64,000 nucleotides of DNA from a virus, in IMG/VR virus record IMGVR_UViG_3300031576_000014, positions 1 to 64,000 of that record, one strand, 5' to 3'. How positions within the stretch are numbered: position 1 is the first letter of the stretch; the number at the start of each line of letters is the position of its first letter. A program made the position numbers and the translations under genes. The notes beneath the pieces were generated by a model, which was given only the letters and a program-made list of their open reading frames with translations, did no database searches and was not told the DNA's origin. Positions 1 through 64,000 of this stretch are shown piece after piece.

Positions 1-168
1 CCGATCGCGAACAAGCTTGCGCACGCGAGAACCAAAGAAATACCGGCTGGAAGGTGGCTTCTCATTTCTCTCCTCCGGGTCCCTGTTGCACGTGTGGATG
101 AACCGATAGTTCCTGCCGCAGTCGCGCGTGCAGCGGCATGCCTCGCAGCGCTTCTTCTGCGTCTTCAT
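1..168 (-). CDS. Small Cys-rich protein, 3'-truncated by window edge
   Basis: The start ATG at 168 overlaps the protease stop codon by 4 nt (ATGA), which supports translation in this frame. The frame stays open for 56 codons to the window edge. The visible part is basic and has clustered cysteines (CEAC then CTRDC, with a later HTC), suggesting a small metal-binding protein. No family is recognised and the C-terminus is outside the window. Confidence 0.6.
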   Translation of the reverse strand, partial: MKTQKKRCEACRCTRDCGRNYRFIHTCNRDPEERNEKPPSSRYFFGSRVRKLVRDR

Positions 169-1013
169 GCCGCGGAGCATTCCACCGCGCAGAAGTCCGC
201 GGCGAAAGGGTCGTTGAGGTACCCCGTCGAGCACCTGTAGAGACCACCCTCACCCCAGGACGTGCCCCAGGAGTTCAGGCAGACGAAAACGAGGCCCGAC
301 GGCGTCGTCGTGTAGCCGAGGATCAGCGTCATGTGCCCGCCAAGCCTGGGCGCGGACCCCGGCGAGTCGAGCACCTCCCCCGCCTTGTAGTCCTCGAACG
401 ACTTCGCGACCTGCGTCCCGAACGGCACCGGATGGTTCTGGGCAAGCTGGTTGCAGACGTCCTCGATCCGCTGCTGGCCCGTCGAGCGGATCTTCGAGAG
501 GAGCGCCACGCGGCCCGCGCTCGCGTTCTGCTGCGCGTCCCAGGGAAGCTCCTCGTTGATCCTCGCCTCGTCGAACGGCCAGACATCCTCGGAGGGGACG
601 CCGAACTGCGAGAGCGCGTGGTAGGCGTCCGCCGGGTAGCTCCCGTCGTCCTGGAGCTTCGACTTCTTGGTCTGCTTCTCAAGCATCCGGGCGAAGGCGT
701 AGACGCCGAGCGGGGAAGGCTCCGGGAGCGTCTTGCCGAGGAAACGCAGCCGGACGTCTACGCCGCTTGCGCACGCGTGCCCGACGCACGAGGAGGTCCC
801 TCCCTGGTCGCGCACCCGGCGCACGAGCCCGACGAGAGAGAGCGCCTCCGTCGGCAGGTTCCGGGGCGCCCCGAAGCGCGCCCTCGCGTTCGCGTAAAGC
901 TGGTCGCGCGGCGCGTCGTCCGCCTTCCAGCCGAAGCGCGTCTTCGGCTGATGCATGGCAGCCGCCGACGACCTCTTCGGCGCCGGGGGCTGATCGCTGT
1001 CGACGTCGGTCAT
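165..1013 (-). CDS. Papain-like (C1A) cysteine protease
   Basis: Predicted cysteine protease of the papain fold, 282 aa. The catalytic set is visible in order: oxyanion Gln70 and nucleophile Cys76 in RDQGGTSSCVGHA, His227 in GGHMTLILGY, and Asn247 in LNSWGTSWGEGG. No hydrophobic signal peptide is visible, and the long N-terminal part (about 60 aa) could be a short pro-region or linker. The ATG at 1013 is chosen because upstream codons run into the palindrome at 1055-1088; an AAGGAAGG lies about 20 nt upstream, so the ribosome site is not ideal. It is the last but one gene visible in a run of small zinc-ribbon genes. Phage papain-like proteins are uncommon; substrate and role (virion maturation, host takeover or lysis) cannot be told from sequence. 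Confidence 0.88.
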   Translation of the reverse strand: MTDVDSDQPPAPKRSSAAAMHQPKTRFGWKADDAPRDQLYANARARFGAPRNLPTEALSLVGLVRRVRDQGGTSSCVGHACASGVDVRLRFLGKTLPEPSPLGVYAFARMLEKQTKKSKLQDDGSYPADAYHALSQFGVPSEDVWPFDEARINEELPWDAQQNASAGRVALLSKIRSTGQQRIEDVCNQLAQNHPVPFGTQVAKSFEDYKAGEVLDSPGSAPRLGGHMTLILGYTTTPSGLVFVCLNSWGTSWGEGGLYRCSTGYLNDPFAADFCAVECSAA

Positions 1014-1054
1014 GCGCGAAGCGTACGACGAAACCTTCCTTGCGTCAGCGGGGT

Positions 1055-1088
1055 GCGCACCACGTAAACCGCGGTTTACGTGGTGCGC
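1055..1088. repeat. Palindrome copy 1 (34 bp perfect)
   Basis: The shared core CACGTAAACCG plus its reverse complement occupies 1061-1082, and here the symmetry extends six more bases on each side (GCGCAC and GTGCGC). It lies upstream of the protease gene and supplies the TAA stop of the zinc-ribbon gene ending at 1076. Confidence 0.95.
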
Positions 1089-1195
1089 TGGATCGGGCAA
1101 CGCGGGCACGGCACGCCCTCCCGTCCTTTCAGGTCGACGCGCACCCACGCGCGCCGCTTCCCTTTAGCCGCCGTCGCGCCGCACCACGAGCACAT
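1076..1195 (-). CDS. Mini zinc-ribbon protein (39 aa)
   Basis: A 39-aa frame beginning at ATG 1195 carries two CxxC pairs (CSWC near the N-terminus and CPRC near the C-terminus), the layout of a minimal zinc ribbon. Its stop TAA is formed by the palindrome core. The same frame is open back to an ATG at 1282 directly after the preceding gene's stop, but third-position GC favours a different frame there, so the shorter form is preferred. Function unknown. Confidence 0.55.
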   Translation of the reverse strand: MCSWCGATAAKGKRRAWVRVDLKGREGVPCPRCPIQRTT

Positions 1196-1268
1196 GAACC
1201 GTCTTGGACGTCCGAAACATCCCCAAACCTTCGGCGGTTCCCGGGACTTCGACGTCGACGCCCGCCAA
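1164..1268 (-). CDS. Possible 34-aa protein, TTG start
   Basis: Between 1268 and 1164 the frame with the most GC-rich third positions encodes a short, valine-rich peptide (starts MAGVDVEVPGT if TTG at 1268 is used). No ATG or GTG is available, so it might instead be joined to a neighbour by an unseen indel. It overlaps the zinc-ribbon ORF by 32 nt. Confidence 0.3.
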   Translation of the reverse strand: MAGVDVEVPGTAEGLGMFRTSKTVHVLVVRRDGG

Positions 1269-1282
1269 TGACCGCGCGTCAT

Positions 1283-1714
1283 CTACTTGCGGAACCCCTT
1301 CTCGCGCGCTGCCCGGGCGATCTGCTCGCGGAACCACTGCGACATCGTCTTGTTCTCCGACGACGCGATACGCAGGAGCAGCGCGTGGTCGCCGCGCGGG
1401 ACCAGGAACCCGACCTGCTGCACGTCCATCACCTCGCCACCGATCTCGACTGGTCTCGTCCTCGACTCTATCCCGTTCGCGCGCGCGCCCTTCGGCGGCG
1501 GGAGCATCTCCCACTTCGCGCCGCACTCGTCGCACTGGAAGACCCCCGTCCTCGTCTCGTCCTCGACGCGCAGGATCGGCCTGTCCGCGTACGGGTTCCC
1601 GGGCTCGTGGACCCGCCCTTTCGTCCTCCTGCGCGTCTGCGTCGAGGCGCACAGCGGGCACTCGCCCCTGCGCGCCCGCGCGTGCGCGACGTCGAGGACG
1701 GTGCCGCCCCTCAT
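1283..1714 (-). CDS. Zinc-ribbon protein of unknown function
   Basis: 143 aa. CPLC and CDEC pairs about 40 residues apart form a predicted zinc ribbon, followed by an alpha-helical C-terminus. The ATG at 1714 overlaps the upstream stop (ATGA), which decides this start over a longer open frame beginning near 1792. Part of a tightly coupled run of five genes reading leftward; no family recognised. Confidence 0.75.
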   Translation of the reverse strand: MRGGTVLDVAHARARRGECPLCASTQTRRRTKGRVHEPGNPYADRPILRVEDETRTGVFQCDECGAKWEMLPPPKGARANGIESRTRPVEIGGEVMDVQQVGFLVPRGDHALLLRIASSENKTMSQWFREQIARAAREKGFRK

Positions 1715-2067
1715 CGTCGCCCGAACTTCCGGAACGGCGCTCCCCGTCCGCGGCCAGGCCTCAGCTTCGCGATCCGGAAGACAGGGAACCACGTCGCAAC
1801 ATCGCGCAGCGCCTGGTAGAGCCTTGCGAAGACGAGGTTGTGCTCGGGGCCGCTTGCGTCGATCCGCACCTTCGCGAGGCGGCGCTGCCCGATCTTCCGG
1901 TTCTCCGCCCGCACCAGGAACGTGATCTCAGAGGAGCCGCAGGGGACGAGATCGTCGAGCAGCTCGACCTCGAACTCCGTGTCGCGGTATCCCGGCTGCC
2001 CGCGCACGAGATCGGTGATCGCACCGAGCGTGCCCCGCATGGTCGGACGGAAGTCGATCGGGTTCAC
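1711..2067 (-). CDS. Hypothetical protein (118 aa)
   Basis: The GTG start at 2067 overlaps the stop of a tiny membrane-peptide gene (GTGA). The N-terminus, MNPIDFRPTMRGTL, is followed by a mixed alpha/beta sequence with no cysteine cluster or transmembrane segment and a basic, glycine/arginine-rich tail. The layout resembles small phage neck or connector proteins only in length; no assignment is made. Confidence 0.75.
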   Translation of the reverse strand: MNPIDFRPTMRGTLGAITDLVRGQPGYRDTEFEVELLDDLVPCGSSEITFLVRAENRKIGQRRLAKVRIDASGPEHNLVFARLYQALRDVATWFPVFRIAKLRPGRGRGAPFRKFGRR

Positions 2068-2132
2068 GTGAAGTAGATCCCCGCAGCCGTCGCGAGCGCG
2101 GCGATGACTCCGATGACGGCCGCGCGAAGCAC
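2064..2132 (-). CDS. Tiny single-pass membrane peptide (22 aa)
   Basis: GTG start at 2132; the peptide is almost wholly hydrophobic (AAVIGVIAALATAAGIYF), long enough for one transmembrane helix. Its TGA stop overlaps the next gene's GTG start, and it starts 1-2 nt from the previous stop, which supports real translation. Candidate small membrane effector or lysis-associated peptide; function not visible. Confidence 0.5.
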   Translation of the reverse strand: MLRAAVIGVIAALATAAGIYFT

Positions 2133-2133
2133 G

Positions 2134-2646
2134 TCAGCCCGGCCGCTTCCTGTACGACCCGTTGTGCCCGCGCCCGCACACGTTCGAGTCTGGTTCTTCT
2201 CCGGGAAGAAGTGGTTCGTGCTCACCGGCGTAGGCGTTTCCAAGCTCGCGCTCGAGGCAGACGAGGAGATCGCGAAGGACGCAGAGAGCGATCCCGAAGT
2301 CCGCAGGAAGCGTGCTGCTCTCCGCCACACGCACCGACTGCTTCTGCCCGGCAGGGCGAACGAACGCCCGGACGCACAGCAGGCTCTCCAGGTAGCGCGC
2401 GGGTTTCTCCTGCAACCGGTCCAGGGGCCCGTAATGCTCCTGGCGAACGATGATCTCGAGCGGCGTCTCCTGTGGCGTCCCCTCCTCGCTGAACACGTAC
2501 AGCCGACCTTCCGACTTTGCACGGCAGCGGTCGTAGAGCCCGCAGATCTCCGCGATCAGGTCCTCGACGGAGCGCATGCGCAGCGACGGACCCCGCCTCG
2601 TGAAGTCGTAGTCGCACACTTCGACGCCAGTTCCGCTCCAGTGCAT
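2134..2646 (-). CDS. Hypothetical protein (170 aa)
   Basis: Starts at ATG 2646, 16 nt after the ParB-like gene. The sequence AGCGGCAACGG upstream is a near match to the GGCGGCAA motif seen before many starts. The protein is mixed alpha/beta, with a helical stretch (about 27-45) and an aromatic-rich centre (EHYGPLDRL). Function unknown. Confidence 0.75.
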   Translation of the reverse strand: MHWSGTGVEVCDYDFTRRGPSLRMRSVEDLIAEICGLYDRCRAKSEGRLYVFSEEGTPQETPLEIIVRQEHYGPLDRLQEKPARYLESLLCVRAFVRPAGQKQSVRVAESSTLPADFGIALCVLRDLLVCLERELGNAYAGEHEPLLPGEEPDSNVCGRGHNGSYRKRPG

Positions 2647-2662
2647 GACGTTCCCGTTGCCG

Positions 2663-3277
2663 CTACTCGTCGCTGGCGGTGTCGGTGTCGTTGTCGTTGT
2701 CGAGGTCGACGATCCGCGCTTGGACGCTCGTCGCGCCGCTCATCTTCCGGGCCGCGATCCTGTGGTGCCCGTCGTGGATGTAGCGCTTGCCGCCGACCTG
2801 CACGATGACCGGCTTGTCGACGAGCCCCCCGTGCCCGCTCGCGCGCGTGCCCTTCTCGACCGCGTCCGGGTCGTCCGCGTACTTGCTCAGGCGCTCGACG
2901 TTGAGCGTGCGCTGGATCGCGTTCAGCCCCTCAATCGGCACGTCCGTCGGCTTCGTCTTCTCCGCCCTCTTGAAGACTCCCTTGCCTTTGACCTGCTGGA
3001 CGTACTCCGCGCGGCTCGCGACCGGAAGGGGAACCCGGATGATGCCGGGCGTTCCCCCCGGCTCCGCCGCCCGGAGAGCGTTGGTGAAGACGTCGCCCGT
3101 CGCCTGCTGCTTCGCCCACGCGCGAAGGACGTCCGGCTTCGATGCCGTCTTCGCCTGCGGGTCCGGATCCTCGCTCGTCCCCTCCGGCTCCCCGTGCTCG
3201 TGCTCCTGCGGACTGGCCACGTTGTGATTCGCCGCTTGCATCGCGTCCATCGCGGCCGCCGCGTCTCGCCGACTCAT
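2663..3277 (-). CDS. ParB/Srx-fold protein
   Basis: 204 aa from ATG 3277. The C-terminal third has the ParB-type signature IHDGHHRIAARKM followed by a strand of the kind that closes the fold, preceded by VDKPVIVQVGG. The N-terminal 60 residues are low-complexity and acidic. In phages this fold occurs in ParB-like nucleases and in DNA-modification cofactors; no separate nuclease domain is visible. There is no ParA-like ATPase nearby, so plasmid-style partition is not supported. Start is uncertain, since the frame stays open to 3370. Confidence 0.7.
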   Translation of the reverse strand: MSRRDAAAAMDAMQAANHNVASPQEHEHGEPEGTSEDPDPQAKTASKPDVLRAWAKQQATGDVFTNALRAAEPGGTPGIIRVPLPVASRAEYVQQVKGKGVFKRAEKTKPTDVPIEGLNAIQRTLNVERLSKYADDPDAVEKGTRASGHGGLVDKPVIVQVGGKRYIHDGHHRIAARKMSGATSVQARIVDLDNDNDTDTASDE

Positions 3278-3308
3278 CACATCGTCGCGTTTCACTTTCC
3301 CAGGTCTA

Positions 3309-3413
3309 TCAATCCCCGGGCTTCGCCTCAAGACGCGACGGAGCGAGCGTGTGAAACGTCTCGGCCGCAAGCCTGACGAGCGGCTTTCCGCACTGCCTGC
3401 ACCGGCCCGTCAT
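3309..3413 (-). CDS. Mini zinc-knuckle-like protein (34 aa)
   Basis: ATG at 3413 overlaps the preceding TGA (ATGA). The product begins MTGRCRQCGKPLVR, with one CxxC pair. It is too short for a full zinc ribbon by itself, but HxT further on could contribute. Supported mainly by the stop/start overlap and GC-rich third positions. Confidence 0.5.
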   Translation of the reverse strand: MTGRCRQCGKPLVRLAAETFHTLAPSRLEAKPGD

Positions 3414-3640
3414 GCGTGCTTCTCCGCTTCCTCTGCCGCCCGCTTCGCCGACTCGAGCGATTCCTCTGCCGCCCGCTTCGCCGACTCGAGCGAGCTTGCG
3501 GAGCCCCTAGCGATGAACTCCTCGCGGCCATCGATGCCGTCGAGCGGACGATCGTCATGCTCGTGCGGGCGGATTCCCCAGCGGTATAGCTTCTGCCCTA
3601 TCTTGTCGACGAGGAGCGTGACCCCGCCTTTGCGCGGGAT
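3410..3640 (-). pseudogene. C-terminal coding segment without a start (apparent frameshift)
   Basis: From about 3640 to the stop at 3410 this frame has strong coding character (IPRKGGVTLLVDKIGQ onward, ending in two identical 11-residue helical repeats), but no ATG, GTG or TTG lies at its beginning. The gene from 4025 loses coding character at the same place. The simplest reading is one gene of about 200 codons broken by a single-base indel near 3640. A GGAGGT lies at 3655-3660, so a rare ATC or ATT start cannot be excluded. Confidence 0.5.
3428..3493 (-). repeat. 33-bp perfect tandem duplication
   Basis: Two identical 33-bp units, 3428-3460 and 3461-3493, each encoding SLESAKRAAEE on the minus strand. 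The length is a multiple of three, so the reading frame is kept; it extends a predicted helix by one unit. Confidence 0.95.
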
Positions 3641-4025
3641 CTGTAATGCTCCGGACCTCCGCCTTCCAGTGCCGGTCAACCCGCATCTCGCCTTCGACGG
3701 ATCGTCCGCCATCATCGATCGGCTCCCACGCCAGAACACGGCGCTGGCGCTCGTTGTAAGGGATGAACTCCTCAGGGCCGTCCCAGCGCACGTGGACCTT
3801 GACGTCTGCCGACAGACCGTCGTCCTCCTCCGCGTCGTCCGCGTCGACGCAGAACGAGACACCAAGCACCTCGAACACCTCGGTTCGCCCAGAATTGTTT
3901 GGACTGCTGGGACCTACTATCTCCTCCCCGCACACGACGATCTCGTCGCCCTTCCGCGGAAGGGCGTCGCACTTCATCGTCATGATCGACGAGTCCCCGT
4001 ACACGATCTCGACGTGGACGCTCAT
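3555..4025 (-). CDS. Hypothetical protein, 3' part probably frameshifted
   Basis: Starts MSVHVEIVYGDSS at ATG 4025, 9 nt after a GGCGGCAA motif. Residues 1-125 look like a genuine mixed-beta protein with an acidic loop (DADDAEEDDG). After about residue 128 the composition becomes Arg/Pro-rich and unlike a protein, while another frame takes over. The true product probably continues to 3410 through a shift near 3640. Function unknown. Confidence 0.6.
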   Translation of the reverse strand: MSVHVEIVYGDSSIMTMKCDALPRKGDEIVVCGEEIVGPSSPNNSGRTEVFEVLGVSFCVDADDAEEDDGLSADVKVHVRWDGPEEFIPYNERQRRVLAWEPIDDGGRSVEGEMRVDRHWKAEVRSITDPAQRRGHAPRRQDRAEAIPLGNPPARA

Positions 4026-4049
4026 GCCGAAACGTTGCCGCCGGTCAGG

Positions 4050-4316
4050 CTAGTCCGCCATGTTGTCGTAGACGTGCGCGACGACCGCCCAGGGCTCGTC
4101 GTAGGAACCCCAATTCTTCTCGACGGCCGCCTTCGCCTTTCCCCAGGCTGCTTCGTCTTCGACCCAGGCAGGAGGATTGTCCGCCCGCTTCCGGTTCTTC
4201 GGATCCTTGCGCACCCAGGCCGCCTGCTTCGCGGACAGGTCCGCGCTCGTCTTCGGCGATGCCTTCCAGCCGCCCGCCACCATCTTCTTCGCCCACGAAC
4301 GCGTCACCGACGCCAT
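4050..4316 (-). CDS. Small Trp-rich phage protein (88 aa)
   Basis: A Lys/Ala-rich helical protein with evenly spaced tryptophans, ending in AVVAHVYDNMAD. The C-terminal motif, helix then GSYDEPWAVVAHVYDNM, resembles short conserved phage proteins of unknown function that end with a WAVVxxIYxxM pattern. ATG at 4316; 9 bp separate it from the upstream stop. Confidence 0.75.
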   Translation of the reverse strand: MASVTRSWAKKMVAGGWKASPKTSADLSAKQAAWVRKDPKNRKRADNPPAWVEDEAAWGKAKAAVEKNWGSYDEPWAVVAHVYDNMAD

Positions 4317-4325
4317 CGCGCCAGG

Positions 4326-4658
4326 CTAGCACTTCGGAAGCTGGCGGCGCGGCCAAGCATGCTGCACCACCTGGTCGACGTCCTTCGTCCAGCCCTGCTT
4401 CTCCGCGCGCAGGAGATCTTCCGCAAGGATGACCTGGAGCTGCCCAACCCGGTTCGGGTGCACGATCGCCACGAGCGGCGGGACCGTCTCGCTCGAGCGG
4501 CGTCCGCAAAGCACGCCCTGCACGTAGCTGGCAACCTTCCGAACGATCTCGTCGGCGTTCTTCTGCGTGACCGCCACCGCGCGCGACTCCCTCGAGACGT
4601 CCAAGACAGCCCAGCGGATGGCTCTCTCCATCAGCTTCGTCAAGCGACCTCCTGTCAA
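4326..4658 (-). CDS. Hypothetical protein (110 aa)
   Basis: Coupled to the HTH gene: TTG at 4658 overlaps its TGA stop. Other possible starts are TTG 4643 and ATG 4631, all inside or beside a 15-bp tandem repeat carrying AGGAGGT. Mostly helical, with one HPNRVGQLQVIL strand. No family recognised. Confidence 0.7.
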   Translation of the reverse strand: MTGGRLTKLMERAIRWAVLDVSRESRAVAVTQKNADEIVRKVASYVQGVLCGRRSSETVPPLVAIVHPNRVGQLQVILAEDLLRAEKQGWTKDVDQVVQHAWPRRQLPKC

Positions 4659-4668
4659 GCGACCTCCT
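4639..4668 (-). repeat. 15-bp tandem repeat over ribosome-binding site
   Basis: Two perfect copies of AGGAGGTCGCTTGAC (minus strand). Each copy holds a Shine-Dalgarno core and a TTG; the first TTG overlaps the upstream stop. The duplication creates two alternative starts for the gene ending at 4326. Confidence 0.9.
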
Positions 4669-4891
4669 CTAGGTTCCGCTCAATCCGCTCAAGCGCGCGC
4701 GGGGCAAGGCGGCCGGACCAGGAGACGACGTTGTGGAGGGTCTCGACGGACATCCGGAGAAGGCGCGCCGTCGCGCCCTGCCCGCGCAGGACGACCAGCG
4801 CTCGAACCTTCTTCTGCGTCTCCTCGGGCACGAGGACGGTCCTCTTGCGCGAGCCTGTGTTCCCCTTGGCGTGGTTCGTCTTTCTCAACAT
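4655..4891 (-). CDS. Putative helix-turn-helix DNA-binding protein (78 aa)
   Basis: After a basic arm (MLRKTNHAKGNTGSRKR), the segment ATARLLRMSVETLHNVVSWSGRLAPRALERIERNL has the spacing of a small lambda-repressor-type HTH: a helix, a recognition helix after MSVETL, then a closing helix. The ATG at 4891 lies just downstream of palindrome copy 2 (4915-4936). That makes this a reasonable candidate for a regulator that could bind these sites, but nothing in the sequence proves it. Confidence 0.65.
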   Translation of the reverse strand: MLRKTNHAKGNTGSRKRTVLVPEETQKKVRALVVLRGQGATARLLRMSVETLHNVVSWSGRLAPRALERIERNLEEVA

Positions 4892-4914
4892 GCTGCCCGA
4901 TCTTGCCGCGCTCC

Positions 4915-4936
4915 CACGTAAACCGCGGTTTACGTG
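4915..4936. repeat. Palindrome copy 2
   Basis: Perfect 22-bp copy, 24 nt upstream of the ATG of the HTH gene and 10 nt past the preceding stop at 4947. The flanking GATCTTGCCGCG also occurs beside the three-operator cassette at 24.25 kb. Confidence 0.95.
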
Positions 4937-4946
4937 AGGAACCCCT

Positions 4947-5318
4947 TCAGATTGGCTTCTCCTTCGCCCCCAAAAAACGTGGAAGGTCACCGCGCGGGCC
5001 CGAGAAGAGGAGGCATCTGGCCGGACTCGTACGCGTGGGCGAGCTGCGGCGCGAGCTTCTCTCCTCGCGCGGGATCCTCTGATTCTTCATCACGCCGACG
5101 CCCTGCGCGACCGCCTCCTTCGCGACGAAGTAGCTCGCGACGGAGATGCTCGCGTTCGCCAGCTCCTCGCTCCCCGTCCCGCCGATCTCCATCGCCATCG
5201 CGATCGCCGCCGCGCGGAAGTTCGTCGCCGCAGCAGGACCGTATGTCGCCTGCCACATGCCCGCGCACCGCGCCTGGATCTCCTCCGGCGTCGTCTCCGC
5301 CTTCTTGTCCTCAGCCAT
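4947..5318 (-). CDS. Hypothetical helical protein, C-terminus in doubt
   Basis: ATG 5318 has a good GAGGAG seven nt upstream. Residues 1-78 are an Ala-rich helical protein. From about 5085 on, third-position GC favours another frame, which gives EKLAPQLAHAYESGQM and stops at 4987, while this frame turns Arg/Ser-rich. A one-base indel near 5080 would give a 110-aa product. Function unknown. Confidence 0.6.
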   Translation of the reverse strand: MAEDKKAETTPEEIQARCAGMWQATYGPAAATNFRAAAIAMAMEIGGTGSEELANASISVASYFVAKEAVAQGVGVMKNQRIPREERSSRRSSPTRTSPARCLLFSGPRGDLPRFLGAKEKPI

Positions 5319-5354
5319 CGACCGGCTCCTCTTCGAGAAGAGCCGTTGCCGCGC

Positions 5355-7298
5355 CTACACCCATTCCTGCGTGGGCTTCACCTTGAAAACGAACGGCTCG
5401 GACTCGAAACGCCGCGGACCCGCGAGCGTGTCGACGGTCCCCTCGAACCGGATCTCCCAGTCTCCCGGGACAGCATAGGTGAACTCGAACGTGTACTTCC
5501 CGAGAGCCGCGCGGACGATCGTCCCGAGCTGCTCGGAGGGGATGCTGTCCTTGCGAGGCGTGCACAGCGTGACGAAGATCTGGTTCGCGTCGGCCGGAAC
5601 GACGGTCACCCCGTCGTCGACGACGACGCTGCACACCGCGAGGACTGGGACAAGCGTGCGGACCATCGTCGGCTCCATGTGGATCGTAGCCCTGACCAGT
5701 GGCAGGACCACCACGATAGTGACCGGGATCCCCGACGTCGGAAGGATCCCGAAGACGAGCGTCAGAAACGTCGCCGGATGATGTGCGACGGGAAGAAAGG
5801 GCCTCACGATGCGGTCCGGGTAATGCGGGAACGGGAACGCCTCCTCGACCGGGGCGACGGGGAAGGGGTAGAGAGCGTGGAACTGCTCAAGCGGCGGGCG
5901 GGACAACGACCGGCGCACCTCGTCGGGGAAGCTCGGGGCCCATGTCAGGGGCGGCAGCGGTGCCTGGAACTCCGGCACCACGAAGAAGCGATGGATGTTC
6001 GCCGGCACGGACGCGCGCTCGACGTGGTCCGGGAACCGTGGCGCCCAGTCAAGCGGGATTGTTTCTTCTGGTTGGGCCGACGTCGCGAACGTCTGGTGCA
6101 AGTTCGCCGGCACGGGTGCCCGAAGAACGCGCTCCGGGTAGTGCGGTTGCCAGTCGAGGGGGGCCGTCTCCTCTGGCTGGACCGGCATCGCGAAGAACGG
6201 ATGGATGGTGGTGGACGGTTTCGCACGTTCGGCTCGGTCGGAGTAGCGCGGATGCCAGTCGAGGGGGACCGTTTCTTCGGGTTGGACCGGTGCCGCGAAA
6301 GCTTGATGAGCCGAGACGGGCGTCTTCGTCCGATCCGCACGATCCGGGTAGTGCGGCTGCCAGTCGAGGGGGATCTTTTCTTCGGGTTGGACGGGCGTTG
6401 CGAAAAACGGTTGAACAGACGCGCGCTGCTTCGCCCGCTCCACGCGGTCCGGGTCCCACGGCTGCCAGTCGAGAGGGATCGTTTCTTCGGGTTGGACCGG
6501 CATCGCATGCGCTTGTTGCAGATGCGCGGGATGCGCCGGTCGATGAACGCTGTTGGGGTAGACGGGAGGCGTGATTTCCGGAACAACAGCCGCGGGGACG
6601 AGGAGCGTCTGAAACAGATGCTGCTGAAGGTGCGTCGGATGCTTCGGCCGCTCGACGCTGTCCGGGTAGTGCGTCTTGGGGAAGAAAGCTTGAGCGAAGT
6701 CGGCCGAGACGACGCGCGTCGCCGTCGTGCCGACGCGCATGTCGACGTCGGCGTTCGTCATGCCTCCCGCACCCGTGCGCTCCCAGGCAAGCTGGACGAA
6801 GATGAACTCGTTCGTGACGGAGAAGGGTCCAGGGTTGAAGGTCGCCGTGCTCGTCTGCTGCGCGCTCGTCGTCAGGTTCGTGACGAGCCCCCCGAGCTGC
6901 TGCGCGTCGGTGATCTCCGTCGCGCCCGACCCGTCCGTGTTCGGCCCGCGGAAGAGCCGGCAGCGCATGCGCCCGTCCTGCGAGCCGCCGTTCGTGACCG
7001 CGATGCAGGCGAAGTTCACGTCCCAGTTCGCGCCGGCGAACTCGCCCGAGTAGCGGTCCGTCGTCCGCAGACAGTCGCCGTCCACCGTGTCGATCGTCCC
7101 GTCGGGCGGCGCCGTGTCGACGAACGTGGCCGCCGCCCTCTCAACCTGCGAGTTGAACGCGGAGTGGTTGATCGCCCCCGTGCCGACGATCCAGCCCGTG
7201 ACCGGCGACGCCGTCGCGTCGCCGCCGGGCGAGGTCTCGCTCATCTCCTGGTGCACGGAGACGAGCGAGTTCGTGGCGAACCAGGTGATCGCCGCCAT
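5355..7298 (-). CDS. Virion protein with about nine 35-aa repeats
   Basis: 647 aa in three parts. Residues 1-205 form a beta-rich domain rich in Thr, Asn and Gly. Residues 211-510 are tandem repeats with the consensus YPDRxERA then FAxPVQPEEtIPLDWQP, about nine units that degenerate at the ends. Residues 511-535 are strongly hydrophobic, followed by a C-terminal beta-sandwich-like domain (about 560-647). Placement beside other structural-looking genes suggests a tail fibre, decoration or adsorption protein. Repeat number may vary between isolates. The actual role is inferred only from composition and position. Confidence 0.75.
   Translation of the reverse strand: MAAITWFATNSLVSVHQEMSETSPGGDATASPVTGWIVGTGAINHSAFNSQVERAAATFVDTAPPDGTIDTVDGDCLRTTDRYSGEFAGANWDVNFACIAVTNGGSQDGRMRCRLFRGPNTDGSGATEITDAQQLGGLVTNLTTSAQQTSTATFNPGPFSVTNEFIFVQLAWERTGAGGMTNADVDMRVGTTATRVVSADFAQAFFPKTHYPDSVERPKHPTHLQQHLFQTLLVPAAVVPEITPPVYPNSVHRPAHPAHLQQAHAMPVQPEETIPLDWQPWDPDRVERAKQRASVQPFFATPVQPEEKIPLDWQPHYPDRADRTKTPVSAHQAFAAPVQPEETVPLDWHPRYSDRAERAKPSTTIHPFFAMPVQPEETAPLDWQPHYPERVLRAPVPANLHQTFATSAQPEETIPLDWAPRFPDHVERASVPANIHRFFVVPEFQAPLPPLTWAPSFPDEVRRSLSRPPLEQFHALYPFPVAPVEEAFPFPHYPDRIVRPFLPVAHHPATFLTLVFGILPTSGIPVTIVVVLPLVRATIHMEPTMVRTLVPVLAVCSVVVDDGVTVVPADANQIFVTLCTPRKDSIPSEQLGTIVRAALGKYTFEFTYAVPGDWEIRFEGTVDTLAGPRRFESEPFVFKVKPTQEWV
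5769..6668 (-). repeat. 105-bp coding tandem repeats
   Basis: Unit starts fall at protein residues 211, 247, 282, 317, 352, 387, 422, 457 and 493, so the period is 35 codons with two 36-codon exceptions. The middle five units are the most alike; the outer ones have lost the PVQPEE-PLDWQP half. Confidence 0.9.
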
Positions 7299-7301
7299 GG
7301 G

Positions 7302-7598
7302 CTACGGGGCCTTCCATTCGCCGCGGATGCGTTCGAAGACGCGCGCCATCTTGGCGTGGCTAGTGTAGCGGCCGAACTTGAGCCAGCCGAGCGAGCGGAG
7401 GATCGTCGCCGCATCGTCTGTCGAGACAACCGTCCCATCCTCTTCGATCAGGTAGTAGTGGTCGCCCCCGGAGTGGACCGTGAGCTTGTCGCCGTGCTTC
7501 TCGACGACGGCGAGCACGCCCTCGGGCGGCGCCTCCGCCCACGCACCGTCTTCGAGGCCGTAGGTCGATCCGTCGTCGTAGTAGATCCTCCACGTCAC
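7302..7598 (-). CDS. Hypothetical protein (98 aa)
   Basis: GTG start overlaps the stop of the upstream zinc-ribbon gene (GTGA). Beta-rich N-terminus (MTWRIYYDDGSTYGLEDG) followed by a helical tail. The DDGSTY-turn pattern resembles small beta-sheet proteins found near phage structural genes, but no family is assigned. Confidence 0.75.
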   Translation of the reverse strand: MTWRIYYDDGSTYGLEDGAWAEAPPEGVLAVVEKHGDKLTVHSGGDHYYLIEEDGTVVSTDDAATILRSLGWLKFGRYTSHAKMARVFERIRGEWKAP

Positions 7599-7849
7599 CG
7601 TGCTCCCACGGCGCGCAGGAACCGATAGCGCCGCTCAACCGCTTCGAGCTTCTTCTCGAAAGGCTCGCAGCGTTCGTAGCAGCGGAGCAGGTCGCAGACC
7701 GGCTTGTCGCACATCGCGCAGCGCGTCTTCGGCTGCTCGCCTGCCGGAACCGGAACGATGCGGTTGCAGTGGCAGCAGGTGAACGTGTCACGTTCGTGGT
7801 CCGGCTTCCCGGGCTCGGAAACGACCGCGTATCCGCCCGCCCGGCGCAC
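7595..7849 (-). CDS. Zinc-finger protein (84 aa)
   Basis: GTG start at 7849. Cysteine pairs CCHC, CAMC and then CDLLRCYERC could bind one or two zinc ions; the C-terminal 30 residues form a charged helix. Sits between structural genes. Function unknown. Confidence 0.75.
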   Translation of the reverse strand: MRRAGGYAVVSEPGKPDHERDTFTCCHCNRIVPVPAGEQPKTRCAMCDKPVCDLLRCYERCEPFEKKLEAVERRYRFLRAVGAR

Positions 7850-7853
7850 CGGT

Positions 7854-8252
7854 TTACTCCCCCGTCGGCGCTGCGCGGTCGACCGAGACGACGATGCGCT
7901 GGAAGATCCCGCCCGGGTGGTTCGAGAGGAGATGCCCCTGGACCGTCGCTGTCACCTGGCCGCCCATCGACGCGGCGATGCCCTCCGCCGCGTCGATGCC
8001 CGCGTTCATCTGCGCCTGCACCTTCGGGAGCTTCGCCTTGACCGCGTCCGACGCCGCCGACGCCGTCTTCGACATCTCGAGGATCTTCGTCGGGTCCTTC
8101 TCGCCCGGCGGAAACCTGGACGCGACTTCCCGGGCCGCCGTTTCCGGAGCCGTCTTCTCGTGGTTCTTCAGCTCGGCTTCGAGGACCTTGCGCAGATCCT
8201 TCGCGTCGCATCCCGCCGCGCCCAGCACGCCCGTGTCGATCGTCCAGTGCAT
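7854..8252 (-). CDS. Hypothetical, probably virion-associated (132 aa)
   Basis: ATG 8252 is preceded by GAGGAG eight nt upstream, which decides the start against a much longer open frame. Helical centre rich in Ala and Lys, beta C-terminus (GGIFQRIVVSVD). Lies directly downstream of the conserved virion-like gene. No family recognised. Confidence 0.75.
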   Translation of the reverse strand: MHWTIDTGVLGAAGCDAKDLRKVLEAELKNHEKTAPETAAREVASRFPPGEKDPTKILEMSKTASAASDAVKAKLPKVQAQMNAGIDAAEGIAASMGGQVTATVQGHLLSNHPGGIFQRIVVSVDRAAPTGE

Positions 8253-8254
8253 GT

Positions 8255-8707
8255 CTATTGCTCCTCGAATTGAGCGCCTGCGTCGAACGCCGTGGTTGTC
8301 GCGGCGGAGAGGCCGACGATGAACCCGTTGCTCGCCGTCGCCGGGATGACCAGCTCGCTGTACGGTGCCGCGACCCAGCGAAAGCTCGCCCTCTGGTTGA
8401 GGGGTTCGCCCCAGACGAACGCGCCCGCCGTGATCGTCGGGTCCACCGTGACCGTGTCCTTCGCGACGATCGTCGCCGCGACCGTGTCCGCCGGCTCGAG
8501 CGCGTTCGGCGTGAGCGCGCTGCCCGTGCCCGCCGTCGTGCAACGCTGGATGATCCAGAGGAACGCGTTGTCCCCCGGCGTCGCGCCGCTGCCGAAGCCG
8601 ATGTCGTAGATCTTCCCCCGGCTCGGCGTCGCCGCAGCGGCCACGAGGAGCAGAACGGTTTGAACGCTCGCCGCGCCCTTGCTCGCCTTCACACCGAACC
8701 GCGCCAT
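8255..8707 (-). CDS. Conserved phage structural protein
   Basis: 150 aa, beta-rich. The pattern of KxYDIGFGSGATPGDNAFLWIIQRCTTAG, a mid-protein LNQRASFRWVA and ELVIPATASNG matches a widespread phage protein family of unknown position in the virion, often encoded near head genes. Start ATG has AGGAG seven nt upstream. Assignment is from family resemblance, not from a determined role. Confidence 0.7.
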   Translation of the reverse strand: MARFGVKASKGAASVQTVLLLVAAAATPSRGKIYDIGFGSGATPGDNAFLWIIQRCTTAGTGSALTPNALEPADTVAATIVAKDTVTVDPTITAGAFVWGEPLNQRASFRWVAAPYSELVIPATASNGFIVGLSAATTTAFDAGAQFEEQ

Positions 8708-8800
8708 GAGATCGCTCCTGGGTTCCGATCACCATACAAGGCGACCTCTGCGGTTTCAACCCGTTCTCGTTGCGCCGCTCGCGGGCGGTCTGTAGCGGCG

Positions 8801-8923
8801 TCATCCGGCGAACGCGCGGACCAGCTCGTGGACGACGGCGAAGAAGATCCCTCCCGTGACGAATCCCCAGAAGAACGAGTCGATGCTCTTGACCGGCTCC
8901 ATGCCTTCTTCGAGCAGCCTCAC
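8801..8923 (-). CDS. Small membrane protein (40 aa)
   Basis: GTG 8923 overlaps the stop of the sigma-like gene (GTGA). One predicted transmembrane helix, FFWGFVTGGIFFAVVHEL, with an acidic N-terminal arm. Supported by the overlap and by GC-rich third positions. Confidence 0.55.
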   Translation of the reverse strand: MRLLEEGMEPVKSIDSFFWGFVTGGIFFAVVHELVRAFAG

Positions 8924-9423
8924 GCAGCCTCTCCGGAAGACGGAACGGAGAAGATGTCGACGTAGCCGGCGAGGTCCGCCGAGTCGACGAACGCGGAGCC
9001 CAGCTCGCGCTCCTGGTCGCCCGTCAGCCTCGGCAGCTCACCTGACTCGTCGCCTTCCCCGGACGCTTCGATCGCCGCGAGAGCATGCCTGACCTTTCGG
9101 AGCGCTCCGTCGACGATCTGGCGCGCGCGCTCGCGCGTCATGTTCAGGAGCGCTCCCACCTCCTCGAGCGTCGCACCGCCCCGGTCCGCGACGTCGAGCG
9201 CGCACGAGTCCGTCATTTCGTCCGGCTCGAGGTCCGGGAAGTTCAGCTTCAGACCGCCCGTCCTCGCGACGACGTCGAGGTAGAGATTCCACCTGCACGA
9301 AATGTGCGGGCATGGCCTCGGCACTTCCCGGCAATCCCCGCGCGTGCGGGGCATCATGCGCGCGTCCGCCTCCGGGTAAAGGACGTGGAGACGCAAACGT
9401 TCCCGCTTCGACGCGCGCTTCAT
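8920..9423 (-). CDS. Sigma-70 region-4-like DNA-binding protein
   Basis: 167 aa. Residues about 82-115 ([31 protein letters not shown]) match the region 4.2 helix-turn-helix of sigma-70 factors, including the TRERxRQI motif that reads the -35 element. Upstream is a Cys/His patch ([10 protein letters not shown]) that could bind metal. No region 2 is present, so alone it could not melt a promoter; a region-2-like protein is encoded at 44.1-43.5 kb. ATG 9423 is the only standard start close to the domain; in-frame sequence upstream to 9530 lacks a start codon but looks partly coding. Confidence 0.75.
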
Positions 9424-9530
9424 GTTGATGGTCGCACCCCTGACGACGCGCTTCCTCCGGGAGCGCAGGAGATCGCGCGACGTCGTCGGCGGGAGGTCGG
9501 GCCGCGTGTTTGATGCGTGATGCTTCGCCT

Positions 9531-9908
9531 TCAGGGGAAACCTCCGTCGCTCTGAGCCCCTCCATGCCGCGCAACGTTGATCGGCGCCTGGAGGTCGAGG
9601 AGGTCGAGCACCTCCGCCGCTCGCACGGTCATGTACGCGACCGCGACCTGATCGAGCGACGCGTCGACGACGACCATCTCGGAGAAGACGTGCTGCCGGT
9701 ACTGCGCGCTCCAGGTCACGAGCCGGTGGGGCATCAGCGGCGTGACGATGCACAGCTTCTGCGCCGGACACCGCTGCGCAAGGAAGTTGACCGGAGCGTC
9801 CCCCAGCGCGGTCGGGACGGAGGTGACGTTGAACTTCCCGTTCTCGCACCGCGCGACGAGCTGCGCGGTCAGCGCCGCGATCGATGCCGGGTCGAGGTTC
9901 TGGCTCAC
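9531..9908 (-). CDS. Hypothetical protein (125 aa)
   Basis: Starts MSQNLDPASIAALTAQLVARCENGKF, a helical opening followed by a beta-rich middle (HRLVTWSAQYRQHVFSEMVVVDASL). One Cys pair is too widely spaced to suggest zinc binding. Position between virion-like and small genes gives no firm clue. Confidence 0.75.
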   Translation of the reverse strand: MSQNLDPASIAALTAQLVARCENGKFNVTSVPTALGDAPVNFLAQRCPAQKLCIVTPLMPHRLVTWSAQYRQHVFSEMVVVDASLDQVAVAYMTVRAAEVLDLLDLQAPINVARHGGAQSDGGFP

Positions 9909-9918
9909 CCTCCGGATG

Positions 9919-10125
9919 TTAGCCTACGCGAGCTTTCTCCGCGTGCTCGACCCCGAGCACGCTCGCTCCCGCACAACAGTCCCCGTCTTCGTTGAGGTCG
10001 CTCGCGAGGGTCGCCCCGACCTCCGCCGGGATGCCCGCCCGCTCGTTCCGCAGGTCTTCGATCAGCTCGACGAGCTGCGTACGGCCCATGCGCTCCAGGT
10101 CCTTCGCCACCGGGATCTCGATCAC
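9919..10125 (-). CDS. Small helical protein (68 aa)
   Basis: GTG 10125 overlaps the upstream stop (GTGA). Begins MIEIPVAKDLERMGRTQLVELIEDLRNERAG, a predicted helical pair, with two adjacent Cys near the end. Function unknown. Confidence 0.6.
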   Translation of the reverse strand: MIEIPVAKDLERMGRTQLVELIEDLRNERAGIPAEVGATLASDLNEDGDCCAGASVLGVEHAEKARVG

Positions 10126-10406
10126 GAGGGCCGCCGCTCGAAGGGCTTCGAGAAGACGACCTGGAACGCGAGGTTCGGCTCCTTCAGCCGCCGCAGCCGC
10201 GCCCGCACCGCGTCTGCGATGGCCGCTGCGAAGGTCTCCCGCGAGTCCCCTCCGTGGTCGACCGTCTTCGCCGTCCCCGACGTGAGCAGCTCGTCGCCCA
10301 TCATGTCGTACTCTTGCGGCCACTCGACGCAGTCCTCCCGCCGGAAGTTTTGCTGCCACACCACGAGACCACTGTTCTCGAAGACGTAGATGACATGGAC
10401 GTCCAT
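10122..10406 (-). CDS. Hypothetical protein (94 aa)
   Basis: ATG 10406. Beta-hairpin-like start (MDVHVIYVFENSGLVVWQQ) and a helical Ala/Arg-rich second half. Sixteen bp after the preceding gene. No family recognised. Confidence 0.7.
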   Translation of the reverse strand: MDVHVIYVFENSGLVVWQQNFRREDCVEWPQEYDMMGDELLTSGTAKTVDHGGDSRETFAAAIADAVRARLRRLKEPNLAFQVVFSKPFERRPS

Positions 10407-10422
10407 GACGACTCCCCTAACC

Positions 10423-11004
10423 CTAGCCCAGCTCCGCTGGACGATCTTCCCCGAGGTTCATCCGCGGCTCCCGCAGCTTGAGCATCGTGAGCACCGCCGC
10501 AAGCAGCAGCGCCGCGAGCGCCGAAGCTTCCTCTCCTGGCTTCGCGTCGACGCGCATCGCCCAGCGTTGCTCCAGGTCCCAGCTCGCGTTCGGCGCGCCC
10601 GTGATGCTCCAGACGATCTTGGTCGCGCCGCTGTGCAGCGGCCCGCACTCGACGGAGAAGGGGCGAAAGATCTCCACCCAGTCACACTGAAGCTCCCAAG
10701 CCCGCGCGTAGCGCACCGCCGCGACGAAGAACCACTCCTCGTCCGTCTTCTCGGGGCCAGCAAACCGCCTCTGAAAGTGCCTGCTCATCAACCTCTCCGC
10801 CCGCAGGTGTTCGCCCATCTCCGCGGACAGGTCGCCGAATGTCGCCCGAAGCTCCGCGAGCGCGACGCGATCAGAGCGCCGCAGAAGCTGGTCGCTGTGT
10901 GTCTGCGGATGAAGGACCATCGGCCAGGATCCGACGACCTCGCCGCCCTCCTTCAACCGCAGGACGAGCGGCTTCTCCGCGATCCCGTGCTTGTAGACGG
11001 TCAC
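10423..11004 (-). CDS. Hypothetical protein (193 aa)
   Basis: Start overlaps the stop of the preceding gene by 4 nt. Mixed alpha/beta: an N-terminal strand pair, a helical middle (residues 35-75), an aromatic stretch (EEWFFVAAVRYARAWELQCDW), and a hydrophobic Ala/Leu helix near 165-180 that is borderline for a membrane segment. No family recognised. Confidence 0.75.
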   Translation of the reverse strand: MTVYKHGIAEKPLVLRLKEGGEVVGSWPMVLHPQTHSDQLLRRSDRVALAELRATFGDLSAEMGEHLRAERLMSRHFQRRFAGPEKTDEEWFFVAAVRYARAWELQCDWVEIFRPFSVECGPLHSGATKIVWSITGAPNASWDLEQRWAMRVDAKPGEEASALAALLLAAVLTMLKLREPRMNLGEDRPAELG

Positions 11005-11831
11005 GCCTTCCTCTCCGCGTCCCGCTTCTCACGCCAGTCGAGCGCCGCCCGCACGTCCTGCATGCGAACATCCCTGTCCCTGTACGGCGCGAGACCGACC
11101 GCGTAAACGCGGTGAGCATTTGAGTCCGTGACGCGCCCCCAATCGTCGAAGATCTCGAACGCCTTCTCCGCCTCCATGCCACCGAGGGTCGACCAGCAGA
11201 TGTTGCCCTCGTCGAAGACCACGATGCCGAGCCGGTCCTTCCAAACGAGGTTGTGCATCTCCTCCTCGTGGAAAGCGACCTGCCTCTTCGCCTCCGCAAG
11301 CGCGCCCCGGTGATGATCGAGCTGCTCCATGACGAACGTCGTCCGGTCGTAGAGCCGGAGCACGTGGTGACGTCTCCGGTCTGGCCCGGGACTGTCGGGT
11401 CTCATCTTCGCGAATTGCTCGACCTGCTTCTCGTGCTCTTCGTCCGAGCACGCCTCGACGAGCCGGACCTCGTCGAGCGGGACGTAGCCGAAGGGCCAGC
11501 CGCACCAGAAGAACTCGTTCCTCTCGTAGTCCGCGTACGCGCAGACCAAGGTTTCCTTTTTGGGCACCTGTGAACGTTCGTCGGTTCGAAGTTGGACCTC
11601 GACGACGTCCCCGCAGCGGATGCGCGCCTGGTGCACCGGGCAGAAGCGCTCCCATGGCTTGAGGTTGTCCGGGTTCGTGTCGCGCGGAGGGGTGCTGACC
11701 CAAACGGTGACGGGCGCGTTGCACGTCGCGCAGACCGTGTGGACCTTCGAGAACGGTCCCTTGTGGGGATGCACGTCGGCGCGGTTCCGCTCAATCGTCT
11801 CGCGCACCTCAGGCTTCTCTTCTTCGGGCAT
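11001..11831 (-). CDS. Zinc-ribbon-containing protein (276 aa)
   Basis: Near the N-terminus, CATC and a later FCPVH supply four possible zinc ligands. The central part is acidic (DEEHEKQVEQF), and the C-terminal part begins with a helical HHVLRLYDRTTFVMEQ and ends basic. ATG 11831 follows palindrome copy 3 and a GGCGGCAA motif. Cofactor, partner and pathway cannot be inferred. Confidence 0.75.
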   Translation of the reverse strand: MPEEEKPEVRETIERNRADVHPHKGPFSKVHTVCATCNAPVTVWVSTPPRDTNPDNLKPWERFCPVHQARIRCGDVVEVQLRTDERSQVPKKETLVCAYADYERNEFFWCGWPFGYVPLDEVRLVEACSDEEHEKQVEQFAKMRPDSPGPDRRRHHVLRLYDRTTFVMEQLDHHRGALAEAKRQVAFHEEEMHNLVWKDRLGIVVFDEGNICWSTLGGMEAEKAFEIFDDWGRVTDSNAHRVYAVGLAPYRDRDVRMQDVRAALDWREKRDAERKA

Positions 11832-11864
11832 GGGCCCGTAGTTGCCGCCGTTCTACTTGCGTCT

Positions 11865-11886
11865 CACGTAAACCGCGGTTTACGTG
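11865..11886. repeat. Palindrome copy 3
   Basis: Perfect 22-bp copy. Supplies the TAA stop of the zinc-ribbon gene ending at 11880 and lies 34 nt upstream of the next start at 11831. Confidence 0.95.
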
Positions 11887-12140
11887 GCCCTCGCCTTCGC
11901 CCGGTACGCGCGAAGCTCTGCGGCGATCTGCACCCTCTGCTGCGGGTCCCAAAACGAGCAGTCTTCCAGCCAGGCATCGGGCACCGGTCCTGCCACAGAC
12001 GGCCGTCCCGTTCCCGTTTCTCGAAAAGGCGGAGACCGGGCGCTTTCCGCGCCGCCGTGCCCGTTCGAGCAGCTGATACCGCCCGGCGTCGCGAACTGCT
12101 CCTCGCCGCACACGCCGCACCACGTCTTCCTGCGCCTCAC
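11880..12140 (-). CDS. Zinc-ribbon protein (86 aa)
   Basis: GTG 12140 overlaps the preceding stop (GTGA). An N-terminal CGVC pair and CSNGH could bind zinc; the C-terminal 30 residues form a helix (RVQIAAELRAYRAKA). The stop codon is part of the palindrome. Function unknown. Confidence 0.7.
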   Translation of the reverse strand: MRRRKTWCGVCGEEQFATPGGISCSNGHGGAESARSPPFRETGTGRPSVAGPVPDAWLEDCSFWDPQQRVQIAAELRAYRAKARAT

Positions 12141-12244
12141 TGCTTCAGCTCCGCGCGCGCATGCGCGATCATCTCCTTGGCCGCCTGCGGATCCTCCGGC
12201 GACGGGAGCCGCTCAATCACAACCCCGTGTCTATCCTTTGCCAT
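12137..12244 (-). CDS. Mini-protein (35 aa)
   Basis: ATG 12244 lies 14 nt inside the end of the upstream gene and the TGA overlaps the next GTG. Begins MAKDRHGVVIERLPSPEDP and ends in an amphipathic helix. Real by the stop/start overlap and third-position GC; function unknown. Confidence 0.55.
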   Translation of the reverse strand: MAKDRHGVVIERLPSPEDPQAAKEMIAHARAELKQ

Positions 12245-12482
12245 GCTCGTCTTCATGGGCATGCTTGGCGATCATCATCGCGTTCGCGGTCTCGCGGTCT
12301 ACGCCGAAGTCGAGGAGCGCGAGGAAGATCTTGCGCTCCTCGCCCAGCTTCTCGTTCGTCTGCGAGACGCACAGGTCGCACGCGTCGAACTCGGCGACCT
12401 CCTTGCCGTCGAAGAAGACAGTGCGTTTCCGGGCAGGCGCTCCACACCTTCCGCATCTACGGATGGGAACGACGTCGCCCAT
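12231..12482 (-). CDS. Zinc-ribbon protein (83 aa)
   Basis: CGRC near residue 10 and CDLC near residue 36 form a compact zinc ribbon around a beta hairpin (RTVFFDGKEVAEFDAC), followed by helices with many Lys and Glu. Start is 1-2 nt from the HicB-like gene stop. Resembles small zinc-ribbon proteins frequent in actinobacterial and proteobacterial phages. Confidence 0.75.
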   Translation of the reverse strand: MGDVVPIRRCGRCGAPARKRTVFFDGKEVAEFDACDLCVSQTNEKLGEERKIFLALLDFGVDRETANAMMIAKHAHEDEHGKG

Positions 12483-12483
12483 G

Positions 12484-12699
12484 TCAGCGCCAGGGAACTG
12501 AGTCGTCGATGCCGATCGCCTTGCGCACGCCCGCGATCTGCTCGTTCCGCTCGTTGACGAGGTCGCCCAGAAACGTCGCGAGCTGCACGACGGCCTCCTC
12601 GCGCGTCGTCCCGGACCCCGCCACCGAGATGCCTCCCTTGAGGAACGCGCCCCAGCTCCCGTCAGCCTGCTCCGTGATCTCGACCGTCGTCTTCGTCAT
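12484..12699 (-). CDS. HicB-like small protein (71 aa)
   Basis: Begins MTKTTVEITEQADGSWGAFL and continues GGISVAGSGTTREEAVVQLATFL, the beta-beta-beta-alpha pattern of the HicB antitoxin-type fold. No HicA toxin is adjacent and there is no DNA-binding extension, so this is more likely a lone fold member than half of a toxin-antitoxin pair. ATG 12699 follows a GGCGGCAA motif 11 nt upstream. Confidence 0.65.
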   Translation of the reverse strand: MTKTTVEITEQADGSWGAFLKGGISVAGSGTTREEAVVQLATFLGDLVNERNEQIAGVRKAIGIDDSVPWR

Positions 12700-12716
12700 G
12701 CCGGTCCCCTTGCCGC

Positions 12717-15569
12717 CTAGCGCGCCATGATCTTCGCAGCGACCCCGGGCCCCTGCTGCTGGCTCTTCCTCGCCCCTGGAACGAGCATCCCCCACTTGCG
12801 CGCCTGTTGGTGGGCAAAGAAGCAGTTGTGCACCGCGATCCCCTCGACGCAGAAACTTTCGTCCTCCTCGACGTGCAGGTTGTGGACGTCGCCCTCATAG
12901 GCCACGCGCTCCGCGCGGCTCACCTTCGCCAGCACATGACCGTCGTACAGGAACATCGGCGTGTTCGTGCGCCCGCTCTTCCACTCAGGGCGCGACAGGA
13001 TGCTCCCCCAGTGCTCGTGCTCAAGCGCCGTGGCGCGCTCGAGGAACCGAACTGAATCCGTTTGCGTGAGCTTGAGCTTCCATGACTTCTGGATCTGGCA
13101 GATCTTGCCAAAAACGTGCTTCGGACCGCCCTTCTCGTGCGCGCGCATCGACGCGAGGTAGCCGTTCTCCCAGAGCGTGATCCGCGCCTGCTCGAGCCAG
13201 CCACGTGAGATGCTCGCGCCCTCCAAGTTCGCCCGCCCCCGCTGCGAGATGTAGCAGCCGTCGCCCATGAGCCAGCCCCGGACCACGTGCTCGCGAAACT
13301 CCGGAGAGAGGTCCATCCACGCCCACGGCATCTCCTTGCCCGCTCCAGAACCGAATCGCTGAAAGGTGTAGTAGGCGTCCCTGGACCACGCTGTCCAGAC
13401 CACGCACTTGCCACTCCCTCGGTGCGGCGAGCAGTTCGCGTCGAAGTGTTCCCGCATCTTCGCGCGGAAGAACTCACCTAGATGCTCTTCTCGCTCGTGC
13501 AGCGCGACGTTGACCACGTGGCGATCGCCACCTACCGAGCCTTCGGCGATGTAAAGGCCCACCAGCATCGCAACGTCCAGCTCATGCGACTCAACAATCT
13601 TGTTGTTGAAAGAAGGTATCCCCTCTCCATGCTTCTCCTTCGGAACCGTGAACTGAAGCAGGCTCCCTGAAGCGAGCTTTCCAGGGGCGATCTCGACCGC
13701 TGAACGAAACTCCCAGTCTCCCGCACAGATGACCCGATTGCTCCGCGTCTCCGTCTCGATCCTCGCGGAAGAGGACCAAACCGGATGCTCGGACGTGACC
13801 GAAAAGGCCGCGCCTCCTCGCGGCTTGATCCGCAGCACTTCCCCCTCGTGGCGCCGCTTCGTTGTCCCTGTCACCTTCCGCCACCGTCCCTTGTGCGTCA
13901 GGACTCGATCGCCCTGACAGACGTCCTCGATGGAAACGAGCCCGCGCGACGTGGTCACCGGAGTTCCAGGTACGACGCAGGCCATCAAGGTATCGTCTGG
14001 GTGCTTGGTCGGCTCGTAGTAGAGGCAAGCGTTGACCCAGCGCTCGAGCGCCTTCGGCATGCGCCCGTCCGGCGCGTTCGGGAGCAGCCACGCGCCCTGG
14101 TACATCTCGGAGAAGATCAGCGGGACGCCAAACGTCGGGTCCGCCCGCGACGCGTCCGTGCGGTGCCCCCGGACCGGCACGGAAACGTTCTGGCGCCGCG
14201 CCTCGGAGACGACGAACTGCTGCGCCCCGTTGTTCTCGACGACGACGATCGAGCCGTAGCGCCTGTTCTTGTCCGCGATCTTCTTCAAGATGGTCCCGGA
14301 GTCGAACTTGCCGGCGTCGATCTCGAGGATCTGCCGGTGCCCGGAGTCGAGCACCGCGAAGGTGAAGAACGCCGTGTCGTCGGACGCGTCCCTCTGGGAG
14401 AACGCGAGGTCGACCCCCGTGAACGTCGGCTCCGGCCGGTTCTTCCAGCCCGAAACGAACGAGAAGACGCCCCTCTCGCGCGCGTTTCTCTTGCACAGGT
14501 CGACCCACTCCTGCTTGCACATCGCCGTCGCGTCGTCGCGGCAGACGAGAAGGTAGAGCTTGTTGTACTCCGAAGGCGCCGCGACGTACTCGAGCTTCTT
14601 CTCCTCGATGCGCTCGCGCGGGAACTCCTCCGGCCAGAGAGGTGCGCAGTTGTCTTCGTCCGGATCGTGCGCGCGCAGGCGGTAGCATTCCTCGTTCGGG
14701 TCCGGCGTCGCGGGGCGGAGGTCGGGCGACTCCCACTGCTTGCCCGCGACCTGGTCGCTCCAGTCGTCCTGGACCCTGACGTTGCCCTCGACGTCCATGC
14801 GCAGGGTCGCCCAGCCCGGCCCGTCCGGCGGGACCTTCTCGCACGAGTGCAGGAGGTCGTCCTGGTCCCAGGGCGTGTTGCAGAGGACGATGCGCGCGTC
14901 GCGGTAGTCGAGCCGCGAGAGCACGAGCGTGTCGAACCACTCCTTGACCTTGATGCGCTGCTCCCTCGTCTTCGTGTTCGCCCGGTCGAGCAGGTCGTCG
15001 ACGACGATCCAGTTCAGGCGCGCGCCCGCGATCGGGCCGTCCATGCCGTAGGCGCGCATCGTCGGATCCGGGACGCCCGCCGCGCGCCTGACCGTGATCG
15101 CGTCCTCCCTCCATGGGTCGCCTATCCTGTCCGAAGGGGCCAGGTCCGGGAAGACGAGGCGCAGCTCCTGCGAGCTTTCGACCATGTCCCTGACCGTGCG
15201 CACGACCTTCTTCGCCTGGTCGTGGGTCGCGGAGACGATCGCCCCGCGCGTGTTCGGGTTCCTGCCCGTGAGCCAGAGCGAGAGCGCGACCATGCAGGCG
15301 GTCTTCGAGTGCCCCGGCGGGAGGATCAGGACGGCGCGGTCGTGCGCCATCACGAAGTCGAAGATCACCTTCTGGTGCGGCGCGGAGACGACGCGCTGGT
15401 TCGTCTTGTTGTTGCGCATCACGAATGAGAAGAAGGCCGGGAGGTCCTCCCTCGCCTTCTGCGCGACGGATGCGAGCCTCTTCTGCGCCAGCTTGATCGT
15501 CTCCGGATCGTTGCGCAGGCGCTCCCAGGCGGCCGCGTCTGCTGCTGTTTCGCGCGGCGTTTGTTCCAT
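12717..15569 (-). CDS. terL: Terminase large subunit with intein
   Basis: Phage DNA-packaging motor: N-terminal ATPase and C-terminal RNase H-like nuclease. Visible motifs are Walker A LPPGHSKT (residues 83-90), Walker B LNWIVVDD (185-192), coupling motif CNTPWDQDD (230-238), and nuclease acidic residues Asp387 (GVDLAF), Glu445 (VVVENNG) and Asp525/526 (HPDD). The 950-aa precursor is interrupted after residue 530 by a 385-aa intein, leaving a 565-aa mature protein, normal for the family. The insertion is next to the third nuclease carboxylate, a highly conserved place typical of inteins. ATG 15569 is chosen as the first start with family-like sequence after it. A terminase-small-subunit candidate is encoded about 2.3 kb upstream (17.9-18.5 kb). 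Confidence 0.95.
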   Translation of the reverse strand: MEQTPRETAADAAAWERLRNDPETIKLAQKRLASVAQKAREDLPAFFSFVMRNNKTNQRVVSAPHQKVIFDFVMAHDRAVLILPPGHSKTACMVALSLWLTGRNPNTRGAIVSATHDQAKKVVRTVRDMVESSQELRLVFPDLAPSDRIGDPWREDAITVRRAAGVPDPTMRAYGMDGPIAGARLNWIVVDDLLDRANTKTREQRIKVKEWFDTLVLSRLDYRDARIVLCNTPWDQDDLLHSCEKVPPDGPGWATLRMDVEGNVRVQDDWSDQVAGKQWESPDLRPATPDPNEECYRLRAHDPDEDNCAPLWPEEFPRERIEEKKLEYVAAPSEYNKLYLLVCRDDATAMCKQEWVDLCKRNARERGVFSFVSGWKNRPEPTFTGVDLAFSQRDASDDTAFFTFAVLDSGHRQILEIDAGKFDSGTILKKIADKNRRYGSIVVVENNGAQQFVVSEARRQNVSVPVRGHRTDASRADPTFGVPLIFSEMYQGAWLLPNAPDGRMPKALERWVNACLYYEPTKHPDDTLMACVVPGTPVTTSRGLVSIEDVCQGDRVLTHKGRWRKVTGTTKRRHEGEVLRIKPRGGAAFSVTSEHPVWSSSARIETETRSNRVICAGDWEFRSAVEIAPGKLASGSLLQFTVPKEKHGEGIPSFNNKIVESHELDVAMLVGLYIAEGSVGGDRHVVNVALHEREEHLGEFFRAKMREHFDANCSPHRGSGKCVVWTAWSRDAYYTFQRFGSGAGKEMPWAWMDLSPEFREHVVRGWLMGDGCYISQRGRANLEGASISRGWLEQARITLWENGYLASMRAHEKGGPKHVFGKICQIQKSWKLKLTQTDSVRFLERATALEHEHWGSILSRPEWKSGRTNTPMFLYDGHVLAKVSRAERVAYEGDVHNLHVEEDESFCVEGIAVHNCFFAHQQARKWGMLVPGARKSQQQGPGVAAKIMAR
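12825..13979 (-). mobile_element. Intein with LAGLIDADG homing endonuclease in TerL
   Basis: 385 codons, from Cys531 to the terminal His-Asn (residues 914-915), followed by Cys as the +1 residue. The N-terminal splicing block begins CVVPGTPVTTSRGLVS, with block B as TSEHPVW. Two LAGLIDADG-type helices are visible, MLVGLYIAEG (668-677) and VVRGWLMGDG (762-771), each with its acidic residue. The C-terminal block is DVHNLHVEEDESF then VHN. All splicing residues look intact, so a self-splicing, probably endonuclease-active intein is predicted. Confidence 0.92.
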
Positions 15570-15585
15570 GGGAAGGCGCTTCAGG

Positions 15586-15867
15586 TTACTCGCGCCCGAA
15601 GACGCACGCCTTGATCTCGTTCGCCAGGGCGACGGCGTGCGCGTTGCACAGCGTGATCGGCGTCCCGTCCCCGCTCGTCTGGTAACGGCGGCCCGGACCC
15701 ACGCACCAGACGCACCATCCCCCGTCGAAAGACTCGACCTTCGGCTTCCCCGCCAGCCGCGCATGCACGTGGCAGTACGGAGAGGCTCCCCGCGCGTTCC
15801 TCGCGCACGGACGGGGGCGCGCAAGCTTGCCGTTCGATCCCCAGCGGACGATCGCCTCGCACTTCAC
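15586..15867 (-). CDS. Cys/His-rich zinc-binding protein (93 aa)
   Basis: GTG start 11 nt after the preceding stop. Three clusters (CEA, YCHVH, WCVWC) and a final LCNAH give at least six possible ligands, enough for two zinc sites. The last pattern recalls treble-clef fingers, but an HNH catalytic pair is not evident. Lies just upstream of terL. Confidence 0.65.
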   Translation of the reverse strand: MKCEAIVRWGSNGKLARPRPCARNARGASPYCHVHARLAGKPKVESFDGGWCVWCVGPGRRYQTSGDGTPITLCNAHAVALANEIKACVFGRE

Positions 15868-15878
15868 GGTTTCGACTG

Positions 15879-16115
15879 CTACCGGCGAGCCAAGCGCCAA
15901 GCTTTCATCGCGCCAGCGCAAGCGCGCGCCTCTTCGATCTTTTCCAGGTCGGAATCTTCGACCAACAAGCCCACACGCGCCATCCGCTTGTCCGCCCACG
16001 CGCGCACGGGCGCCGGCGCGTCTTCGTCCCTGCCGAGCAGCACGAACATCGGCTCGTCCGGGTAGGCCTTAGCGTGGCAGTCGAACTTTTCCCGGATTGT
16101 TCTTCGCGTGCTCAT
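15879..16115 (-). CDS. Hypothetical protein (78 aa)
   Basis: ATG 16115 overlaps the preceding stop (ATGA). Basic N-terminus (MSTRRTIREKFDCHAKAYPDE) with two helices after a short strand (MFVLLGRDED). No family recognised. Confidence 0.65.
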   Translation of the reverse strand: MSTRRTIREKFDCHAKAYPDEPMFVLLGRDEDAPAPVRAWADKRMARVGLLVEDSDLEKIEEARACAGAMKAWRLARR

Positions 16116-16309
16116 CCGGTTGACACACAATTCGTATGGTTGGTTTGCGAACGAAGGCCGTGGACGTGGTTCCAACACCAACCACAAATCAAAAGCCCAC
16201 AGTTCGGACAGCGCCGACGACGCGCACGCTGCTTTGCCCCGTCTTTTCGAAGGATCAACGGCATGTGCTCGCCGCAGTCCTCGCATCGTTCGCGATCGAT
16301 TGTGTCCAC
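16112..16309 (-). CDS. Zinc-ribbon protein (65 aa)
   Basis: Three CxxC pairs, CEDC, CPNC and CGWC, plus His residues, in a strongly basic protein; likely two zinc sites or one ribbon with spare ligands. GTG start with AGGTGAGGA immediately upstream. The 46 bp before it (16310-16355) show no further gene. Confidence 0.7.
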   Translation of the reverse strand: MDTIDRERCEDCGEHMPLILRKDGAKQRARRRRCPNCGLLICGWCWNHVHGLRSQTNHTNCVSTG

Positions 16310-16355
16310 TCCTCACCTACCATTGGTTCTTCGTTCCCATGCTCCCTGGTTGCCG

Positions 16356-16526
16356 CTACGGAGGAATCTTCGCAAGCTCTTCCCGCGCACGAGCGATCAC
16401 CACGAGCCACCTCTCGGCGCCCGAGGGGTTGTCGGCCGAGTGCACGAGGAACTGCTGGAGCGCGTGCTCGACGCACCTGTGGAGCGCCGCCCGGACCGCA
16501 GCATTATCGTTGGACAGCGTTGTCAT
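16356..16526 (-). CDS. Small helical protein (56 aa)
   Basis: ATG 16526 overlaps the preceding stop (ATGA). Nearly all helical (MTTLSNDNAAVRAALHRCVEH onward). A longer open frame exists upstream but overlaps a better-supported gene. Function unknown. Confidence 0.6.
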   Translation of the reverse strand: MTTLSNDNAAVRAALHRCVEHALQQFLVHSADNPSGAERWLVVIARAREELAKIPP

Positions 16527-16915
16527 GCCGACTCCGGGACGATCGTGAAACGCTGCTCGCTCGACTCCGCCACGCGCTTCCACTGCTCGGGGAAGTGTTC
16601 GAGGGCTAGGTCTCTCATCTCCGCCACCGTGTGCACCCCGTGCGCGATGAACGCTGCGTTGCTTCCTGGGCGGGCGTCGACGGTGTTGTCCCAGCCGGCG
16701 AGGATCGTCAGGAGGTTGCCGTGCGCCGCGTGGACGACGACCAGGCGCCATGTGCCCGGAACCTTCTCGACCGGGGCGAAGGTGCCGTCGAGCAGGTGGC
16801 AGGGAAAGCCCATCCTCGAATCGTTCTCCGCCGATCTGCCCGAGCGGAACTTGTCGAAAAGGTAATGCCCCTTCACACCCTCGCGCTCGCAGCCGAAGTA
16901 CCAGACGTCCTTCAT
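16523..16915 (-). CDS. Hypothetical protein (130 aa)
   Basis: Begins MKDVWYFGCEREGVKGHYLFD, with a compact beta-rich first half, a long hydrophobic central strand set (TWRLVVVHAAHGNLLTIL), and a helical end. Start overlaps the RNA ligase stop by 4 nt. The opening motif recalls small phage proteins encoded next to ligases, but no function is known. Confidence 0.7.
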   Translation of the reverse strand: MKDVWYFGCEREGVKGHYLFDKFRSGRSAENDSRMGFPCHLLDGTFAPVEKVPGTWRLVVVHAAHGNLLTILAGWDNTVDARPGSNAAFIAHGVHTVAEMRDLALEHFPEQWKRVAESSEQRFTIVPESA

Positions 16916-17550
16916 CGGAAGTCCTTGCGCTTGATCTTCGCCATGCGCCCGTCTGGGTGATAGAAGACCAGCCCCTCCGCTGCGCAGCCCGGACTAATGC
17001 GGCTCATGAGTCCTTCTGCGACATGACCCGGGTTGATGCTGTTCATGTCGGACCCGGACCTCATCCATTTCCACAGACCAGCGAACGTGCGCGGAAAGGC
17101 CGCCTGGTACGTCGCGCGAGCGCGGAAGAGCGCTAGCGAGAACGGGAAGAGTGTGTTGACGTCCACCATGAGCGGGTTGCCTTGGATGTTCTTCCCGAAC
17201 GCCTCGCAAGGATGCTCCCCGTCCGGCATCTCACCGGGCAGCAAGCGCAGGGACGTCGACATGAACGCGAGCGCAGCCTCCCAAATGTATTTGTCGCCTG
17301 GATCGTTCTCGTCGGCGTCGACGTACCAAGGATCCTTGATGCCCTTATGCTTCTGTAACAGTGACGGGTTGCGACGCTTCTCGAGCCGCACCAGATAACC
17401 CGCGCGGACCGTGACGCGCACGTTCGTCCCGTCGACCTTCTCGACCGCGTCGCCCATGCCGTCCCGCACCCAGATGCACTCCGGCTTCCAAACGTCGACA
17501 ACGCCGTGAGTCTTCGCGTCTCTCTCGAAGATGGTCGATATCTTCTCCAT
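16912..17550 (-). CDS. RNA ligase (nucleotidyltransferase)
   Basis: 212 aa with the covalent nucleotidyltransferase motifs: I, EKVDGTNVRV with the AMP-accepting Lys38; Ia, RLEKRRNP; III-like, CEAFGKNIQGNP; IV, EGLVFYHPDG; and V, MAKIKRKDF. Overall pattern matches the DUF5565/Rnl-type phage RNA ligases that seal RNA nicks, for example to repair tRNAs cut by host defences. Length fits a stand-alone catalytic domain. No tRNA or polynucleotide kinase gene is visible in the window. Confidence 0.85.
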   Translation of the reverse strand: MEKISTIFERDAKTHGVVDVWKPECIWVRDGMGDAVEKVDGTNVRVTVRAGYLVRLEKRRNPSLLQKHKGIKDPWYVDADENDPGDKYIWEAALAFMSTSLRLLPGEMPDGEHPCEAFGKNIQGNPLMVDVNTLFPFSLALFRARATYQAAFPRTFAGLWKWMRSGSDMNSINPGHVAEGLMSRISPGCAAEGLVFYHPDGRMAKIKRKDFR

Positions 17551-17577
17551 GCGGCGCTACTTGCCGCCGCGGGACCC

Positions 17578-17817
17578 TCAGGTCCCCGTGAGGTCGACGT
17601 CGGTCGCCGTGCTCAGCTGAACGAACTCCGCGGGCTTCTCGAGCTTCATCTCGATCGCCACGTGCCCGCAGACGGTGCACCAGGTCCGGCGCTCGACCAC
17701 CACCCCGGCGTACGGGTACGCCTGCTCGCTCGAGACGAGGGTGCTGTCGCCCGCCATGTCCTTGTGGTCGCAGGCGCCCTCCCTCGAAACAGTCGTGCTC
17801 TCGCGGTCCTCGTCCAT
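17578..17817 (-). CDS. Hypothetical protein with CxxC (79 aa)
   Basis: An acidic N-terminal region (MDEDRESTTVSREGACDHKD) and a TWCTVCGHVA pair in the middle could form one zinc site with the earlier CDH. Lies between the decayed and intact palindromes and the RNA ligase. Function unknown. Confidence 0.65.
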   Translation of the reverse strand: MDEDRESTTVSREGACDHKDMAGDSTLVSSEQAYPYAGVVVERRTWCTVCGHVAIEMKLEKPAEFVQLSTATDVDLTGT

Positions 17818-17835
17818 CGTGGGGTCCCAGACGCA

Positions 17836-17853
17836 GTGTAAACCGCGGTCCGG
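17836..17853. repeat. Decayed palindrome copy
   Basis: GTGTAAACCGCGGTCCGG keeps the left half and centre of the palindrome but has lost the right arm. It lies 38 bp from the intact copy at 17874, suggesting an old duplicate. Confidence 0.6.
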
Positions 17854-17873
17854 ACAGGTGCCAGCCGCGCTGC

Positions 17874-17895
17874 CACGTAAACCGCGGTTTACGTG
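17874..17895. repeat. Palindrome copy 4
   Basis: Perfect 22-bp copy between the stop of the TerS candidate (17905) and the start of the next gene (17817). Confidence 0.95.
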
Positions 17896-17904
17896 GGAAC
17901 AGGC

Positions 17905-18546
17905 CTACTCCGCCGCGCTCGGGACGGGGAGCGCGTCGAACGCCTTGGCCTTCAGCTCGACCTCCCGCTGCTCGTCGGCGAGCCTCTTCAGGTGCTCGCC
18001 GTCGACGGACCCGATGACGGCGAGCATCGCCTGCGTGTACCGGACATCGATGTCGACCCTGATCGGCTCCCGGTTCCCCTCAAGGTCCGCCAGAAAGCGC
18101 TCCCAACGTAGAAGCTTTTGGTAGTCCGGGGGCGTGCGCCAGCCGACCACCTGGTTGTTCTCGACGATCGGATCGCCCTGGAGGCGGAGGATCATGCGCC
18201 GCACGCGCCTGATCTGCTCCGCCCGCGTGAACGGCCTTTGCTGCTCCGTCTCGTCCGCCCAGCGCCGCCGCACGCGTCCCGCGAGCTTGAGCGCGTACGC
18301 CTGGCCCAGCCCGTGCTGCTCGCGCATCGCGCGCAAGAGCTGGTGGTTGCCCGCGCCCTGGAGGAGCAGTCCCTCGACCGTCTGCTCGTACAGCTCGACC
18401 TCCGCGCGCGCGTAGATGACGCGGCCTCCCTGGCGCGTCTCCGCGATCCTCTCCGGCAAGACGCGCGCGACGAAGCGCCGCTCCGCCTCCGCCGCCAAGT
18501 CCCTCTGCCCGGGCCGGTTCCCCGGTGCCCTGCGCCTTCGGGCCAT
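17905..18546 (-). CDS. Terminase small subunit candidate
   Basis: 213 aa, basic and helical. A segment of alternating helices around residues 50-95 (YEQTVEGLLLQGAGNHQLLRAMREQHGLGQAYALKLAGRVRRRW) has HTH-like spacing as in small terminase subunits that bind the packaging site, followed by a helical oligomerisation-type region. Start ATG has GGGGGA directly upstream. It is not adjacent to terL but lies upstream in the same direction. Could also be another DNA-binding protein. Confidence 0.5.
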   Translation of the reverse strand: MARRRRAPGNRPGQRDLAAEAERRFVARVLPERIAETRQGGRVIYARAEVELYEQTVEGLLLQGAGNHQLLRAMREQHGLGQAYALKLAGRVRRRWADETEQQRPFTRAEQIRRVRRMILRLQGDPIVENNQVVGWRTPPDYQKLLRWERFLADLEGNREPIRVDIDVRYTQAMLAVIGSVDGEHLKRLADEQREVELKAKAFDALPVPSAAE

Positions 18547-18633
18547 CTTCCCCCAACCTAGCGCCTATCGAGGCGCTTTGCCAAAGTCTGGAGGGCGCTC
18601 GTCGCTCCGGACGTGGCCGAGCAGCTCTCGCCA

Positions 18634-18876
18634 TCACCATTCCTCTTGCCCGACACTGTCGGGATCTTCCCAGGTCTCGCCCGCGTCCGCCGGGTCGAAG
18701 TCCGCAGGCTGCGGCCCGAAGTACCGCCGCCTGTTCTCCTCTTCCCGCGCGAGCCGCTTCCCGCCGCACGTCTCGCAGCGCATGAAGCACTTGGTCCCGT
18801 AGCCGGGCCAGCGCGGCTCGACGCCGTGCGCTCCCCCGCAATCGATGCATCTCGGCTTCTCTTTCTCGTCGTTCAC
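18634..18876 (-). CDS. Zinc-finger protein (80 aa)
   Basis: GTG 18876 with GAGAGGAA upstream; the start overlaps the preceding stop (GTGA). CIDCGG and CETCGG pairs around a WPGYGTKCFMR loop form a rubredoxin-like or zinc-ribbon knuckle pair. The tail is acidic. The next 87 bp (18547-18633) hold no gene, only a 7-bp-stem hairpin without a T run. Confidence 0.7.
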   Translation of the reverse strand: MNDEKEKPRCIDCGGAHGVEPRWPGYGTKCFMRCETCGGKRLAREEENRRRYFGPQPADFDPADAGETWEDPDSVGQEEW

Positions 18877-19232
18877 GGCGGTGTTCCTCTCCCTCCGGCT
18901 TCCTGTTCGCGCCTTCGATCCTCGTCGCACTGGCCGCACTGGCCCCGGGCACAGCTTCGCCCGTGCGTGCAGTCGTGCGGGCGGGCCGTGCGCGTCTTCT
19001 TGTGCTGTACAACCTTCCGGCCGCACCAGTGACAGGTGACTTCCCGCTTTGCTCGGTCCGCGTCCTTCGCGTCCGCCTCCTGCTTCCCGTCCGCGAGCGC
19101 CTGCGCGAGCGCTCCCCACGCTGCGCAGTCCGCACGCTCGCCAGCCAACGCTTTGCCGACCGCCTGGAGCGACAGCTCCTCCGCCTGCTTCCTCGTGAGG
19201 AAGAACCCGACATAGACGTCCGACCGCTTCAT
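18873..19232 (-). CDS. Cys-rich protein (119 aa)
   Basis: ATG 19232 overlaps the previous stop (ATGA). A helical first half (FLTRKQAEELSLQAVGKAL) is followed by CHWCGRK and a C-terminal CTHGRSCARGQCGQC, so zinc binding is likely. Function unknown. Confidence 0.7.
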   Translation of the reverse strand: MKRSDVYVGFFLTRKQAEELSLQAVGKALAGERADCAAWGALAQALADGKQEADAKDADRAKREVTCHWCGRKVVQHKKTRTARPHDCTHGRSCARGQCGQCDEDRRREQEAGGRGTPP

Positions 19233-19588
19233 GACTTCACCTCGACGGTCCAGCGCTTCTTCGGATCGACGCGGCCAACGGCGCTGACGCCTTCGTCGCA
19301 TCCGAGCCACGCGTCGATCTCTGTTGCGTGCTCGCGGAGCAGCTTGAACGAGAGGCGACCTTCCGCGAGCACCTTGCTGCGCTCGGAGAAGCCCTCGACT
19401 ACGGCGAGGACCAACGTTGCGGGCGCGTAAGCTTGCGGCATGCCGAGCCCCGACCAGAAACGGCAACCTGGCCGGAACTGAAGCTCGCGCGTGCCGGCAC
19501 GGGCAAGAACGATCTGCTCCGAACCGTAGTCGACTCCACCCCACTCTCGCGGATGCTTCACGACCGGGGTGATGATCTCGAGCATCAT
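19229..19588 (-). CDS. Hypothetical protein (119 aa)
   Basis: Begins MMLEIITPVVKHPREWGG. Mostly beta, with a hydrophobic LVLAVVEGF strand and a helical LSFKLLREHATEID. Start and stop both overlap neighbours by 4 nt. No family recognised. Confidence 0.7.
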   Translation of the reverse strand: MMLEIITPVVKHPREWGGVDYGSEQIVLARAGTRELQFRPGCRFWSGLGMPQAYAPATLVLAVVEGFSERSKVLAEGRLSFKLLREHATEIDAWLGCDEGVSAVGRVDPKKRWTVEVKS

Positions 19589-19818
19589 GACTTCCTCCTG
19601 CGCTTGCGCGCCTTCATCTTCTCCGCCGCCTCCGCGCGCACGATGCGGTGGACGACCATCCCCATCACGGTGGCGAGCGGCAGCGAGTACCAGCGCCGCC
19701 TACGCTTGATGCGCGCGGAGAAGACCCCGCCGGCGCCGCGCTCAACCACGACCGTGCCGCCCTCCGGCGCGCCGATCGCGTAGAGCGGCACGTCAACCTT
19801 GAAGATCGCGCGGCTCAC
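19585..19818 (-). CDS. Hypothetical basic protein (77 aa)
   Basis: The N-terminal half is beta-rich (IFKVDVPLYAIGAPEGGTVVVE) and the C-terminus is a strongly basic helix (KMKARKRRRKS). Possible nucleic-acid contact through the tail; no family recognised. Confidence 0.7.
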   Translation of the reverse strand: MSRAIFKVDVPLYAIGAPEGGTVVVERGAGGVFSARIKRRRRWYSLPLATVMGMVVHRIVRAEAAEKMKARKRRRKS

Positions 19819-20033
19819 GCGACCTCCGTTTCTGCGTCGGAGATCGCGAGCAACAGAGAGCGCGCGTGCACGGGCGAAAGTTTGACGTTTGTCCCCGCTT
19901 CGATCGCCCTGAGCAGCACCATCGCTTCAGTTAGCTTGGCGCGCGCTTCGCGGTAACAAGGCTCGCACACTTCTTCGTCGCTGGTCGACGCATAGCTCCC
20001 GCACACACGGCACCGGTCAATCGCCTGACCCAT
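19815..20033 (-). CDS. Small zinc-binding helical protein (72 aa)
   Basis: CRVC and CEPC pairs about 15 residues apart, then a long amphipathic helix (EARAKLTEAMVLLRAIEAG) and a second helix. The layout, a short zinc knuckle plus a helical hairpin, is common among small phage regulators. Overlaps the upstream gene by 17 nt. Confidence 0.7.
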   Translation of the reverse strand: MGQAIDRCRVCGSYASTSDEEVCEPCYREARAKLTEAMVLLRAIEAGTNVKLSPVHARSLLLAISDAETEVA

Positions 20034-20232
20034 AGGTCACCTCCGGATCGAACGTCCACGCTTCGTCCAGCTTCTCCGCGTACTCCCGGACGACCTCCTG
20101 CGCGTGCGCTTCGCACATGGGTTGGATCCGCCGTCCGTCCGGCGACCGCAGCCATCCCTGGGCAGCGTGGTCGTCCGCCGCCCAGCGGCTGTCGACGTGA
20201 CCGTCGATGCAGTACGAGTAGAGGGCCATCAA
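20017..20232 (-). CDS. Hypothetical protein (71 aa)
   Basis: Begins MMALYSYCIDGHVDSRWAADD and ends acidic. One CxxH-like pair (CEAH) might bind metal with the early Cys. Start overlaps the previous stop by 4 nt. Confidence 0.65.
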   Translation of the reverse strand: MMALYSYCIDGHVDSRWAADDHAAQGWLRSPDGRRIQPMCEAHAQEVVREYAEKLDEAWTFDPEVTYGSGD

Positions 20233-20645
20233 TCCCTCCAGTCGGCGTTGCGCTTCGCGGCCTCTGCCGCGTCGAAATCCCAGTTCCGCCAGGCGAAGTT
20301 GTAGATGCTCATGCGGTACACCTTCTCGTTGCTCGTGCCCTCGTGCTCGACGATGGTGATCGTCTTCGCCGTGATCTTCCGCACGATGCCCGTGTAGATC
20401 AGGTTGTACGAGCCGACCTCGGCGCGGTCGCCGATCCGGAACGTCTTCGTCACAATGTACGGCTCGGGGTTCGGCACGTTCCTGCCGCCCGCGTCCTTCA
20501 CGTAGCGGCCGCCAGCCTGGACAACGTGCGTCAGGGCGATCGATCCGCCCTCGACGATCTCGGCGGTCGTGTCTTTCAAAAGCTCGCCAGAACGGACGAC
20601 GCCGTACATCTTGCGGTCGCGGTCGCGGATCTCGGTGATCATCAT
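20229..20645 (-). CDS. Hypothetical protein (138 aa), first gene after operator cassette I
   Basis: Beta-rich with repeated short strands (VVRSGELLKDTTAEIVEGG; YIVTKTFRIGDRAEVGSYN), an SH3-like or barrel pattern, and a Trp-rich end (NFAWRNWDFDAAEA). It is the first gene downstream of the three-operator region at 20718-20855, so it heads a run of small genes to about 16.1 kb. Function unknown. Confidence 0.75.
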   Translation of the reverse strand: MMITEIRDRDRKMYGVVRSGELLKDTTAEIVEGGSIALTHVVQAGGRYVKDAGGRNVPNPEPYIVTKTFRIGDRAEVGSYNLIYTGIVRKITAKTITIVEHEGTSNEKVYRMSIYNFAWRNWDFDAAEAAKRNADWRD

Positions 20646-20717
20646 CGGGGAGTCTCCTTCGAGGGCTTCGGGTGTCCGCAGGAGCAGGGCTCCTCCGGGC
20701 TGCTATCCCTTATGCTA

Positions 20718-20855
20718 GTGCTATGCCAAGCATGACATAGCACCTAACCCCGCGTTTCCACGTCGACCGTCCAGGATTGCTATGACAAGTATGTCATAGC
20801 AATCCGCCCCTGCCGCGCTTTCTCCCTTCTTTTGCTATGACATTCGTGTCAAAGC
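20718..20855 (-). promoter_or_regulatory. Three-operator cassette I
   Basis: Three inverted repeats: 20718-20743 (degenerate, 8-bp arms), 20774-20805 (perfect 14-bp arms around AGTA) and 20834-20855 (GCTATGACA / TGTCAAAGC around TTCG). The same order and spacing occur at 24.1 and 63.1 kb. Read leftward, the third site includes TTGACA, but no -10 consensus lies 17 nt later. The gap holds no gene. Confidence 0.8.
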
Positions 20856-20873
20856 TATGAACACTTTGCGGCC

Positions 20874-20895
20874 CACGTAAACCGCGGTTTACGTG
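20874..20895. repeat. Palindrome copy 5
   Basis: Perfect 22-bp copy 4 bp past the stop of the DUF932-like gene and 18 bp from operator cassette I, so the two site families are adjacent here only. Confidence 0.95.
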
Positions 20896-20899
20896 GTGG

Positions 20900-22072
20900 T
20901 CACGCGGCTTCCTTGTCGAGCTTGCCGTCGAGGATCTCCCCCGCTACGCGCTGAAGCTCGAGCCGGCGATCCTCGTCCTCCGCCTGGCCGGCGAGCCAGG
21001 AGATCGCGTTGCTCGCGCGCCAGAGGCTCTTCTCCGGCGGGAGGTTGACGACGTCCTCGGAATCGAACGCCTTGCGCGCGTTCTCGACCTCCGTCTTCGT
21101 CAGCCGGCGGGCGAGCTTCCCCGCAACGCCCTTCCACTCGATCTTCCTCTCGTGCGCCATCGCGATCGTCGAGAGCAGGCTCTGCACCTTCTCCGGCGAG
21201 AGCGAGTGCCGGACGACGTCTCGGAGCGCGGAAACGCTCGTCTCCGTGTCGAGCCGGTAGGTCTTGTTCGAGAAGTCGACGTCCTCGGCGAGCCTGCCCC
21301 CGAGGTGGACCTGCGAGAGCACGTCCTCCATCGTCGCGCCGTTCAGGCACGTCAGCCGCAAGATGTACGCGCGCACGGAGTGCTTCGCCTTGCCGAAGTC
21401 CGAGTTGCCCCACTCGAGCCCGAGGCAGAGGACCTCTCCCGGGACCGGCTCGTAGACCTTCGGCATGAGCGCCTTGACCGCGACGCGGAGGTCGGAGACG
21501 CGCGACTCGTCCGCGACGGCCCCAAGCTCGTGGCAGCTCTCCGCGAAGGCGTGCAGGAGCGGCCGGGAGTCGAGCCGGCGGAACTTGTCCGAGAGGAAGC
21601 CGCGGACCTCGCTCACGTTCTCGACCTCCGTCTTGGCCGGCCCGACCACGCGCATGCGCGTCGAGGGGACGCTCCGCACGAGGAACCGGGAACCGGCAAC
21701 GTCCCCGTAGAGGTAGTGCTCGCGCATCGTGTGCGACGCCAGCTCCTGCTCCCACTGCGTCCCCGCCGCGGCGAGATTCGAGACGAAGGCGTACGGGACG
21801 CCCGCCCGCTCCGCCATCTGCGCGAACGCGTGCCTGTGCAGCGCGTGCTCGACCGTCCCGGGCCCGTCGAACGAGACGGTCATCTCCCCGTGCGAAGACT
21901 TGAACTTGACCGCGCGCCCGCGGACGATCATGTCGTTCGGAAGCTGGGACTCGACCCTGTCGAGCGCCGCCCTCAGGGACGCGGGCCCCGCCGCGATCCG
22001 CTTCTCCAGGACGCGGGCCTTCGCAGCGCCCGCCTCCATGCTCGTGCTCTCCTGAAACGTCTGCGTTGTCAT
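20900..22072 (-). CDS. DUF932-like phage protein
   Basis: 390 aa. The central region, LLHAFAESCHELGAV then RVAVKALMPKVYEPVPG then CLGLEWGNSDFGKAKHSVRAYILRLTCLNG, follows the DUF932 plasmid/phage family pattern, a large protein of unknown function common in phages with many small accessory genes. ATG 22072 overlaps the HTH gene stop by 4 nt, which rules out longer forms. It ends just before palindrome copy 5. Confidence 0.75.
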   Translation of the reverse strand: MTTQTFQESTSMEAGAAKARVLEKRIAAGPASLRAALDRVESQLPNDMIVRGRAVKFKSSHGEMTVSFDGPGTVEHALHRHAFAQMAERAGVPYAFVSNLAAAGTQWEQELASHTMREHYLYGDVAGSRFLVRSVPSTRMRVVGPAKTEVENVSEVRGFLSDKFRRLDSRPLLHAFAESCHELGAVADESRVSDLRVAVKALMPKVYEPVPGEVLCLGLEWGNSDFGKAKHSVRAYILRLTCLNGATMEDVLSQVHLGGRLAEDVDFSNKTYRLDTETSVSALRDVVRHSLSPEKVQSLLSTIAMAHERKIEWKGVAGKLARRLTKTEVENARKAFDSEDVVNLPPEKSLWRASNAISWLAGQAEDEDRRLELQRVAGEILDGKLDKEAA

Positions 22073-22347
22073 CGTGTTTTCTCTTTCCGGCCCTTGGGGC
22101 CTTTCTTTTCTTCCGTCTTCGCCCGCCGCCCGCGCTTGCCGTCCCGGCCCAGCCCGTTCGCGACGCGCGGAACGTCCCGCAGCAGGTCGTCGTCGAGCCA
22201 GCGGAAGAGCGTGCGGTCGCTCACGCCGAGAGCGCGCGCCGCGTCCGGGATCCGTCCTCCCGCGCCCCGCATCGCGTCCGCGACCAGGCGCGCCCACATA
22301 GGCGGGTTCGCCACCTTCATCGCCCCGATCTTGGTCTGCGCTCCCAT
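22069..22347 (-). CDS. Fis-type helix-turn-helix protein
   Basis: 92 aa. GGRIPDAARALGVSDRTLFRWLDDDLL is a clear HTH of the Fis/phage-regulator type, followed by a Lys/Arg-rich tail (EEKKGPKGRKEK). ATG 22347 lies 2 nt after the previous stop; a TTG at 22353 would give a TTGA overlap. Likely a DNA-binding regulator; its site is unknown. Confidence 0.75.
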   Translation of the reverse strand: MGAQTKIGAMKVANPPMWARLVADAMRGAGGRIPDAARALGVSDRTLFRWLDDDLLRDVPRVANGLGRDGKRGRRAKTEEKKGPKGRKEKTR

Positions 22348-22349
22348 GG

Positions 22350-22430
22350 TCAAACCTTGCCGCCCGCGTCCCGGACCGCGCTCCGAACGATCCCGACCTC
22401 GCGCTCCGCATCATCGAAGTAGCTCGTCAT
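22350..22430 (-). CDS. Mini-protein (26 aa)
   Basis: ATG 22430 overlaps the metzincin-like gene's stop (ATGA) and its stop is followed at once by the HTH gene. MTSYFDDAEREVGIVRSAVR is a short amphipathic helix. Supported by coupling at both ends. Confidence 0.5.
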   Translation of the reverse strand: MTSYFDDAEREVGIVRSAVRDAGGKV

Positions 22431-23137
22431 GGCTCCACCTTCTTCTTTCTGTCGTAGTAACGGACCTTCTCCTTCCAACGCTTCACGCCCGCCGCCGAGA
22501 GCTTCAAACCGTGCTCGAAATGCGCGAGCATCTTCCGCGCCCGCTCCTCTCGCTTGCCCGCCTGCGTCGCCGCGCACGCCGCGATCCGCTCCCGCCGCTC
22601 TTCGGGCGCGAGCTTCGCCGGCTCGGGCCGGACGTGTAGGGGGATCTCGATCCCTTCCGCCCACCCCGGAAGCTCCGCGCCAACCCGTGGCCAGTCGAGC
22701 AGCATGCCGCTCATCTGCCGGTGCCGGAGCCCGCGCCAGTGCCCGACCTCGTGCCGGACCAGGAGGGCCACCTGCGCCGGGTCGAGCTTGCTGTCAACGT
22801 GCTCCGGGTGCGGGAGGCGGAGAAGCATCGCGCAGCCGTGCTTCCCCGTGCGGCGCCCGTCGCCGCCGTGGCCCGCCCCGTATCTTGCCCAGCCCGAGTA
22901 GGTCGGCTTCGTCCCGCGGACGGAGCCGCGGCCGACGGTCATCACGCCGGCCGAATCGACGGAGTGGAAAACCTCCTTCCCCTTCTGGGAATAGACGAGC
23001 CGGCGGTCATGCTTGCGCGAGTAGACGATCCGGACGACGGCGCCCGCCGGCGGCTGAAAGTCATCGTGCACGAGGCACGCGCCGAGCACCCGCGAGATCG
23101 CCTCTGTGCTCCAGACGGTTTGGTTGTCGAACTTCAC
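22427..23137 (-). CDS. Metzincin-like zinc metalloprotein
   Basis: 236 aa. Residues 129-139 read HEVGHWRGLRH, an exact HExxHxxGxxH zinc-binding consensus, and MSGM follows at 142-145 where metzincins carry their Met-turn. A Gly-rich stretch (GARYGAGHGGDG) precedes it. No signal peptide is seen, so it may act in the cytoplasm. GTG 23137 has GAGGAG upstream and overlaps the preceding stop. Could be an active protease or a structural zinc protein. Confidence 0.72.
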   Translation of the reverse strand: MKFDNQTVWSTEAISRVLGACLVHDDFQPPAGAVVRIVYSRKHDRRLVYSQKGKEVFHSVDSAGVMTVGRGSVRGTKPTYSGWARYGAGHGGDGRRTGKHGCAMLLRLPHPEHVDSKLDPAQVALLVRHEVGHWRGLRHRQMSGMLLDWPRVGAELPGWAEGIEIPLHVRPEPAKLAPEERRERIAACAATQAGKREERARKMLAHFEHGLKLSAAGVKRWKEKVRYYDRKKKVEP

Positions 23138-23349
23138 GACGACGTCTCCTCTCGATGTTGGCACTCGCCGAACGCCGCGTTGACGAACGCGCCCGTCGGC
23201 TTCTTCCCGAACCAGTCCCTCCAGTCGAAGTCGCCGAGCACGTTCTGGTCGACAAAGATCCAGACGTCCGACATGTGAAGGGAACGCGCCCACTCGACGC
23301 CTTGCTTGCGCTCGCGCATGCGCTCCCTGACAGTTAGTTCCCGCTTCAC
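23134..23349 (-). CDS. Hypothetical protein (71 aa)
   Basis: GTG 23349 overlaps the upstream stop (GTGA) and has GGAGGA five nt before it, which decides this start over the ATG at 23361. A basic helical start (MKRELTVRERMRERKQG) is followed by a Trp-rich acidic section (DFDWRDWFGKK). Function unknown. Confidence 0.65.
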   Translation of the reverse strand: MKRELTVRERMRERKQGVEWARSLHMSDVWIFVDQNVLGDFDWRDWFGKKPTGAFVNAAFGECQHREETSS

Positions 23350-23642
23350 GATCTCCTCCATTCGCCGACGTGGACGCCGGCCTTCCTGAGCTTTCTCGCG
23401 CACGCGGAACCGACCGGGAAACAGCCCATGTCTCCCGCGTCGTGCTCGCCCTCGTGCTCGTGCTCCTCCTTCGTGGCCGCGTAACGGGCACCGCCGCCAA
23501 GGACCCGGACCGTGTACTCCCACGGATCCGTGACCGGCTTCCCGCAGCGCGCGCACGGCGTCTCCCGATCCCTGCACCGGCCTTCGTTCTCCCGGTACCG
23601 GGATCCGGAGAACGGTGTCTCCGCGTTCGCTGCGCGCGTCAT
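23346..23642 (-). CDS. Zinc-binding protein (98 aa)
   Basis: ATG 23642 overlaps the upstream stop. CARCGKP and a later CFPVGSACARKL supply ligands, as in short treble-clef modules; a His/Glu run (EEHEHEGEH) sits between them. Function unknown. Confidence 0.7.
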   Translation of the reverse strand: MTRAANAETPFSGSRYRENEGRCRDRETPCARCGKPVTDPWEYTVRVLGGGARYAATKEEHEHEGEHDAGDMGCFPVGSACARKLRKAGVHVGEWRRS

Positions 23643-24067
23643 GGTCCCGCCGGTCCGCGGCGGTAGCCGACGGAGCTGAAGACGTGCCCGCGCGGACGGG
23701 AGACGTCCGTGACCTTCGTCTCTGTCGCCGTGTAGTGGGCGATCGCCTCGACGATGTCCGCCGCCGTCACGCCCACGTCCGCGAGCTGCTCCGCCGTCAC
23801 GAACGCGTCGATCTCCTCTCGCCAATCCTTCGGCGCGACGAGGTTGAACGCTTTCTCCAGACGCGCAGCATTGGCGTGAGCGCGCACAGCTTCGAGCGTC
23901 CAAACCTTGTCCCCGCTCTCGACGCAGACGCGGTCGCCCGCGAGAAGAGCTTCCCGCTCCTCTTCGCTCAGCTGCACCGGCAGCGTCGCCATGGTGCACG
24001 TCCGGACGCGGCCGTCCTCGACCGTGCGCGCGGAAACCTTGACCTCGATGTCCGTCTTCGTCTGCAT
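23639..24067 (-). CDS. Hypothetical protein, first gene after operator cassette II
   Basis: 142 aa from MQTKTDIEVKV. Beta-rich N-terminal half, helices after residue 60 (EEEREALLAGDRV; EEIDAFVTAEQLADV). The ATG lies 19 nt below the first operator of cassette II (24086-24109), so it probably opens an operon read leftward to 20.9 kb. Confidence 0.72.
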   Translation of the reverse strand: MQTKTDIEVKVSARTVEDGRVRTCTMATLPVQLSEEEREALLAGDRVCVESGDKVWTLEAVRAHANAARLEKAFNLVAPKDWREEIDAFVTAEQLADVGVTAADIVEAIAHYTATETKVTDVSRPRGHVFSSVGYRRGPAGP

Positions 24068-24085
24068 GCCAGGGAGTAATGCTAA

Positions 24086-24212
24086 TGCTATGCCAACCAT
24101 GACGGAGCACGCAAGTGCCCGCGAACACGCGGCAGTCGTCTAGATGCTATGACATAGGTGTCATAGCTAAGTAGATTCTGCGGCCTTTTAGCTATGACAT
24201 TCGTGTCAAAGC
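24086..24212 (-). promoter_or_regulatory. Three-operator cassette II
   Basis: Inverted repeats at 24086-24109 (degenerate), 24146-24167 (GCTATGACA / TGTCATAGC around TAGG, perfect) and 24191-24212 (one mismatch, spacer TTCG). Lies between divergent genes: leftward start 24067 and rightward start 24214. The flank after the third site (ctttgcatgctctcctgg) is shared with cassette III. Confidence 0.8.
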
Positions 24213-24213
24213 T

Positions 24214-24447
24214 ATGAACACTTTGCATGCTCTCCTGGAGGTGCGCACGATCTTGCCGCGCTGGCCAAGCCGCTTCTCTCGCCTGATGACGTGGACGACT
24301 AAGGACCTCCGCAAGGCGTGCGAGGTGGCCACACCGGGCCGTTCGTGGGCCTTCTGCCCGAAGGCCGAGATGGCCGGATTCCTCGCCGACCGCGACCCCG
24401 ACGTCGTCCGCTTGCGCACGATCTGCCGAGGGAGGAGCCGTGTCTAA
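24214..24447 (+). CDS. Small rightward-transcribed protein (77 aa)
   Basis: One of only two plus-strand genes. Third positions are GC-rich from about codon 25 onward and it ends with its TAA overlapping the dTMP kinase stop from the other strand. ATG 24214 lies directly after operator site 3; ATG 24286 (MTWTTKDLRKACEV) is an alternative. The middle, SWAFCPKAEMAGFLADRDPDVV, looks like a folded helical protein. The first 16 codons have a copy downstream of cassette III. It could be a regulator of the divergent region. Function unknown. Confidence 0.5.
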   Translation: MNTLHALLEVRTILPRWPSRFSRLMTWTTKDLRKACEVATPGRSWAFCPKAEMAGFLADRDPDVVRLRTICRGRSRV

Positions 24448-25073
24448 GCCGCCGGAGGGCGCTCCGTGTCCGGCCGGTAACGGTCGACCCATGCGACGAC
24501 CTTCCAGAAGAGATCGTCGACGCTCTCCTCTGCGTCGAATTCCCGCGACCCGCCGCACGGCGCCATCGCGTTCGCTCGCACCCAGACGTAGCGCTCGGCC
24601 ACGCGCTCGACCAGCTCCGGCCGTTCGTAGATCTCCGGCTTCTTGTCCCGCTTCGCCATGCGCAGGACGAGCGTCGTCGGCGACGCTTTCAGGACCACGT
24701 AGACGGTCGGACTGACGACCGGCGCGTTGATGCGCAGAAGCCACTGCGTGTGCGCCGCCGCCTTTCTCTTGTCTTCGAGGTGGAGCGCGCCGTAGACGAG
24801 AGCGCTCATCGTCCAGCGGTCCGCGACCAGGCACCTGCCCGCGTTCTTCATCTCCCAGATCCCCGCGTCGCGCGCGAGCCTGTCCGCCGTGTACGCGCAT
24901 TGCATTTCGACCGGGTCTAGCGGCTCTTCGCCGGAGAGCCCGCGCCTGACCAGCCTGCCGATCGGCGACGCGCTGCACCCCGGCACCAGCTCTCCGCCGT
25001 AATGCTCGAGCAGCCGCTCGACCTGGGTACTTTTTCCAGAACCATCCGGTCCCTCTACAGCGATGAAAGTCAT
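24444..25073 (-). CDS. tmk: Thymidylate (dTMP) kinase
   Basis: 209 aa. Begins MTFIAVEGPDGSGKSTQ with the P-loop at residues 8-15, DRW in the middle for the nucleotide site (VADRWTMSALVY), and a basic lid-like stretch (RMAKRDKKPEIY). Phosphorylates dTMP to dTDP for DNA synthesis. With thyX elsewhere in the window it completes a route from dUMP to dTDP. ATG overlaps the upstream stop by 4 nt. A related deoxynucleotide kinase cannot be fully excluded. Confidence 0.85.
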   Translation of the reverse strand: MTFIAVEGPDGSGKSTQVERLLEHYGGELVPGCSASPIGRLVRRGLSGEEPLDPVEMQCAYTADRLARDAGIWEMKNAGRCLVADRWTMSALVYGALHLEDKRKAAAHTQWLLRINAPVVSPTVYVVLKASPTTLVLRMAKRDKKPEIYERPELVERVAERYVWVRANAMAPCGGSREFDAEESVDDLFWKVVAWVDRYRPDTERPPAA

Positions 25074-25333
25074 TCTGCGCGTCTCCTTCGAACGATCACT
25101 TCTTTGAGCGGGTTGTCCTTGTGAAGATGCACCCGGGCGAACGTCAGCACGTGCTGCCGCACGGCGCCCGTCCCGCATGTCGTCTTGAACTCCGTGCCGC
25201 AGACGGTGCAGCGCGCGCGCACGATCCTCGGAAGGAGCACCCCGTCCTCGACCTCGACGGGCGAGAATCGCCCGAACACGTGCGGACACCATCTCGGGGA
25301 GTACGTCTCCCAGGCTGCGTCCGGCTCGCTCAT
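25070..25333 (-). CDS. Zinc-ribbon-like protein (87 aa)
   Basis: ATG 25333 overlaps the upstream stop. WCPH and CTVC pairs spaced about 25 residues apart, then TTCGTG, suggest zinc binding. Basic C-terminus. Function unknown. Confidence 0.65.
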   Translation of the reverse strand: MSEPDAAWETYSPRWCPHVFGRFSPVEVEDGVLLPRIVRARCTVCGTEFKTTCGTGAVRQHVLTFARVHLHKDNPLKEVIVRRRRAE

Positions 25334-25680
25334 CCGGGCAGCGCCTTCAGAAGCCGCGCGCGCGAGCGCGCCAGCCATCCCTTCCAGACGATGCGGAACC
25401 GGCGCGCGTGCGCCTTCTTCCCCGTCACCTCCTCCGCGCTCCAGCCCTCCCTCCGCCGCAGGAAGTCGACGGCGAGCGCGAACCAGAACGGAAGCTCCTT
25501 GACCGTGTACGGCACAACCACGTCGAACGCCCCGCGACGATGCAGGAGCCGCTTGTGCTTCCTGACCAGCCAGGCCGCGCACGCCGGCCCGTGGCGCTCG
25601 ACCACCGCGTCGCGCGCAACGTTCTCCGCCGGCTCCGGCGCGGCCAGCGCGAGCAGCTTGTCGCGGTGCGCAGCGCGCAT
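25330..25680 (-). CDS. Hypothetical helical protein (116 aa)
   Basis: Start shares one base with the preceding TGA (TGATG). Two long helical sections flank VPYTVKELPFWFALAVDFLRRREGW, which is hydrophobic enough for a buried helix but has charges against a membrane span. Arg-rich. Function unknown. Confidence 0.65.
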   Translation of the reverse strand: MRAAHRDKLLALAAPEPAENVARDAVVERHGPACAAWLVRKHKRLLHRRGAFDVVVPYTVKELPFWFALAVDFLRRREGWSAEEVTGKKAHARRFRIVWKGWLARSRARLLKALPG

Positions 25681-26240
25681 CAGATCCTCTCGAACACTGC
25701 CCGGGCGCGCAACTCATCCTGGAGTCTGTTTTTCAAGACCACCTCGACCAGCGGCCCCTGGTCCCGGATACTCCGAAGCCGGACACGTCGAAGAAGGGCA
25801 GTGAACGGCAGCTTGGCCGCCCCTGCGAACAACAAACGGTGAAGGTTGCCGTCGCCGAGAACGCCGAGAACGATGCGCACCTCTACGTCCTCGTCCCGTT
25901 CGAGCGCGCCCATGCGCGCGTCCGCTTCGCCCCCTTCGCCCCCTTCGCCTTCCTCTTGAACATCTCCACCTGCGCGAGGCGCTTCTCCGCCTGCTCCCTG
26001 GTCAGGTCGTCCGCCGAGAGGTTTTTCCCGGCCTCGCTCCGCACCTGGTGGCCGCGCTTCGTCTTGACGATCACGCTTCCCAGCGTAGCGCCTCAGCTCC
26101 GCGCGCAGAAGGTCGCACTCGCGATCCTTGTCCGCGAGCATCGCGCCGTAGAGCGCGATGAGGTGGAAGACCGCGTTGTGCACGGCCGGCGCCTTCAGGT
26201 TCGGCCCGAGCGCCGCCGCGACCTGCTCGGGCGTCAGCAC
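25680..26240 (-). CDS. Hypothetical protein, long frame with embedded gene
   Basis: GTG 26240 overlaps the upstream stop. The first 55 residues (MLTPEQVAAALGPNLKAPAVH onward) and the last 77 (from ATG 25913, MGALERDEDVEVRIVLGVLG) look like genuine protein. The middle, 26074-25914, is Gly/Glu/Arg-rich and is the out-of-frame image of a better-coding gene (25883-26074). Possibly three genes rather than one, or an indel is present. Confidence 0.4.
   Translation of the reverse strand: MLTPEQVAAALGPNLKAPAVHNAVFHLIALYGAMLADKDRECDLLRAELRRYAGKRDRQDEARPPGAERGREKPLGGRPDQGAGGEAPRAGGDVQEEGEGGEGGEADARMGALERDEDVEVRIVLGVLGDGNLHRLLFAGAAKLPFTALLRRVRLRSIRDQGPLVEVVLKNRLQDELRARAVFERI
25883..26074 (-). CDS. Small basic protein (63 aa)
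   Basis: GTG start 26074. MIVKTKRGHQVRSEAGKNLS, then a helix ending in VEMFKRKAKGAKGAKR, follows the pattern of short phage proteins that open with a VKTKRGxxVxSEAGKNL strand pair. Third positions are clearly GC-rich in this frame. Overlaps the longer frame on the same strand. Confidence 0.6.
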   Translation of the reverse strand: MIVKTKRGHQVRSEAGKNLSADDLTREQAEKRLAQVEMFKRKAKGAKGAKRTRAWARSNGTRT

Positions 26241-26845
26241 GCGCTCTCCGCCTCGATCGCCGCCCGGTTCGCCTGGAGGACCGCGAGGACGAGCAGCGCG
26301 GCCGTGCGCGGCGCCACCTCCGCCTGACGGCCCGTCTCGAGGAGGGCTGCCACGACCTTGGCGATCTTCTCGACCGCGAGCTTCGCCAGCCAGACCTCCT
26401 TCGCCTCCATCTCGACGAAGACCGCGGGCGAGCGCGCGTCGAGAGCGTGGCCCGTCGCGAGAAGAAGCACCGGCCCGGGGACGGCCACGCCGTTCACGGT
26501 CGAGACCCACTGCTCCTCGACCCCGTCGAAGAACTTCTCGACCGGCCCCATCGCCATCGTCGGCGCGTGGAACACCCAAGCCTTGCGCTTCTCCAGGTCG
26601 CGGCCCCATACGATCGGGTCCGGAGCCGGAGCGTCGGGCAGACCGTCGTTGTCCTCGTCCTTCAGAAGCCTCTCCGTCGCCTCGATCGACGGCGTTGGTG
26701 CTGGGACGCTCGGGTCAGCGGGGACGCAGCCTTCGTGGATGCATCCTGGCCCGCACGCGCAACCCTCGACGGTGCACGCCATCACGCCTCCCCGCCGCTC
26801 GTGCAGGAGGCTGCTGTGGCCGCAAACGCACGCGGCGCTGCTCAT
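26234..26845 (-). CDS. Cys-rich N-terminal protein (203 aa)
   Basis: ATG 26845 overlaps the upstream stop. Residues 1-40 hold CVCGH, CTVEGCACGPGC and CIHEGC, an unusual nine-Cys metal-binding head; residues 85-203 are a separate alpha/beta part (VFHAPTMAMGPVEKFF). Function unknown. Confidence 0.7.
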   Translation of the reverse strand: MSSAACVCGHSSLLHERRGGVMACTVEGCACGPGCIHEGCVPADPSVPAPTPSIEATERLLKDEDNDGLPDAPAPDPIVWGRDLEKRKAWVFHAPTMAMGPVEKFFDGVEEQWVSTVNGVAVPGPVLLLATGHALDARSPAVFVEMEAKEVWLAKLAVEKIAKVVAALLETGRQAEVAPRTAALLVLAVLQANRAAIEAESAC

Positions 26846-27258
26846 GCCCTTCTCCTCGCGATCCTGTTGATGAACGCCATGTGATCCTCCGCGTCCCTTG
26901 CCGCGTCGCGCACGCCCTCGACCGGGACGTCGACCTCGCCCGAGAGCATGATCCCGGGCTGCCACTTCCAGTCCGGATCGAGGTGGTTCGCGACCACGTC
27001 CGGCGGAACCTTGCCGGCGAAGAAGTCCGCCGTCCGCTCGACGTGCTCGTAGCCCCTCTGGTAGCCCGCCTGGTAGCAGATCCTCCCGTGCTCCTGCGAG
27101 AGCCTCACCCAGTCCGCGCGCGTCGCCTTCGGGTACGCGTTCGCGAAGGCGACCACGACCTCCGAGAGCCTCTTCGGGAGCTGCGGACCCTCCTCGAACG
27201 TGCCGAAGAGCTTCTCTTTGACCCTGCGCAGCCACCTGACGACGGGCGTCTCGCTCAT
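26842..27258 (-). CDS. Hypothetical protein (138 aa)
   Basis: ATG 27258 overlaps the UDG-like gene stop. Helical, with aromatic-rich ICYQAGYQRGYEHVERTADFF and a DWKWQPG turn. Resembles phage proteins of similar size next to small zinc proteins; no function known. Confidence 0.7.
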   Translation of the reverse strand: MSETPVVRWLRRVKEKLFGTFEEGPQLPKRLSEVVVAFANAYPKATRADWVRLSQEHGRICYQAGYQRGYEHVERTADFFAGKVPPDVVANHLDPDWKWQPGIMLSGEVDVPVEGVRDAARDAEDHMAFINRIARRRA

Positions 27259-27731
27259 GCGAAGACTTCCCTGAGGAACTTCTCCGCGCGCGCCCGGTTG
27301 CCGACGTCGTTCCACCAGCGGTTGACGCCCGACGGATGCGGGACGACCACCGCGTCCACCCAGCGCCCGCCTTTCCAAATCACGAACCACCGGAAGTACT
27401 CGGCTCTCCTGGGCGGGCACGCACCCACGCTGAACGTCGCCCCGTCCATGAACGCGCGGTAGACGTTCTTCCCAAGAAGGACGACCACCCTGGCCTTCCC
27501 GAACCGCATCAGGCGCGCCGCCCTGGAAGCGTCTCCCCTCGGAAAGCAGTCGCCCTTGCCGTTCTTGCCGTGATAGCGGCCGAGGAGGTTCACGCACCGC
27601 GCGCTGCCGCGCAGATCCCCGACGCCGGCGATCTGCTCGAGCCTCCGCCCGGAGCGTCCGTCGAGGACCCTGCGCCTCCCCGCCCTCCGCGAGGGAGCCT
27701 GCCCGACTACGAGGATCTTCGGGCGATCCAT
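27255..27731 (-). CDS. Uracil-DNA-glycosylase-superfamily protein
   Basis: 158 aa. Opens with a strand and glycine motif (KILVVGQAPSR), has a central LLGKNVYRAFM strand, and ends with VVVPHPSGVNRWWND, matching the two substrate-binding motifs of the UDG superfamily. No iron-sulfur cysteines of family 4 are visible. Could excise modified bases or be a non-glycosylase member. Lies amid dTMP kinase and DNA methyltransferase genes. Confidence 0.7.
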   Translation of the reverse strand: MDRPKILVVGQAPSRRAGRRRVLDGRSGRRLEQIAGVGDLRGSARCVNLLGRYHGKNGKGDCFPRGDASRAARLMRFGKARVVVLLGKNVYRAFMDGATFSVGACPPRRAEYFRWFVIWKGGRWVDAVVVPHPSGVNRWWNDVGNRARAEKFLREVFA

Positions 27732-28441
27732 GCGGCGAAGCCCAGGCTCCTCCAGAAGCAGTCGACGTCGTCGAAGCCGCTCGCGCGCAGCATCTCCTCG
27801 TTCCAGCGCGCCGTCAGGGGCACCAGCACGCCCTCGAGCGAGAGCTTCTTCCTCGCGATCTGGTCGTCCGTGTACCCCGCGACGCGCTTCCTGTCCTCGT
27901 GCGCGGCCACGAGCAGCGCATCGATCGCCGCGCTCGCCCCGATGACCTTCTCGACGAGGATCAACGCTCCTCCGCCCTCCGTATGCTCCCAGACGTCGCG
28001 CAGGATCCGCAGGCGATGCTCGAGCGGCGTGAACTGGAGCGTGAGCACGCACATCGTCAGCGCGGCGGAGGATCGGATCGGGTAGCCCGCCCGCACGAGA
28101 TCGTGCCGGAATATCTGCACATGCTGCTCCTTCGCGAAGCGGGAGCACGCTGCCTCGATCATCGGCTCCGAGACGTCGACGCCGTAGAACTCGTCCCAGC
28201 CGGCGGACGCGGCCACCAGATCAGCGATGGCGTCCCCGCGCGAGCAGCCGAGGTCGACCACCTTGTGCACGACCCTGACCTTGTGGCGCAGCCCGAGCAC
28301 GTGGGAGGCGACCTCGTGCACGAGCTTCCTCATCAGCGCGTAGTCCGGGATCGAGCGCTCGAGCATGTCCGGGAAGGAGTCGGCCACGCTCTGGTCGAAC
28401 TTCCAGCGCCCCTCCGGCATCGTCTCGTCCTTGACCGTCAT
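27707..28441 (-). CDS. SAM-dependent methyltransferase (class I)
   Basis: 244 aa. Motif I is VVDLGCSRGDAI (about 65-76), motif II region YGVDVSEPMIEAA, and a downstream TMCVLTLQFTPLEHR with the feel of CmoA-type tRNA-modifying or small-molecule methyltransferases. No target-recognition domain for DNA is seen. ATG 28441 overlaps the cytosine methyltransferase stop. Substrate unknown. Confidence 0.75.
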   Translation of the reverse strand: MTVKDETMPEGRWKFDQSVADSFPDMLERSIPDYALMRKLVHEVASHVLGLRHKVRVVHKVVDLGCSRGDAIADLVAASAGWDEFYGVDVSEPMIEAACSRFAKEQHVQIFRHDLVRAGYPIRSSAALTMCVLTLQFTPLEHRLRILRDVWEHTEGGGALILVEKVIGASAAIDALLVAAHEDRKRVAGYTDDQIARKKLSLEGVLVPLTARWNEEMLRASGFDDVDCFWRSLGFAAWIARRSS

Positions 28442-29817
28442 CGCCGTTTCTTTGCCGCCAGCAGCCCGTCCCGGACCACGGCGGCCACGGCCCGCATCAT
28501 GAGGGGAGGAACCGCCCTCCCGCACCTCTCCCACATCTGCTGGTACGTGCCCGTGAGCACGAAGTCGTCCGGGAACGAGCAGATGCGCTTCAGCTCCGCG
28601 ATCGTGAACTTCCGCGGCTCCGTCGGGTGCGTCGGGCCCGCTGCTCCAGCGTTTCCTCCCTTTGCCGTGATCGCCGGCGAAGACTCGTTCGTGCCCCCCC
28701 TGACCAGGTTTAGATACTTCTCTGACTTTCCACCCTCCGCCAGCCGATGCCACTCCGGACCGATCACGAAGCGCTCGATATTCGACGCGTCCTCTTCCTC
28801 GACTTGGAACTGGAACGGCGCGCACCCGATCGTGTCCCCGCCGAGCACGGTCGGACACGGATCATCAAGCGGGATCTCCTTCCCCTTCATGTCGAAGGGC
28901 GCCTTGTTGCCGTGCCGCACGCGCACCTGCGACGCAAACCCAGTCCCCATCCCGGCCGCGGACACTGTCGGCGCCGGTTCGTCAGACGACAACATCCTCT
29001 CGCGTGCCGGCGCTCCTCCCGGCCTATACCGGGTCGTAATCTGCGGACCCTCTGATGGTTCGTCGTCGACCGCCATGATCTGGGAGAAAGTTCTGGGTCT
29101 ATTATGCGTCATCACCGTCGGCGCCGGTTCGTTGCTTCGTTCTCCTTTCTTGGTGACAACCCGCAGGGACTCGAAAACGTCGCGCAGCGTGTAGAAATAC
29201 GGGAGCGGCGTCGGGTGCGCGGGCTCGATGTCGAGATCCTCGCGGAAGCCGACGAAGAACAAGCGCTGCCGCGACTGCGGAACGCCGAGCCACTTCGCAT
29301 CGAGAACACGCGCAGCGACTCGGTAGCCGGACTCCTTCAGCTCCTTCAAGATCTCAAGGAAGTAGCCCTTCGCGACGCCCTTCACGAGCCCTGAGACGTT
29401 CTCCGCGACGAACGCGCGCGGCTTCAACCCTCGAAGGATCCGCACGAACTCGAAGAAGAGATCGTCCGTCCTCTGGCGAGTGTCGCTGTACGCCTTGACC
29501 GCTCCCCAGTCGCGCTCGCGCTTGCCGCTCGTTGAAAAAGCCGCGCATGGGGGTGACCCGTCAAGCACGTCCAGCTCGCCGATCTTCATCCCGGTCTGCG
29601 CAAGGATCTCCTTCGGCTCGACCTTCCTGACGTCCCTGTCGTCGACCGGCGTCCCGGGGAAGTTCGCCGCGTACGTTTCTCGCGCTGCCTTGACGAACTC
29701 GCTCGCCCAAACGACGTGCATGCCGGCCATCGCGTAGCCGAGCGAGGAGCCGCCCCCTCCAGAGAAGAGGCTAACGACCTTGAGCCCGTTGCGCGGGACT
29801 GCGCGGACCTCGGCCAT
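28438..29817 (-). CDS. C5-cytosine DNA methyltransferase
   Basis: 459 aa. Motif I SLFSGGGGSSLGY (16-28), catalytic PPC with Cys91 in GSPPCAAFS, ENV (139-141), QSRQRLFFVG (181-190), and a long target-recognition region before the closing motif near RAVPPLMMRAV. Methylates a DNA cytosine, which commonly protects phage DNA from host restriction. No paired endonuclease is nearby, so it acts as an orphan. Its recognition sequence cannot be read from the protein. Confidence 0.9.
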   Translation of the reverse strand: MAEVRAVPRNGLKVVSLFSGGGGSSLGYAMAGMHVVWASEFVKAARETYAANFPGTPVDDRDVRKVEPKEILAQTGMKIGELDVLDGSPPCAAFSTSGKRERDWGAVKAYSDTRQRTDDLFFEFVRILRGLKPRAFVAENVSGLVKGVAKGYFLEILKELKESGYRVAARVLDAKWLGVPQSRQRLFFVGFREDLDIEPAHPTPLPYFYTLRDVFESLRVVTKKGERSNEPAPTVMTHNRPRTFSQIMAVDDEPSEGPQITTRYRPGGAPARERMLSSDEPAPTVSAAGMGTGFASQVRVRHGNKAPFDMKGKEIPLDDPCPTVLGGDTIGCAPFQFQVEEEDASNIERFVIGPEWHRLAEGGKSEKYLNLVRGGTNESSPAITAKGGNAGAAGPTHPTEPRKFTIAELKRICSFPDDFVLTGTYQQMWERCGRAVPPLMMRAVAAVVRDGLLAAKKRR

Positions 29818-30088
29818 CGACGGCAACCGGTACGAGGGCTTCGACGGCGCGGATGGACTCGTCCCGGCACCGGGCGACGAGCGCGGCGTAGACGTTCCTG
29901 ACAGGGCCCTCGACGACGCGCGACGCAAGCTGCTCCTCCCTCTTCGGATCGTACACCGGCAGCCCGGACTCCGCCTTCGCCCGCGCGGCCTCCAGGCTCA
30001 GCTCGAGCCGACGCTTGAGCAGGAAGAGGATCCGGATGTCGAGGTTGTCGATGTCGTGGCGGACCTGCTCGAGCGCGCGCGTGTTCAT
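29771..30088 (-). CDS. AroQ-type chorismate-mutase-like protein
   Basis: 105 aa. RALEQVRHDIDNLDIRILFLLKRR then AKAESGLPVYDPKREEQL matches the AroQ chorismate mutase helix signature; counterparts of its active-site residues are Arg10, Arg27, Lys38, Asp47, Arg50 and Glu51. Would convert chorismate to prephenate if active. Overlaps the methyltransferase gene by 47 nt. Such domains in phages are rare; it could also be a non-catalytic helical relative. Confidence 0.65.
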   Translation of the reverse strand: MNTRALEQVRHDIDNLDIRILFLLKRRLELSLEAARAKAESGLPVYDPKREEQLASRVVEGPVRNVYAALVARCRDESIRAVEALVPVAVDGRGPRSPAQRAQGR

Positions 30089-30705
30089 CCCGCGCCCTTT
30101 GCCGCCCTCCCGTTCTTGCCGCCGCCGCGAAGCTCCGTCTTGCCCCCGCTCCATTTGTAGCCGCACTTCGGGCAGCGGAAGTCGACCTGGATGTTCTCGT
30201 TGAACATCGGGAAGCTCTCTGGCGGCTGCACTACCAGCCGGTCAACGTCGCCCCCCGCGAAGCCTGTCCCGTAGAGGTCGCCGGCGGTCGCCCTTTCACG
30301 GAGAAGGACGAGCAGGATCGTGTTGTCGTAGCCCGCCCGGTCGCTCGTCCGGTTGTCCGCAAGCATGATCCGCATCGCCGTCGCATCGTCGACGTCGACG
30401 AAGATCGCCGGAACGCGCTTTAGCCCTTTGACGCTCGCGCTCTTCCAGCGATGGTTGCCGACGAGGATCAGGTTGGTCGACTTCTGAACAAGGCACGCGC
30501 CGTAGAAGCCGTTCGCCTCGACGGACTCGTCGATCAGCCCCTGCGCACCACGGCGGGGGTTGCGCGGGTGAGGGGCTATCGAGCCCGTGGGCACGACGCG
30601 GTAGCGCTGCTTGACGATCTCCGCCGCGACTGCCGCCGACGCGTCGTTCGAGGGCGCCGCCGGCGAGGTCACGGCCTCCGGGGCAGCCTCTTTCGCTCTC
30701 CGCAT
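30085..30705 (-). CDS. ParB-domain protein with zinc-ribbon tail
   Basis: 206 aa. The ParB/Srx N-domain shows as VVPTGSIAPHPRNPRRG, VGNHRWKSASVKGL and VDVDDATAMRIMLADNRTSD. The C-terminus adds FRCPKCGYKWSG, half of a zinc ribbon. No HTH or ParA partner is visible, so this is likely a phage ParB-like nuclease or a transcription-related cofactor rather than a partition protein. It is the second ParB-like gene here. Confidence 0.72.
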   Translation of the reverse strand: MRRAKEAAPEAVTSPAAPSNDASAAVAAEIVKQRYRVVPTGSIAPHPRNPRRGAQGLIDESVEANGFYGACLVQKSTNLILVGNHRWKSASVKGLKRVPAIFVDVDDATAMRIMLADNRTSDRAGYDNTILLVLLRERATAGDLYGTGFAGGDVDRLVVQPPESFPMFNENIQVDFRCPKCGYKWSGGKTELRGGGKNGRAAKGAG

Positions 30706-31286
30706 CCCGCGCTCGCCTCCTGCCTGGCAGCATCCCCCTGCGCGTTCCAACCTTCAAGCGTCATCGACGGCATCCCGAGACGCGCGCGCCCTGCGTTCGC
30801 GACGGCGAACGCGTCGACCTGGTCCGCCGTCCACTTCTCCCCAGGCTGGGGGAAAGCTGCGAAGAACGCGCGCTGCACCGCCTCCCCGGACCTCTCGTGG
30901 GGCACTTTTCCGAGCAGCGCCTTGCGGATCGTCGGGATCGCGATCGGCCGCGCGACGATGCCCTTCTCCCGGTAGAGCGCCAGCTTGATGCACCCGGTCA
31001 GCTCCGCCACGCCGCGCGCGTGCGCGAGCGCGGAACCGAAGCTGTAGTCCTCGACGAAGACGACGACGTCCGACGAGATCAGGCCCACGACCGCGCGCGA
31101 GATCTCGCCCAGGCGCACGCAGCGGTCCTCCAGCGTGTGCTCCTTCGGAAGCGCGTGCGCGCAAGAAAAGACGGACACTTCCTCGATACTCTTCGCGTCC
31201 CAGCTGCAAAGGACGAGCGCCGCCGCCGTCCCCCGGAGCGACACGTCGAGCCCCCAAACATCGACGGTGGCTCGGCGACGCGTCAC
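30669..31286 (-). CDS. RuvC-like Holliday-junction nuclease
   Basis: 205 aa. RNase H-fold motifs: WGLDVSLRGTAA (Asp14), VVVFVEDYSFGS (acidic residue on strand 4), and a C-terminal DQVDAFAVANAG with the third carboxylate. Fits RuvC-type resolvases that process recombination intermediates and branched phage DNA before packaging. GTG 31286 overlaps the SbcC-like gene stop. Confidence 0.78.
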   Translation of the reverse strand: MTRRRATVDVWGLDVSLRGTAAALVLCSWDAKSIEEVSVFSCAHALPKEHTLEDRCVRLGEISRAVVGLISSDVVVFVEDYSFGSALAHARGVAELTGCIKLALYREKGIVARPIAIPTIRKALLGKVPHERSGEAVQRAFFAAFPQPGEKWTADQVDAFAVANAGRARLGMPSMTLEGWNAQGDAARQEASAGCGERKRLPRRP

Positions 31287-33178
31287 GCGACCACCTCCGC
31301 GCGCGACCAACCGCCCTCGCTCACGATCTCGATCCGCCCGGGCAAGCCGTGCATGGTCTGGGGATCGTGCGAGACGACGAACGCCTGCTCGACCCCGCCG
31401 CGGAGCACGAGCGCGCCGAGGTGCCGCGCAAACGCCCGCCGTTTCGACGTGTCGAGCGACCCGAACGGCTCGTCGAGGACGACGACGCCCCACGGGCTCC
31501 CGCGCTCCCCGCGCAGCCAGCCCCCCGCCGCGAGCCCGACCGCTGCGCCGGCGAGGTCGTCCGCCCCGCCAGAGTCGTGCGACCTGTTGAACTCGAGCTT
31601 CGCCACGATGTTCGGACCCCTGCCCGCACCGCAGCGCGTGCAAACCTTCGCCGTCCTCGACGACGGGAACAGCATGCCGCACCCGTCGCACGCGTGCGCC
31701 AGCCCTTGGCCCTCGCGCGACCAGCGGACGTCGACGCGCAGGTCGATCCCTGCCTCCGCCAGCCCCGCGTTCGCATCCTCCTCGATCTCCGCCAGCGCGT
31801 CTTCCGCAATCTTCCTCTGCGCACCGTTGCGCCCGAAGACCACCGCGGCCTCTCTCATGATCTCCGCGAAAGGCCGCGACACCTCGATCTCCTTCTCGAT
31901 CTCCGCGATCCTTCTCCTGGTCTCCGCTGCGCGCGAGACCGCCACCGCAGCCTCTGCGACCGCGCTCGTGGCCGCCCGCACCTGCTCGTACGCCTCGTCG
32001 TGCGCCCGCCGCAGCGCTGCCGCGTCCCCGGCCTCCGGAACGTTCCTCGCCGCCTCGGCGGCCGGCAGCATCCCCGCGATCTGCCCCCTCAGCGCATCGC
32101 CCTTGGCCTGCTGCCGCTCCGCCGCCTGGGTCTGCGCCTGCGCGCGCCCGTGCGCGGCCAGCGCCTTCTCGTGGACCGCCTTCGCCTCCTCGTAGGCATG
32201 CTGGAAGCGCTCCGCCTCCGTCCGGCACCTTTCCCTGTTCTCCTCGATGAACGCCCGCGCCGGGCACGGCGCCGAGACGACGGGACAAAGGCCGGCGAAG
32301 TCGCCGCCCGCGATCCCGCGGAAATGGTCGCGTCTCTTCATGTGGGCGCGCATCGCTTCCCCCGTCTCGTTCGCCTCCCTCCACCGGTCCTTCGCGTCCG
32401 CCGGCGCCTTCGCCTGCACATGCTTCGCCAGCTCCTCGGACAACCGCACGAACTCCACGCGCACGTGCCGCGCCTTCTCCCGTGCCCCGTTCTCCTCAAG
32501 GTCCGCCGCAGCGTCCGACAGCTTCGCCCGGGCATGCTTCTCGCTGACCTTGGCCGCCTCGTGGGTCTTCAGAAGGGCCCCCTGGTCCCCGTCCTGGCTC
32601 CGCAGCACCTTCAGGAGCGCCTCCTTCTCCGCCGTCCCGTCCGTCGACGCTGCGAGCTTCGCGCGCGCGATCTCCGCGCAGCGCTCGACGGGCGCGAGCG
32701 ACAGCCAAGAGACGACCACCTGCGTCCGGACCTCCGGCCGCGCGACGACGAGCTGCGAGAGCTTTTTTTGCTCGAAGAAGCTCGCCGTCATGAAGTCCTC
32801 CGACGAAAGCCCGACGAGGTCGTGGATCTTCTTCTGGGCCTCGTCCTTCCAGAGAACGCGCCCGCCGTCGTGGAGGGAAAGCTTCGTCGGCTTCCCCCGC
32901 TCGCGCGAGCGGCTCAGCACCTCGCCCGTGCTCAGAAGAACGACGACGCGGCCGTGGGCCTGCCCGTTCGAGATGAGCCCGTCCTCCGTCCGGTGCCGGT
33001 GCCAGCCGTCGAACGCGAAGCGGAGAGCCTCGAGCAGGTGCGTCTTGCCGAGCCAGTTCGAACACTCCGGATCGTCCACGCTCCTCGCGACGACGCCGTG
33101 CGCGCGCGCTCCTAGCCGGAGACGGTGCTCGCCGCGGAACGGACCCCAGTTCTCGACGAGCAGCTCGCGGACGTGCAT
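31283..33178 (-). CDS. sbcC: SbcC/Rad50-like recombination ATPase
   Basis: 631 aa. N-terminal MHVRELLVENWGPFRGEH and a degenerate P-loop (SNWLGKTHLLEA, 40-51), long coiled coils, a central GLCPVVSAPCPA zinc-hook-like turn, an extra CDGCG/CTRCG pair near the C-terminal head, and VVVLDEPFGSLD as Walker B/D-loop. Forms the ATPase of an SbcCD-type nuclease with the SbcD homologue encoded just upstream. Shorter than bacterial SbcC (about 1,000 aa) but normal for phage gp46 types. Confidence 0.85.
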   Translation of the reverse strand: MHVRELLVENWGPFRGEHRLRLGARAHGVVARSVDDPECSNWLGKTHLLEALRFAFDGWHRHRTEDGLISNGQAHGRVVVLLSTGEVLSRSRERGKPTKLSLHDGGRVLWKDEAQKKIHDLVGLSSEDFMTASFFEQKKLSQLVVARPEVRTQVVVSWLSLAPVERCAEIARAKLAASTDGTAEKEALLKVLRSQDGDQGALLKTHEAAKVSEKHARAKLSDAAADLEENGAREKARHVRVEFVRLSEELAKHVQAKAPADAKDRWREANETGEAMRAHMKRRDHFRGIAGGDFAGLCPVVSAPCPARAFIEENRERCRTEAERFQHAYEEAKAVHEKALAAHGRAQAQTQAAERQQAKGDALRGQIAGMLPAAEAARNVPEAGDAAALRRAHDEAYEQVRAATSAVAEAAVAVSRAAETRRRIAEIEKEIEVSRPFAEIMREAAVVFGRNGAQRKIAEDALAEIEEDANAGLAEAGIDLRVDVRWSREGQGLAHACDGCGMLFPSSRTAKVCTRCGAGRGPNIVAKLEFNRSHDSGGADDLAGAAVGLAAGGWLRGERGSPWGVVVLDEPFGSLDTSKRRAFARHLGALVLRGGVEQAFVVSHDPQTMHGLPGRIEIVSEGGWSRAEVVA

Positions 33179-33588
33179 CAGAGACCGGCCTCGTCCATGA
33201 TCGCCTCGCACGCCTCGCGCAGCGCCTTCTTGTCCTCGAACGAGCACGCCTCGACGACCTCGAGCACGACGTCCCGCGCCCTTGCCCGCTTCTTCCGGAC
33301 GCGCGCGAGCGCCTCGTCGGGAAGCCTCGCCCGCCTCCGGCGCAGAACCCGTATCTCCCCCTCCGCGCCCATCTTCCGGGCCCACGCCCGCACGGCCTCG
33401 ACCTGCTCGTCCGCGACGTCCGGGGGCGCGCGCACACGCACGAGCGCGCCCGCCGTCATCTGGTCGAACGCCATGTCTCCGTCCCAGACCGGACTGTCCT
33501 CGCCGATCGTCACGAGCCGCCTCGTCTCGACAGGGAAGAACTCCGTCTTCGGGACGAGCCGGATCGCGGGGTTTCTCCGGCGCGTCAA
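33178..33588 (-). CDS. Hypothetical protein between sbcD and sbcC (136 aa)
   Basis: TTG 33588 overlaps the SbcD-like stop (TTGA) and its own TGA shares a base with the next ATG. Basic, helical, Arg-rich (EIRVLRRRRARLPDEALARVRKKR). Position between the two nuclease genes suggests an accessory role, without a family match. Confidence 0.65.
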   Translation of the reverse strand: MTRRRNPAIRLVPKTEFFPVETRRLVTIGEDSPVWDGDMAFDQMTAGALVRVRAPPDVADEQVEAVRAWARKMGAEGEIRVLRRRRARLPDEALARVRKKRARARDVVLEVVEACSFEDKKALREACEAIMDEAGL

Positions 33589-34304
33589 GCGACCTCGGAG
33601 ACGATGAAGCCCGGATCGTTCCCTTCCTCCGCGAACGTCAACCGCACGAGGGAGCCCGGGATCTCGATTCCGTCCGGCGTCGTCTGCCGGCGGTGGTAGT
33701 GCCCGTTGATCATGAGACGCGCCTTGCCGCGAAGCTGCTCGACGGGAAAGAGCACCTCCCGCCCGCGGGGCATCTCCGCCGTCTCCTCCCCCGGGATCAC
33801 GCCCGGGACGTGCAGGTGTCCTAAGACGACCAGCGGCAGCTCAGAGCTTTCCTTCACCGCGGCCGCCGCCGCCGCCGCCGGATCGTAGGCGCAGGACCGC
33901 GCGGTGTACGGAAGCGTCAAGAACCTGGTGCTCCTCCAGACGAAGCTCTCCGCCTTCTCGAAAACCCCCGTCAGCCCTGCGCACGAGCCCAGCGAGCAGA
34001 GCGGCTCGAGCGTGGTCCTTCCCCGCCCGTCCTCGATCACGTCGTGGTTGCCCGCCACCCAGAACGACATGATGCCCCGGGACCGAAGCTCGCGCGCGGC
34101 GTCGAGCGCGAGCGCGACGCACCGGAAGACCGAGGACCCGGAGTCCGGGTCGCAGAGGTCGCCCGTCATCGCGTAGAGGTCGACCTTCCTGTCGACCGCC
34201 TCCTTGACCGTCTGCTCGACGGCGCGCGCGACGTCGTCGAAGCGGTCGACGCCCCGCGTGCTCCAGTCGGCGTGCCAATCGCTACAGGTCAGGATGCGGA
34301 GCAC
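33585..34304 (-). CDS. sbcD: SbcD/Mre11-like phosphoesterase
   Basis: 239 aa with all metallophosphoesterase signatures: CSDWHADW, MTGDLCD, AGNHDV, VLGHLHVPG and NGHYHRR. Nuclease subunit partnering the SbcC-like ATPase, processing double-strand ends and recombination intermediates. Lacks the long C-terminal capping domain of bacterial SbcD. Confidence 0.88.
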   Translation of the reverse strand: MLRILTCSDWHADWSTRGVDRFDDVARAVEQTVKEAVDRKVDLYAMTGDLCDPDSGSSVFRCVALALDAARELRSRGIMSFWVAGNHDVIEDGRGRTTLEPLCSLGSCAGLTGVFEKAESFVWRSTRFLTLPYTARSCAYDPAAAAAAAVKESSELPLVVLGHLHVPGVIPGEETAEMPRGREVLFPVEQLRGKARLMINGHYHRRQTTPDGIEIPGSLVRLTFAEEGNDPGFIVSEVA

Positions 34305-34317
34305 GCGTTCCCCGGCT

Positions 34318-34653
34318 TCATGGTCTCATCCCGTGCCGCCCGAGCAGCTCGAGCAGCAGGAGCCTGTCCGTCGAGTTCCACGCGTTGCGGCGCAGCGACT
34401 CGACGGCGTGGCGCGGCGGCGTCTGCACGCGATCCCAATCGTCCAGCGTGAACCCCGGGGCCCGCGCGTACACCCTGACCGGCCCGTCCTGCTCGTCCCT
34501 GCGAACAGCGGTCAAAAGGTCGCCGCTCGACCGTTCCGAGAACACCTCGTAACGGAACCTCCGGTGGCCGCGCAACGCCTGGAAACTGTCGGGCCACTCG
34601 CGCCACCACGGCGAAACGGCCAACAGCCTGCAACCCTCGAACGCGCGGGTCAC
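34318..34653 (-). CDS. Hypothetical protein (111 aa)
   Basis: GTG 34653 overlaps the adenine methyltransferase stop (GTGA). MTRAFEGCRLLAVSPWWREWPDSF opens an aromatic-rich alpha/beta sequence; the end is helical. No family recognised. Confidence 0.68.
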   Translation of the reverse strand: MTRAFEGCRLLAVSPWWREWPDSFQALRGHRRFRYEVFSERSSGDLLTAVRRDEQDGPVRVYARAPGFTLDDWDRVQTPPRHAVESLRRNAWNSTDRLLLLELLGRHGMRP

Positions 34654-35279
34654 GCCTCGCACTCCGCCTGCACCAGCGGCAGCCGCGTCCAGGTCCCCGC
34701 CTTCGCGTCCGGGCCCCAGAAATACCAGGAGTAGGCCGTCGCGTCGTGCTTCCCGTCACCCGTGAACGACGGCCGCTTGTCGAGCATGCCCAGCTCCGGC
34801 GGATGCTTGGCGAGGAACCGGGCCCTCTCCTGGATGCGCGGGTACTTCGACCACGGGCAGGATTCCATCCAGCCCGTGCGGCAGAGCATCGCCACCGTCT
34901 TGGCGATCTCCATCGCCCGCGCGGCGAACTCGCGCGCAAGCTCGAACGGCGGGTTGAAGATCGCGTAGTCGTAGGAGCCCGCGAGGCGTGCGCGGTCGAG
35001 GACGTCGCCCCGGAGAACGTGCCAGTCCCCGTTGATGCTCTGCATCTTCTTCTCCGCCGCGTCGGCCAACCTGGGTTGAAGTTCGACCCCTGTGATGATC
35101 GCCGACGGGACGAAGCGGAGAACCTCCGCCATGACGGCGCCCCCTCCGCAACCGAGATCGATCATCCTTGGCCCGTTGTCCCGCATGTCGAGGCGTCCGA
35201 GCGCCGCGCGCGTGCACCAGCCCGGCGTCGCGTAATGCCCGCCCTTCCTGCTCCTCTCCCCCCTGCCCCTCGCGCTCAT
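34650..35279 (-). CDS. Adenine-specific DNA methyltransferase
   Basis: 209 aa. Motif I MIDLGCGGGAVM, then a later FNPPFELAREF as the NPPF catalytic motif of N6-adenine (gamma/alpha class) methyltransferases. Small and without a long recognition domain, as in phage Dam-like enzymes. ATG overlaps the RecA-like gene's stop. Likely modifies phage DNA; specificity unknown. Confidence 0.8.
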   Translation of the reverse strand: MSARGRGERSRKGGHYATPGWCTRAALGRLDMRDNGPRMIDLGCGGGAVMAEVLRFVPSAIITGVELQPRLADAAEKKMQSINGDWHVLRGDVLDRARLAGSYDYAIFNPPFELAREFAARAMEIAKTVAMLCRTGWMESCPWSKYPRIQERARFLAKHPPELGMLDKRPSFTGDGKHDATAYSWYFWGPDAKAGTWTRLPLVQAECEA

Positions 35280-36436
35280 GCCTTCTCCCTCTCGTCGCTC
35301 TCCGCGCAGCGCTGCCGGATCTCCGCGACGATCTCCGCCAAAATCTCCGGCTCCCCGCGCATCGCCTCGACGAACACCGCCTCCGTCCTCCAACGCTTGC
35401 CGCCCTTCTTCCAGGCGACGGACGAGCCCGAGCGCTCGACCACGCGCATGCGCTGCCCGAAGTCGGCCGCGTCGCGCGCGAGGTCGAAGGCCGGCGGCGA
35501 GAGCTGCGAGTGGAAGTAGGTCACCACGTTCCGCTCGTCCCGCTCCGCGATCTTCGTCTTCTTCACGGTCAGGCGGTGCCGCTCGCCGACCGTCGCCAGC
35601 GTGCCGGCGTCCTTGCTTCCGGTCGTGACGTACGCGTCGCGCTCGACGCGCACGAGCAGGCTCGACTCGTAGACGACCGACCTGCCTCCCCCGATCCTGT
35701 AATCGTTGCCGAACTTCCTCGTCCACGCGTCCGCGTCCGGGTCCTCGTACTCGCGCGTCACGGCGATCCAGGTGCAGCCCGTGCGCTCCATCAGGGGGAC
35801 AAGCTCGTCGTACCACTCGGAGTTGAGCTTCGCGCGGAGCTGGCCAGCGCGGCCCCCCAGCACCCGCCCGCCTTTTTTCTTGTCGTCCTTCCCCTCCTCC
35901 TTCTGGAGACGCTTCATCAGGTCCTTCGGCACAAGCTTGCGCAGCGAGTCGACCACGACGATCCCTGTCGCGTCTGCCGGAACCTGCCGAGCGTCCCGCA
36001 TGCGCGCGACCGTCTCGCAGAACTCCCGCACCCGCTCGACGCACGCCTCGTAGCTCTCCGGCCGGATCGCGAGGAAGCGGTCGCTCTCGGCGAGATCGCC
36101 GAAGAGCTGCCGGACCCAGGTGATCGGCGTCGTCCGCTCCGCGTCGACGAGGAGCGCGAAGTGGCCCTGCGCGAGGAACGAGTAGACGAGCCCGAGCATC
36201 ATCAGCGTCTTCCCCTCCGCAGAGGGTCCGTGGATCGCGCAGCACCGCTCGAGCGGCCAACCGCCGACGCCGAGGGCGTGGTCGACCTGCGGCCAGATCG
36301 TGCGGACGGCTCGCACGACCGTCAAGGCGTCGCGCGCGGTCCTCAAGCGCGCGAACCCCGAAGCGGCGGCTCCCAAAGCCGCGCTCGTTTTCCCGCGCGC
36401 CGCTCGCATCTCCGCCGTCAACTTCCGTCTGGCCAT
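35276..36436 (-). CDS. RecA/UvsX-like recombinase ATPase
   Basis: 386 aa. Walker A AIHGPSAEGKTLMM (68-80), then LLVDAERTTP, and Walker B TGIVVVDSLRKLVP. The P-loop GPSAEGKT and the lys-rich insertion (EEGKDDKKKGG) fit RecA-superfamily strand-exchange proteins of phages. Central to recombination-dependent replication with SSB and SbcCD. No RecA-type C-terminal domain is obvious. Confidence 0.82.
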   Translation of the reverse strand: MARRKLTAEMRAARGKTSAALGAAASGFARLRTARDALTVVRAVRTIWPQVDHALGVGGWPLERCCAIHGPSAEGKTLMMLGLVYSFLAQGHFALLVDAERTTPITWVRQLFGDLAESDRFLAIRPESYEACVERVREFCETVARMRDARQVPADATGIVVVDSLRKLVPKDLMKRLQKEEGKDDKKKGGRVLGGRAGQLRAKLNSEWYDELVPLMERTGCTWIAVTREYEDPDADAWTRKFGNDYRIGGGRSVVYESSLLVRVERDAYVTTGSKDAGTLATVGERHRLTVKKTKIAERDERNVVTYFHSQLSPPAFDLARDAADFGQRMRVVERSGSSVAWKKGGKRWRTEAVFVEAMRGEPEILAEIVAEIRQRCAESDEREKA

Positions 36437-36440
36437 CGGT

Positions 36441-36908
36441 TCATCTCGAATATTTTCGATGCTCGAGTCCGTGACAGCGAGTGCAAAGCCATCGGACGTC
36501 GAGCGGCTTGCTGTAATCGTGATGGTGAGCCTGCGCCTTCTTCTTCCCGCATTTCTGGCAGGGTTTCTTCTTGATTCGTCCGCACTCTACCGCATGCCCG
36601 AGAACGACTCGTGCCTTGCGCCGCTCCGGATAGCGTGCGTGATGCTCGCGGTGATAGCGCGCAAAACGTTCTGGATCGCGGTGCCGCGCATTCTTCTGAT
36701 AGCGCGACACAGCTCGGCGCCGCACTGGTCGATCCTGACGTTCGCTTTCGTATTGTTTTCGATTCGCGCTCCGGTTGATTACGTGCACGTCTTTCTTCGT
36801 GCACTCTTTGCACTTGCCGAGATGCCCATCCGCCATCTGCGGATGCTTGTAAAACGCGCTGAGAGAAAGAACTTTCCCACACTTGAAACATTGCTTCCGC
36901 CTTCGCAT
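36441..36908 (-). CDS. HNH homing-type endonuclease
   Basis: 155 aa. N-terminal zinc finger (CFKCGKVLSLSAFY then CKEC) and C-terminal HNH-type centre: KPCQKCGKKKAQAHHHDYSKPLDVRWLCTRCHGLEHRK, with the tandem His and the CxxCHxxxH metal knot. The gene is visibly less GC-rich than its neighbours and lies directly after ssb, as expected for a mobile intergenic endonuclease. Confidence 0.85.
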   Translation of the reverse strand: MRRRKQCFKCGKVLSLSAFYKHPQMADGHLGKCKECTKKDVHVINRSANRKQYESERQDRPVRRRAVSRYQKNARHRDPERFARYHREHHARYPERRKARVVLGHAVECGRIKKKPCQKCGKKKAQAHHHDYSKPLDVRWLCTRCHGLEHRKYSR

Positions 36909-36954
36909 TCCACAAGCGAATCATGAGATAAAACCCTTGTCTAGAAAGGAATTA

Positions 36955-37027
36955 TCAAAACGGGATGTCGTCCCCGCGATCGACCGTGCCTGGTGGTGGA
37001 CGTTCGTCACCTGCGCCCGCTTTTTTT
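36955..37027 (-). other. Out-of-frame SSB acidic tail
   Basis: From the A7 run leftward, the +1 frame reads GAGDERPPPGTVDRGDDIPF and stops at TGA 36957-36955. The in-frame reading instead stops at 37007. Either the assembly has one extra A, or translation slips on the run. Confidence 0.7.
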
Positions 37028-38218
37028 GCCGTCCTTCTTGGACGCCACCTCTTTTTCCGACGCCGGTGCGTCCTCGTCGACCTCGTACTCGCACCCGCAG
37101 CGCGGGCACTTGTCCATCTTCGGATGCATCGGCTCGTTGCAGTCGTCGCACGGGATCCACCCTGTCTTGTCCTCCTCCCCTTTCGGCTTCTCCGCTTTCT
37201 TGCGGCCGGAGCGGGCGCGGTCCTGCCTCTCCTCTTCGCCGCCGCCGCGGCGCTCGACTTCTCTGTCGTGCTCCCTCTTCGCAGCCACCTTCCTGAAAAG
37301 CTTCTCCCAGGGAAAATCGACGACCGCGTACTTCTCCATCACGGCGCGGAGCGTTGCCTGGTTCATCGGTTCGAGGAAGACGGACAGGTCCGGGGGCTCT
37401 CCCCGGATCAGCTTCTCGATCTCCGGCGTGATCTTCGCGCGCTCGTACGGCCGCGCATGGTAGCGCTTGTTGAACGCGATCCCCTTCGACCCGTCGTACG
37501 TCAGCTCGATCGCGTACGGCCGGATCATCGGGTTGCCATCCTCCTCGCGGTCGAGCGTCGCCATCCGGTCGCTGATGACCGTCTTGATCTTGTCGCCCAC
37601 GTCCTGCGGCTGGATCGCGATCTGGACGCCGTCGCTCGCCTTCTCGTTGTTGACCACGGTCATCGCGTACTGGAGCTTCGCCATGCCGTTCTCGCGCCAG
37701 GCCTCGCTCGGGCGTATCCCGTGCTCCTTCAGGTCCTCCTCCTCCTCCTCGTCCAGCTCCCGCCCGAAGAGCGCGAGCATCCCGCCGGCGTGCAGCGTGA
37801 CGTTGTCGTCGTCGCTCGTCGCCCCCGTGAACTCGAAGACCGGGTCCGTCCAGGCGAGATCGCCCGCCTCGACCGCCACGGAGAGGTGCTCGAGCAAGAA
37901 GCACATCCCGCACTCCTGCGGCCTCTCCTTCCGGCTCCCGTCGTCGTGCGTCTTGTACTGCCTGCGGAGCACCTGCTCGTTCTCCGGGCAGTTGTGCACC
38001 AACGAAACCCAGCGGACCGTTGTTTTCCCCCTCTCTTCCTTGACGATTTGCTTCGGAAACCGGTGGCCCCACTTCGCCACCGGGAACCGCTTCGTGTGCA
38101 GCCAGACGACGATGCGTCCGTCGTCCTTCCAGTCCTCCAGCAGATCCCCTCCTCCGCGCTCGACGCCGCGGTGCTTGAGGAAGTCGTCGATAGAGTTGAA
38201 CTCTCCCCTGTCTGCCAT
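37007..38218 (-). CDS. ssb: Single-stranded DNA-binding protein (tail in +1 frame)
   Basis: 403 aa as read in one frame. The C-terminal part has a zinc ribbon (CDDCNEPMHPKMDKCPRCGCEYE) and Lys-rich linker. At an A7 run (minus strand; T7 at 37021-37027), reading after six A instead of seven gives a tail rich in Pro and Gly ending DRGDDIPF, stop at 36955. DDIPF is the classic SSB tip that recruits replication and repair partners. The N-terminal fold is not typed (gp32-like size). Beside recA and upstream of the replication block. Confidence 0.72.
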   Translation of the reverse strand: MADRGEFNSIDDFLKHRGVERGGGDLLEDWKDDGRIVVWLHTKRFPVAKWGHRFPKQIVKEERGKTTVRWVSLVHNCPENEQVLRRQYKTHDDGSRKERPQECGMCFLLEHLSVAVEAGDLAWTDPVFEFTGATSDDDNVTLHAGGMLALFGRELDEEEEEDLKEHGIRPSEAWRENGMAKLQYAMTVVNNEKASDGVQIAIQPQDVGDKIKTVISDRMATLDREEDGNPMIRPYAIELTYDGSKGIAFNKRYHARPYERAKITPEIEKLIRGEPPDLSVFLEPMNQATLRAVMEKYAVVDFPWEKLFRKVAAKREHDREVERRGGGEEERQDRARSGRKKAEKPKGEEDKTGWIPCDDCNEPMHPKMDKCPRCGCEYEVDEDAPASEKEVASKKDGKKSGRR

Positions 38219-38288
38219 CTGCTTTTTCTCCCGCGCCTCTAGTTCGATCTAGGGGGTCCTTGGGGCCCTCGAAGTCACAGATGCCGCC

Positions 38289-38651
38289 CTATCGGCGTCC
38301 CGGGGGCCTCAGCGGACGGTTCTTGAGCACCTCCGGGGTCGGGACCTCCTTCCCCCTCGGAGGCTTCTCGCTCCACCAAGCCGGCGGAGCCGGGTCGATC
38401 TCCCGCTGCCCGCGCGTCCGCTCGACGAACCAGGCGTGGACGACGAGGTTGCCGGCGGTGCCCTTCCCGAAAACCTCCGAGTCGTCGTGCAGGGCGCTCT
38501 TCGGGATCCAGCGGACGTCGTCGTGGCGCTCGCGCGAGCGCGGAACGACCCTCAGGTCCGGCCCGCTCGCCAGGATCGCTTCCTCCGTCTCGACCGCGCA
38601 CTCGCACCCGGGAAAGACGTAGACCGGTGCGTCGTCAGACGCACGGCTCAT
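38289..38651 (-). CDS. Hypothetical protein (120 aa)
   Basis: Starts inside the end of the upstream gene (17-nt overlap). MSRASDDAPVYVFPGCECAVE, a beta-rich core, then a Pro/Arg-rich tail. The next 70 bp (38219-38288) have no gene. Function unknown. Confidence 0.65.
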   Translation of the reverse strand: MSRASDDAPVYVFPGCECAVETEEAILASGPDLRVVPRSRERHDDVRWIPKSALHDDSEVFGKGTAGNLVVHAWFVERTRGQREIDPAPPAWWSEKPPRGKEVPTPEVLKNRPLRPPGRR

Positions 38652-39015
38652 TCTTCACCAGACCCGCCAAAGGATCCCCTTCGCCTGCCTCGACCGCCCG
38701 GGAACGCCACGTCTCTGATTCGACGATGTAGTTCGCACAGACCAGCGCGGCCTCTTCGTCGTGCGGCTTGAACGCGACCTCCGCGATCGCCCTCCGCTGC
38801 ACCGCCATGTAGCGGTTCGACGGACGCTTGTCGCTCTCCTGACCCGGTCGATACTCCTTCCAGACCGCGCGCCGGAGCAGGGCCGGCACGCGGTACCAGT
38901 GGTTCTTGCACATGAACATGTGCGGCGGGATCTCCTTCGCGCACCCGTGAGCGTGGCAAGCGTGCCTCAACGGCGGCCCGCCATCGTGTTCAGGGAACGG
39001 CACCGGCTCTCCCAT
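38635..39015 (-). CDS. Cys/His-rich protein (126 aa)
   Basis: CHAHGC and MCKNHW form a possible zinc site near the N-terminus, then VPALLRRAVWKEYRPGQE and a helix (RYMAVQRRAIAEVAF). The pattern recurs in small phage proteins encoded near SSB; function unknown. Confidence 0.7.
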   Translation of the reverse strand: MGEPVPFPEHDGGPPLRHACHAHGCAKEIPPHMFMCKNHWYRVPALLRRAVWKEYRPGQESDKRPSNRYMAVQRRAIAEVAFKPHDEEAALVCANYIVESETWRSRAVEAGEGDPLAGLVKNEPCV

Positions 39016-39752
39016 GCCTCGACGAGATGCTTGAGCGATTCGACCGTCGCCTTCGCGCGCGAGCGGGAGCGCTCCTGCGAGCGGTACTCGTCCGGGAAAA
39101 GCTCGGCGCACTTCATCTCGACGTCCTTGTCCGTGATCGTCTTGTTGCGCCGGCCCGCCTCCTTCTCCGCCTGGAGGAGCTTCGTCGACTCCGCCCAGAG
39201 CGTCGCGAAGACGACGTTGTTCTCCCTCTCGTAGTCCTCCTGCACGACCTTCGCCGTCACGTAGAGCTTGTTCGCCTGCCGCGAGTTCTTCTCCGCCTCG
39301 TCGAGCGCGCGCAGGACGAGCCCGTGCTCCGTCCGCCCGTCGCCCAGCTTGAGGATCTTCTCGAGCCGCTCCCAGACCTTCGGGATCTCCGCGTCCTGGA
39401 GAAAGATGCGCTCGACCGCGTACGCGAACCCTCCTGGCAGCGGAACCTTCTTCGGCGCGTTCGCGCTCTCCCAGACGAGGGCGCGCGTCGACTCCGCGCG
39501 GTCCTTCTCCTCCCGCTTCGCTCCGCTCTCGAGCGCGCGCCCCAGGTCCGCGCTCGTCTCGTCCACCTTCTTCTTCTTGTCGCCCATCTCACGGTGAAGC
39601 CTCGACGCCTCCTCGTCGCAGCGGGGACAGTACTCCGCATAGTCGATCTTGTGGCGCTCGCAGAAGCGGTCGAGCGGTGTTGTTTCCGTCGAAGACGCCG
39701 GCGGGGCCGGGTCGATGATCTGAGCCGCGGCCACCGCCTTTTTCCTTCTCAC
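38967..39752 (-). CDS. Hypothetical coiled-coil protein (261 aa)
   Basis: A CERH/CPRC zinc pair near residues 30-45, then long helices rich in Lys, Glu and Ala (HREMGDKKKKVDETSADLG). GTG 39752 overlaps the polymerase stop, and a GGCGGCAA motif sits 25 nt upstream. Between polymerase and SSB, so a replication-linked role is possible. Confidence 0.68.
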   Translation of the reverse strand: MRRKKAVAAAQIIDPAPPASSTETTPLDRFCERHKIDYAEYCPRCDEEASRLHREMGDKKKKVDETSADLGRALESGAKREEKDRAESTRALVWESANAPKKVPLPGGFAYAVERIFLQDAEIPKVWERLEKILKLGDGRTEHGLVLRALDEAEKNSRQANKLYVTAKVVQEDYERENNVVFATLWAESTKLLQAEKEAGRRNKTITDKDVEMKCAELFPDEYRSQERSRSRAKATVESLKHLVEAWESRCRSLNTMAGRR

Positions 39753-42331
39753 AGCAAGCTCGCCTCCCAGGCTTCCGTTGCCGCCCGCGCTGCCAGGCGA
39801 AGCCCGTAGATCTCCGCGAGCATCCGCTGCGACCCGGAGACGCGCAGCCTCGAATCAAGGACAGCAAGGGCACCGGACGCGAGCCGCACGTGAAGGACAA
39901 GCTGCTTCGTGCCCGGGTAGCGGACGACCGCGGCCTTGATGTCCTCGAACACGCCCTCCTCGCTCTCCAGGAGATCGACGACGCACGCGCCCGCTGCCGG
40001 CGTCGACGCCTCGAAGCCGAGCTGCCCTTCGAGGACGCGCGCCTTCCGCCCGCGCGCCTTCGGGGGACGCACACGCTCGTAGCCCGTCTTCCAGTCGACG
40101 TCCGGGAAGGCCGCCTCGAGCAGCGCCTGCGTCGGCTTGTAGACCTGCTTCTCCCAGTAATAGAAGCGGTCGACGTCGACGTCCCCGTACTGGTCGATCG
40201 GCAGCACGACCTGCGGCGAGACGGAACCGTCTGCGACGAAGTATTCGACCCTCGTCCCCTCCCCGACGTGCTCCCCACGCTCGCGCAAGGCGCGCGCGAC
40301 GCGCACGTGCGCCGGCTCCGTGCCCTTTTCGTCATCGTCCCCGCCGCCCTTGCCGTACTCGTGAAGGGGCTTCGAGATCCCCTTCACGATCACGATCTCC
40401 TCGACAGGCAGTTGATCGTTGAGCACGTGCCGGAGTGCGCGGTCGAGCGCCTCGCGGTAGGGCTCCGCCCGGAGATGCCCCTTCCCGATGAGGTCGATCA
40501 TCTCTCCCTGAAGCCTGCGCGTCAGGAGGGCTGCGTCGCCGCGCTTGTACGCGAGTCCTTTGATCTCCGGTTTCGCCCCCGCCTCCGCCTGCTTGCCCTT
40601 GTAGTGCTCCCAGAACCCGACGTAGCTCTTGGCAGCGACGATCACGAGAGACCTGAACTTCTTCTCGTACGCGAGCTTGACCTCGTTGCGGACGCAGCCG
40701 GCCTCCCTCAGCATGGCCGGGAACAGCTCCGCGTTGCACCACGCGACGAAGGCCGCGAACTCCGTGTCCGAGACGTTGTCGACGAAGATGGCGTCCGTGT
40801 CGCCGTACCCGACGCGCAGGCTCCGCTCCGCCGCCGCCGCGATCGTGCTCTTCAGCAACCAAACGCCGTTCTGCGTGATCGACTCCGCGACGCGCTTGTC
40901 GAAGTAGCGCGAGAACATCGACCCGACGACCCCGTAGAACGCGAGCCCTACGACCTTGTACGCCGCCGACTTCCTGCCCGCCGCGTGCCACGCTTCCGTG
41001 CCCGGCGGAAGCTCCGCCTTCTTCTCGACCCAAACCTGGCGCTTGCTCATCAGGTCGCGCAGCGCCGTCGGCAAGATGCCCTCCGCACCGTTGTCGAAGT
41101 GGTGGCCGGTGAGGGGACAGCGGCAGAGACCTTCGGGGACCGGGCCCGCCGGGGACGCGTCCCGCCAGGTCTCTGGGCTCATGTTCCACGTCAAGATGAT
41201 CGACGGGTAGATCGACGCGAAGTCCGCGACGTGGACGCCGCGGGCGATCCCGCGAAACTCCGGCTCCATCACGTGCGCGCCCTCGTACTGCTCCGGCTTC
41301 AGACCCTCCTTGTAGAACTTCGTCGGGAAGCGCACGCCGCGCTCCTGCCCGAGCCGGAGCATGTAGCCGTCCATCTGCTGCGTCGGAAGGAGCCCGCGCG
41401 AGTCCGGGAGCACGCGGCAGACCTCCGCGATCGTGTTGAAGAGGTCGCCGAAGCCGGTCTTCTCCTCGATCTCGCGGAGAAGCACCGCATCCTTCAGGTT
41501 GTACTTCGGAAGGCGAGGATCCTTCGCCGCCCACGACTCGTACGTCCGGGACGCGTCGAAGTCGTCCTTCCCGTGTCCGAGGATCGCCGTCGCGATGCTG
41601 TGGAGCTTCATCGACTGCTTCTCGTCGCCGCTCTCCGCGCTCATCTTGTTCATGCGCTCGAAGAGCGCGAGATGGTCGAGGTAGTGGAGCCTCCGCGTCT
41701 CGACTCCGAGGTTCAGGAGGTCCGTTCGCGCCCACCAGACGGGAAAGTCGAAACCGTCGCCGGACCAGGCGAGAACCTGGTCGTAGCCCTCCATCAGCTC
41801 CCAAAGCTCGCCGAGCAGGTCGCCCTCGGCGCCGTTCGTCTCCTCCGCGAGCACGCGCACGAGAGCGGTCTCCCCGTCGTCGACGACCGCCCAGGAAAGG
41901 ACGCGCGCGTCCTCTTTGCGCGAGAAGGGCACGCGCGAGTCGATCTCGAAGTCGACGTAGCAGCGGCGCGGCTTCTCGATCGTCGCTCCCGTGTCGGTGA
42001 ACCATCGCCGCACCGCTCCGACGTCTGCCTCGTACGTCTTGACGCCCTTCGAGTCGAAGAAGGACGTGTTCTCCCCGCGCGTCCGGCACATCTGGGATCG
42101 CACGTAGTCGTCCTTGAAGCCGAGCCTTGCCCAGCTCCCCTCGACCTTGAACTCCCGCGTGAAGCGCGAGCTGCGAAGCTGGCGCGCGAGCGCTTCGTCG
42201 ACGTCCGCGGCGCGGAGGTACGCGACCCACTCCGCGCGCTCGCGGCGCTCGAAGAGCTTCCCCTGCGCGTCGCGCCGCCAGATCGAGACCTGGTTGCCGT
42301 CGACGAACGCGCTCAGGATCGGGTCGGTCAT
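39749..42331 (-). CDS. Family B DNA polymerase
   Basis: 860 aa. Exonuclease motifs: Exo I YVDFEIDS (Asp127, Glu129), Exo II SGDGFDFP, Exo III YNLKDAV. Polymerase motif A DFASIYPSII (370-379), motif B AYKVVGLAFYG (458-466; the usual NS is replaced by LA), motif C YGDTDAIFV (509-517) and KKxY-like KSYVG later. Replicative polymerase with proofreading. ATG 42331 follows palindrome copy 6 and a GGCGGCAA motif. Confidence 0.95.
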   Translation of the reverse strand: MTDPILSAFVDGNQVSIWRRDAQGKLFERRERAEWVAYLRAADVDEALARQLRSSRFTREFKVEGSWARLGFKDDYVRSQMCRTRGENTSFFDSKGVKTYEADVGAVRRWFTDTGATIEKPRRCYVDFEIDSRVPFSRKEDARVLSWAVVDDGETALVRVLAEETNGAEGDLLGELWELMEGYDQVLAWSGDGFDFPVWWARTDLLNLGVETRRLHYLDHLALFERMNKMSAESGDEKQSMKLHSIATAILGHGKDDFDASRTYESWAAKDPRLPKYNLKDAVLLREIEEKTGFGDLFNTIAEVCRVLPDSRGLLPTQQMDGYMLRLGQERGVRFPTKFYKEGLKPEQYEGAHVMEPEFRGIARGVHVADFASIYPSIILTWNMSPETWRDASPAGPVPEGLCRCPLTGHHFDNGAEGILPTALRDLMSKRQVWVEKKAELPPGTEAWHAAGRKSAAYKVVGLAFYGVVGSMFSRYFDKRVAESITQNGVWLLKSTIAAAAERSLRVGYGDTDAIFVDNVSDTEFAAFVAWCNAELFPAMLREAGCVRNEVKLAYEKKFRSLVIVAAKSYVGFWEHYKGKQAEAGAKPEIKGLAYKRGDAALLTRRLQGEMIDLIGKGHLRAEPYREALDRALRHVLNDQLPVEEIVIVKGISKPLHEYGKGGGDDDEKGTEPAHVRVARALRERGEHVGEGTRVEYFVADGSVSPQVVLPIDQYGDVDVDRFYYWEKQVYKPTQALLEAAFPDVDWKTGYERVRPPKARGRKARVLEGQLGFEASTPAAGACVVDLLESEEGVFEDIKAAVVRYPGTKQLVLHVRLASGALAVLDSRLRVSGSQRMLAEIYGLRLAARAATEAWEASLL

Positions 42332-42353
42332 CTCTGCGTTGGTTTGCCGCCCC

Positions 42354-42373
42354 ACGTAAACCGCGGTTTACGT
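42354..42373. repeat. Palindrome copy 6
   Basis: Core of 20 bp is perfect; the outer right base is changed, so one arm ends CGTC. It lies 23 nt upstream of the DNA polymerase start and 12 nt past the preceding stop. Confidence 0.95.
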
Positions 42374-42384
42374 CGACCGCCTGG

Positions 42385-43488
42385 CTATTCTTCGCGCCTG
42401 TCGACCGGGACGACGGAAAGCTCGAGCTGCCCGGTGCTGCTCTCCCGGACGGCGATCTCGAGGTGGACCCCGTTCGTCCCCTCGACGACGCCGTACGGTT
42501 GGTCGGCGAGCCTCCGCGCCGGCTTCGGCTCCTGGCCCCTCTTCGCCGGCCTCGCCCAGAGCTTGACGCGCTGGCGCTCCGCCGGGACGAGGATGGTGAG
42601 CGTCTTCTCCCGCCTGTTCTTCTCCGTCGACGCCCTCGTCGCCGCCTCCGTCCGCGCCCCCGCCTTCGCCTTGCGCCGCTTGCCCTTCTCGAGCTGCTCG
42701 CGCACCTGCTGGTGGGACGGCACCGCTCCCCCCTCCGTCAGCTTGCCCCGCGTCTCGACGTCGAGCTTGACCATCAGCCGGAGCGTCTTCCCGCTGTTGA
42801 ACTTCTTCGCCTGCTCCTCCGTGAAGTTCTCCGCAACCTCCATCAGCGAGTAGATGTACTGCGGCGTGAAGTTCAGCTCGCCCTCGCAGAACTGGTTGAA
42901 GCCCTTGTACTTCGGCTTCCCTGCGTCGTCGCTGCGCTGCTTCCAAAGCTCCGTCTTGTAGACGGCGCGGAAGATGTAGTCGCCGAGCTTCCACGCCCAG
43001 AGTGCCCCGTCGCCCTTCATCTGCTGGATGCGCGCGACCGCCTCGTCGAGGGCGCGCGTGCCCGCCGTCGTTCCTCCCCCGCCCGCGAGCGCGAGCGACC
43101 TCGTCTGCTGCTGCTTCTCCGCGTTCTCCATCTTCAGCTCCTCTTCTTCGGGTTCGTCGCCCGCGTCCTCGTCGCTTTCCTTCTCCCCGCTGAGCGGGGC
43201 ACGGTCCGCGTCGCCGCAGAACGGACAGTGGTCGAGCGCGGCGTCCGAGTCGCCCCCGCACCGGTCACACGTCGCGCGGTCCTCTGTCGGGATCGATTCG
43301 TAGAACTTCGCGAGGTCGGCCACCGCCCTCGCGACCCCGGCCTCGTCCGTCGAGATCTCCGTGCCCAGGGCGTCCAGACACGCCTTTTTGAGCACCTCGA
43401 CGGAGACCTCCCCGAGGTCGACGTCGGCGACCTTTCCATGAAGCTTCTTCTTCGCTGCGCTCGTTTTCTTCTTCCGGCGGCTGCTCAC
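42385..43488 (-). CDS. Zinc-ribbon protein of unknown function (367 aa)
   Basis: GTG 43488 overlaps the sigma-like gene stop. Basic N-terminus; zinc ribbon CDRCGG ... CPFCGD at about 85-110; acidic linker; then helical segments including FNQFCEGELNFTPQYIYSLMEVAENF and SGKTLRLMVKLDVETRG, which resemble DUF3102/KfrA-type phage and plasmid proteins. Lies between the sigma-like protein and polymerase. Confidence 0.65.
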   Translation of the reverse strand: MSSRRKKKTSAAKKKLHGKVADVDLGEVSVEVLKKACLDALGTEISTDEAGVARAVADLAKFYESIPTEDRATCDRCGGDSDAALDHCPFCGDADRAPLSGEKESDEDAGDEPEEEELKMENAEKQQQTRSLALAGGGGTTAGTRALDEAVARIQQMKGDGALWAWKLGDYIFRAVYKTELWKQRSDDAGKPKYKGFNQFCEGELNFTPQYIYSLMEVAENFTEEQAKKFNSGKTLRLMVKLDVETRGKLTEGGAVPSHQQVREQLEKGKRRKAKAGARTEAATRASTEKNRREKTLTILVPAERQRVKLWARPAKRGQEPKPARRLADQPYGVVEGTNGVHLEIAVRESSTGQLELSVVPVDRREE

Positions 43489-44090
43489 GGGGACACCTCC
43501 ATCGCGATGCTCCTCACTATGCCGCGCACGTCCGCCCGCGCGTGCTCCCGGCTCTGCCAGCGGTAGCGGAGCCTTTCGCGGCAGTCGTCGTAGATCTCGT
43601 CCGCCGCGGCGTCCGCGTCGCGCGCGCCCGCGTACGCGCGCAGGACGTCCTGGAAAGGCAGCCTCGCTATCGCGCGCCGGAGGTCGAGCGCCTCCTCCTG
43701 GCCGTCCTCGACCGGGATCTCCACGTCCCCCGCCTCTTCTCCGGCCTTCGCAAGGCTGCTCATGGGTGCCTCGAACCGGGACGGACCCTTCCTCCGGTGC
43801 TGCTCCGCCCCGCGCGCCTTGTGCGCGACCTTGATCGTCGCCTTGATGGCCGCGAAAGAAACGAAGGACCAGGCCGGACAGCCGCGCGCCGCGTCGAACT
43901 TCCCGACCGCCTTCCACGCGAAGAAAAGCAGTTCCTGATAAAGGTCCTCCGCCGTCATCCAGGTCGGCAGACGGAACGAGCGCGCGATCGCGTGCGCGCG
44001 GCCCCTCCACGCCGGCGCTGTCCCGCGCACGAACTGCTCGAAGGTGACGGACCCGTCTCTCGCCCCGCGGGCGATCTCCTCGTTGTTCAT
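43485..44090 (-). CDS. Sigma-70 region-2-like protein
   Basis: 201 aa from ATG 44090 (GGGAG upstream; ATG 44138 is also possible). TAEDLYQELLFFAWKAVGKFDAARGCPAWSFVSFAAIKATIKVAHKARG matches region 2 of ECF-type sigma factors, which bind core RNA polymerase and the -10 element. The second half is helical, but no region-4 HTH with the usual motif is recognised. It could pair with the region-4 protein at 8.9-9.4 kb. Palindrome copy 7 sits 120 nt upstream. Confidence 0.7.
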   Translation of the reverse strand: MNNEEIARGARDGSVTFEQFVRGTAPAWRGRAHAIARSFRLPTWMTAEDLYQELLFFAWKAVGKFDAARGCPAWSFVSFAAIKATIKVAHKARGAEQHRRKGPSRFEAPMSSLAKAGEEAGDVEIPVEDGQEEALDLRRAIARLPFQDVLRAYAGARDADAAADEIYDDCRERLRYRWQSREHARADVRGIVRSIAMEVSP

Positions 44091-44209
44091 CTTCCACGCT
44101 CCCGGCGCCTTGGGCGCCCTCTGCGAAAACGACTGCACGATCCCTTGGGGATCGATCCATTCTTAGCCGCCGCGCACTGCGTTTGGAAGCGCTTTCTCGG
44201 CCTGTTCCG

Positions 44210-44229
44210 ACGTAAACCGCGGTTTACGT
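44210..44229. repeat. Palindrome copy 7
   Basis: Core of 20 bp perfect. Supplies the TAA stop of the 26-aa gene ending at 44224 and lies upstream of the sigma-region-2-like gene. Confidence 0.95.
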
Positions 44230-44304
44230 GAGGGCGGTCATCGAAGTCCCGCGCGAACGCGCGGTGTTCGCCCGCAATGCCTTACGATCCGCTTCAACTG
44301 TCAC
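44224..44304 (-). CDS. Mini-protein (26 aa)
   Basis: GTG 44304 overlaps the upstream stop (GTGA). MTVEADRKALRANTARSRG, then a stop codon built by the palindrome. Supported by coupling; the other 130 bp before the sigma-like gene hold only the palindrome. Confidence 0.5.
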   Translation of the reverse strand: MTVEADRKALRANTARSRGTSMTALT

Positions 44305-44843
44305 TTTTCGGCCGTCTCCCTGAGCCGACGAGCGAGGTCGGCGAGCTGGTCGAGCGACGCTTCGCGCTGCTCCGTCCTCTCCACGTGGATCTCGAGCGCC
44401 TGCGCGACCGTCTCCCGGAAGCCGTCGAGCACGTCCGCCGTCAGGTCCTCGTCGACGGGCGCGCGGAACACGAGCCTCTCGCGGTTCGTCCGCCGCACGA
44501 AGAGGAGCCGCCCGAGCCGCCCGAGCACGAGCACCTCTGGATCGTCGTAGCGGACCGGCTTGTCCCGGTTCTGCTCCGCGCTGAGCACCCGCAGCCCCTG
44601 GAAAGGCTCGAACGTCCCGGGGATCGTCTTGCCGGCGTCGATCCCCCGGGTCTCTGTGTAGGAGCACGTCAGGTTCGGCAGCCCCCGGAGCGGCTCGCCG
44701 CGGAGCGCCTCGACCAGCCGATCCTCGAGCGCCCTGACAGCCTTCCTCGCCTCGTCGTTCGCCATCGCCCGTTTCTCCGAGAGCCGGCGCGAGCCCCGCG
44801 AGGTCTCGTCGAAGAGAAGATCGAGAGCCGCGCTCGTGCCCAT
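44301..44843 (-). CDS. Hypothetical helical protein (180 aa)
   Basis: Helical N-terminus (MGTSAALDLLFDETSRGSRR), a beta section (VLGRLGRLLFVRRTNRERLVF), and a C-terminal helical bundle. No zinc ligands. Function unknown; between primase-side genes and the sigma-like protein. Confidence 0.72.
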   Translation of the reverse strand: MGTSAALDLLFDETSRGSRRLSEKRAMANDEARKAVRALEDRLVEALRGEPLRGLPNLTCSYTETRGIDAGKTIPGTFEPFQGLRVLSAEQNRDKPVRYDDPEVLVLGRLGRLLFVRRTNRERLVFRAPVDEDLTADVLDGFRETVAQALEIHVERTEQREASLDQLADLARRLRETAEK

Positions 44844-44869
44844 GCCTCTAGTGGAGAACAATGCCGCCT

Positions 44870-45067
44870 TCAGGGCAAGCTCGGCAGCCGGTAGCGCCGC
44901 CGCCAACGGTCGCGCACCTCGTTGACGCGCGCCCCCAGCCCCCGGACGGTCAGGGTCTTCTTCAGGCACCCGTACGTCGTGCGCAGCTCCTCCGCCGCCT
45001 TCCTCGCGTCACCCTTGCACGCTTCGAACGCCGAGAGAATCTCCTCGTCCGTTATCGCCGAGCGCAT
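44870..45067 (-). CDS. Small HTH protein (65 aa)
   Basis: ITDEEILSAFEACKGDARKAAEELRTTYGCLKKTLTVRGLG has helix-turn-helix spacing of the Fis/HTH_8 kind, followed by a basic WRRRYRL tail. Overlaps the primase gene end by 59 nt, so the start is not certain. Likely DNA-binding. Confidence 0.62.
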   Translation of the reverse strand: MRSAITDEEILSAFEACKGDARKAAEELRTTYGCLKKTLTVRGLGARVNEVRDRWRRRYRLPSLP

Positions 45068-46034
45068 CGATGATCCTTTGCCTCAAGGCCGGCCTTCCGA
45101 GGTCGGCCGCGTCCGTGCCCTCCGGCAATCTTACCCGCAACGTCTTCGCATGGCGCGCGAGCGCCCCCTCGAGCGCCTTCGCCGCCTTCTCCCCCGCCGC
45201 GTCCGGGTCGGTCAGGAGAAGGACGAGCTTCCAGGTCGAGAGCTTGCGCACGTACTCGCCGACGCGCGCGTCCGCGAGCGGGTTCGAGCCCGCGATGGCC
45301 GCGACGCAGAACGACGTCGCCTTCTCGACCGCGAGCGCGTTGACCGCCCCCTCGACGACCGCGACCGTGTGCCGGATCTCCTTGCGCACCCACCGCGCCT
45401 CGCCGAACATCACCCCCGTGTCCGCGCCCTCCTTCGGGTGCGGTTCCAGGTAGCGTTTGAGCTGCCCCGTGAACGTCCTGGCCGTGTACCCGCGAAGATC
45501 CCCGCGCGCGTCCCTGTACGGGAAAACGATGCGGCCCGCGAGCCTGCCCGAGAGCGCGTAGCCGATCCCCCAACACTTGACCTGCCAGTCATCGATCCCG
45601 CGCGAGAGCACGTAATCGCGCGCGGACGCCGGCCAACGCTCGAACGGGTCCCAGCAAACGCCCGGCGGGTCCCTCACCGGGTCGCTCCTCCGCAGAGGAC
45701 GGCGATCCCGCACCTCCAACCGCGTCGAACCGGGGAGTGGTGACGTGTCCTCTTCGCCCTTCAGCCAGACCCGCGCCTCCTCTCGCGGGACACCGAGGAC
45801 GTGCTCGGCGAGATCGAGCAGCGTGCCCCCGAACGAGCATGGATAGCAGTTGTGCCATCCGTCTTTCTTCGTCCCAGGCGCGTCGACGATGCGCCAGCTC
45901 GGCGTGCGGTCCGCGTGCCTCTTGTTCGGGCAGAGCGCCGTCCACTCCCGCCCGCGCTTCTTCGCGTCGATGCCGAGCCTCTTCAAAACGCGTTCGACTC
46001 GCGTCATGCGTCGTTTCTCACCTGCAATGCTCAT
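45009..46034 (-). CDS. DnaG-type primase
   Basis: 341 aa. N-terminal CHC2-type zinc finger (CPNKRH ... WHNCYPC, Cys35 to Cys66), a central basic region, then a TOPRIM fold: VAVVEGAVNALAVEK with the catalytic Glu, and LLLTDPDAAGEKAAKAL with the DxD-type acidic residues. Makes RNA primers on the lagging strand for PolB, with the DnaB helicase encoded just upstream. ATG overlaps the preceding stop by 4 nt. No helicase-interaction domain of DnaG is obvious. Confidence 0.88.
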   Translation of the reverse strand: MSIAGEKRRMTRVERVLKRLGIDAKKRGREWTALCPNKRHADRTPSWRIVDAPGTKKDGWHNCYPCSFGGTLLDLAEHVLGVPREEARVWLKGEEDTSPLPGSTRLEVRDRRPLRRSDPVRDPPGVCWDPFERWPASARDYVLSRGIDDWQVKCWGIGYALSGRLAGRIVFPYRDARGDLRGYTARTFTGQLKRYLEPHPKEGADTGVMFGEARWVRKEIRHTVAVVEGAVNALAVEKATSFCVAAIAGSNPLADARVGEYVRKLSTWKLVLLLTDPDAAGEKAAKALEGALARHAKTLRVRLPEGTDAADLGRPALRQRIIDALGDNGRGDSLGVRSVQG

Positions 46035-46396
46035 CGGGCGTGTTCTGGATCGGGTTCCCTCAACCGCTCGAACAGGCTCGCAACGGCTTGCTCTACGCGG
46101 GAATCTTTGGAAACGAGCCTTCTGCGGATCTCGCGCTCCGCCAGAAGGACTGTCGTGTGGTTGCGCCGTTTGAACGCGCGGGCCAGCATCGGGTAGGACG
46201 CGTCCGTCCTCATGCGCGCCACGTACATCGCCACGTGCCGGGCGAAGGCGACCGGCCTCACGCGGCTCGGGCCGAGGAGATCGTCCAGCGAAACACCGAG
46301 CTGCTCGGCCGCCAAGCGCTGGATCCGGTCGACGATCGGCTCGGCCTGCATCCATTTTTGGCGCCACTCTCCGGCACGCTGTCTTTTGATGATCAC
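46031..46396 (-). CDS. DnaA domain IV-like origin-binding protein
   Basis: 121 aa. IVDRIQRLAAEQLGVSLDDLLGPSRVRPVAFARHVAMYVAR then RRNHTTVLLAEREIRRRL follows the DnaA C-terminal domain: helix set, the R-x-R-x-xxARxxAMY loop and the HTTV motif that contacts DnaA boxes. The AAA+ part is absent. GTG 46396 overlaps the preceding stop. Likely binds a phage origin; no DnaA-box cluster was found by eye. Confidence 0.8.
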   Translation of the reverse strand: MIIKRQRAGEWRQKWMQAEPIVDRIQRLAAEQLGVSLDDLLGPSRVRPVAFARHVAMYVARMRTDASYPMLARAFKRRNHTTVLLAEREIRRRLVSKDSRVEQAVASLFERLREPDPEHAR

Positions 46397-46551
46397 CGCC
46401 GCACCTTCGATCGCTTGCGCTTGAGCGTGCGCGCGCGGACGAGGATCGAGTACTCCGCATCTTTCTCGCACTCGCGCAGCAGCTCATCGTAATCCAAACG
46501 CCGCCATCGTCCCCCGGCTGCGTCGAGCATCTCCAGCACTCGCTTGCTCAT
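46393..46551 (-). CDS. Basic mini-protein (52 aa)
   Basis: ATG 46551 and TGA 46393 both overlap neighbours by 4 nt (ATGA and GTGA). MSKRVLEMLDAAGGRWRRLDYDELL, then a Lys/Arg-rich tail (RTLKRKRSKVRR). Between helicase and the DnaA-like gene, so a replication accessory role is possible. Confidence 0.6.
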   Translation of the reverse strand: MSKRVLEMLDAAGGRWRRLDYDELLRECEKDAEYSILVRARTLKRKRSKVRR

Positions 46552-48095
46552 AGCTGACCTCTCCCGCTCTTACGCTTGCCGCCCTTCTGCCTGAGAAATG
46601 ATCCGGCGACGGACACGTCCATGTCGTTGCCGTCTCCGGGGCGGTCGTACTCGATGCTGCGTCCTCCCCAGACCGCGCCGCGGTCCGGGTCCCAGTCGAA
46701 CTCGATCCCGAGCGGCCAGATCCCCCAACGCTGCTTGAGCACGAAGATCTCGAGCTTGTTGTCCTCGAGCTTCTTCCAAAGCGCAGGCCGGTGCGGGGCG
46801 ACGATGTTGTCCGATATCTCGATCCACGCTCCGCTGCCTTTGATGCCCTCCCGCGTCGGACGCTTGTCCGGCCGCATCTCGATGTCCTTCAGGCGCTGCT
46901 GCTGGAGAAGCACCGCGTGCATGCGCAGCTCTTCGATCATCGCCTGCTGGTGAACGAGCGCCTCCTCCTCCGACTCCGGGTCCGTGTACCGCAGGCACCG
47001 CTTCCAGAGGTCGGCGACGAAGACGTCGCAGCCCGAGTCCGCGAGGTAGCCGTGTACGAGGTCGAGGTTCCTCTCGTTCGACGGCTTCTCGCCGCGCCGC
47101 TTGCGGAACGGGTTCGCCCAGAAGCGCACGCGGTCCGTGATCTCGTCCATGCGCGCGCGCAAGACCTCGCGCCCCTCCGGCGTGCGGATCGGCGAGCCCT
47201 CGACGTTCTGCGGATCGCTCATGGCGGTGCGGCTCCAGCCGAGCGAGATCGTCGCGAGAAGCTCCAGCGTCATCCCGCCGGACGGCTCCCAGGCCCCGTA
47301 GATCACGCGGCGCCCTTCCGGGCTCTCCGGCGGATCGTAGCCTGACCCGTCCGCGCGGTGCTCCCAGCCCGCAAGCCCGAGCGTCAGGTGCGCCGTCAAG
47401 GTCGACTTGCCCGCTCCCGAAACCGCCGTGACCGTCGTGACCATCCCCGGCTTCGCTCCCGGAAGCATGCGGCGGCGGCCGTCCTCGTAGCGGTCGAGGC
47501 CCGGCAGCCCGAACGGGAACGTCGCGCGACCGGCCACGCGCTCTTCGACCTCCCGCATCTGGTCGCGCACGAGCTGCTTCGGCTCGAGCAGATGCGAGCG
47601 TTCCTCGTAGCCGTCGAACGCGACGACGATCGACCGCGCGAGCGCCCGCACGCGTTCCGGCTCCGCCCGCGGATCGCGCAGGGCTTCCAGGAAGGCCGGC
47701 ACCGGACCCCTTGCTGCGCCTGCGCGCGCGGAGTCCCAAAGCAGGTTCTCGAGATGCCAGGCCGGGTTCTGGGGAGCGCCGTCCTCCGCCACGCGCGCGA
47801 GCGCCCGTGCGGCGTCCTCGCCGGCGAGCTTCTCGACGACGGCGATGTCGACGGAGAGCTTTCTCCTGCGCGCCTCCGCGATCGCCTGCCACGCGTCGGC
47901 GAAGAGCCTTGTCTGGAAATGGTCCGCGCGCGCGCGCAGGAGCAGCTTGTCGAGCTGCTCCTCGGAGGACGCGAGGGCTGCCGCGAGGAGGGCCGCCTCG
48001 TTGACCGGATCGTGCGGGATGACGATCGGCTCAGGCGCGTCGTTGCGCTTTCGATCTTCCCTGTCGTCGCCGGGCCTTCTGCGTTTTCTCCTCAC
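46548..48095 (-). CDS. dnaB: Replicative DnaB-type helicase
   Basis: 515 aa. N-terminal helical domain (VNEAALLAAALASSEEQLDKLLLRARADHFQT), linker helix, and a RecA-fold C-terminal domain with Walker A AVSGAGKST (224-232) and Walker B CDVFVADLWKR. Ring helicase for fork unwinding, paired with the primase. GTG 48095 is the only start before the domain; a GGCGGCAA motif is 16 nt upstream. The start overlaps the previous small gene by 65 nt. Confidence 0.9.
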   Translation of the reverse strand: MRRKRRRPGDDREDRKRNDAPEPIVIPHDPVNEAALLAAALASSEEQLDKLLLRARADHFQTRLFADAWQAIAEARRRKLSVDIAVVEKLAGEDAARALARVAEDGAPQNPAWHLENLLWDSARAGAARGPVPAFLEALRDPRAEPERVRALARSIVVAFDGYEERSHLLEPKQLVRDQMREVEERVAGRATFPFGLPGLDRYEDGRRRMLPGAKPGMVTTVTAVSGAGKSTLTAHLTLGLAGWEHRADGSGYDPPESPEGRRVIYGAWEPSGGMTLELLATISLGWSRTAMSDPQNVEGSPIRTPEGREVLRARMDEITDRVRFWANPFRKRRGEKPSNERNLDLVHGYLADSGCDVFVADLWKRCLRYTDPESEEEALVHQQAMIEELRMHAVLLQQQRLKDIEMRPDKRPTREGIKGSGAWIEISDNIVAPHRPALWKKLEDNKLEIFVLKQRWGIWPLGIEFDWDPDRGAVWGGRSIEYDRPGDGNDMDVSVAGSFLRQKGGKRKSGRGQL

Positions 48096-48183
48096 GGGGC
48101 CCGGCGATCGTTGCCGCCAACGCGCGCCACTCGAACCACGACGCCTTGCTAACGCGCATCAGGTCGCGAAGCACGCCGAGCAT
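48031..48183 (-). CDS. Basic mini-protein (50 aa)
   Basis: Shares a base with the preceding TGA (TGATG). A helical head (MLGVLRDLMRVSKASWFEWRA) and a Lys/Arg/Gln-rich tail. Ends inside the dnaB coding start. Function unknown. Confidence 0.5.
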   Translation of the reverse strand: MLGVLRDLMRVSKASWFEWRALAATIAGPREEKTQKARRRQGRSKAQRRA

Positions 48184-48587
48184 CAGGCCCAGGGATGCCT
48201 GACGGGGTCGGCGCTGGCCTGACCGTTCATCCAACCGAGCGCGAGCGCCGTCGATCGGACGACGCGCAGGAAGAGCAGGTCTTTCTCGCGCTGCTCCTTC
48301 AGGAGATCATCGTAGGGCATCATGCACGGGTGTTCCTTCTTCTCCGGATCCTTGACCGGCCCGTGCGTCCAGCCGTCCGCGATCTTCTGCGCGAGCCAGC
48401 CCGCATGCGACTCCTCCGGCGTGTTGCCTGCGAGCGCCCCTTTGACGCCCGCGATGGCGCTGTCCTTCTGCCATTGCGGCGCGGCCTCCCACGCTGCCTG
48501 GCTCGCGTCGCCGATCGCCAGGCAGTACGCCCGGTTGACCTCGTGCGCGGCCCGCGCGCACGCTTCGATCTTCTTCTCGTCGTTCAT
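48183..48587 (-). CDS. RyR-domain protein
   Basis: 134 aa. ARAAHEVNRAYCLAIGDASQAAWEAAPQW, then HAGWLAQKIADGWTHGPVKDPEKKEHPCMMPYDDL matches the RyR (ryanodine-receptor-repeat) domain seen in many phages and bacteria. The W-x-x-G-x-V-K-D-P-x-K-K-x-H-P core is intact. Function in phages is unknown; proposed ligand-binding role. Confidence 0.8.
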   Translation of the reverse strand: MNDEKKIEACARAAHEVNRAYCLAIGDASQAAWEAAPQWQKDSAIAGVKGALAGNTPEESHAGWLAQKIADGWTHGPVKDPEKKEHPCMMPYDDLLKEQREKDLLFLRVVRSTALALGWMNGQASADPVRHPWA

Positions 48588-49099
48588 CTCGTCTTCTCCT
48601 TCGCGCCTCGCCTCGCTTTATCAAGCCGATAGTCCGTGAGGATCGCCCCGGAGAAGAGCAGGCGCCAGCCGAGCCGGCCTCCCGGCCTCCCGTTCTCGCG
48701 GCGCCACTCCTCGCGGTCCTTCTCCCGCAACCATGCCCAGCGGACGAAGTCCGCCATCGCGTCCGCGTCGCCGTCGAACTGCGAGCGGAGCATGCGCGCG
48801 GCCGCCGCGGCGGCGTCCATGCGCTCGCGCGGCCCGACCTCGTCCGCCACGCCGTAGACCTTCCCGTGGAGCATCGCGCAGAGGGCGACGAAGTGCTTGC
48901 CCGTCGCCCCCGCGAAGCTCTCGATCCGGATCATCCCCTCGACGTCGCGCTCCGCGGAGAGGACGGTCGAGCGGCTCATCGCCCGCCGCTTCTCCCTCCT
49001 GCGCCGGAAGAAGTCGTTCTTCTCGACGTCGCTCGGCTCCTCGTCCGACCAGTGGTCGGCTGCCGGCGGAGGGACGCGCGCGCCTGCGGACACCGTCAC
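48584..49099 (-). CDS. Hypothetical protein (171 aa)
   Basis: GTG 49099 overlaps the upstream stop. A disordered N-terminal part with DEEPSDVEKNDFFRRRREKRR, then a beta/alpha region (VEGMIRIESFAGATGKHFVALC) and a long helix. An ATG within (MSRSTVLSAERD) is an alternative start. No family recognised. Confidence 0.62.
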   Translation of the reverse strand: MTVSAGARVPPPAADHWSDEEPSDVEKNDFFRRRREKRRAMSRSTVLSAERDVEGMIRIESFAGATGKHFVALCAMLHGKVYGVADEVGPRERMDAAAAAARMLRSQFDGDADAMADFVRWAWLREKDREEWRRENGRPGGRLGWRLLFSGAILTDYRLDKARRGAKEKTR

Positions 49100-49647
49100 G
49101 ACCGCTCGCCGTACGTGTCGCCGATCGCCTTCAGGTACGCCTTCCACTTTCGGGGAATCTCTTCGTCGCGGAAGGCGCGCAGGTCGACCATCAGGCGCGC
49201 CATCGCCTGCGCGTGCGTCTCGCCCGGCCGGAGCGTCGTCGACCCCTCGAACGGGCCGACCTCGAAAGAATGGAACTGCTTCGGGCTGAAAAGTTCCTTC
49301 CCCCAGACCACGCGCACCACGTTCGCCGGATCGGGCGCGTCCGTCTTCGCATGGTGCTGCTTGTCCGACGCGCGGGAATCTTCGGGCCGAGATGCTGTTG
49401 CGTTGCCTTCGTGGCCGCACGGCCACGCCACCACGGAGCCTCTCGTGGTCGTGAGGCGCTGCCCGCAGCGCCCGCACTCCGGCTTCCCGTCCGCGCTCAA
49501 GACGGCCCCCGGCGGCAAGCTGTCGAACGCGTACGGCGGGTCCTTGCGATCCTCGAAGAGCGATCCGGTCCTGGCCTCGGCCGGGAGCGACCCGATGTTC
49601 GCCGTGTTCGTCTCCGCCGCGCCGCCGCTGTTCTTCTTCCTTCGCAT
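49096..49647 (-). CDS. Zinc-ribbon protein (183 aa)
   Basis: CGRCGQR and CGHEGN near residues 58-77 suggest one zinc site; the second half (VVWGKELFSPKQFHSFEVGPFEGSTT) is a beta sandwich-like block then a helical tail. AGAAGGGAACC precedes the ATG. Start and stop overlap neighbours or are within 10 nt. Function unknown. Confidence 0.68.
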   Translation of the reverse strand: MRRKKNSGGAAETNTANIGSLPAEARTGSLFEDRKDPPYAFDSLPPGAVLSADGKPECGRCGQRLTTTRGSVVAWPCGHEGNATASRPEDSRASDKQHHAKTDAPDPANVVRVVWGKELFSPKQFHSFEVGPFEGSTTLRPGETHAQAMARLMVDLRAFRDEEIPRKWKAYLKAIGDTYGERS

Positions 49648-49656
49648 GGTTCCCTT

Positions 49657-51735
49657 CTATGCCGCCGCCGCGCGCCTCTTGATGTACTCCTTCGCGGGCG
49701 TCCATCCGCCGTCCTCGAAGACGACGACGCGGGGGAACCACGTCTTCAGGTTCTTCAGGTGCTTCGGGAAAACGTGCCTGTCCCAGAGATAGTAAAACCT
49801 CGCGCCTCCCTTGCCCGTCGACGTCCGGCAGAAGCGGCCGCGCACCTGCCGGAAGAGCTGGCGGTTCGCCCCGATCGGCGTCGCGCCGATTCCCGTCCCG
49901 ATCTTCGGGACGTCGATGCCCGTGCCGAACGCCTGGTACGTAGCGGAACCGGCCTTGAGCGTGCCGGCCTTCAGCCCGGACTTCGTCCTCTCGAACTCGA
50001 CGGCGAAGTCCGGGCCGCCGATCAGGTAGCCACAGGGCGTTCCCATCGCGGAGATCGCCTGCCCGAAAGTCATCACGTGCTCGCGGTACTGCGCGAGCAC
50101 GACGACCTGCTCGCCCTCCGCGATCGCCTCCCTGGCGAGCCGGAGCACGAGCCGGTTCCGGTCGTCGTCGCCCATCATCTCGACGAGCAGACGGTGCCTG
50201 TCGACCCCGCGGTCCTCCCCGCCACGTAAACCGCGGTTTACGTCGTCGAAGCCCCCGTTCTCCGCGTCCGGGAGCCCGTACCAGTCCGCGCGGAAGTCCG
50301 TCGGCACGACCCGGACCTCGACGTCGAGGATGTGCCCGCTCTCGACAAGCTCCTTCTCGTCGACCTTCGCGGCCGTCGGACCGAACAGCTCCTTGATCAG
50401 GAACTCCTTCCGGTCCTTGCGACGCACGTCCGCCGTCGCGCCGATCCTGTACCTGGCCGGCAGCGGGTCGATTGCATCGAAGAGCGTCTTGCTTGCGAAG
50501 AGATGGCAGTTGTGAACGAGCACGCCGCCCACGACGAAGACACCACCCTCCGTTTCTAGATTGCAGACCGACGCGATCTCCGCGATGAAGCTTCGATCGA
50601 TCCGCGCTCGGCCACGTCGAAGTCGAACTCCCCCCGGAAGCGGAGCACCAGCCAGCCCTTCGATTCGAGGAAGCAGGTTTTTCGTTCGTCGGCCGCCCCG
50701 CGGCTCTGCGCGATCATCGCCGGCCGTCGGGACCTCCACCGCTGACCCGATGAAAGCGCTGGCGCCCACTTCGCGCGCATCGACGGATCTTTCCAAAGCT
50801 CTTTGAACATGAAGAGGATCACACCAAAGAACGTCATCGCAGCGAACACTTGAGACGCCGACCCATCCTTCACCCTCGACCGCAACCGGATGTTCGTCCG
50901 TCGCTCGCCATCCGGCCAACCGGACAGCCACGACGGCACGGCGTCGAGAAACGACGAGCACCGAACCTCCCGCCGCGACGCGTTCGCCAGGCCGGACCTC
51001 GCCGATCGATTTGAGCGTTCCGTCTTCCATCAGAACAGGCGCTCTCTCTTCAAAACACTCGTCCGCGAAGACCGCCCCGAAGTAGCGCTGGACGCCTGCC
51101 TCGCCCGAGCACTTCGCAAGCGTCTTGCCCATCGCGAGCGTCACGGGCCGCAGTCGCTGCGTCTGCCCCTGCACGACGCCGATCTGGTCCGCCCGCATGC
51201 CGAGCTGCTCGCCGAGCTGCTCCCGCCACTGCCGGAGCAAGGCCGACGCATGCACGACGATGAGCACCGGGCACCGCACGCGCGGGATGAGCGAGATCAA
51301 TGCGCACGTTTTTCCGCTGCCTTGCGGAGCTTCGATCAGGCAGCTCTCGCGCCCGAACGCGAGGTCGGCGAGCCGCGCCTGGTACGGGTAAAGCTCCCAG
51401 GCGTACTCCCCCGGCATGTTCGACTCCGCCGCGTCGACGAACCCTGTGTTCCTCTGGTCGCGGACCGTCCAGTCGATCTGATGCTCGTCGAGCACCTCCC
51501 GCACCTTCGCGATCCCTCCGCGCGGGACGGAGAGGAATCGGTTCTTCCCGTCCTTCTCCTTCCGCCAGGTCACGATCGTTCTCGGCTCGTCCCAAACCGG
51601 GAGCCCGAGCCGGCGCTTCATCGCGTGCTGCGGGTTCTTGTGCTCGAAACGCTCCCGGAGCGCTGCCTGCGCGTTCTCCGGCACGTCGTCGACGCAGAGC
51701 CGCGTCCGCGAGTCGACGACGATCAGGGCTGCCAC
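49657..51735 (-). CDS. DECH-box DNA/RNA helicase with intein
   Basis: Superfamily 2 helicase, 692-aa precursor, 509 aa after splicing. Walker A EAPQGSGKTCA (135-145) and a DECH Walker B formed when residues 225-226 (DE) join 410-411 (CH); C-terminal RecA domain with GATAD and a final QVRGRFCRTSTGK motif VI. The first 100 residues form an extra N-terminal domain. The in-frame palindrome encodes VNRGLRG at 499-505. GTG 51735 follows GAGGAG and a GGCGGCAA motif. Confidence 0.9.
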   Translation of the reverse strand: MAALIVVDSRTRLCVDDVPENAQAALRERFEHKNPQHAMKRRLGLPVWDEPRTIVTWRKEKDGKNRFLSVPRGGIAKVREVLDEHQIDWTVRDQRNTGFVDAAESNMPGEYAWELYPYQARLADLAFGRESCLIEAPQGSGKTCALISLIPRVRCPVLIVVHASALLRQWREQLGEQLGMRADQIGVVQGQTQRLRPVTLAMGKTLAKCSGEAGVQRYFGAVFADECFEERAPVLMEDGTLKSIGEVRPGERVAAGGSVLVVSRRRAVVAVRLAGWRATDEHPVAVEGEGWVGVSSVRCDDVLWCDPLHVQRALERSVDAREVGASAFIGSAVEVPTAGDDRAEPRGGRRTKNLLPRIEGLAGAPLPGGVRLRRGRARIDRSFIAEIASVCNLETEGGVFVVGGVLVHNCHLFASKTLFDAIDPLPARYRIGATADVRRKDRKEFLIKELFGPTAAKVDEKELVESGHILDVEVRVVPTDFRADWYGLPDAENGGFDDVNRGLRGGEDRGVDRHRLLVEMMGDDDRNRLVLRLAREAIAEGEQVVVLAQYREHVMTFGQAISAMGTPCGYLIGGPDFAVEFERTKSGLKAGTLKAGSATYQAFGTGIDVPKIGTGIGATPIGANRQLFRQVRGRFCRTSTGKGGARFYYLWDRHVFPKHLKNLKTWFPRVVVFEDGGWTPAKEYIKRRAAAA
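50224..50243. repeat. Palindrome copy 8, inside helicase coding region
   Basis: Perfect 20-bp core read in frame as VNRGLRG within the helicase C-terminal part, between residue 498 and a Gly/Glu-rich loop. The only copy inside a long conserved gene. Confidence 0.95.
50509..51057 (-). mobile_element. Mini-intein in helicase Walker B
   Basis: 183 codons between Glu226 and Cys410. The N-block begins CFEERAPVLMEDGTLKSIGE, block B is TDEHPV, and the C-block ends CNLETEGGVFVVGGVLVHN with Cys as +1. No LAGLIDADG motif is present in frame; the linker (about 50600-50697) has better coding character in another frame, FLESKGWLVLRFRGEF, like a Vsr/HNH-type endonuclease tail. It may still splice. Confidence 0.88.
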
Positions 51736-51925
51736 GCTCTCCTCTTTGCCGCCCGCTTCTTAGGTTCTTCTCCCCGCTACGTGCGCGCGTCCCCGCGCCC
51801 GCGTGTTCCGTAGGAACACGCAAGGATCTCTTTCTGATCGAGATCGATCGTCTCTAAATAATACACAGCTAAGCATAGTGGCGCGCGCGCACGCGCGCGT
51901 CCGTGATCCCGGGCTCGAAGTCCAG
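51736..51925. promoter_or_regulatory. Intergenic region upstream of helicase operon
   Basis: 190 bp without a supported gene. Holds a perfect hairpin GCGTGTTCC-GTA-GGAACACGC (51801-51821), an AT-rich island (about 51855-51878, TATTAT on the minus strand), and a GCGCGCGC alternating tract (51880-51901). Position before the helicase suggests a leftward promoter region; no -35/-10 pair is convincing. Confidence 0.45.
51801..51821. repeat. Perfect hairpin, 9-bp stem and 3-nt loop
   Basis: Arms GCGTGTTCC and GGAACACGC around GTA. There is no T run on the leftward side; on the rightward side CTCTTTCT follows nine bases later, which is weak for a terminator. Protein-binding site is as likely. Confidence 0.7.
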
Positions 51926-52327
51926 CTAGTTCTTCGGCGTGGGCGGAACAGCCTCTTTCTCCAGGTCCTTCTGCTCGGAGACGAGCGCGAGAAGGGCAAG
52001 AAAGCGGGGGGGGTTTCCACCGAGCGCGGCCTTGATGACGACGGCGTAGAGGCCCATCGCGAAGAGCGCCGCCTCGAAGCCGTCGCGCAGCGCTTCCGGC
52101 CACGGCTCGCCCCCGGAGACCGCGACGAGCGCGCCGTACGCGAGCCCGAGAAGGACGACGGCGAACGGTCTCCAGCGCTCCGGCACCGTGAGCGGGAAGC
52201 GGCTGTCCTTCTTGAGCATGCGCGCGAGCCAACCGATGACGACGACGGCGAGCGCGAGATAGTTGTGCGACTTCGCGAGGGTCCAGACCTGGAGAAAGAG
52301 CGACATCCCCGGATGATACGCCGTCAA
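51926..52327 (-). CDS. Putative holin-like membrane protein
   Basis: 133 aa. Two or three hydrophobic segments: YLALAVVVIGWLA, PFAVVLLGLAYGALVAVSGG and ALFAMGLYAVVIKAALGG, short loops, and a charged C-terminus. TTG 52327 overlaps the upstream stop (TTGA); ATG 52306 is an alternative. Fits a holin or another small phage membrane protein; no endolysin is recognised next to it. Confidence 0.55.
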   Translation of the reverse strand: MTAYHPGMSLFLQVWTLAKSHNYLALAVVVIGWLARMLKKDSRFPLTVPERWRPFAVVLLGLAYGALVAVSGGEPWPEALRDGFEAALFAMGLYAVVIKAALGGNPPRFLALLALVSEQKDLEKEAVPPTPKN

Positions 52328-52806
52328 TGCTGGGAAACGAGGGCCGTGACGACGACGCCCGCGAGCGTCGCGAAGATCCCGAGAAGAGCCGCGATGGCGG
52401 TGATCCGCTTCACGCGCGCGTCCGAGAGGACGGCGACCTCGTTCTGGCGGACCTTCTCCTCCTCGATCGTGAGCCGCCTGTCCTTGCGGTCCGTCTCCTC
52501 GCGGGCTGCGCGGCCGCGAAGCTCGCCCCGCGCCTCCGCGACCTCGACGAGCAGCCTCGTCTGGTTCTCGTTCTGCGCGTGTATCTGGTCGACCTTCCCG
52601 GCGATCTCCGCGACCTTCGCCCCGAGCGGCCTGACGGCCTCGTCGACGTGGCGCGCGGCCGAGTCGGTCATGGCGCGCACCTCGTGCGCCGTCTCGATCC
52701 CTGCCGTGCGCAGCTCGGCGCGGAGGTCCCCGATCGCCTGCCTGAGGCCGGCGATCTGCCGTTCGTGCTCGCGCAGACGCTTCTCGTGTTCGTCGATCGT
52801 CGCCAT
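52324..52806 (-). CDS. Coiled-coil protein with C-terminal membrane anchor
   Basis: 160 aa. Heptad-like coiled coil from residue 5 to about 125 (IDEHEKRLREHERQIAGLRQA), then RITAIAALLGIFATLAGVVVTALV as one transmembrane helix at the C-terminus. Adjacent to the holin-like gene, so a spanin-like or membrane-scaffold role is possible. Tail-anchored topology is inferred only. Confidence 0.62.
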   Translation of the reverse strand: MATIDEHEKRLREHERQIAGLRQAIGDLRAELRTAGIETAHEVRAMTDSAARHVDEAVRPLGAKVAEIAGKVDQIHAQNENQTRLLVEVAEARGELRGRAAREETDRKDRRLTIEEEKVRQNEVAVLSDARVKRITAIAALLGIFATLAGVVVTALVSQH

Positions 52807-52824
52807 CGGCGCATCAACGCGATC

Positions 52825-54453
52825 CTACATCCTCCAGCCGAGGACGCGCACGAAAGCGGACGCGGCCGCCGTCACGAAGCCCGCGTTCGAGGAGAGGATC
52901 GTCACGCGGATGTTCCCCGGCGACGTCGACGGGTAGAGCGTGTTGATCGGGACCCAGCGCAGGAGCCTGTGCGAGCCCGCGCCGACGGGCTCGTTCGCTT
53001 GCCCCTCGCTCTCGAGGAGCGCCGCGATCTGTGTGCCGACCCCGCCGTTCCCGAACAGCCTGATCTCGTGCAGGTAGTTTCCTCCCCCAGCCGCGACCGT
53101 GATCGAGTTGCGCATCTCGAGATAGACCGCGCGCGCGTTTGCCGGGTAGTGGACGTTCGCCGTCAGGTCGAAGATCCAGGTCACGCTGCCGGCCGCCACG
53201 ACGTTCGACGTTGCCGCCGCCTCGATCGGCTGCACCGTGGTGGCGATGTTCACGAGGATCGCTCCTGTTTCGTCGGAGAAGTAGCCGACGAGGAGCGGTC
53301 CGATGTCGACCCAGCCGGCGCCGACGCAGACGCCGTTCGCCGTCGTGCCCGCGAGGCCGGTCGAGGTCGGCAGGGCGATCGCCGCGGTCGGCTGCCCGTC
53401 CTCCTTCGGCCCGACGGACGAAACAACAGGGATGCCCCTGGGCGAGCGCGGCTTCCGGACGCCTGCCGCCGCCGTCGTGTAACGGGCCCAGCGCGGGAGC
53501 CCGAAGGGCGTCAGGAGGTACCAGTACCAGGGTCGGCCAACGACGGGGGCGAACCCGGACTCCTGGTTGAGCACGTCCGTCGCCGTCATGAAGTCCCCGT
53601 CCGGAACCGCCTGGCGCGTCCCGGAACGAACGCGCCCGCCGAGCCGCCGCCCGTCGATCGATTCTGCCTCGACGAGCCCCAAGACCGGCGTCGCTCCGAG
53701 CGCGGTGATCGCCTGGACGACCTGCTTTCTCTGGAGAGTGCGGTTCTGCGTCAGGTCGAACGGGGCGCGCACGCGGTCCGAGAGGAGCGGCCGCACGTCC
53801 CAGAACATCATGTCGTCGCACGACGCGGACGCGACCGGGTTGCGGACCACGGCGAGAGGGAGCCACCCCGCCGCCGTGCCCGGGAACCCGCCTCCCGGCG
53901 CGCCGGCGCGCATGCGGAGCGTTCCCGGGACGGCGTTCGCCACGCGGGCGCGGAGGGCCTTCGTCAGGGGCGTCGCGGAGAAGAGGCCAGTCGTCGGGTT
54001 GAAGACGTCGCGGTTGTCCGTCTCCGCGATCTCTTCGACGACCTGGCACTCGACGACGTCGATCCGGTCGCCCGGCCCGGGGTTCGTCGTCTCGAGCAGC
54101 GTCCCCAGCGCGGTGATCCCCGCGTCCCTGACGTACTTGTAGTTCGACGCGTCCGCCGCGAGGTCCGGCGCGATCGCGAGGAGGACGCCCGGGTCGACGA
54201 GCAGGCTGAACGACGCAAGCTGCGGCCGAACAAGGAGCCCGTTGATGATCTCCGCGCGGAGCGGGTTGCCGAGCCCGGAGAACTCCGTGACGACCGCCCC
54301 CGCGTCGAGGTCGTCGTTCGCCTGGACGTCGAGCATGTAGCGGAGAAGCTCCGCCTGATCGTTGCCGGCGAAGGCTTGCAGCCGGTTGATGTCCGTGGAG
54401 ACCGCCCGCTCCTGCGTGTTGATGACCACACTTTTCCACCCACCACCGGGCAT
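52825..54453 (-). CDS. Baseplate/tail structural protein (542 aa)
   Basis: Gly/Ala/Thr-rich and beta-rich throughout, as for phage tail or fibre proteins. Starts MPGGGWKSVVINTQERAVSTD, has a middle domain around WYWYLLTPFGLPRWARY, and a C-terminal beta sandwich-like domain (HYPANARAVYLEMRN). Follows the baseplate genes in order; function inferred from position and composition. Confidence 0.65.
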   Translation of the reverse strand: MPGGGWKSVVINTQERAVSTDINRLQAFAGNDQAELLRYMLDVQANDDLDAGAVVTEFSGLGNPLRAEIINGLLVRPQLASFSLLVDPGVLLAIAPDLAADASNYKYVRDAGITALGTLLETTNPGPGDRIDVVECQVVEEIAETDNRDVFNPTTGLFSATPLTKALRARVANAVPGTLRMRAGAPGGGFPGTAAGWLPLAVVRNPVASASCDDMMFWDVRPLLSDRVRAPFDLTQNRTLQRKQVVQAITALGATPVLGLVEAESIDGRRLGGRVRSGTRQAVPDGDFMTATDVLNQESGFAPVVGRPWYWYLLTPFGLPRWARYTTAAAGVRKPRSPRGIPVVSSVGPKEDGQPTAAIALPTSTGLAGTTANGVCVGAGWVDIGPLLVGYFSDETGAILVNIATTVQPIEAAATSNVVAAGSVTWIFDLTANVHYPANARAVYLEMRNSITVAAGGGNYLHEIRLFGNGGVGTQIAALLESEGQANEPVGAGSHRLLRWVPINTLYPSTSPGNIRVTILSSNAGFVTAAASAFVRVLGWRM

Positions 54454-54504
54454 GCCGTGTCTCCTGTCTCCGGGGATGTTACTCGGACTCGGTCGCGCTC
54501 ACAC

Positions 54505-57129
54505 CTAGAGGTTGAACCTCGTCGCGAGGTACTGCTCGACGAGCATCCGGTCCGAGTCGAGGAGCGCCTTGCTGTAGACGATCATCGCCGCGAGTTCGTG
54601 GTCGAGGATGTTCAGTCCGACACCCTCGCCCCCGAGGAAGAAGTCGGCCGTGATCGTTGCGGTGCCTGGCACGGCCGTCGTGTTGTCCGTGAGGACCTGC
54701 GCGGCACCGTCGAGCCACGACGCCTGCGTCGCGTGCGAACCGTCGAAGCGGTACGTCCAAACGTGCCCGTTCGTGTCCGGGATCGTGGCGCCCCCGTTCG
54801 CCGCCCAGGATGAGTCGCCTCCCGGGGGCGCGCCCGACGTTCGCGCCTCCTGGAACGAGGCGAAGCCCCCGTGCCGGGCGAAGCTGTAGTCGGCGACGCC
54901 CTGCACCTGTGAAAAGATCCGGCCGGCGACGCCAGACCGCTTGAGCACGACGAAGACCGTGCGCGGGCCGATCGCACCACCCGCCGCCGCCGTGATGCGC
55001 AGGACCGCGGACCCCGCGGCCAGGATCGTGATCGTCGGTTGCCCGCCCGCCCACGCCTGCACCGGGTTCAGGACGGGCTGTGAGCCGCCCCCCGGCACCG
55101 TCGCGTGCCGGAGGTTCCCGCTCTTGTCGTTGACCTGCGAGACGTCCGGCGAGAGGACGACGCTGTCCATCTCGAACCACGCCCAGAGGCCGGCGAGCTT
55201 CGCCGGCGTGAACGTCAGCTCGTCGTCGATGAACAGGCTGTAGCCGACCCCTCCCGCCTTCGCAGCGTCGAGCGACGCCGCGACCCTTTTGTAGAGCGTC
55301 GCTGCCGCCTGCGGGAACCCGTCGAAGAACGCGCTGAACGGCGACGCGTCGTACGCGCCGAGCGAGTAGCCGGGCGATCCCGCGGGCAGCCCTGCGTAGA
55401 AGAAGCCGAACTCGCCCGCGTCGCTGCGCGGGACGCCGACGAAGAAGAACGCGCGGAACTGCTCGTAGTCGAGCCAGACGTGGAAGCGCCGCGCCGCGAA
55501 GGACGGGCTGGGCGTGACCGACGTGATCCCGTCGAAGAACGCGCCCGTGTGCAGGCCGAGGATCTTCAGGCCGAGCGGAAGCGTGGAAGGGAACGTGCCC
55601 GCGCGCCTGATGAACGTCAGCGTCGTCGGGCCCGCACCGTCCTGCCTGCCGACCCAGCCGAGGGCGTAGAGGTTGTTCGCCGCGTCGATCACCTGCGCGG
55701 CCTCCTGGAAGGCGAACGCGCTCGGGCCGAAGGCGTGGACGACCGCGAACGTGTCGAAGTCGTAGGCGTCGTTGGCGCCTCCTCCGGGGACGAAGTGAGG
55801 GGGGCTCACGTCGCCGTCGAAGTAGAAGCCCGGGAAGTCGAGCGAGCCGACCTCGCGGAAGCTCCAGGGGAGCGTGCCGAGCGCGCGGTTCAGGGCTCTC
55901 CGTATCGCGTTCGGCGAGACCACGTCGGCGATCTGCGCGACCCGCTTCCTGTAGGAGTCGTCCGTCTCGCCAGAAGACCGGTCGATCGCCCTCTCCGCCC
56001 CTGCTTCGTCGAGCATCGGCGACTTCCCCCCGGCAGGGCTCGCCGCGTTCGTGCAAGAGAGGTCCCAGTCGTCGACCCAGTCGAGGATCCTCCAGGTCGC
56101 CGCGGCGACCTCGCTCGAGAAGGTCTCCGAGAAAGAGACGCGGGAGACCGTCAGGGTCGCGCCGCTCGCGGCCCCCGTGACCGTGTTGCCGACCCCGAAC
56201 GGGGGCGCGAGGCTCCCGTCGAGGAAGATGAACGTCAACTTCTTCGTCCCGGCCGCCGTGCGCGTGCCGAGCGCCGTCCCCTCGACGATGGTGGTCGGCC
56301 CGTTCTTGACGATCACCTTCTCCCCGACCGCGAACGCGCCCGCGAAGACCGTCGCCTCGACGGAGACGTCGGGCTCGAGGAGAACGGCGCTGCCGACCGG
56401 GGGCAGGCCAGAGGGCTGCGGCGCGAAGAACGCGTCGACGCGGCCGACCTTGCCCGCGTTCGCCCCCGCCGTGAAGAGCAACGCCTGCCCAACGTGCTCC
56501 GGGATGAACATGTCCGTCTTGTTCGGTGCCGTGACCTTGATCTGCGCGGCAGGCACAGACCCGAGCGGCGCCGGGTAGGTCGCAACGACGGTCGCCGTGT
56601 CGTTCGTGAAGTTCGCGCCCGGCTTCTCGACCTCGACGATCGTCCCCGGCATCGGGTTGTCGTACCCGCGCCCCGGCCTGGCCGCCTCGCCCGGAACGGT
56701 GAACGGCCCCGCATCCCCCGGGTGAAAGACGAGGTCCTCCTTGAGCACGTAGCGCCGCCCCGTGACGACCCGCTCGCCTCCCTGCGGGCCCCAGTCCGTC
56801 TGCACCTCGTCGGCGAAGACCTGGCCCGCCCGGAGCCTTAGGGGGCGCTCCAGGAGCTTCGAACGCGCGATCGAGAGGACGACCTGGCTCTTCGCCTCGC
56901 CCGCCGCCGGCGCCGCCGTCTGACCGCTCCACGGCTGGACGTACAGCTCCTGCGTCGTCTCGTCGATCGCGCGCGAGACGCGCGCGAAGGTCGCCCACAT
57001 CTGCCCGTGGGCCTCGAGCCCTTCCCCGTCGCCGGCCGCGAGGAAAGGGTCGCGGTAAGACGGGTCGAGCGCGGCCGACCAGATCGCCTGGAAATCCTCC
57101 GCCGTCAGGGGCCCGGTCTTCAGCGGCAT
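54505..57129 (-). CDS. Large baseplate protein with LamG-like C-terminus
   Basis: 874 aa. N-terminal third resembles baseplate proteins; the last 230 residues (LAGLWAWFEMDSVVLS, then VSQVNDKSGNLRHAT and WTYRFDGSHATQASW) follow the concanavalin A/LamG pattern that binds carbohydrates. ATG 57129 has a strong GGAGGAGGA, and palindrome copy 9 lies 13 nt upstream. Likely host-contact module of the tail. Confidence 0.7.
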   Translation of the reverse strand: MPLKTGPLTAEDFQAIWSAALDPSYRDPFLAAGDGEGLEAHGQMWATFARVSRAIDETTQELYVQPWSGQTAAPAAGEAKSQVVLSIARSKLLERPLRLRAGQVFADEVQTDWGPQGGERVVTGRRYVLKEDLVFHPGDAGPFTVPGEAARPGRGYDNPMPGTIVEVEKPGANFTNDTATVVATYPAPLGSVPAAQIKVTAPNKTDMFIPEHVGQALLFTAGANAGKVGRVDAFFAPQPSGLPPVGSAVLLEPDVSVEATVFAGAFAVGEKVIVKNGPTTIVEGTALGTRTAAGTKKLTFIFLDGSLAPPFGVGNTVTGAASGATLTVSRVSFSETFSSEVAAATWRILDWVDDWDLSCTNAASPAGGKSPMLDEAGAERAIDRSSGETDDSYRKRVAQIADVVSPNAIRRALNRALGTLPWSFREVGSLDFPGFYFDGDVSPPHFVPGGGANDAYDFDTFAVVHAFGPSAFAFQEAAQVIDAANNLYALGWVGRQDGAGPTTLTFIRRAGTFPSTLPLGLKILGLHTGAFFDGITSVTPSPSFAARRFHVWLDYEQFRAFFFVGVPRSDAGEFGFFYAGLPAGSPGYSLGAYDASPFSAFFDGFPQAAATLYKRVAASLDAAKAGGVGYSLFIDDELTFTPAKLAGLWAWFEMDSVVLSPDVSQVNDKSGNLRHATVPGGGSQPVLNPVQAWAGGQPTITILAAGSAVLRITAAAGGAIGPRTVFVVLKRSGVAGRIFSQVQGVADYSFARHGGFASFQEARTSGAPPGGDSSWAANGGATIPDTNGHVWTYRFDGSHATQASWLDGAAQVLTDNTTAVPGTATITADFFLGGEGVGLNILDHELAAMIVYSKALLDSDRMLVEQYLATRFNL

Positions 57130-57287
57130 GGCGATCCTCCTCCCCACGTAAACCGCGGTTTACGTGGGGGAGCCGTGCCGCTGGCCCCGGGATCCTGCCG
57201 GAACAGGACGAAGACCGTGCAGCCGCCTACCGCGTACTCGGCAACCAGCTGGCCGCCCACGTCGCGCACGCGCACCGCCGCGAGCAT
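57120..57287 (-). CDS. Small protein ending in palindrome-coded tail (55 aa)
   Basis: Shares a base with the baseplate J stop (TGATG). MLAAVRVRDVGGQLVAEYAVGG is a beta hairpin, and the palindrome encodes RKPRFTW near the C-terminus. Overlaps the next gene by 10 nt. Function unknown. Confidence 0.55.
   Translation of the reverse strand: MLAAVRVRDVGGQLVAEYAVGGCTVFVLFRQDPGASGTAPPRKPRFTWGGGSPCR
57142..57169. repeat. Palindrome copy 9 (28 bp perfect)
   Basis: Core 57145-57166 extended three bases each side (CCC/GGG). Lies inside the end of the 55-aa gene and 13 nt upstream of the Shine-Dalgarno of the next gene, so an RNA hairpin here could affect its translation. Confidence 0.95.
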
Positions 57288-58411
57288 CAGGACACCGTTT
57301 GCACGAGTTCGGGCAGCGTGCGGAGCGTCTGCCCGACGTCGGGCACGAGGTCGCCCGTCGGCGCGACGATCGTGCCCTCCGGCGTCAAGAGCCCGTCTTC
57401 CGAGAAGCGGCGCAGCACAGCGCCGAGGTCGAGGCGGTTCAGGCGTCCGTTGACGGGCAGCGAGTTGACGAACGCGACGATCGCCGCGCGGACCTGGTCG
57501 GTCAGCGACGCCGTGTCGACGTTCGCGCGGAAGGTCAACTTCAGCGTGATCGTCACGAGCAACGGCAGGCTGGTGAAGATGATGACCGCGATCCCGGCCG
57601 CCCTGAAGTCGTCGAGCGCCGTCTGCACCCTCTGCGCGAGCGCGCGGGAGGCGAGACCGGACGAATCCGCGACGTAGAGCTGCACGACGCGCGCGGGCAG
57701 CCCGCCCGCGATCGGCGTGACGACCTCGATCGCGCGCGCGGAGACGATGCCCGGCACCGTGGTGGCGCCGAACTCGATCGCCCCGAGCACGCCCCTCCTC
57801 GCCGTCCGCCAGAAGTCGCGGACGCGGGCCTTGAACACGTCGTCGTTCTCCGCGTCCTCGCCGCCCGCCGCGGGCTCCTCGTCGTTCGTGCACTGGAGCG
57901 TCTTGTCGAAGAGCGCGCCCGGGTCAGCGAAGCGCTTGATCGCCCCGAGCCCGACCTGCGTCGCCTTCCCGGCCTGCACCGCGCGCACGTCCGCCCGCGA
58001 CGTCTTGTCGCCGGCACCGAAGTTCGCCGTCGTGATCGTGACGTACTCGACCCCCGTGTCCGTGACCGTCCGCGTGCCTACCGGGACAGAGCCGGCGCCG
58101 GCGGCCGTCGTCGCACGCGTGACCGAGACGGTTGTCAGGGCGGCGCTCGCGCCTTTGCGCGTGAGCGTGTAGCGGTCGTACGCGAAGCGGTCGAGGTCGT
58201 CGCCCTCGCTCCCGTCGAGCAGGTGCGCCGCCGTGCGGAAACCGAGCTGCTTGATGCACGCGTCCGCCATGACGGACGCGACCCCGACGATGATGTTTGC
58301 GTCTGAGCCCTCGACGTCGACCATCGCCGGGTCGATCTTGGTCGACCGCTGGACCACGTAGTCCCTGCCTATCGCGTAAAGATCAAGCCTCGATGGCAGA
58401 TCCGGGGGCAT
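57287..58411 (-). CDS. Baseplate J-like protein
   Basis: 374 aa. LDRFAYDRYTLTRKGAS and a mid-protein ARVRDFWRTARRGVLGAIEFGATTVPGIVSA with the conserved PGV-type turn, followed by a C-terminal helical region, match the baseplate J (gp47/Mu gp47-like) family, the outer wedge of contractile tails. ATG 58411 has no strong Shine-Dalgarno. It supports myovirus morphology. Confidence 0.8.
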   Translation of the reverse strand: MPPDLPSRLDLYAIGRDYVVQRSTKIDPAMVDVEGSDANIIVGVASVMADACIKQLGFRTAAHLLDGSEGDDLDRFAYDRYTLTRKGASAALTTVSVTRATTAAGAGSVPVGTRTVTDTGVEYVTITTANFGAGDKTSRADVRAVQAGKATQVGLGAIKRFADPGALFDKTLQCTNDEEPAAGGEDAENDDVFKARVRDFWRTARRGVLGAIEFGATTVPGIVSARAIEVVTPIAGGLPARVVQLYVADSSGLASRALAQRVQTALDDFRAAGIAVIIFTSLPLLVTITLKLTFRANVDTASLTDQVRAAIVAFVNSLPVNGRLNRLDLGAVLRRFSEDGLLTPEGTIVAPTGDLVPDVGQTLRTLPELVQTVS

Positions 58412-58464
58412 GCCGTCGATGTTCGCGCGACGACCACGCGCGCACAAGCGGCAAGCAAAGACGC

Positions 58465-59619
58465 ATGGGAGAGAACGAAATCAAGGTTCTGGCTGCATAT
58501 GAAGAGTTCGGCGATGGGCGCCCTGTTCGCGAGCTTCTCGCCGAGTACGCCGAGCGCATCTACCAGATCGAAAAGAACATCGAGGCCGCTCCGGACGACA
58601 TCGTCGAGGGCACCGTCGCAGAACGGCTTGCGCACGTCGAAGACGCCGTCGCGCAGTGGCAGCGAGAGAAAAATTCGTCTTTCGTCGTCCTGCCGAAGTC
58701 GCCGCTCTCACCGCTCGTCGATGCAATCAAGGCGAGCCCGCCGACCGGCAACATCGATTGGCCCGCGCACGCGAAGGCTGTTAGCGCTTCGACGGCGACT
58801 TCGACGGCGACGCGTGCAGCTCGGGCTGGAGCCGCCGCGATGAAAAAGGAAGTCCTTGACCACGGATACTTGCAGCTCGTCGAAACGTGGGGCTCCGACG
58901 AGCGCATCATCGAGGCCGCGCGCATGTCGACGCAGAAGGGCTTCCAGGGGTGGGGGCATCCCGATGGGGCGTGCCAGAACTGTCACGGACAGGGGGAAAC
59001 GCCTCGGCATGGCGTCTGCTCGCGCTGCGGCGGGACGAAGGTCCAGAAGGCCGGCGACGAGAAGCTCCTTAAGTTCCTCTGGGAGAACGCGCACCATACG
59101 CCCTTCGAGATGACGGGGATGACCATCGAAGTGCAGGCCCCGATCTTCGTCTTCCGCGAGTGGCACCGCCACCGCGTGCCCTTCGGGTACAACGAGATGA
59201 GCGCCCGCTACGCACCGCTCCCGGACGTGAACTACATCCCGACCGTTGAGCGACTCATGATGCAGGGAGGCAGAAACAAGCAGGCCCAGGGGACCGGCGT
59301 TGCGCTCACTGAGGACCAGGCGCAGACCTTCCGCGCGATGCTCTTCGCCTCGTACAAGGATCTGGAGTTCCAGTACCAGAGCGCGCTGGATGCCGGGGTC
59401 CCCAAGGAACTTGCCAGGATCATCCTCCCCGTCGGGCGCTACAGCCGGATGATGGCGACGGGGAACCTCCGCGGGTGGCTTGCGTTTTTGAAACTGCGCC
59501 AAGCACCGAACGCGCAATACGAAATTCGCGTCTACGCCGAAGCCGTTCACGACATGCTCGCGGAGAGGTTCCCCCGCACGCTCGCGCTCTTCGACGAAGG
59601 TACTTCCAAGACGCTCTAG
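58465..59619 (+). CDS. thyX: Flavin-dependent thymidylate synthase with extension and Zn insert
   Basis: 384 aa, one of two plus-strand genes. ThyX core from about residue 128: WGSDERIIEAARMSTQKGF, FEMTGMTIEVQAPIFVFREW, then RHRVPFGYNEMSARY and GRYSRMMATGNLRGW. The signature has eight residues between RHR and Ser where the family usually has seven. An unusual CQNCHGQGE ... CSRCGG insert (about 171-192) follows. The first 125 residues are a helical extension. Makes dTMP from dUMP; the stop overlaps the opposite gene's stop. Confidence 0.9.
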   Translation: MGENEIKVLAAYEEFGDGRPVRELLAEYAERIYQIEKNIEAAPDDIVEGTVAERLAHVEDAVAQWQREKNSSFVVLPKSPLSPLVDAIKASPPTGNIDWPAHAKAVSASTATSTATRAARAGAAAMKKEVLDHGYLQLVETWGSDERIIEAARMSTQKGFQGWGHPDGACQNCHGQGETPRHGVCSRCGGTKVQKAGDEKLLKFLWENAHHTPFEMTGMTIEVQAPIFVFREWHRHRVPFGYNEMSARYAPLPDVNYIPTVERLMMQGGRNKQAQGTGVALTEDQAQTFRAMLFASYKDLEFQYQSALDAGVPKELARIILPVGRYSRMMATGNLRGWLAFLKLRQAPNAQYEIRVYAEAVHDMLAERFPRTLALFDEGTSKTL

Positions 59620-60497
59620 GCCGCCTGGGAGAGCGGAACAGGCACGTCGAAGCGCGTGGCCGCCCCGTCGCGCGTGCGCACGGCCACGATGAACCGGACA
59701 AGCTCCGGGTGCTGCTCGTCGAGGACTACGCGGACCCTCGCCTGCGCGACCTCCGGTTCGAGCCGGATCTGCGCCTCCGCGTCCGCCGTCACGCGCGCGA
59801 GCGTGCTCGCGAGCACGAGCTGCTTGCCGTACGTGGTCACGCCGACGCCGTAGCCGAGAAGGTGCGCGAAGCGGTTCTTGATCGTCAGGAGGCGCCGGAC
59901 GATGCGCTTCTTCAGGCCGTCGTCGCCCTCGTCGAACGCGTAGTCGCCGTCCGCCCCGACGGCGAACGTGCCGAGCGCAATCTGCCCAGCCTGGATCCCT
60001 ACCGGCTGTCCTCCTCCGGGGGCGTTCCCGATGTCGCGCGCGGGCCGGGGGTTGTTGAACTGCGGCGGTTGAACTTCCTTGAACGCCGCGTCGAACGCGC
60101 GGGCCGCCGACGCAAGCTGCTGCAAGAGGTCCGCCGAGTAGACGTTCGAGACGGCCGCCGTGTACCGGGTCGGCCAGGCGCTCATCGGACGGTCGAGCAC
60201 GAGGTCGACGAACCGCCCGACGTCGTTCGAGGGAAGCTCCTCGATGGTCGGAAGCTCAACGGCGACGACGGAGACGGCCCGCACGGCTTCCCCGTCGAGT
60301 CCGACCCCGCCCATGACGGGGACCACCGTGTACTTCGACGGATCGCTCGCGTCCCTCGGGTCGAGCAGCCCGGAGAAGAAGACCGTCTTCCCAAACGCGA
60401 GGCGCACGACGTTCTCGTCGAGCGCGAGCGCGTCGTCGAGCGCGAGCGCGCCCGAAGGGGTGGCGCCCCACGAGAGGAAGTCCCAGGGACCGCTCAC
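59616..60497 (-). CDS. Baseplate wedge protein (gp25/W-like)
   Basis: 293 aa. C-terminal half, IKNRFAHLLGYGVGVTTYGKQLVLASTLARVTADAEAQIRLEPEVAQARV, matches the gp25/GPW family pattern of baseplate wedge proteins; the N-terminal 170 residues are extra. Starts with a 4-nt overlap. Convergent with thyX. Confidence 0.72.
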   Translation of the reverse strand: MSGPWDFLSWGATPSGALALDDALALDENVVRLAFGKTVFFSGLLDPRDASDPSKYTVVPVMGGVGLDGEAVRAVSVVAVELPTIEELPSNDVGRFVDLVLDRPMSAWPTRYTAAVSNVYSADLLQQLASAARAFDAAFKEVQPPQFNNPRPARDIGNAPGGGQPVGIQAGQIALGTFAVGADGDYAFDEGDDGLKKRIVRRLLTIKNRFAHLLGYGVGVTTYGKQLVLASTLARVTADAEAQIRLEPEVAQARVRVVLDEQHPELVRFIVAVRTRDGAATRFDVPVPLSQAA

Positions 60498-60766
60498 GTG
60501 TCCTTCAGGTCAGGGTCGGGGTCCGTGCGGCTGACACGGCCCCCTCCGTAGGAGAGCCCGGCAGAGACGTCGATCGGCTTCGACGGATCGCATGAGAGGG
60601 CGAAGGAGAAGCTCGGGATCGGGAGCTTGGGCGGGAAGGCGATTGCCGGCAGGAGGAACTTCAGGGAGAACTTCGGAAGCTGGATCGAGAAACCGCAAAG
60701 CTGCGCGTTGACCGTCGGCGTCGCGAAGTCCGCCCCGCCGAACCCCCCAGGAAGAGCCTGCGTCAT
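60494..60766 (-). CDS. Small tail structural protein (90 aa)
   Basis: Pro/Phe-rich, with repeated short hydrophobic units (LPKFSLKFLLPAIAFPPKLPIP) as in tail completion or spike-associated proteins; acidic tail ending DPDPDLKDT. Overlaps its neighbour by 4 nt. The 56 bp before the next gene (60767-60822) hold nothing recognisable. Confidence 0.6.
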   Translation of the reverse strand: MTQALPGGFGGADFATPTVNAQLCGFSIQLPKFSLKFLLPAIAFPPKLPIPSFSFALSCDPSKPIDVSAGLSYGGGRVSRTDPDPDLKDT

Positions 60767-60822
60767 GCCTCAAGGCTAACGCACCGCCGCGCAGGGGTCG
60801 ACCGCGACAGGCGTCCGCTTCA

Positions 60823-61128
60823 TCAGTAGATCCTGATCCCGAGCCGTCCGATCGCCTCGTCCTCGCGAACGCCGAAGAGCGTGTTCACCTCGAGCCGGAT
60901 GGTCCCTACGTGTGCCTTGCATTTGAGGCACCCAGCATCGGCTTCCCACGCTCGGTCATCTTTGCTCGGCCGCCGGCCTGAGCCGGCGATGGCGAACGGC
61001 TTGTCACCGCAGTAGGGGCAGGCCGCGTCGACGACTACTGCGTGGTCCGCCTCATGGAACGGTTTCTCGCACCGTTGCCGTGCGCTCCCGTCCTTCGGCA
61101 ACAAATAGATCTTCTCTCGGTGCGTCAT
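60823..61128 (-). CDS. Zinc-ribbon protein (101 aa)
   Basis: CPYCGDKP and CLKCKAH pairs, about 32 apart, form a zinc ribbon in an otherwise beta-rich protein. ATG has AAAAGGAAG upstream. Unusual among tail genes; function unknown. Confidence 0.7.
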   Translation of the reverse strand: MTHREKIYLLPKDGSARQRCEKPFHEADHAVVVDAACPYCGDKPFAIAGSGRRPSKDDRAWEADAGCLKCKAHVGTIRLEVNTLFGVREDEAIGRLGIRIY

Positions 61129-61550
61129 GTTGTCTTCCTTTTCCGGCTTGTCGGGATGCTCGCGAGCTTCGCTTTCAGCGTCGCGTTTTCGAGGAGCAGA
61201 GCTTCGTTCGTGCGCAGGAAATGCGCTCTTGCCTCGCCGGCTTTCTCCAGCTCGTCTTTCAACGTGTCGAGCTTCGTATGCAGCTCATCGTACTCTTTGC
61301 AGAGCTTCGACTTTTCCTCTTCACACTCCCCGCGCGCTTCATTGAGTTTCTCTTCCCAGCCATCGCCTTCGTCGGCCAGCTCTTGGATCGCGCTGAAGAT
61401 CTCGTCCGTGGTTTCGCAGTCGATTCCCTCGCGTCCGCTAAGGTCGGCGCGGATCTCGTGGAGAAGCTCCAGGGCCGCGTGCAGCCGATCGCGCAAGTCT
61501 TCCTCGCGTGTGTCTTTGACGTCGCACCATGCTTGCGTGTACGCGCTCAT
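61125..61550 (-). CDS. Coiled-coil protein (141 aa)
   Basis: ATG overlaps the upstream stop (ATGA). Long acidic and basic heptads (EEDLRDRLHAALELLHEIRA; KLDTLKDELEKAGEARAHF) indicate an extended coiled coil, ending basic. Possible oligomeric or scaffold role; function unknown. Confidence 0.68.
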   Translation of the reverse strand: MSAYTQAWCDVKDTREEDLRDRLHAALELLHEIRADLSGREGIDCETTDEIFSAIQELADEGDGWEEKLNEARGECEEEKSKLCKEYDELHTKLDTLKDELEKAGEARAHFLRTNEALLLENATLKAKLASIPTSRKRKTT

Positions 61551-61777
61551 GGCGCCACCTCGGGGAAAACAAATTCGACCGTCGTATCCGCGTCGCGGTA
61601 CGCAACGACTAGATACCCGTTGTGTCCGCGCGAAACCTGTACGAGGTGCCCGCGACAACCATCGGGGAAGAGTGCTCCGGTCCAAACCGCTCGACCGCGT
61701 GCGAGCCGAAACCCGATCGACCCTTTGGGCCAGCTATCAATACTGTCGATGACATCAATCACTTCGAACAGTTTCAT
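61547..61777 (-). CDS. Hypothetical protein (76 aa)
   Basis: ATG overlaps the upstream stop. Beta-rich (MKLFEVIDVIDSIDSWPKGS; GYLVVAYRDADTTVEFVFP), possibly an SH3-like small barrel. Function unknown. Confidence 0.65.
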   Translation of the reverse strand: MKLFEVIDVIDSIDSWPKGSIGFRLARGRAVWTGALFPDGCRGHLVQVSRGHNGYLVVAYRDADTTVEFVFPEVAP

Positions 61778-63045
61778 GACGCCCCCACGTATTCCCCGAT
61801 CGCCTTCGAATCGGTGTCCTCGACGACGACTTCCGCCGCGCAGCGGGAGAGGACAGTCTGCTTGCGCCCCTTGTACTCTTCGTGCTTCTTCACCGTCGCC
61901 TTGACCGAGTAGCGCTTGCCCACGTCGAGCCGCGCGCTCGTTGTCCCCCACTTCGCCGCGTTGCCGCCCGCGTCCTCGAAGAGGTGAAGGTGGAGCGTCC
62001 CGTACTCCCCGTCGAAGTCGAGCACCTTCATCAAGGTGAGCACGAAGACCTCGCGCTTGCCCACCGTGCCGAAGTGGTCGTTCGCGGCGCTGCCCGCAGC
62101 CTTGCGCCGGACCGCGTCGCGGCCCATCGCGCGCTCGTACGCGTTGACGAGGGAGACCGCGTAGCCGTAGTGGCGCGGACCCACGAACCCGGCCCGCGCG
62201 ATCGCGCAGACGTTGTGCTCGAAGTCGCTCGCCGGCACGATCGCGGCGAAGTGCTCCGCGATCTGCGTCGCCTTCGCGATCTCCTCCGGGGTCGCCTGGG
62301 ACGGCATCGGGAAGAGACGATCGTACGGACCGCAGACCATCCGCTGGACCGTGTCCGCGGTGAAGGGCGGCTTGCCCGACGACTTCGGGACGTAGCCGTT
62401 CTCCCCAACCTCGCGCACGGCGTACGCGAGCACCGCGACGAGACCATGGACGTTCTCGCCCCCTCCGCCGAACCCGAACCCGTCCTCGTCGCCGCCTCCG
62501 CGGAGAAGCTCAGCGACGAACATCGCCGCCTCCGCGATCTTCTCCGGCGACGCGCGCCCGAGGAAGTCCCGCACGCACTGGCGGCCCACCTGGATCGTCC
62601 GGCCGTCCTCGTGCACGAGCACGAACGTGTCCTTGCGGTGGCGGGCAAGCTTGCAGTGCTCGCAGCGCGGCTTCGCCGTCCGGTACTCCTCCGGCAGGTC
62701 CGTCCCGGAGATGCTCCGGACGAGGTTGACGCCGTCCGCCAGGGGTTCGAGCGTCGCCGCGAACGTCCACCCGTCGAACTTGGGCGACTCGCCGAAGACC
62801 GTCACCTCGACGTACTCTGCCGCGCGGGTGTGCGGCTCGTGCCCCGACGTCCCGGAGAACTCGCACGTGGGAAGCGTGTCGGACTTCCTGCCGCACCCGC
62901 ACGAGAATTGAACGCCGGCCGCGCCCTTCCGGTAGCCGACCACCCCGCACGCGAGCTTCGCGGCCTTGCGCGTCAGGGACGCCATCTTCTTCTCGAACGC
63001 GTGAAGGTTGGAGGGGGCGATGCGGAACGTGGCTTCGGTGGGCAT
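61774..63045 (-). CDS. Large hypothetical protein, first gene after cassette III
   Basis: 423 aa. Early FEKKMASLTRKAAKLAC, then possible zinc ligands in CEHCKLARHRKDTFVLVHEDGRTIQVGRQC and a Gly/Glu-rich loop (GFGFGGGGENVH), then a long alpha/beta region. This arrangement occurs in conserved hypothetical phage and plasmid proteins. It opens the operon after operator cassette III, with AAAGGG before the ATG. Confidence 0.72.
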   Translation of the reverse strand: MPTEATFRIAPSNLHAFEKKMASLTRKAAKLACGVVGYRKGAAGVQFSCGCGRKSDTLPTCEFSGTSGHEPHTRAAEYVEVTVFGESPKFDGWTFAATLEPLADGVNLVRSISGTDLPEEYRTAKPRCEHCKLARHRKDTFVLVHEDGRTIQVGRQCVRDFLGRASPEKIAEAAMFVAELLRGGGDEDGFGFGGGGENVHGLVAVLAYAVREVGENGYVPKSSGKPPFTADTVQRMVCGPYDRLFPMPSQATPEEIAKATQIAEHFAAIVPASDFEHNVCAIARAGFVGPRHYGYAVSLVNAYERAMGRDAVRRKAAGSAANDHFGTVGKREVFVLTLMKVLDFDGEYGTLHLHLFEDAGGNAAKWGTTSARLDVGKRYSVKATVKKHEEYKGRKQTVLSRCAAEVVVEDTDSKAIGEYVGAS

Positions 63046-63062
63046 GGCTACCCTTTATGCTA

Positions 63063-63188
63063 ATGCTATGCCAAGTATGTCAGAGCATCTATCAGGGACT
63101 CGCCGGACGGTAGCTATGACATGCATGTCATAGCACTTAGACGAAGGCTTGTTTCGTCGGCCTTTTTGCTATGACATCCGTGTCAAAG
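63063..63188 (-). promoter_or_regulatory. Three-operator cassette III
   Basis: Inverted repeats at 63063-63088 (degenerate), 63113-63134 (GCTATGACA / TGTCATAGC around TGCA, perfect) and 63167-63188 (one mismatch, spacer TCCG). Same order as cassettes I and II. The first site lies 18 bp from the ATG at 63045. The region to 63260 has no further gene. Confidence 0.8.
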
Positions 63189-63260
63189 CTATGATGTCTT
63201 TGCATGCTCTCTTGAAGGTGCGCACAACCTTGCCGCGTAAAGATTGCGCTTTTCACGCTC

Positions 63261-63992
63261 TCAGAACAGAAAGCTCTGCCGCCCGATGCCCGGCGTGTAC
63301 GGCGTCGGAACGCCCGTCAGGCCGGCGAGGTCCGGGGGCTGCGTCAGGAGCGTGGCCGGGATCAGCGCCGCGAGCCCTATGCTGTCGAGCGCGCCCCCCG
63401 GCGTCGTGGCGGTCGGGGTGGCCGGCGACGCAGCACCCTGGAGCAGGGTCGTCATGATCGCCGCGAGCGTTCCAGGAAAACCCGCGTTGAAGGAAACCGT
63501 GAACGGCATCGCCCACGCCCCCAGGGCGTTCATCACGATCACGAAGTTCGCGATGAGGTTCGAGACCTGCTCGAGCGTGATCGCGTGGCCGGTCGCCCCG
63601 AGCCCGCCCGTCGCGACCGCGAGCGTGCCCTGCGTCAGGAACTGGGAGCCGTCCGCAGCCATCGTCAGCTGCGTCGTCCCCGCAGCCTGGAGGAGGAGCT
63701 GGTTCGACGCGACCTGCACCTGCACCGTCGTGTCGCCGTCCGCGCTCGAAAACCCGACCGCGTCCGCCCCGAGGAAGATGCGCGCGCCGTCCCCGTCGTT
63801 GACCAGGAACTGCCCCTTCTCGTCGAGCGCGATCTGCGAGCCGGTCGCCGCGTTGCGCACGAGGTACGCGTGAGCCGTCTCGAAGACGTACGGCGTGCGC
63901 ACGCGCCGGAAAGCGAACGTGTTCTTCGTCGCGTCCATGCCGGCAACGGTGCGGGGCCAAGCGTCGATCGCGTTCGAGAGCCGCTTGACCAC
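63261..63992 (-). CDS. Tail structural protein, possibly 5'-truncated
   Basis: 243 aa visible. Beta-helix-like repeats (VQVASNQLLLQAAGTTQLTMA), a hydrophobic middle (LIANFVIVMNALGAWAM), and a Thr/Pro/Gly-rich C-terminus. Reads as a spike, hub or baseplate component; a GTG at 63992 is close to the window edge and the frame stays open to the edge, so the start may be missing. Confidence 0.65.
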   Translation of the reverse strand: MVKRLSNAIDAWPRTVAGMDATKNTFAFRRVRTPYVFETAHAYLVRNAATGSQIALDEKGQFLVNDGDGARIFLGADAVGFSSADGDTTVQVQVASNQLLLQAAGTTQLTMAADGSQFLTQGTLAVATGGLGATGHAITLEQVSNLIANFVIVMNALGAWAMPFTVSFNAGFPGTLAAIMTTLLQGAASPATPTATTPGGALDSIGLAALIPATLLTQPPDLAGLTGVPTPYTPGIGRQSFLF

Positions 63993-64000
63993 GATCGGCC

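Follow-up and report, generated by a model that had tools for sequence, protein, structure and literature searches.

Why would a phage carry a papain-like protease? The question is raised by a gene at the left edge of a 64-kb stretch of viral DNA (hereafter the window), the first 64 kb of a virus record of 94,582 bp (94.6 kb). A sequence-only reading of the window had recognised such a protease in a phage and had offered a place in the virion, in host takeover or in lysis without choosing among them. The carrier was identified correctly: genes for a terminase, a DNA polymerase, helicases, a baseplate wedge, a portal, a major head protein and a tail sheath were recognised, and the record is that of a myovirus-like phage. 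No close relatives of this phage were found by a single-protein scan or by terminase and endolysin scans, and a scan of a genome collection returned two weak bacterial relatives only. The features on which the analysis centers are as follows, in window coordinates unless given as record coordinates.

1..65, minus strand: 5' end of a Cys-rich, Pro-rich lipoprotein gene (MRSHLPAGISLVLACASLFAIGC...), from the strain-variant overlap, the ORF and homologues
165..1013, minus strand: xylellain-type C1A (papain-family) cysteine peptidase gene, from Pfam, PHROG, a PDB profile search, predicted fold, invariant residues and dN/dS
1060..1083, no strand: perfect palindrome CCACGTAAACCGCGGTTTACGTGG on the upstream side of papain, with a 20-bp core that lies 49 bp from the papain ATG
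1283..1714, minus strand: conserved upstream neighbor of the papain gene, 143 aa, with a 36% identical counterpart at the same place in contig L097
Record 84950-86884 (outside the window): portal gene
Record 91867-92595 (outside the window): GH25 endolysin gene, from Pfam (4.8e-17) and endolysin PHROGs

An intact xylellain-type peptidase

As to family and fold, the window protein is certainly a papain-family protease. Pfam Peptidase_C1 (PF00112), the sole family matched in the Pfam scan, scores 56.2 bits (E=6.5e-15) against a curated cut-off of 20.7, and PHROG 16701 ‘peptidase’ matches at 7e-11; the lysin peptidase families NlpC/P60, CHAP and C39 gave no match in Pfam, PHROGs or NCBIfam. An AlphaFold2 model (pLDDT 87, pTM 0.85), uncertain in the first ~50 residues alone, has an overall fold of the papain type, and the outcome that the sequence-only reading had named as refuting its claim, a fold without the paired Cys-His geometry, was not seen at this level. 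A Foldseek comparison of this model with the PDB returned xylellain (3ois) as the best match (E 2e-16, TM 0.71-0.76), followed by cathepsins. Since a profile of the viral family retrieved 3ois far ahead of the next structure (7.4e-88 versus 6.5e-22), we assign the protein to the xylellain-type short C1A peptidases. All four papain hallmarks noted from the sequence hold up: Gln70 (oxyanion), Cys76, His227 and Asn247 (catalytic) are invariant in an alignment of 47 viral sequences, comprising the window protein and 46 viral relatives, and are present in both strain copies of the gene that the record contains.

The ORF encodes 282 aa from an ATG at 1013, with an alternative, longer GTG start at 1148; the ATG is kept in the strain-variant copy and the internal Met20 is not. 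Inspection of the N-terminus MTDVDSDQPPAPKRSS showed no signal peptide, and the Pfam scan found no I29 propeptide. Between the two strain copies there are 24 synonymous and 13 non-synonymous changes, corresponding to a dN/dS of 0.16 for the whole gene, 0.11 for the catalytic domain and 0.30 for the N-terminus, a substitution pattern indicating that the gene evolves under purifying selection. As support for the reading frame these values are helpful and not decisive, because one of the three antisense frames comes close to them (1.57, 0.22 and 2.30). The window protein is an intact papain-type enzyme; its kind is bacterial and has been described in phages before.

Gene order across the contig ends

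The ends of the contig overlap: record positions 1-1592 match 93085-94582, the last 1498 bases, at 95-97%, as expected for a circular or terminally redundant genome assembled from mixed strains. A second papain gene at 93249-94097 was considered as a paralogue arising from gene duplication and rejected, because it lies in the contig's own ~1.5-kb end overlap and because L097, the closest viral relative found (papain 56% identical), has the gene order once on one contig. The true left neighbors of the papain gene therefore lie outside the window. When transcription is followed across the junction, the order is the 143-aa gene, papain, the lipoprotein gene (124 aa, complete at record 92775-93149, outside the window), a 53-aa ORF, the GH25 endolysin and virion genes. 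The earlier remark that the protease is not next to an obvious capsid cluster holds inside the window, which starts at a contig end; with the ends joined, the GH25 gene is ~0.6 kb and the portal gene ~6 kb away.

L097 confirms this junction independently, since a single contig carries homologues of the 143-aa gene, papain and the lipoprotein (65% identical over the mature part), then GH25 (Pfam 1e-15), homologues of g123, g122, g121 and g120, and the portal. Papain and lipoprotein have been kept together in L097, and the GH25 gene has diverged past tblastn detection. The sole holin-like match of the phage (51926-52306; phrog_1299, weak, E=6e-4) lies 40 kb from papain. A further candidate lysis gene at record 90790-91443, lysozyme-like by eye only and without a Pfam match, was rejected. 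Beside the portal, outside the window, record 83046-84953 combines an intein-like splicing domain (a sub-threshold Pfam match) with a head-protein PHROG match.

The palindrome upstream of papain belongs to a genome-wide set. Its 20-bp perfect core, ACGTAAACCGCGGTTTACGT, occurs in 11 identical copies in the phage genome and in none with 1-4 mismatches, at the following positions.

1062-1081, 4916-4935, 11866-11885, 17875-17894, 20875-20894, 42354-42373, 44210-44229, 50224-50243 and 57146-57165: copies of ACGTAAACCGCGGTTTACGT in the window
Record 76990 and 82528: two further copies

Nearly all copies are intergenic, and most lie 17-120 bp upstream of genes on the minus strand, among them those for papain and DNA polymerase; the palindrome is absent from L097. 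It is probably a regulatory site, resembling an operator or a regulon site of the stoperator type. Other repeats were also observed in the window. Related inverted repeats around GCTATGACAT..GTGTCAAAGCTATGA form three intergenic clusters (20712-20869, 24079-24226 and 63057-63203), and a 647-aa protein (5355-7298) contains a tandem 35-aa repeat (105-nt period) with a consensus like HYPDRVxRxxxPxxxHxxFAxPVQPEETxPLDWQP, for which one sub-threshold Pfam hit was the only family match.

Lysis, entry or takeover

The papain gene adjoins an endolysin gene in an arrangement conserved in relatives. Viral contigs that carry C1A genes yielded 14 endolysin matches (to four Pfam families, which do not include GH19, SLT, GH108 or M15_3). 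Of these, 7 shared the strand of papain and stood no more than 3.5 kb from it, namely on L097, L106, L010, L033, L020, L101 and L067, where random placement predicts 1.16 (P ~2e-5, an approximate value because the threshold was set after the distances had been seen and because L097 is kin of the window phage). The other 7 matches lie away from papain, and most contigs have no detected endolysin of these four families. Related arrangements occur in cultured phages. In Thermoanaerobacterium phage THSA-485A, a C1A gene directly follows GH25; the 753-aa ‘endolysin’ of Alicyclobacillus phage MMB025 is a single protein in which C1A is joined to an Ig-like region, an Rv2525c-type glycosidase and PG_binding_1; and Gordonia phage Cafasso has a C1-type protease (weak match) between its lysin A genes and holin. 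The annotated phage Mufasa8 has a ‘peptidase’ after a holin, but one that lacks a Pfam match.

In a 63-sequence tree, the window protein groups with L097, L106, L010 and L100 (95/89), and three of these relatives have a same-strand endolysin at 0.5 kb (L097), 3.0 kb (L106) and 1.6 kb (L010). Lysis-linked C1A genes occur in several distant branches of this tree, in which deep joins are unsure because several branches are long and the bootstrap is unsettled. An extension of lysis linkage to all phage C1A genes was rejected, since the tree places the virion-linked C1A genes of freshwater phages in a clade of their own (99/100).

The second conserved partner is the Cys-rich lipoprotein, encoded directly downstream of papain in 4 of the 5 members of the supported clade. 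Homologues with the same layout of a signal/lipobox-like start, a Pro-rich stretch and a Cys-rich domain directly follow papain in L097, L010, L098 and L106. Beyond L097 the pairwise similarities are weak (E 0.001 for L010 in a single comparison, 9e-6 for L098 by tblastn), and the L106 protein was matched by eye. Lipoprotein-like genes were found at 6 of 123 positions directly beside papain versus 1 of 337 farther off (P=0.002). The lipoprotein has no Pfam or PHROG match; a family search retrieved L097 alone among viral contigs and nothing in annotated phages, and its AlphaFold model (pLDDT 58) was too poor for a fold search.

Our best-supported reading, to which we give a somewhat better than even chance, is that the papain protein is a holin-released, lipoprotein-paired protease of the lysis stage that acts on envelope proteins. 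Since its gene adjoins lysis genes and the gene of a lipid-anchored protein, it probably helps to break the envelope at the end of infection. Of the three options, lysis is the one that synteny in relatives favors for this clade. We infer activity, timing, holin-dependent release, substrate and the role of the lipoprotein. A soluble, active xylellain-type C1A protease would be made in the host cytoplasm together with late or lysis genes and, having no signal peptide, would be expected to remain in the cell until holin action opens the inner membrane. It would then leave with the GH25 endolysin and might cut envelope proteins (or wall peptide bonds), as the GH25 muramidase cuts glycan. The lipoprotein could serve as its membrane-anchored partner, whether anchor, activator or inhibitor. 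An inhibitor role is worth considering, by analogy only, because on a Priestia megaterium plasmid (L008:1453-2647) the gene right after that of a C1 family peptidase encodes a protease inhibitor of the I42 family.

Descriptions of phage lysis name a holin, a peptidoglycan hydrolase and a spanin. A bolder and rather unlikely version of our reading holds that papain and lipoprotein form a module that disrupts the envelope by proteolysis and assists spanins or takes their place: an outer-membrane lipoprotein would recruit or restrain the holin-freed protease, which would cut outer-membrane or wall-anchoring proteins to finish lysis. Of the o-spanin traits, the lipoprotein has a lipobox-like N-terminus and a Pro-rich stretch; no i-spanin was identified, and the structure model is poor.

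Virion-borne proteases acting at entry are the strongest rival, although we consider this function unlikely for the window protein. The enzyme would sit in the tail or capsid and digest surface proteins or cell wall during adsorption and DNA entry. In freshwater phages, the same domain is fused to structural-looking, tail-like N-terminal regions (L011:7749-8756 and L035:7641-8645) or to a LamG-like one (L029:1622-3205), fusions pointing to virion-displayed versions of C1A, and papain genes there stand beside genes for virion structure (of 145 neighbors, 7 match phrog_8510 and 8 match Laminin_G_3). By eye, a single 1032-aa ORF (L089:6819-9917) joins an apparent MuF-like N-terminal head region, a papain domain and an ADP-ribosyltransferase (ART)-like C-terminus, and is possibly a virion-delivered effector. 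However, these virion-linked genes belong to the separate clade, whereas the window protein is free-standing, with PF00112 as its only Pfam match and no structural domain. In addition, PMC5852040 lists the C1 peptidase of phage XacN1 (ORF382) with lytic enzymes and not among the named virion ones.

Slightly less likely again is a protease that cuts host or defense proteins in the cytoplasm during infection. Its lack of a signal peptide would suit such a role, as would a putative ART-like gene (by eye, without a Pfam match) directly upstream of papain in L010 and Alt-like ARTs in 2 of 145 papain neighbors, and the authors of a jumbo-phage study proposed host-directed peptidases in general (PMC7824862). 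Nevertheless, in this clade papain is accompanied by genes for endolysins and exported lipoproteins rather than by those of early takeover.

It is improbable that the gene is accessory cargo from bacteria, with no fixed role and an accidental position. Short C1A genes are patchy and often horizontally transferred, according to PMC10380794, but a dN/dS of 0.16 with all catalytic residues kept, synteny conserved at 56% identity in L097 and a non-random endolysin linkage argue against this view. A prohead or virion maturation protease is more improbable still: no prohead protease was recognised among the scanned genes, which cover part of the phage, so that a true one may exist, but the papain gene adjoins the endolysin rather than lying between the portal and major head genes, and C1A is not among the known prohead-protease families.

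Relation to known systems

If our reading is true, a recurrent protease beside endolysins, paired with a lipoprotein, would add protein degradation as a step of lysis, define an enzyme-partner pair and give a role to a protease family noted in phages but assigned none. Xylellain-type C1A genes have been acquired by Mimiviridae, Myoviridae and Siphoviridae, as PMC10380794 states. These genes of tailed phages and the XacN1 peptidase are of the same type as the window protein, but the reports on Caudoviricetes C1A peptidases, in the parts available (PMC10380794, PMC5852040), contain neither lipoprotein pairing nor lysis-cassette analysis. In a 2025 survey of viral lytic proteins, the words ‘papain’ and ‘cysteine’ are absent from the text (PMC12596118). 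The literature searched, which covered few subscription papers, contained no report of C1A-lipoprotein pairing or of lysis linkage of C1A; the peptidase itself is of a known kind, and what that literature does not describe is the variant in which it is linked to lysis genes and has a lipoprotein as partner.

Papain-superfamily proteases do occur in phage lysis cassettes, a setting like the lysis-linked one of the window protein: the N5 domain of mycobacteriophage LysA is C39-like (PMC3314691), and gp29 of Gordonia phage BetterKatz is a cysteine protease-like lysin (PMC4982276). The N5 domain, however, is part of lysin A, whereas the window protein matches Peptidase_C1 only and is a separate protein. 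THSA-485A and MMB025 share the lysis link, through a C1A gene directly after GH25 or a fusion to a glycosidase and a PG-binding domain, but no Cys-rich lipoprotein was seen in them and their sequences are very divergent from the window protein. With xylellain (3ois) and the bacterial short C1A peptidases, the window protein shares family, fold and the absence of an I29 propeptide; it differs from xylellain in sequence (~24% identity), in being carried by a phage and in its place in a gene cluster that is linked to lysis and includes a lipoprotein gene.
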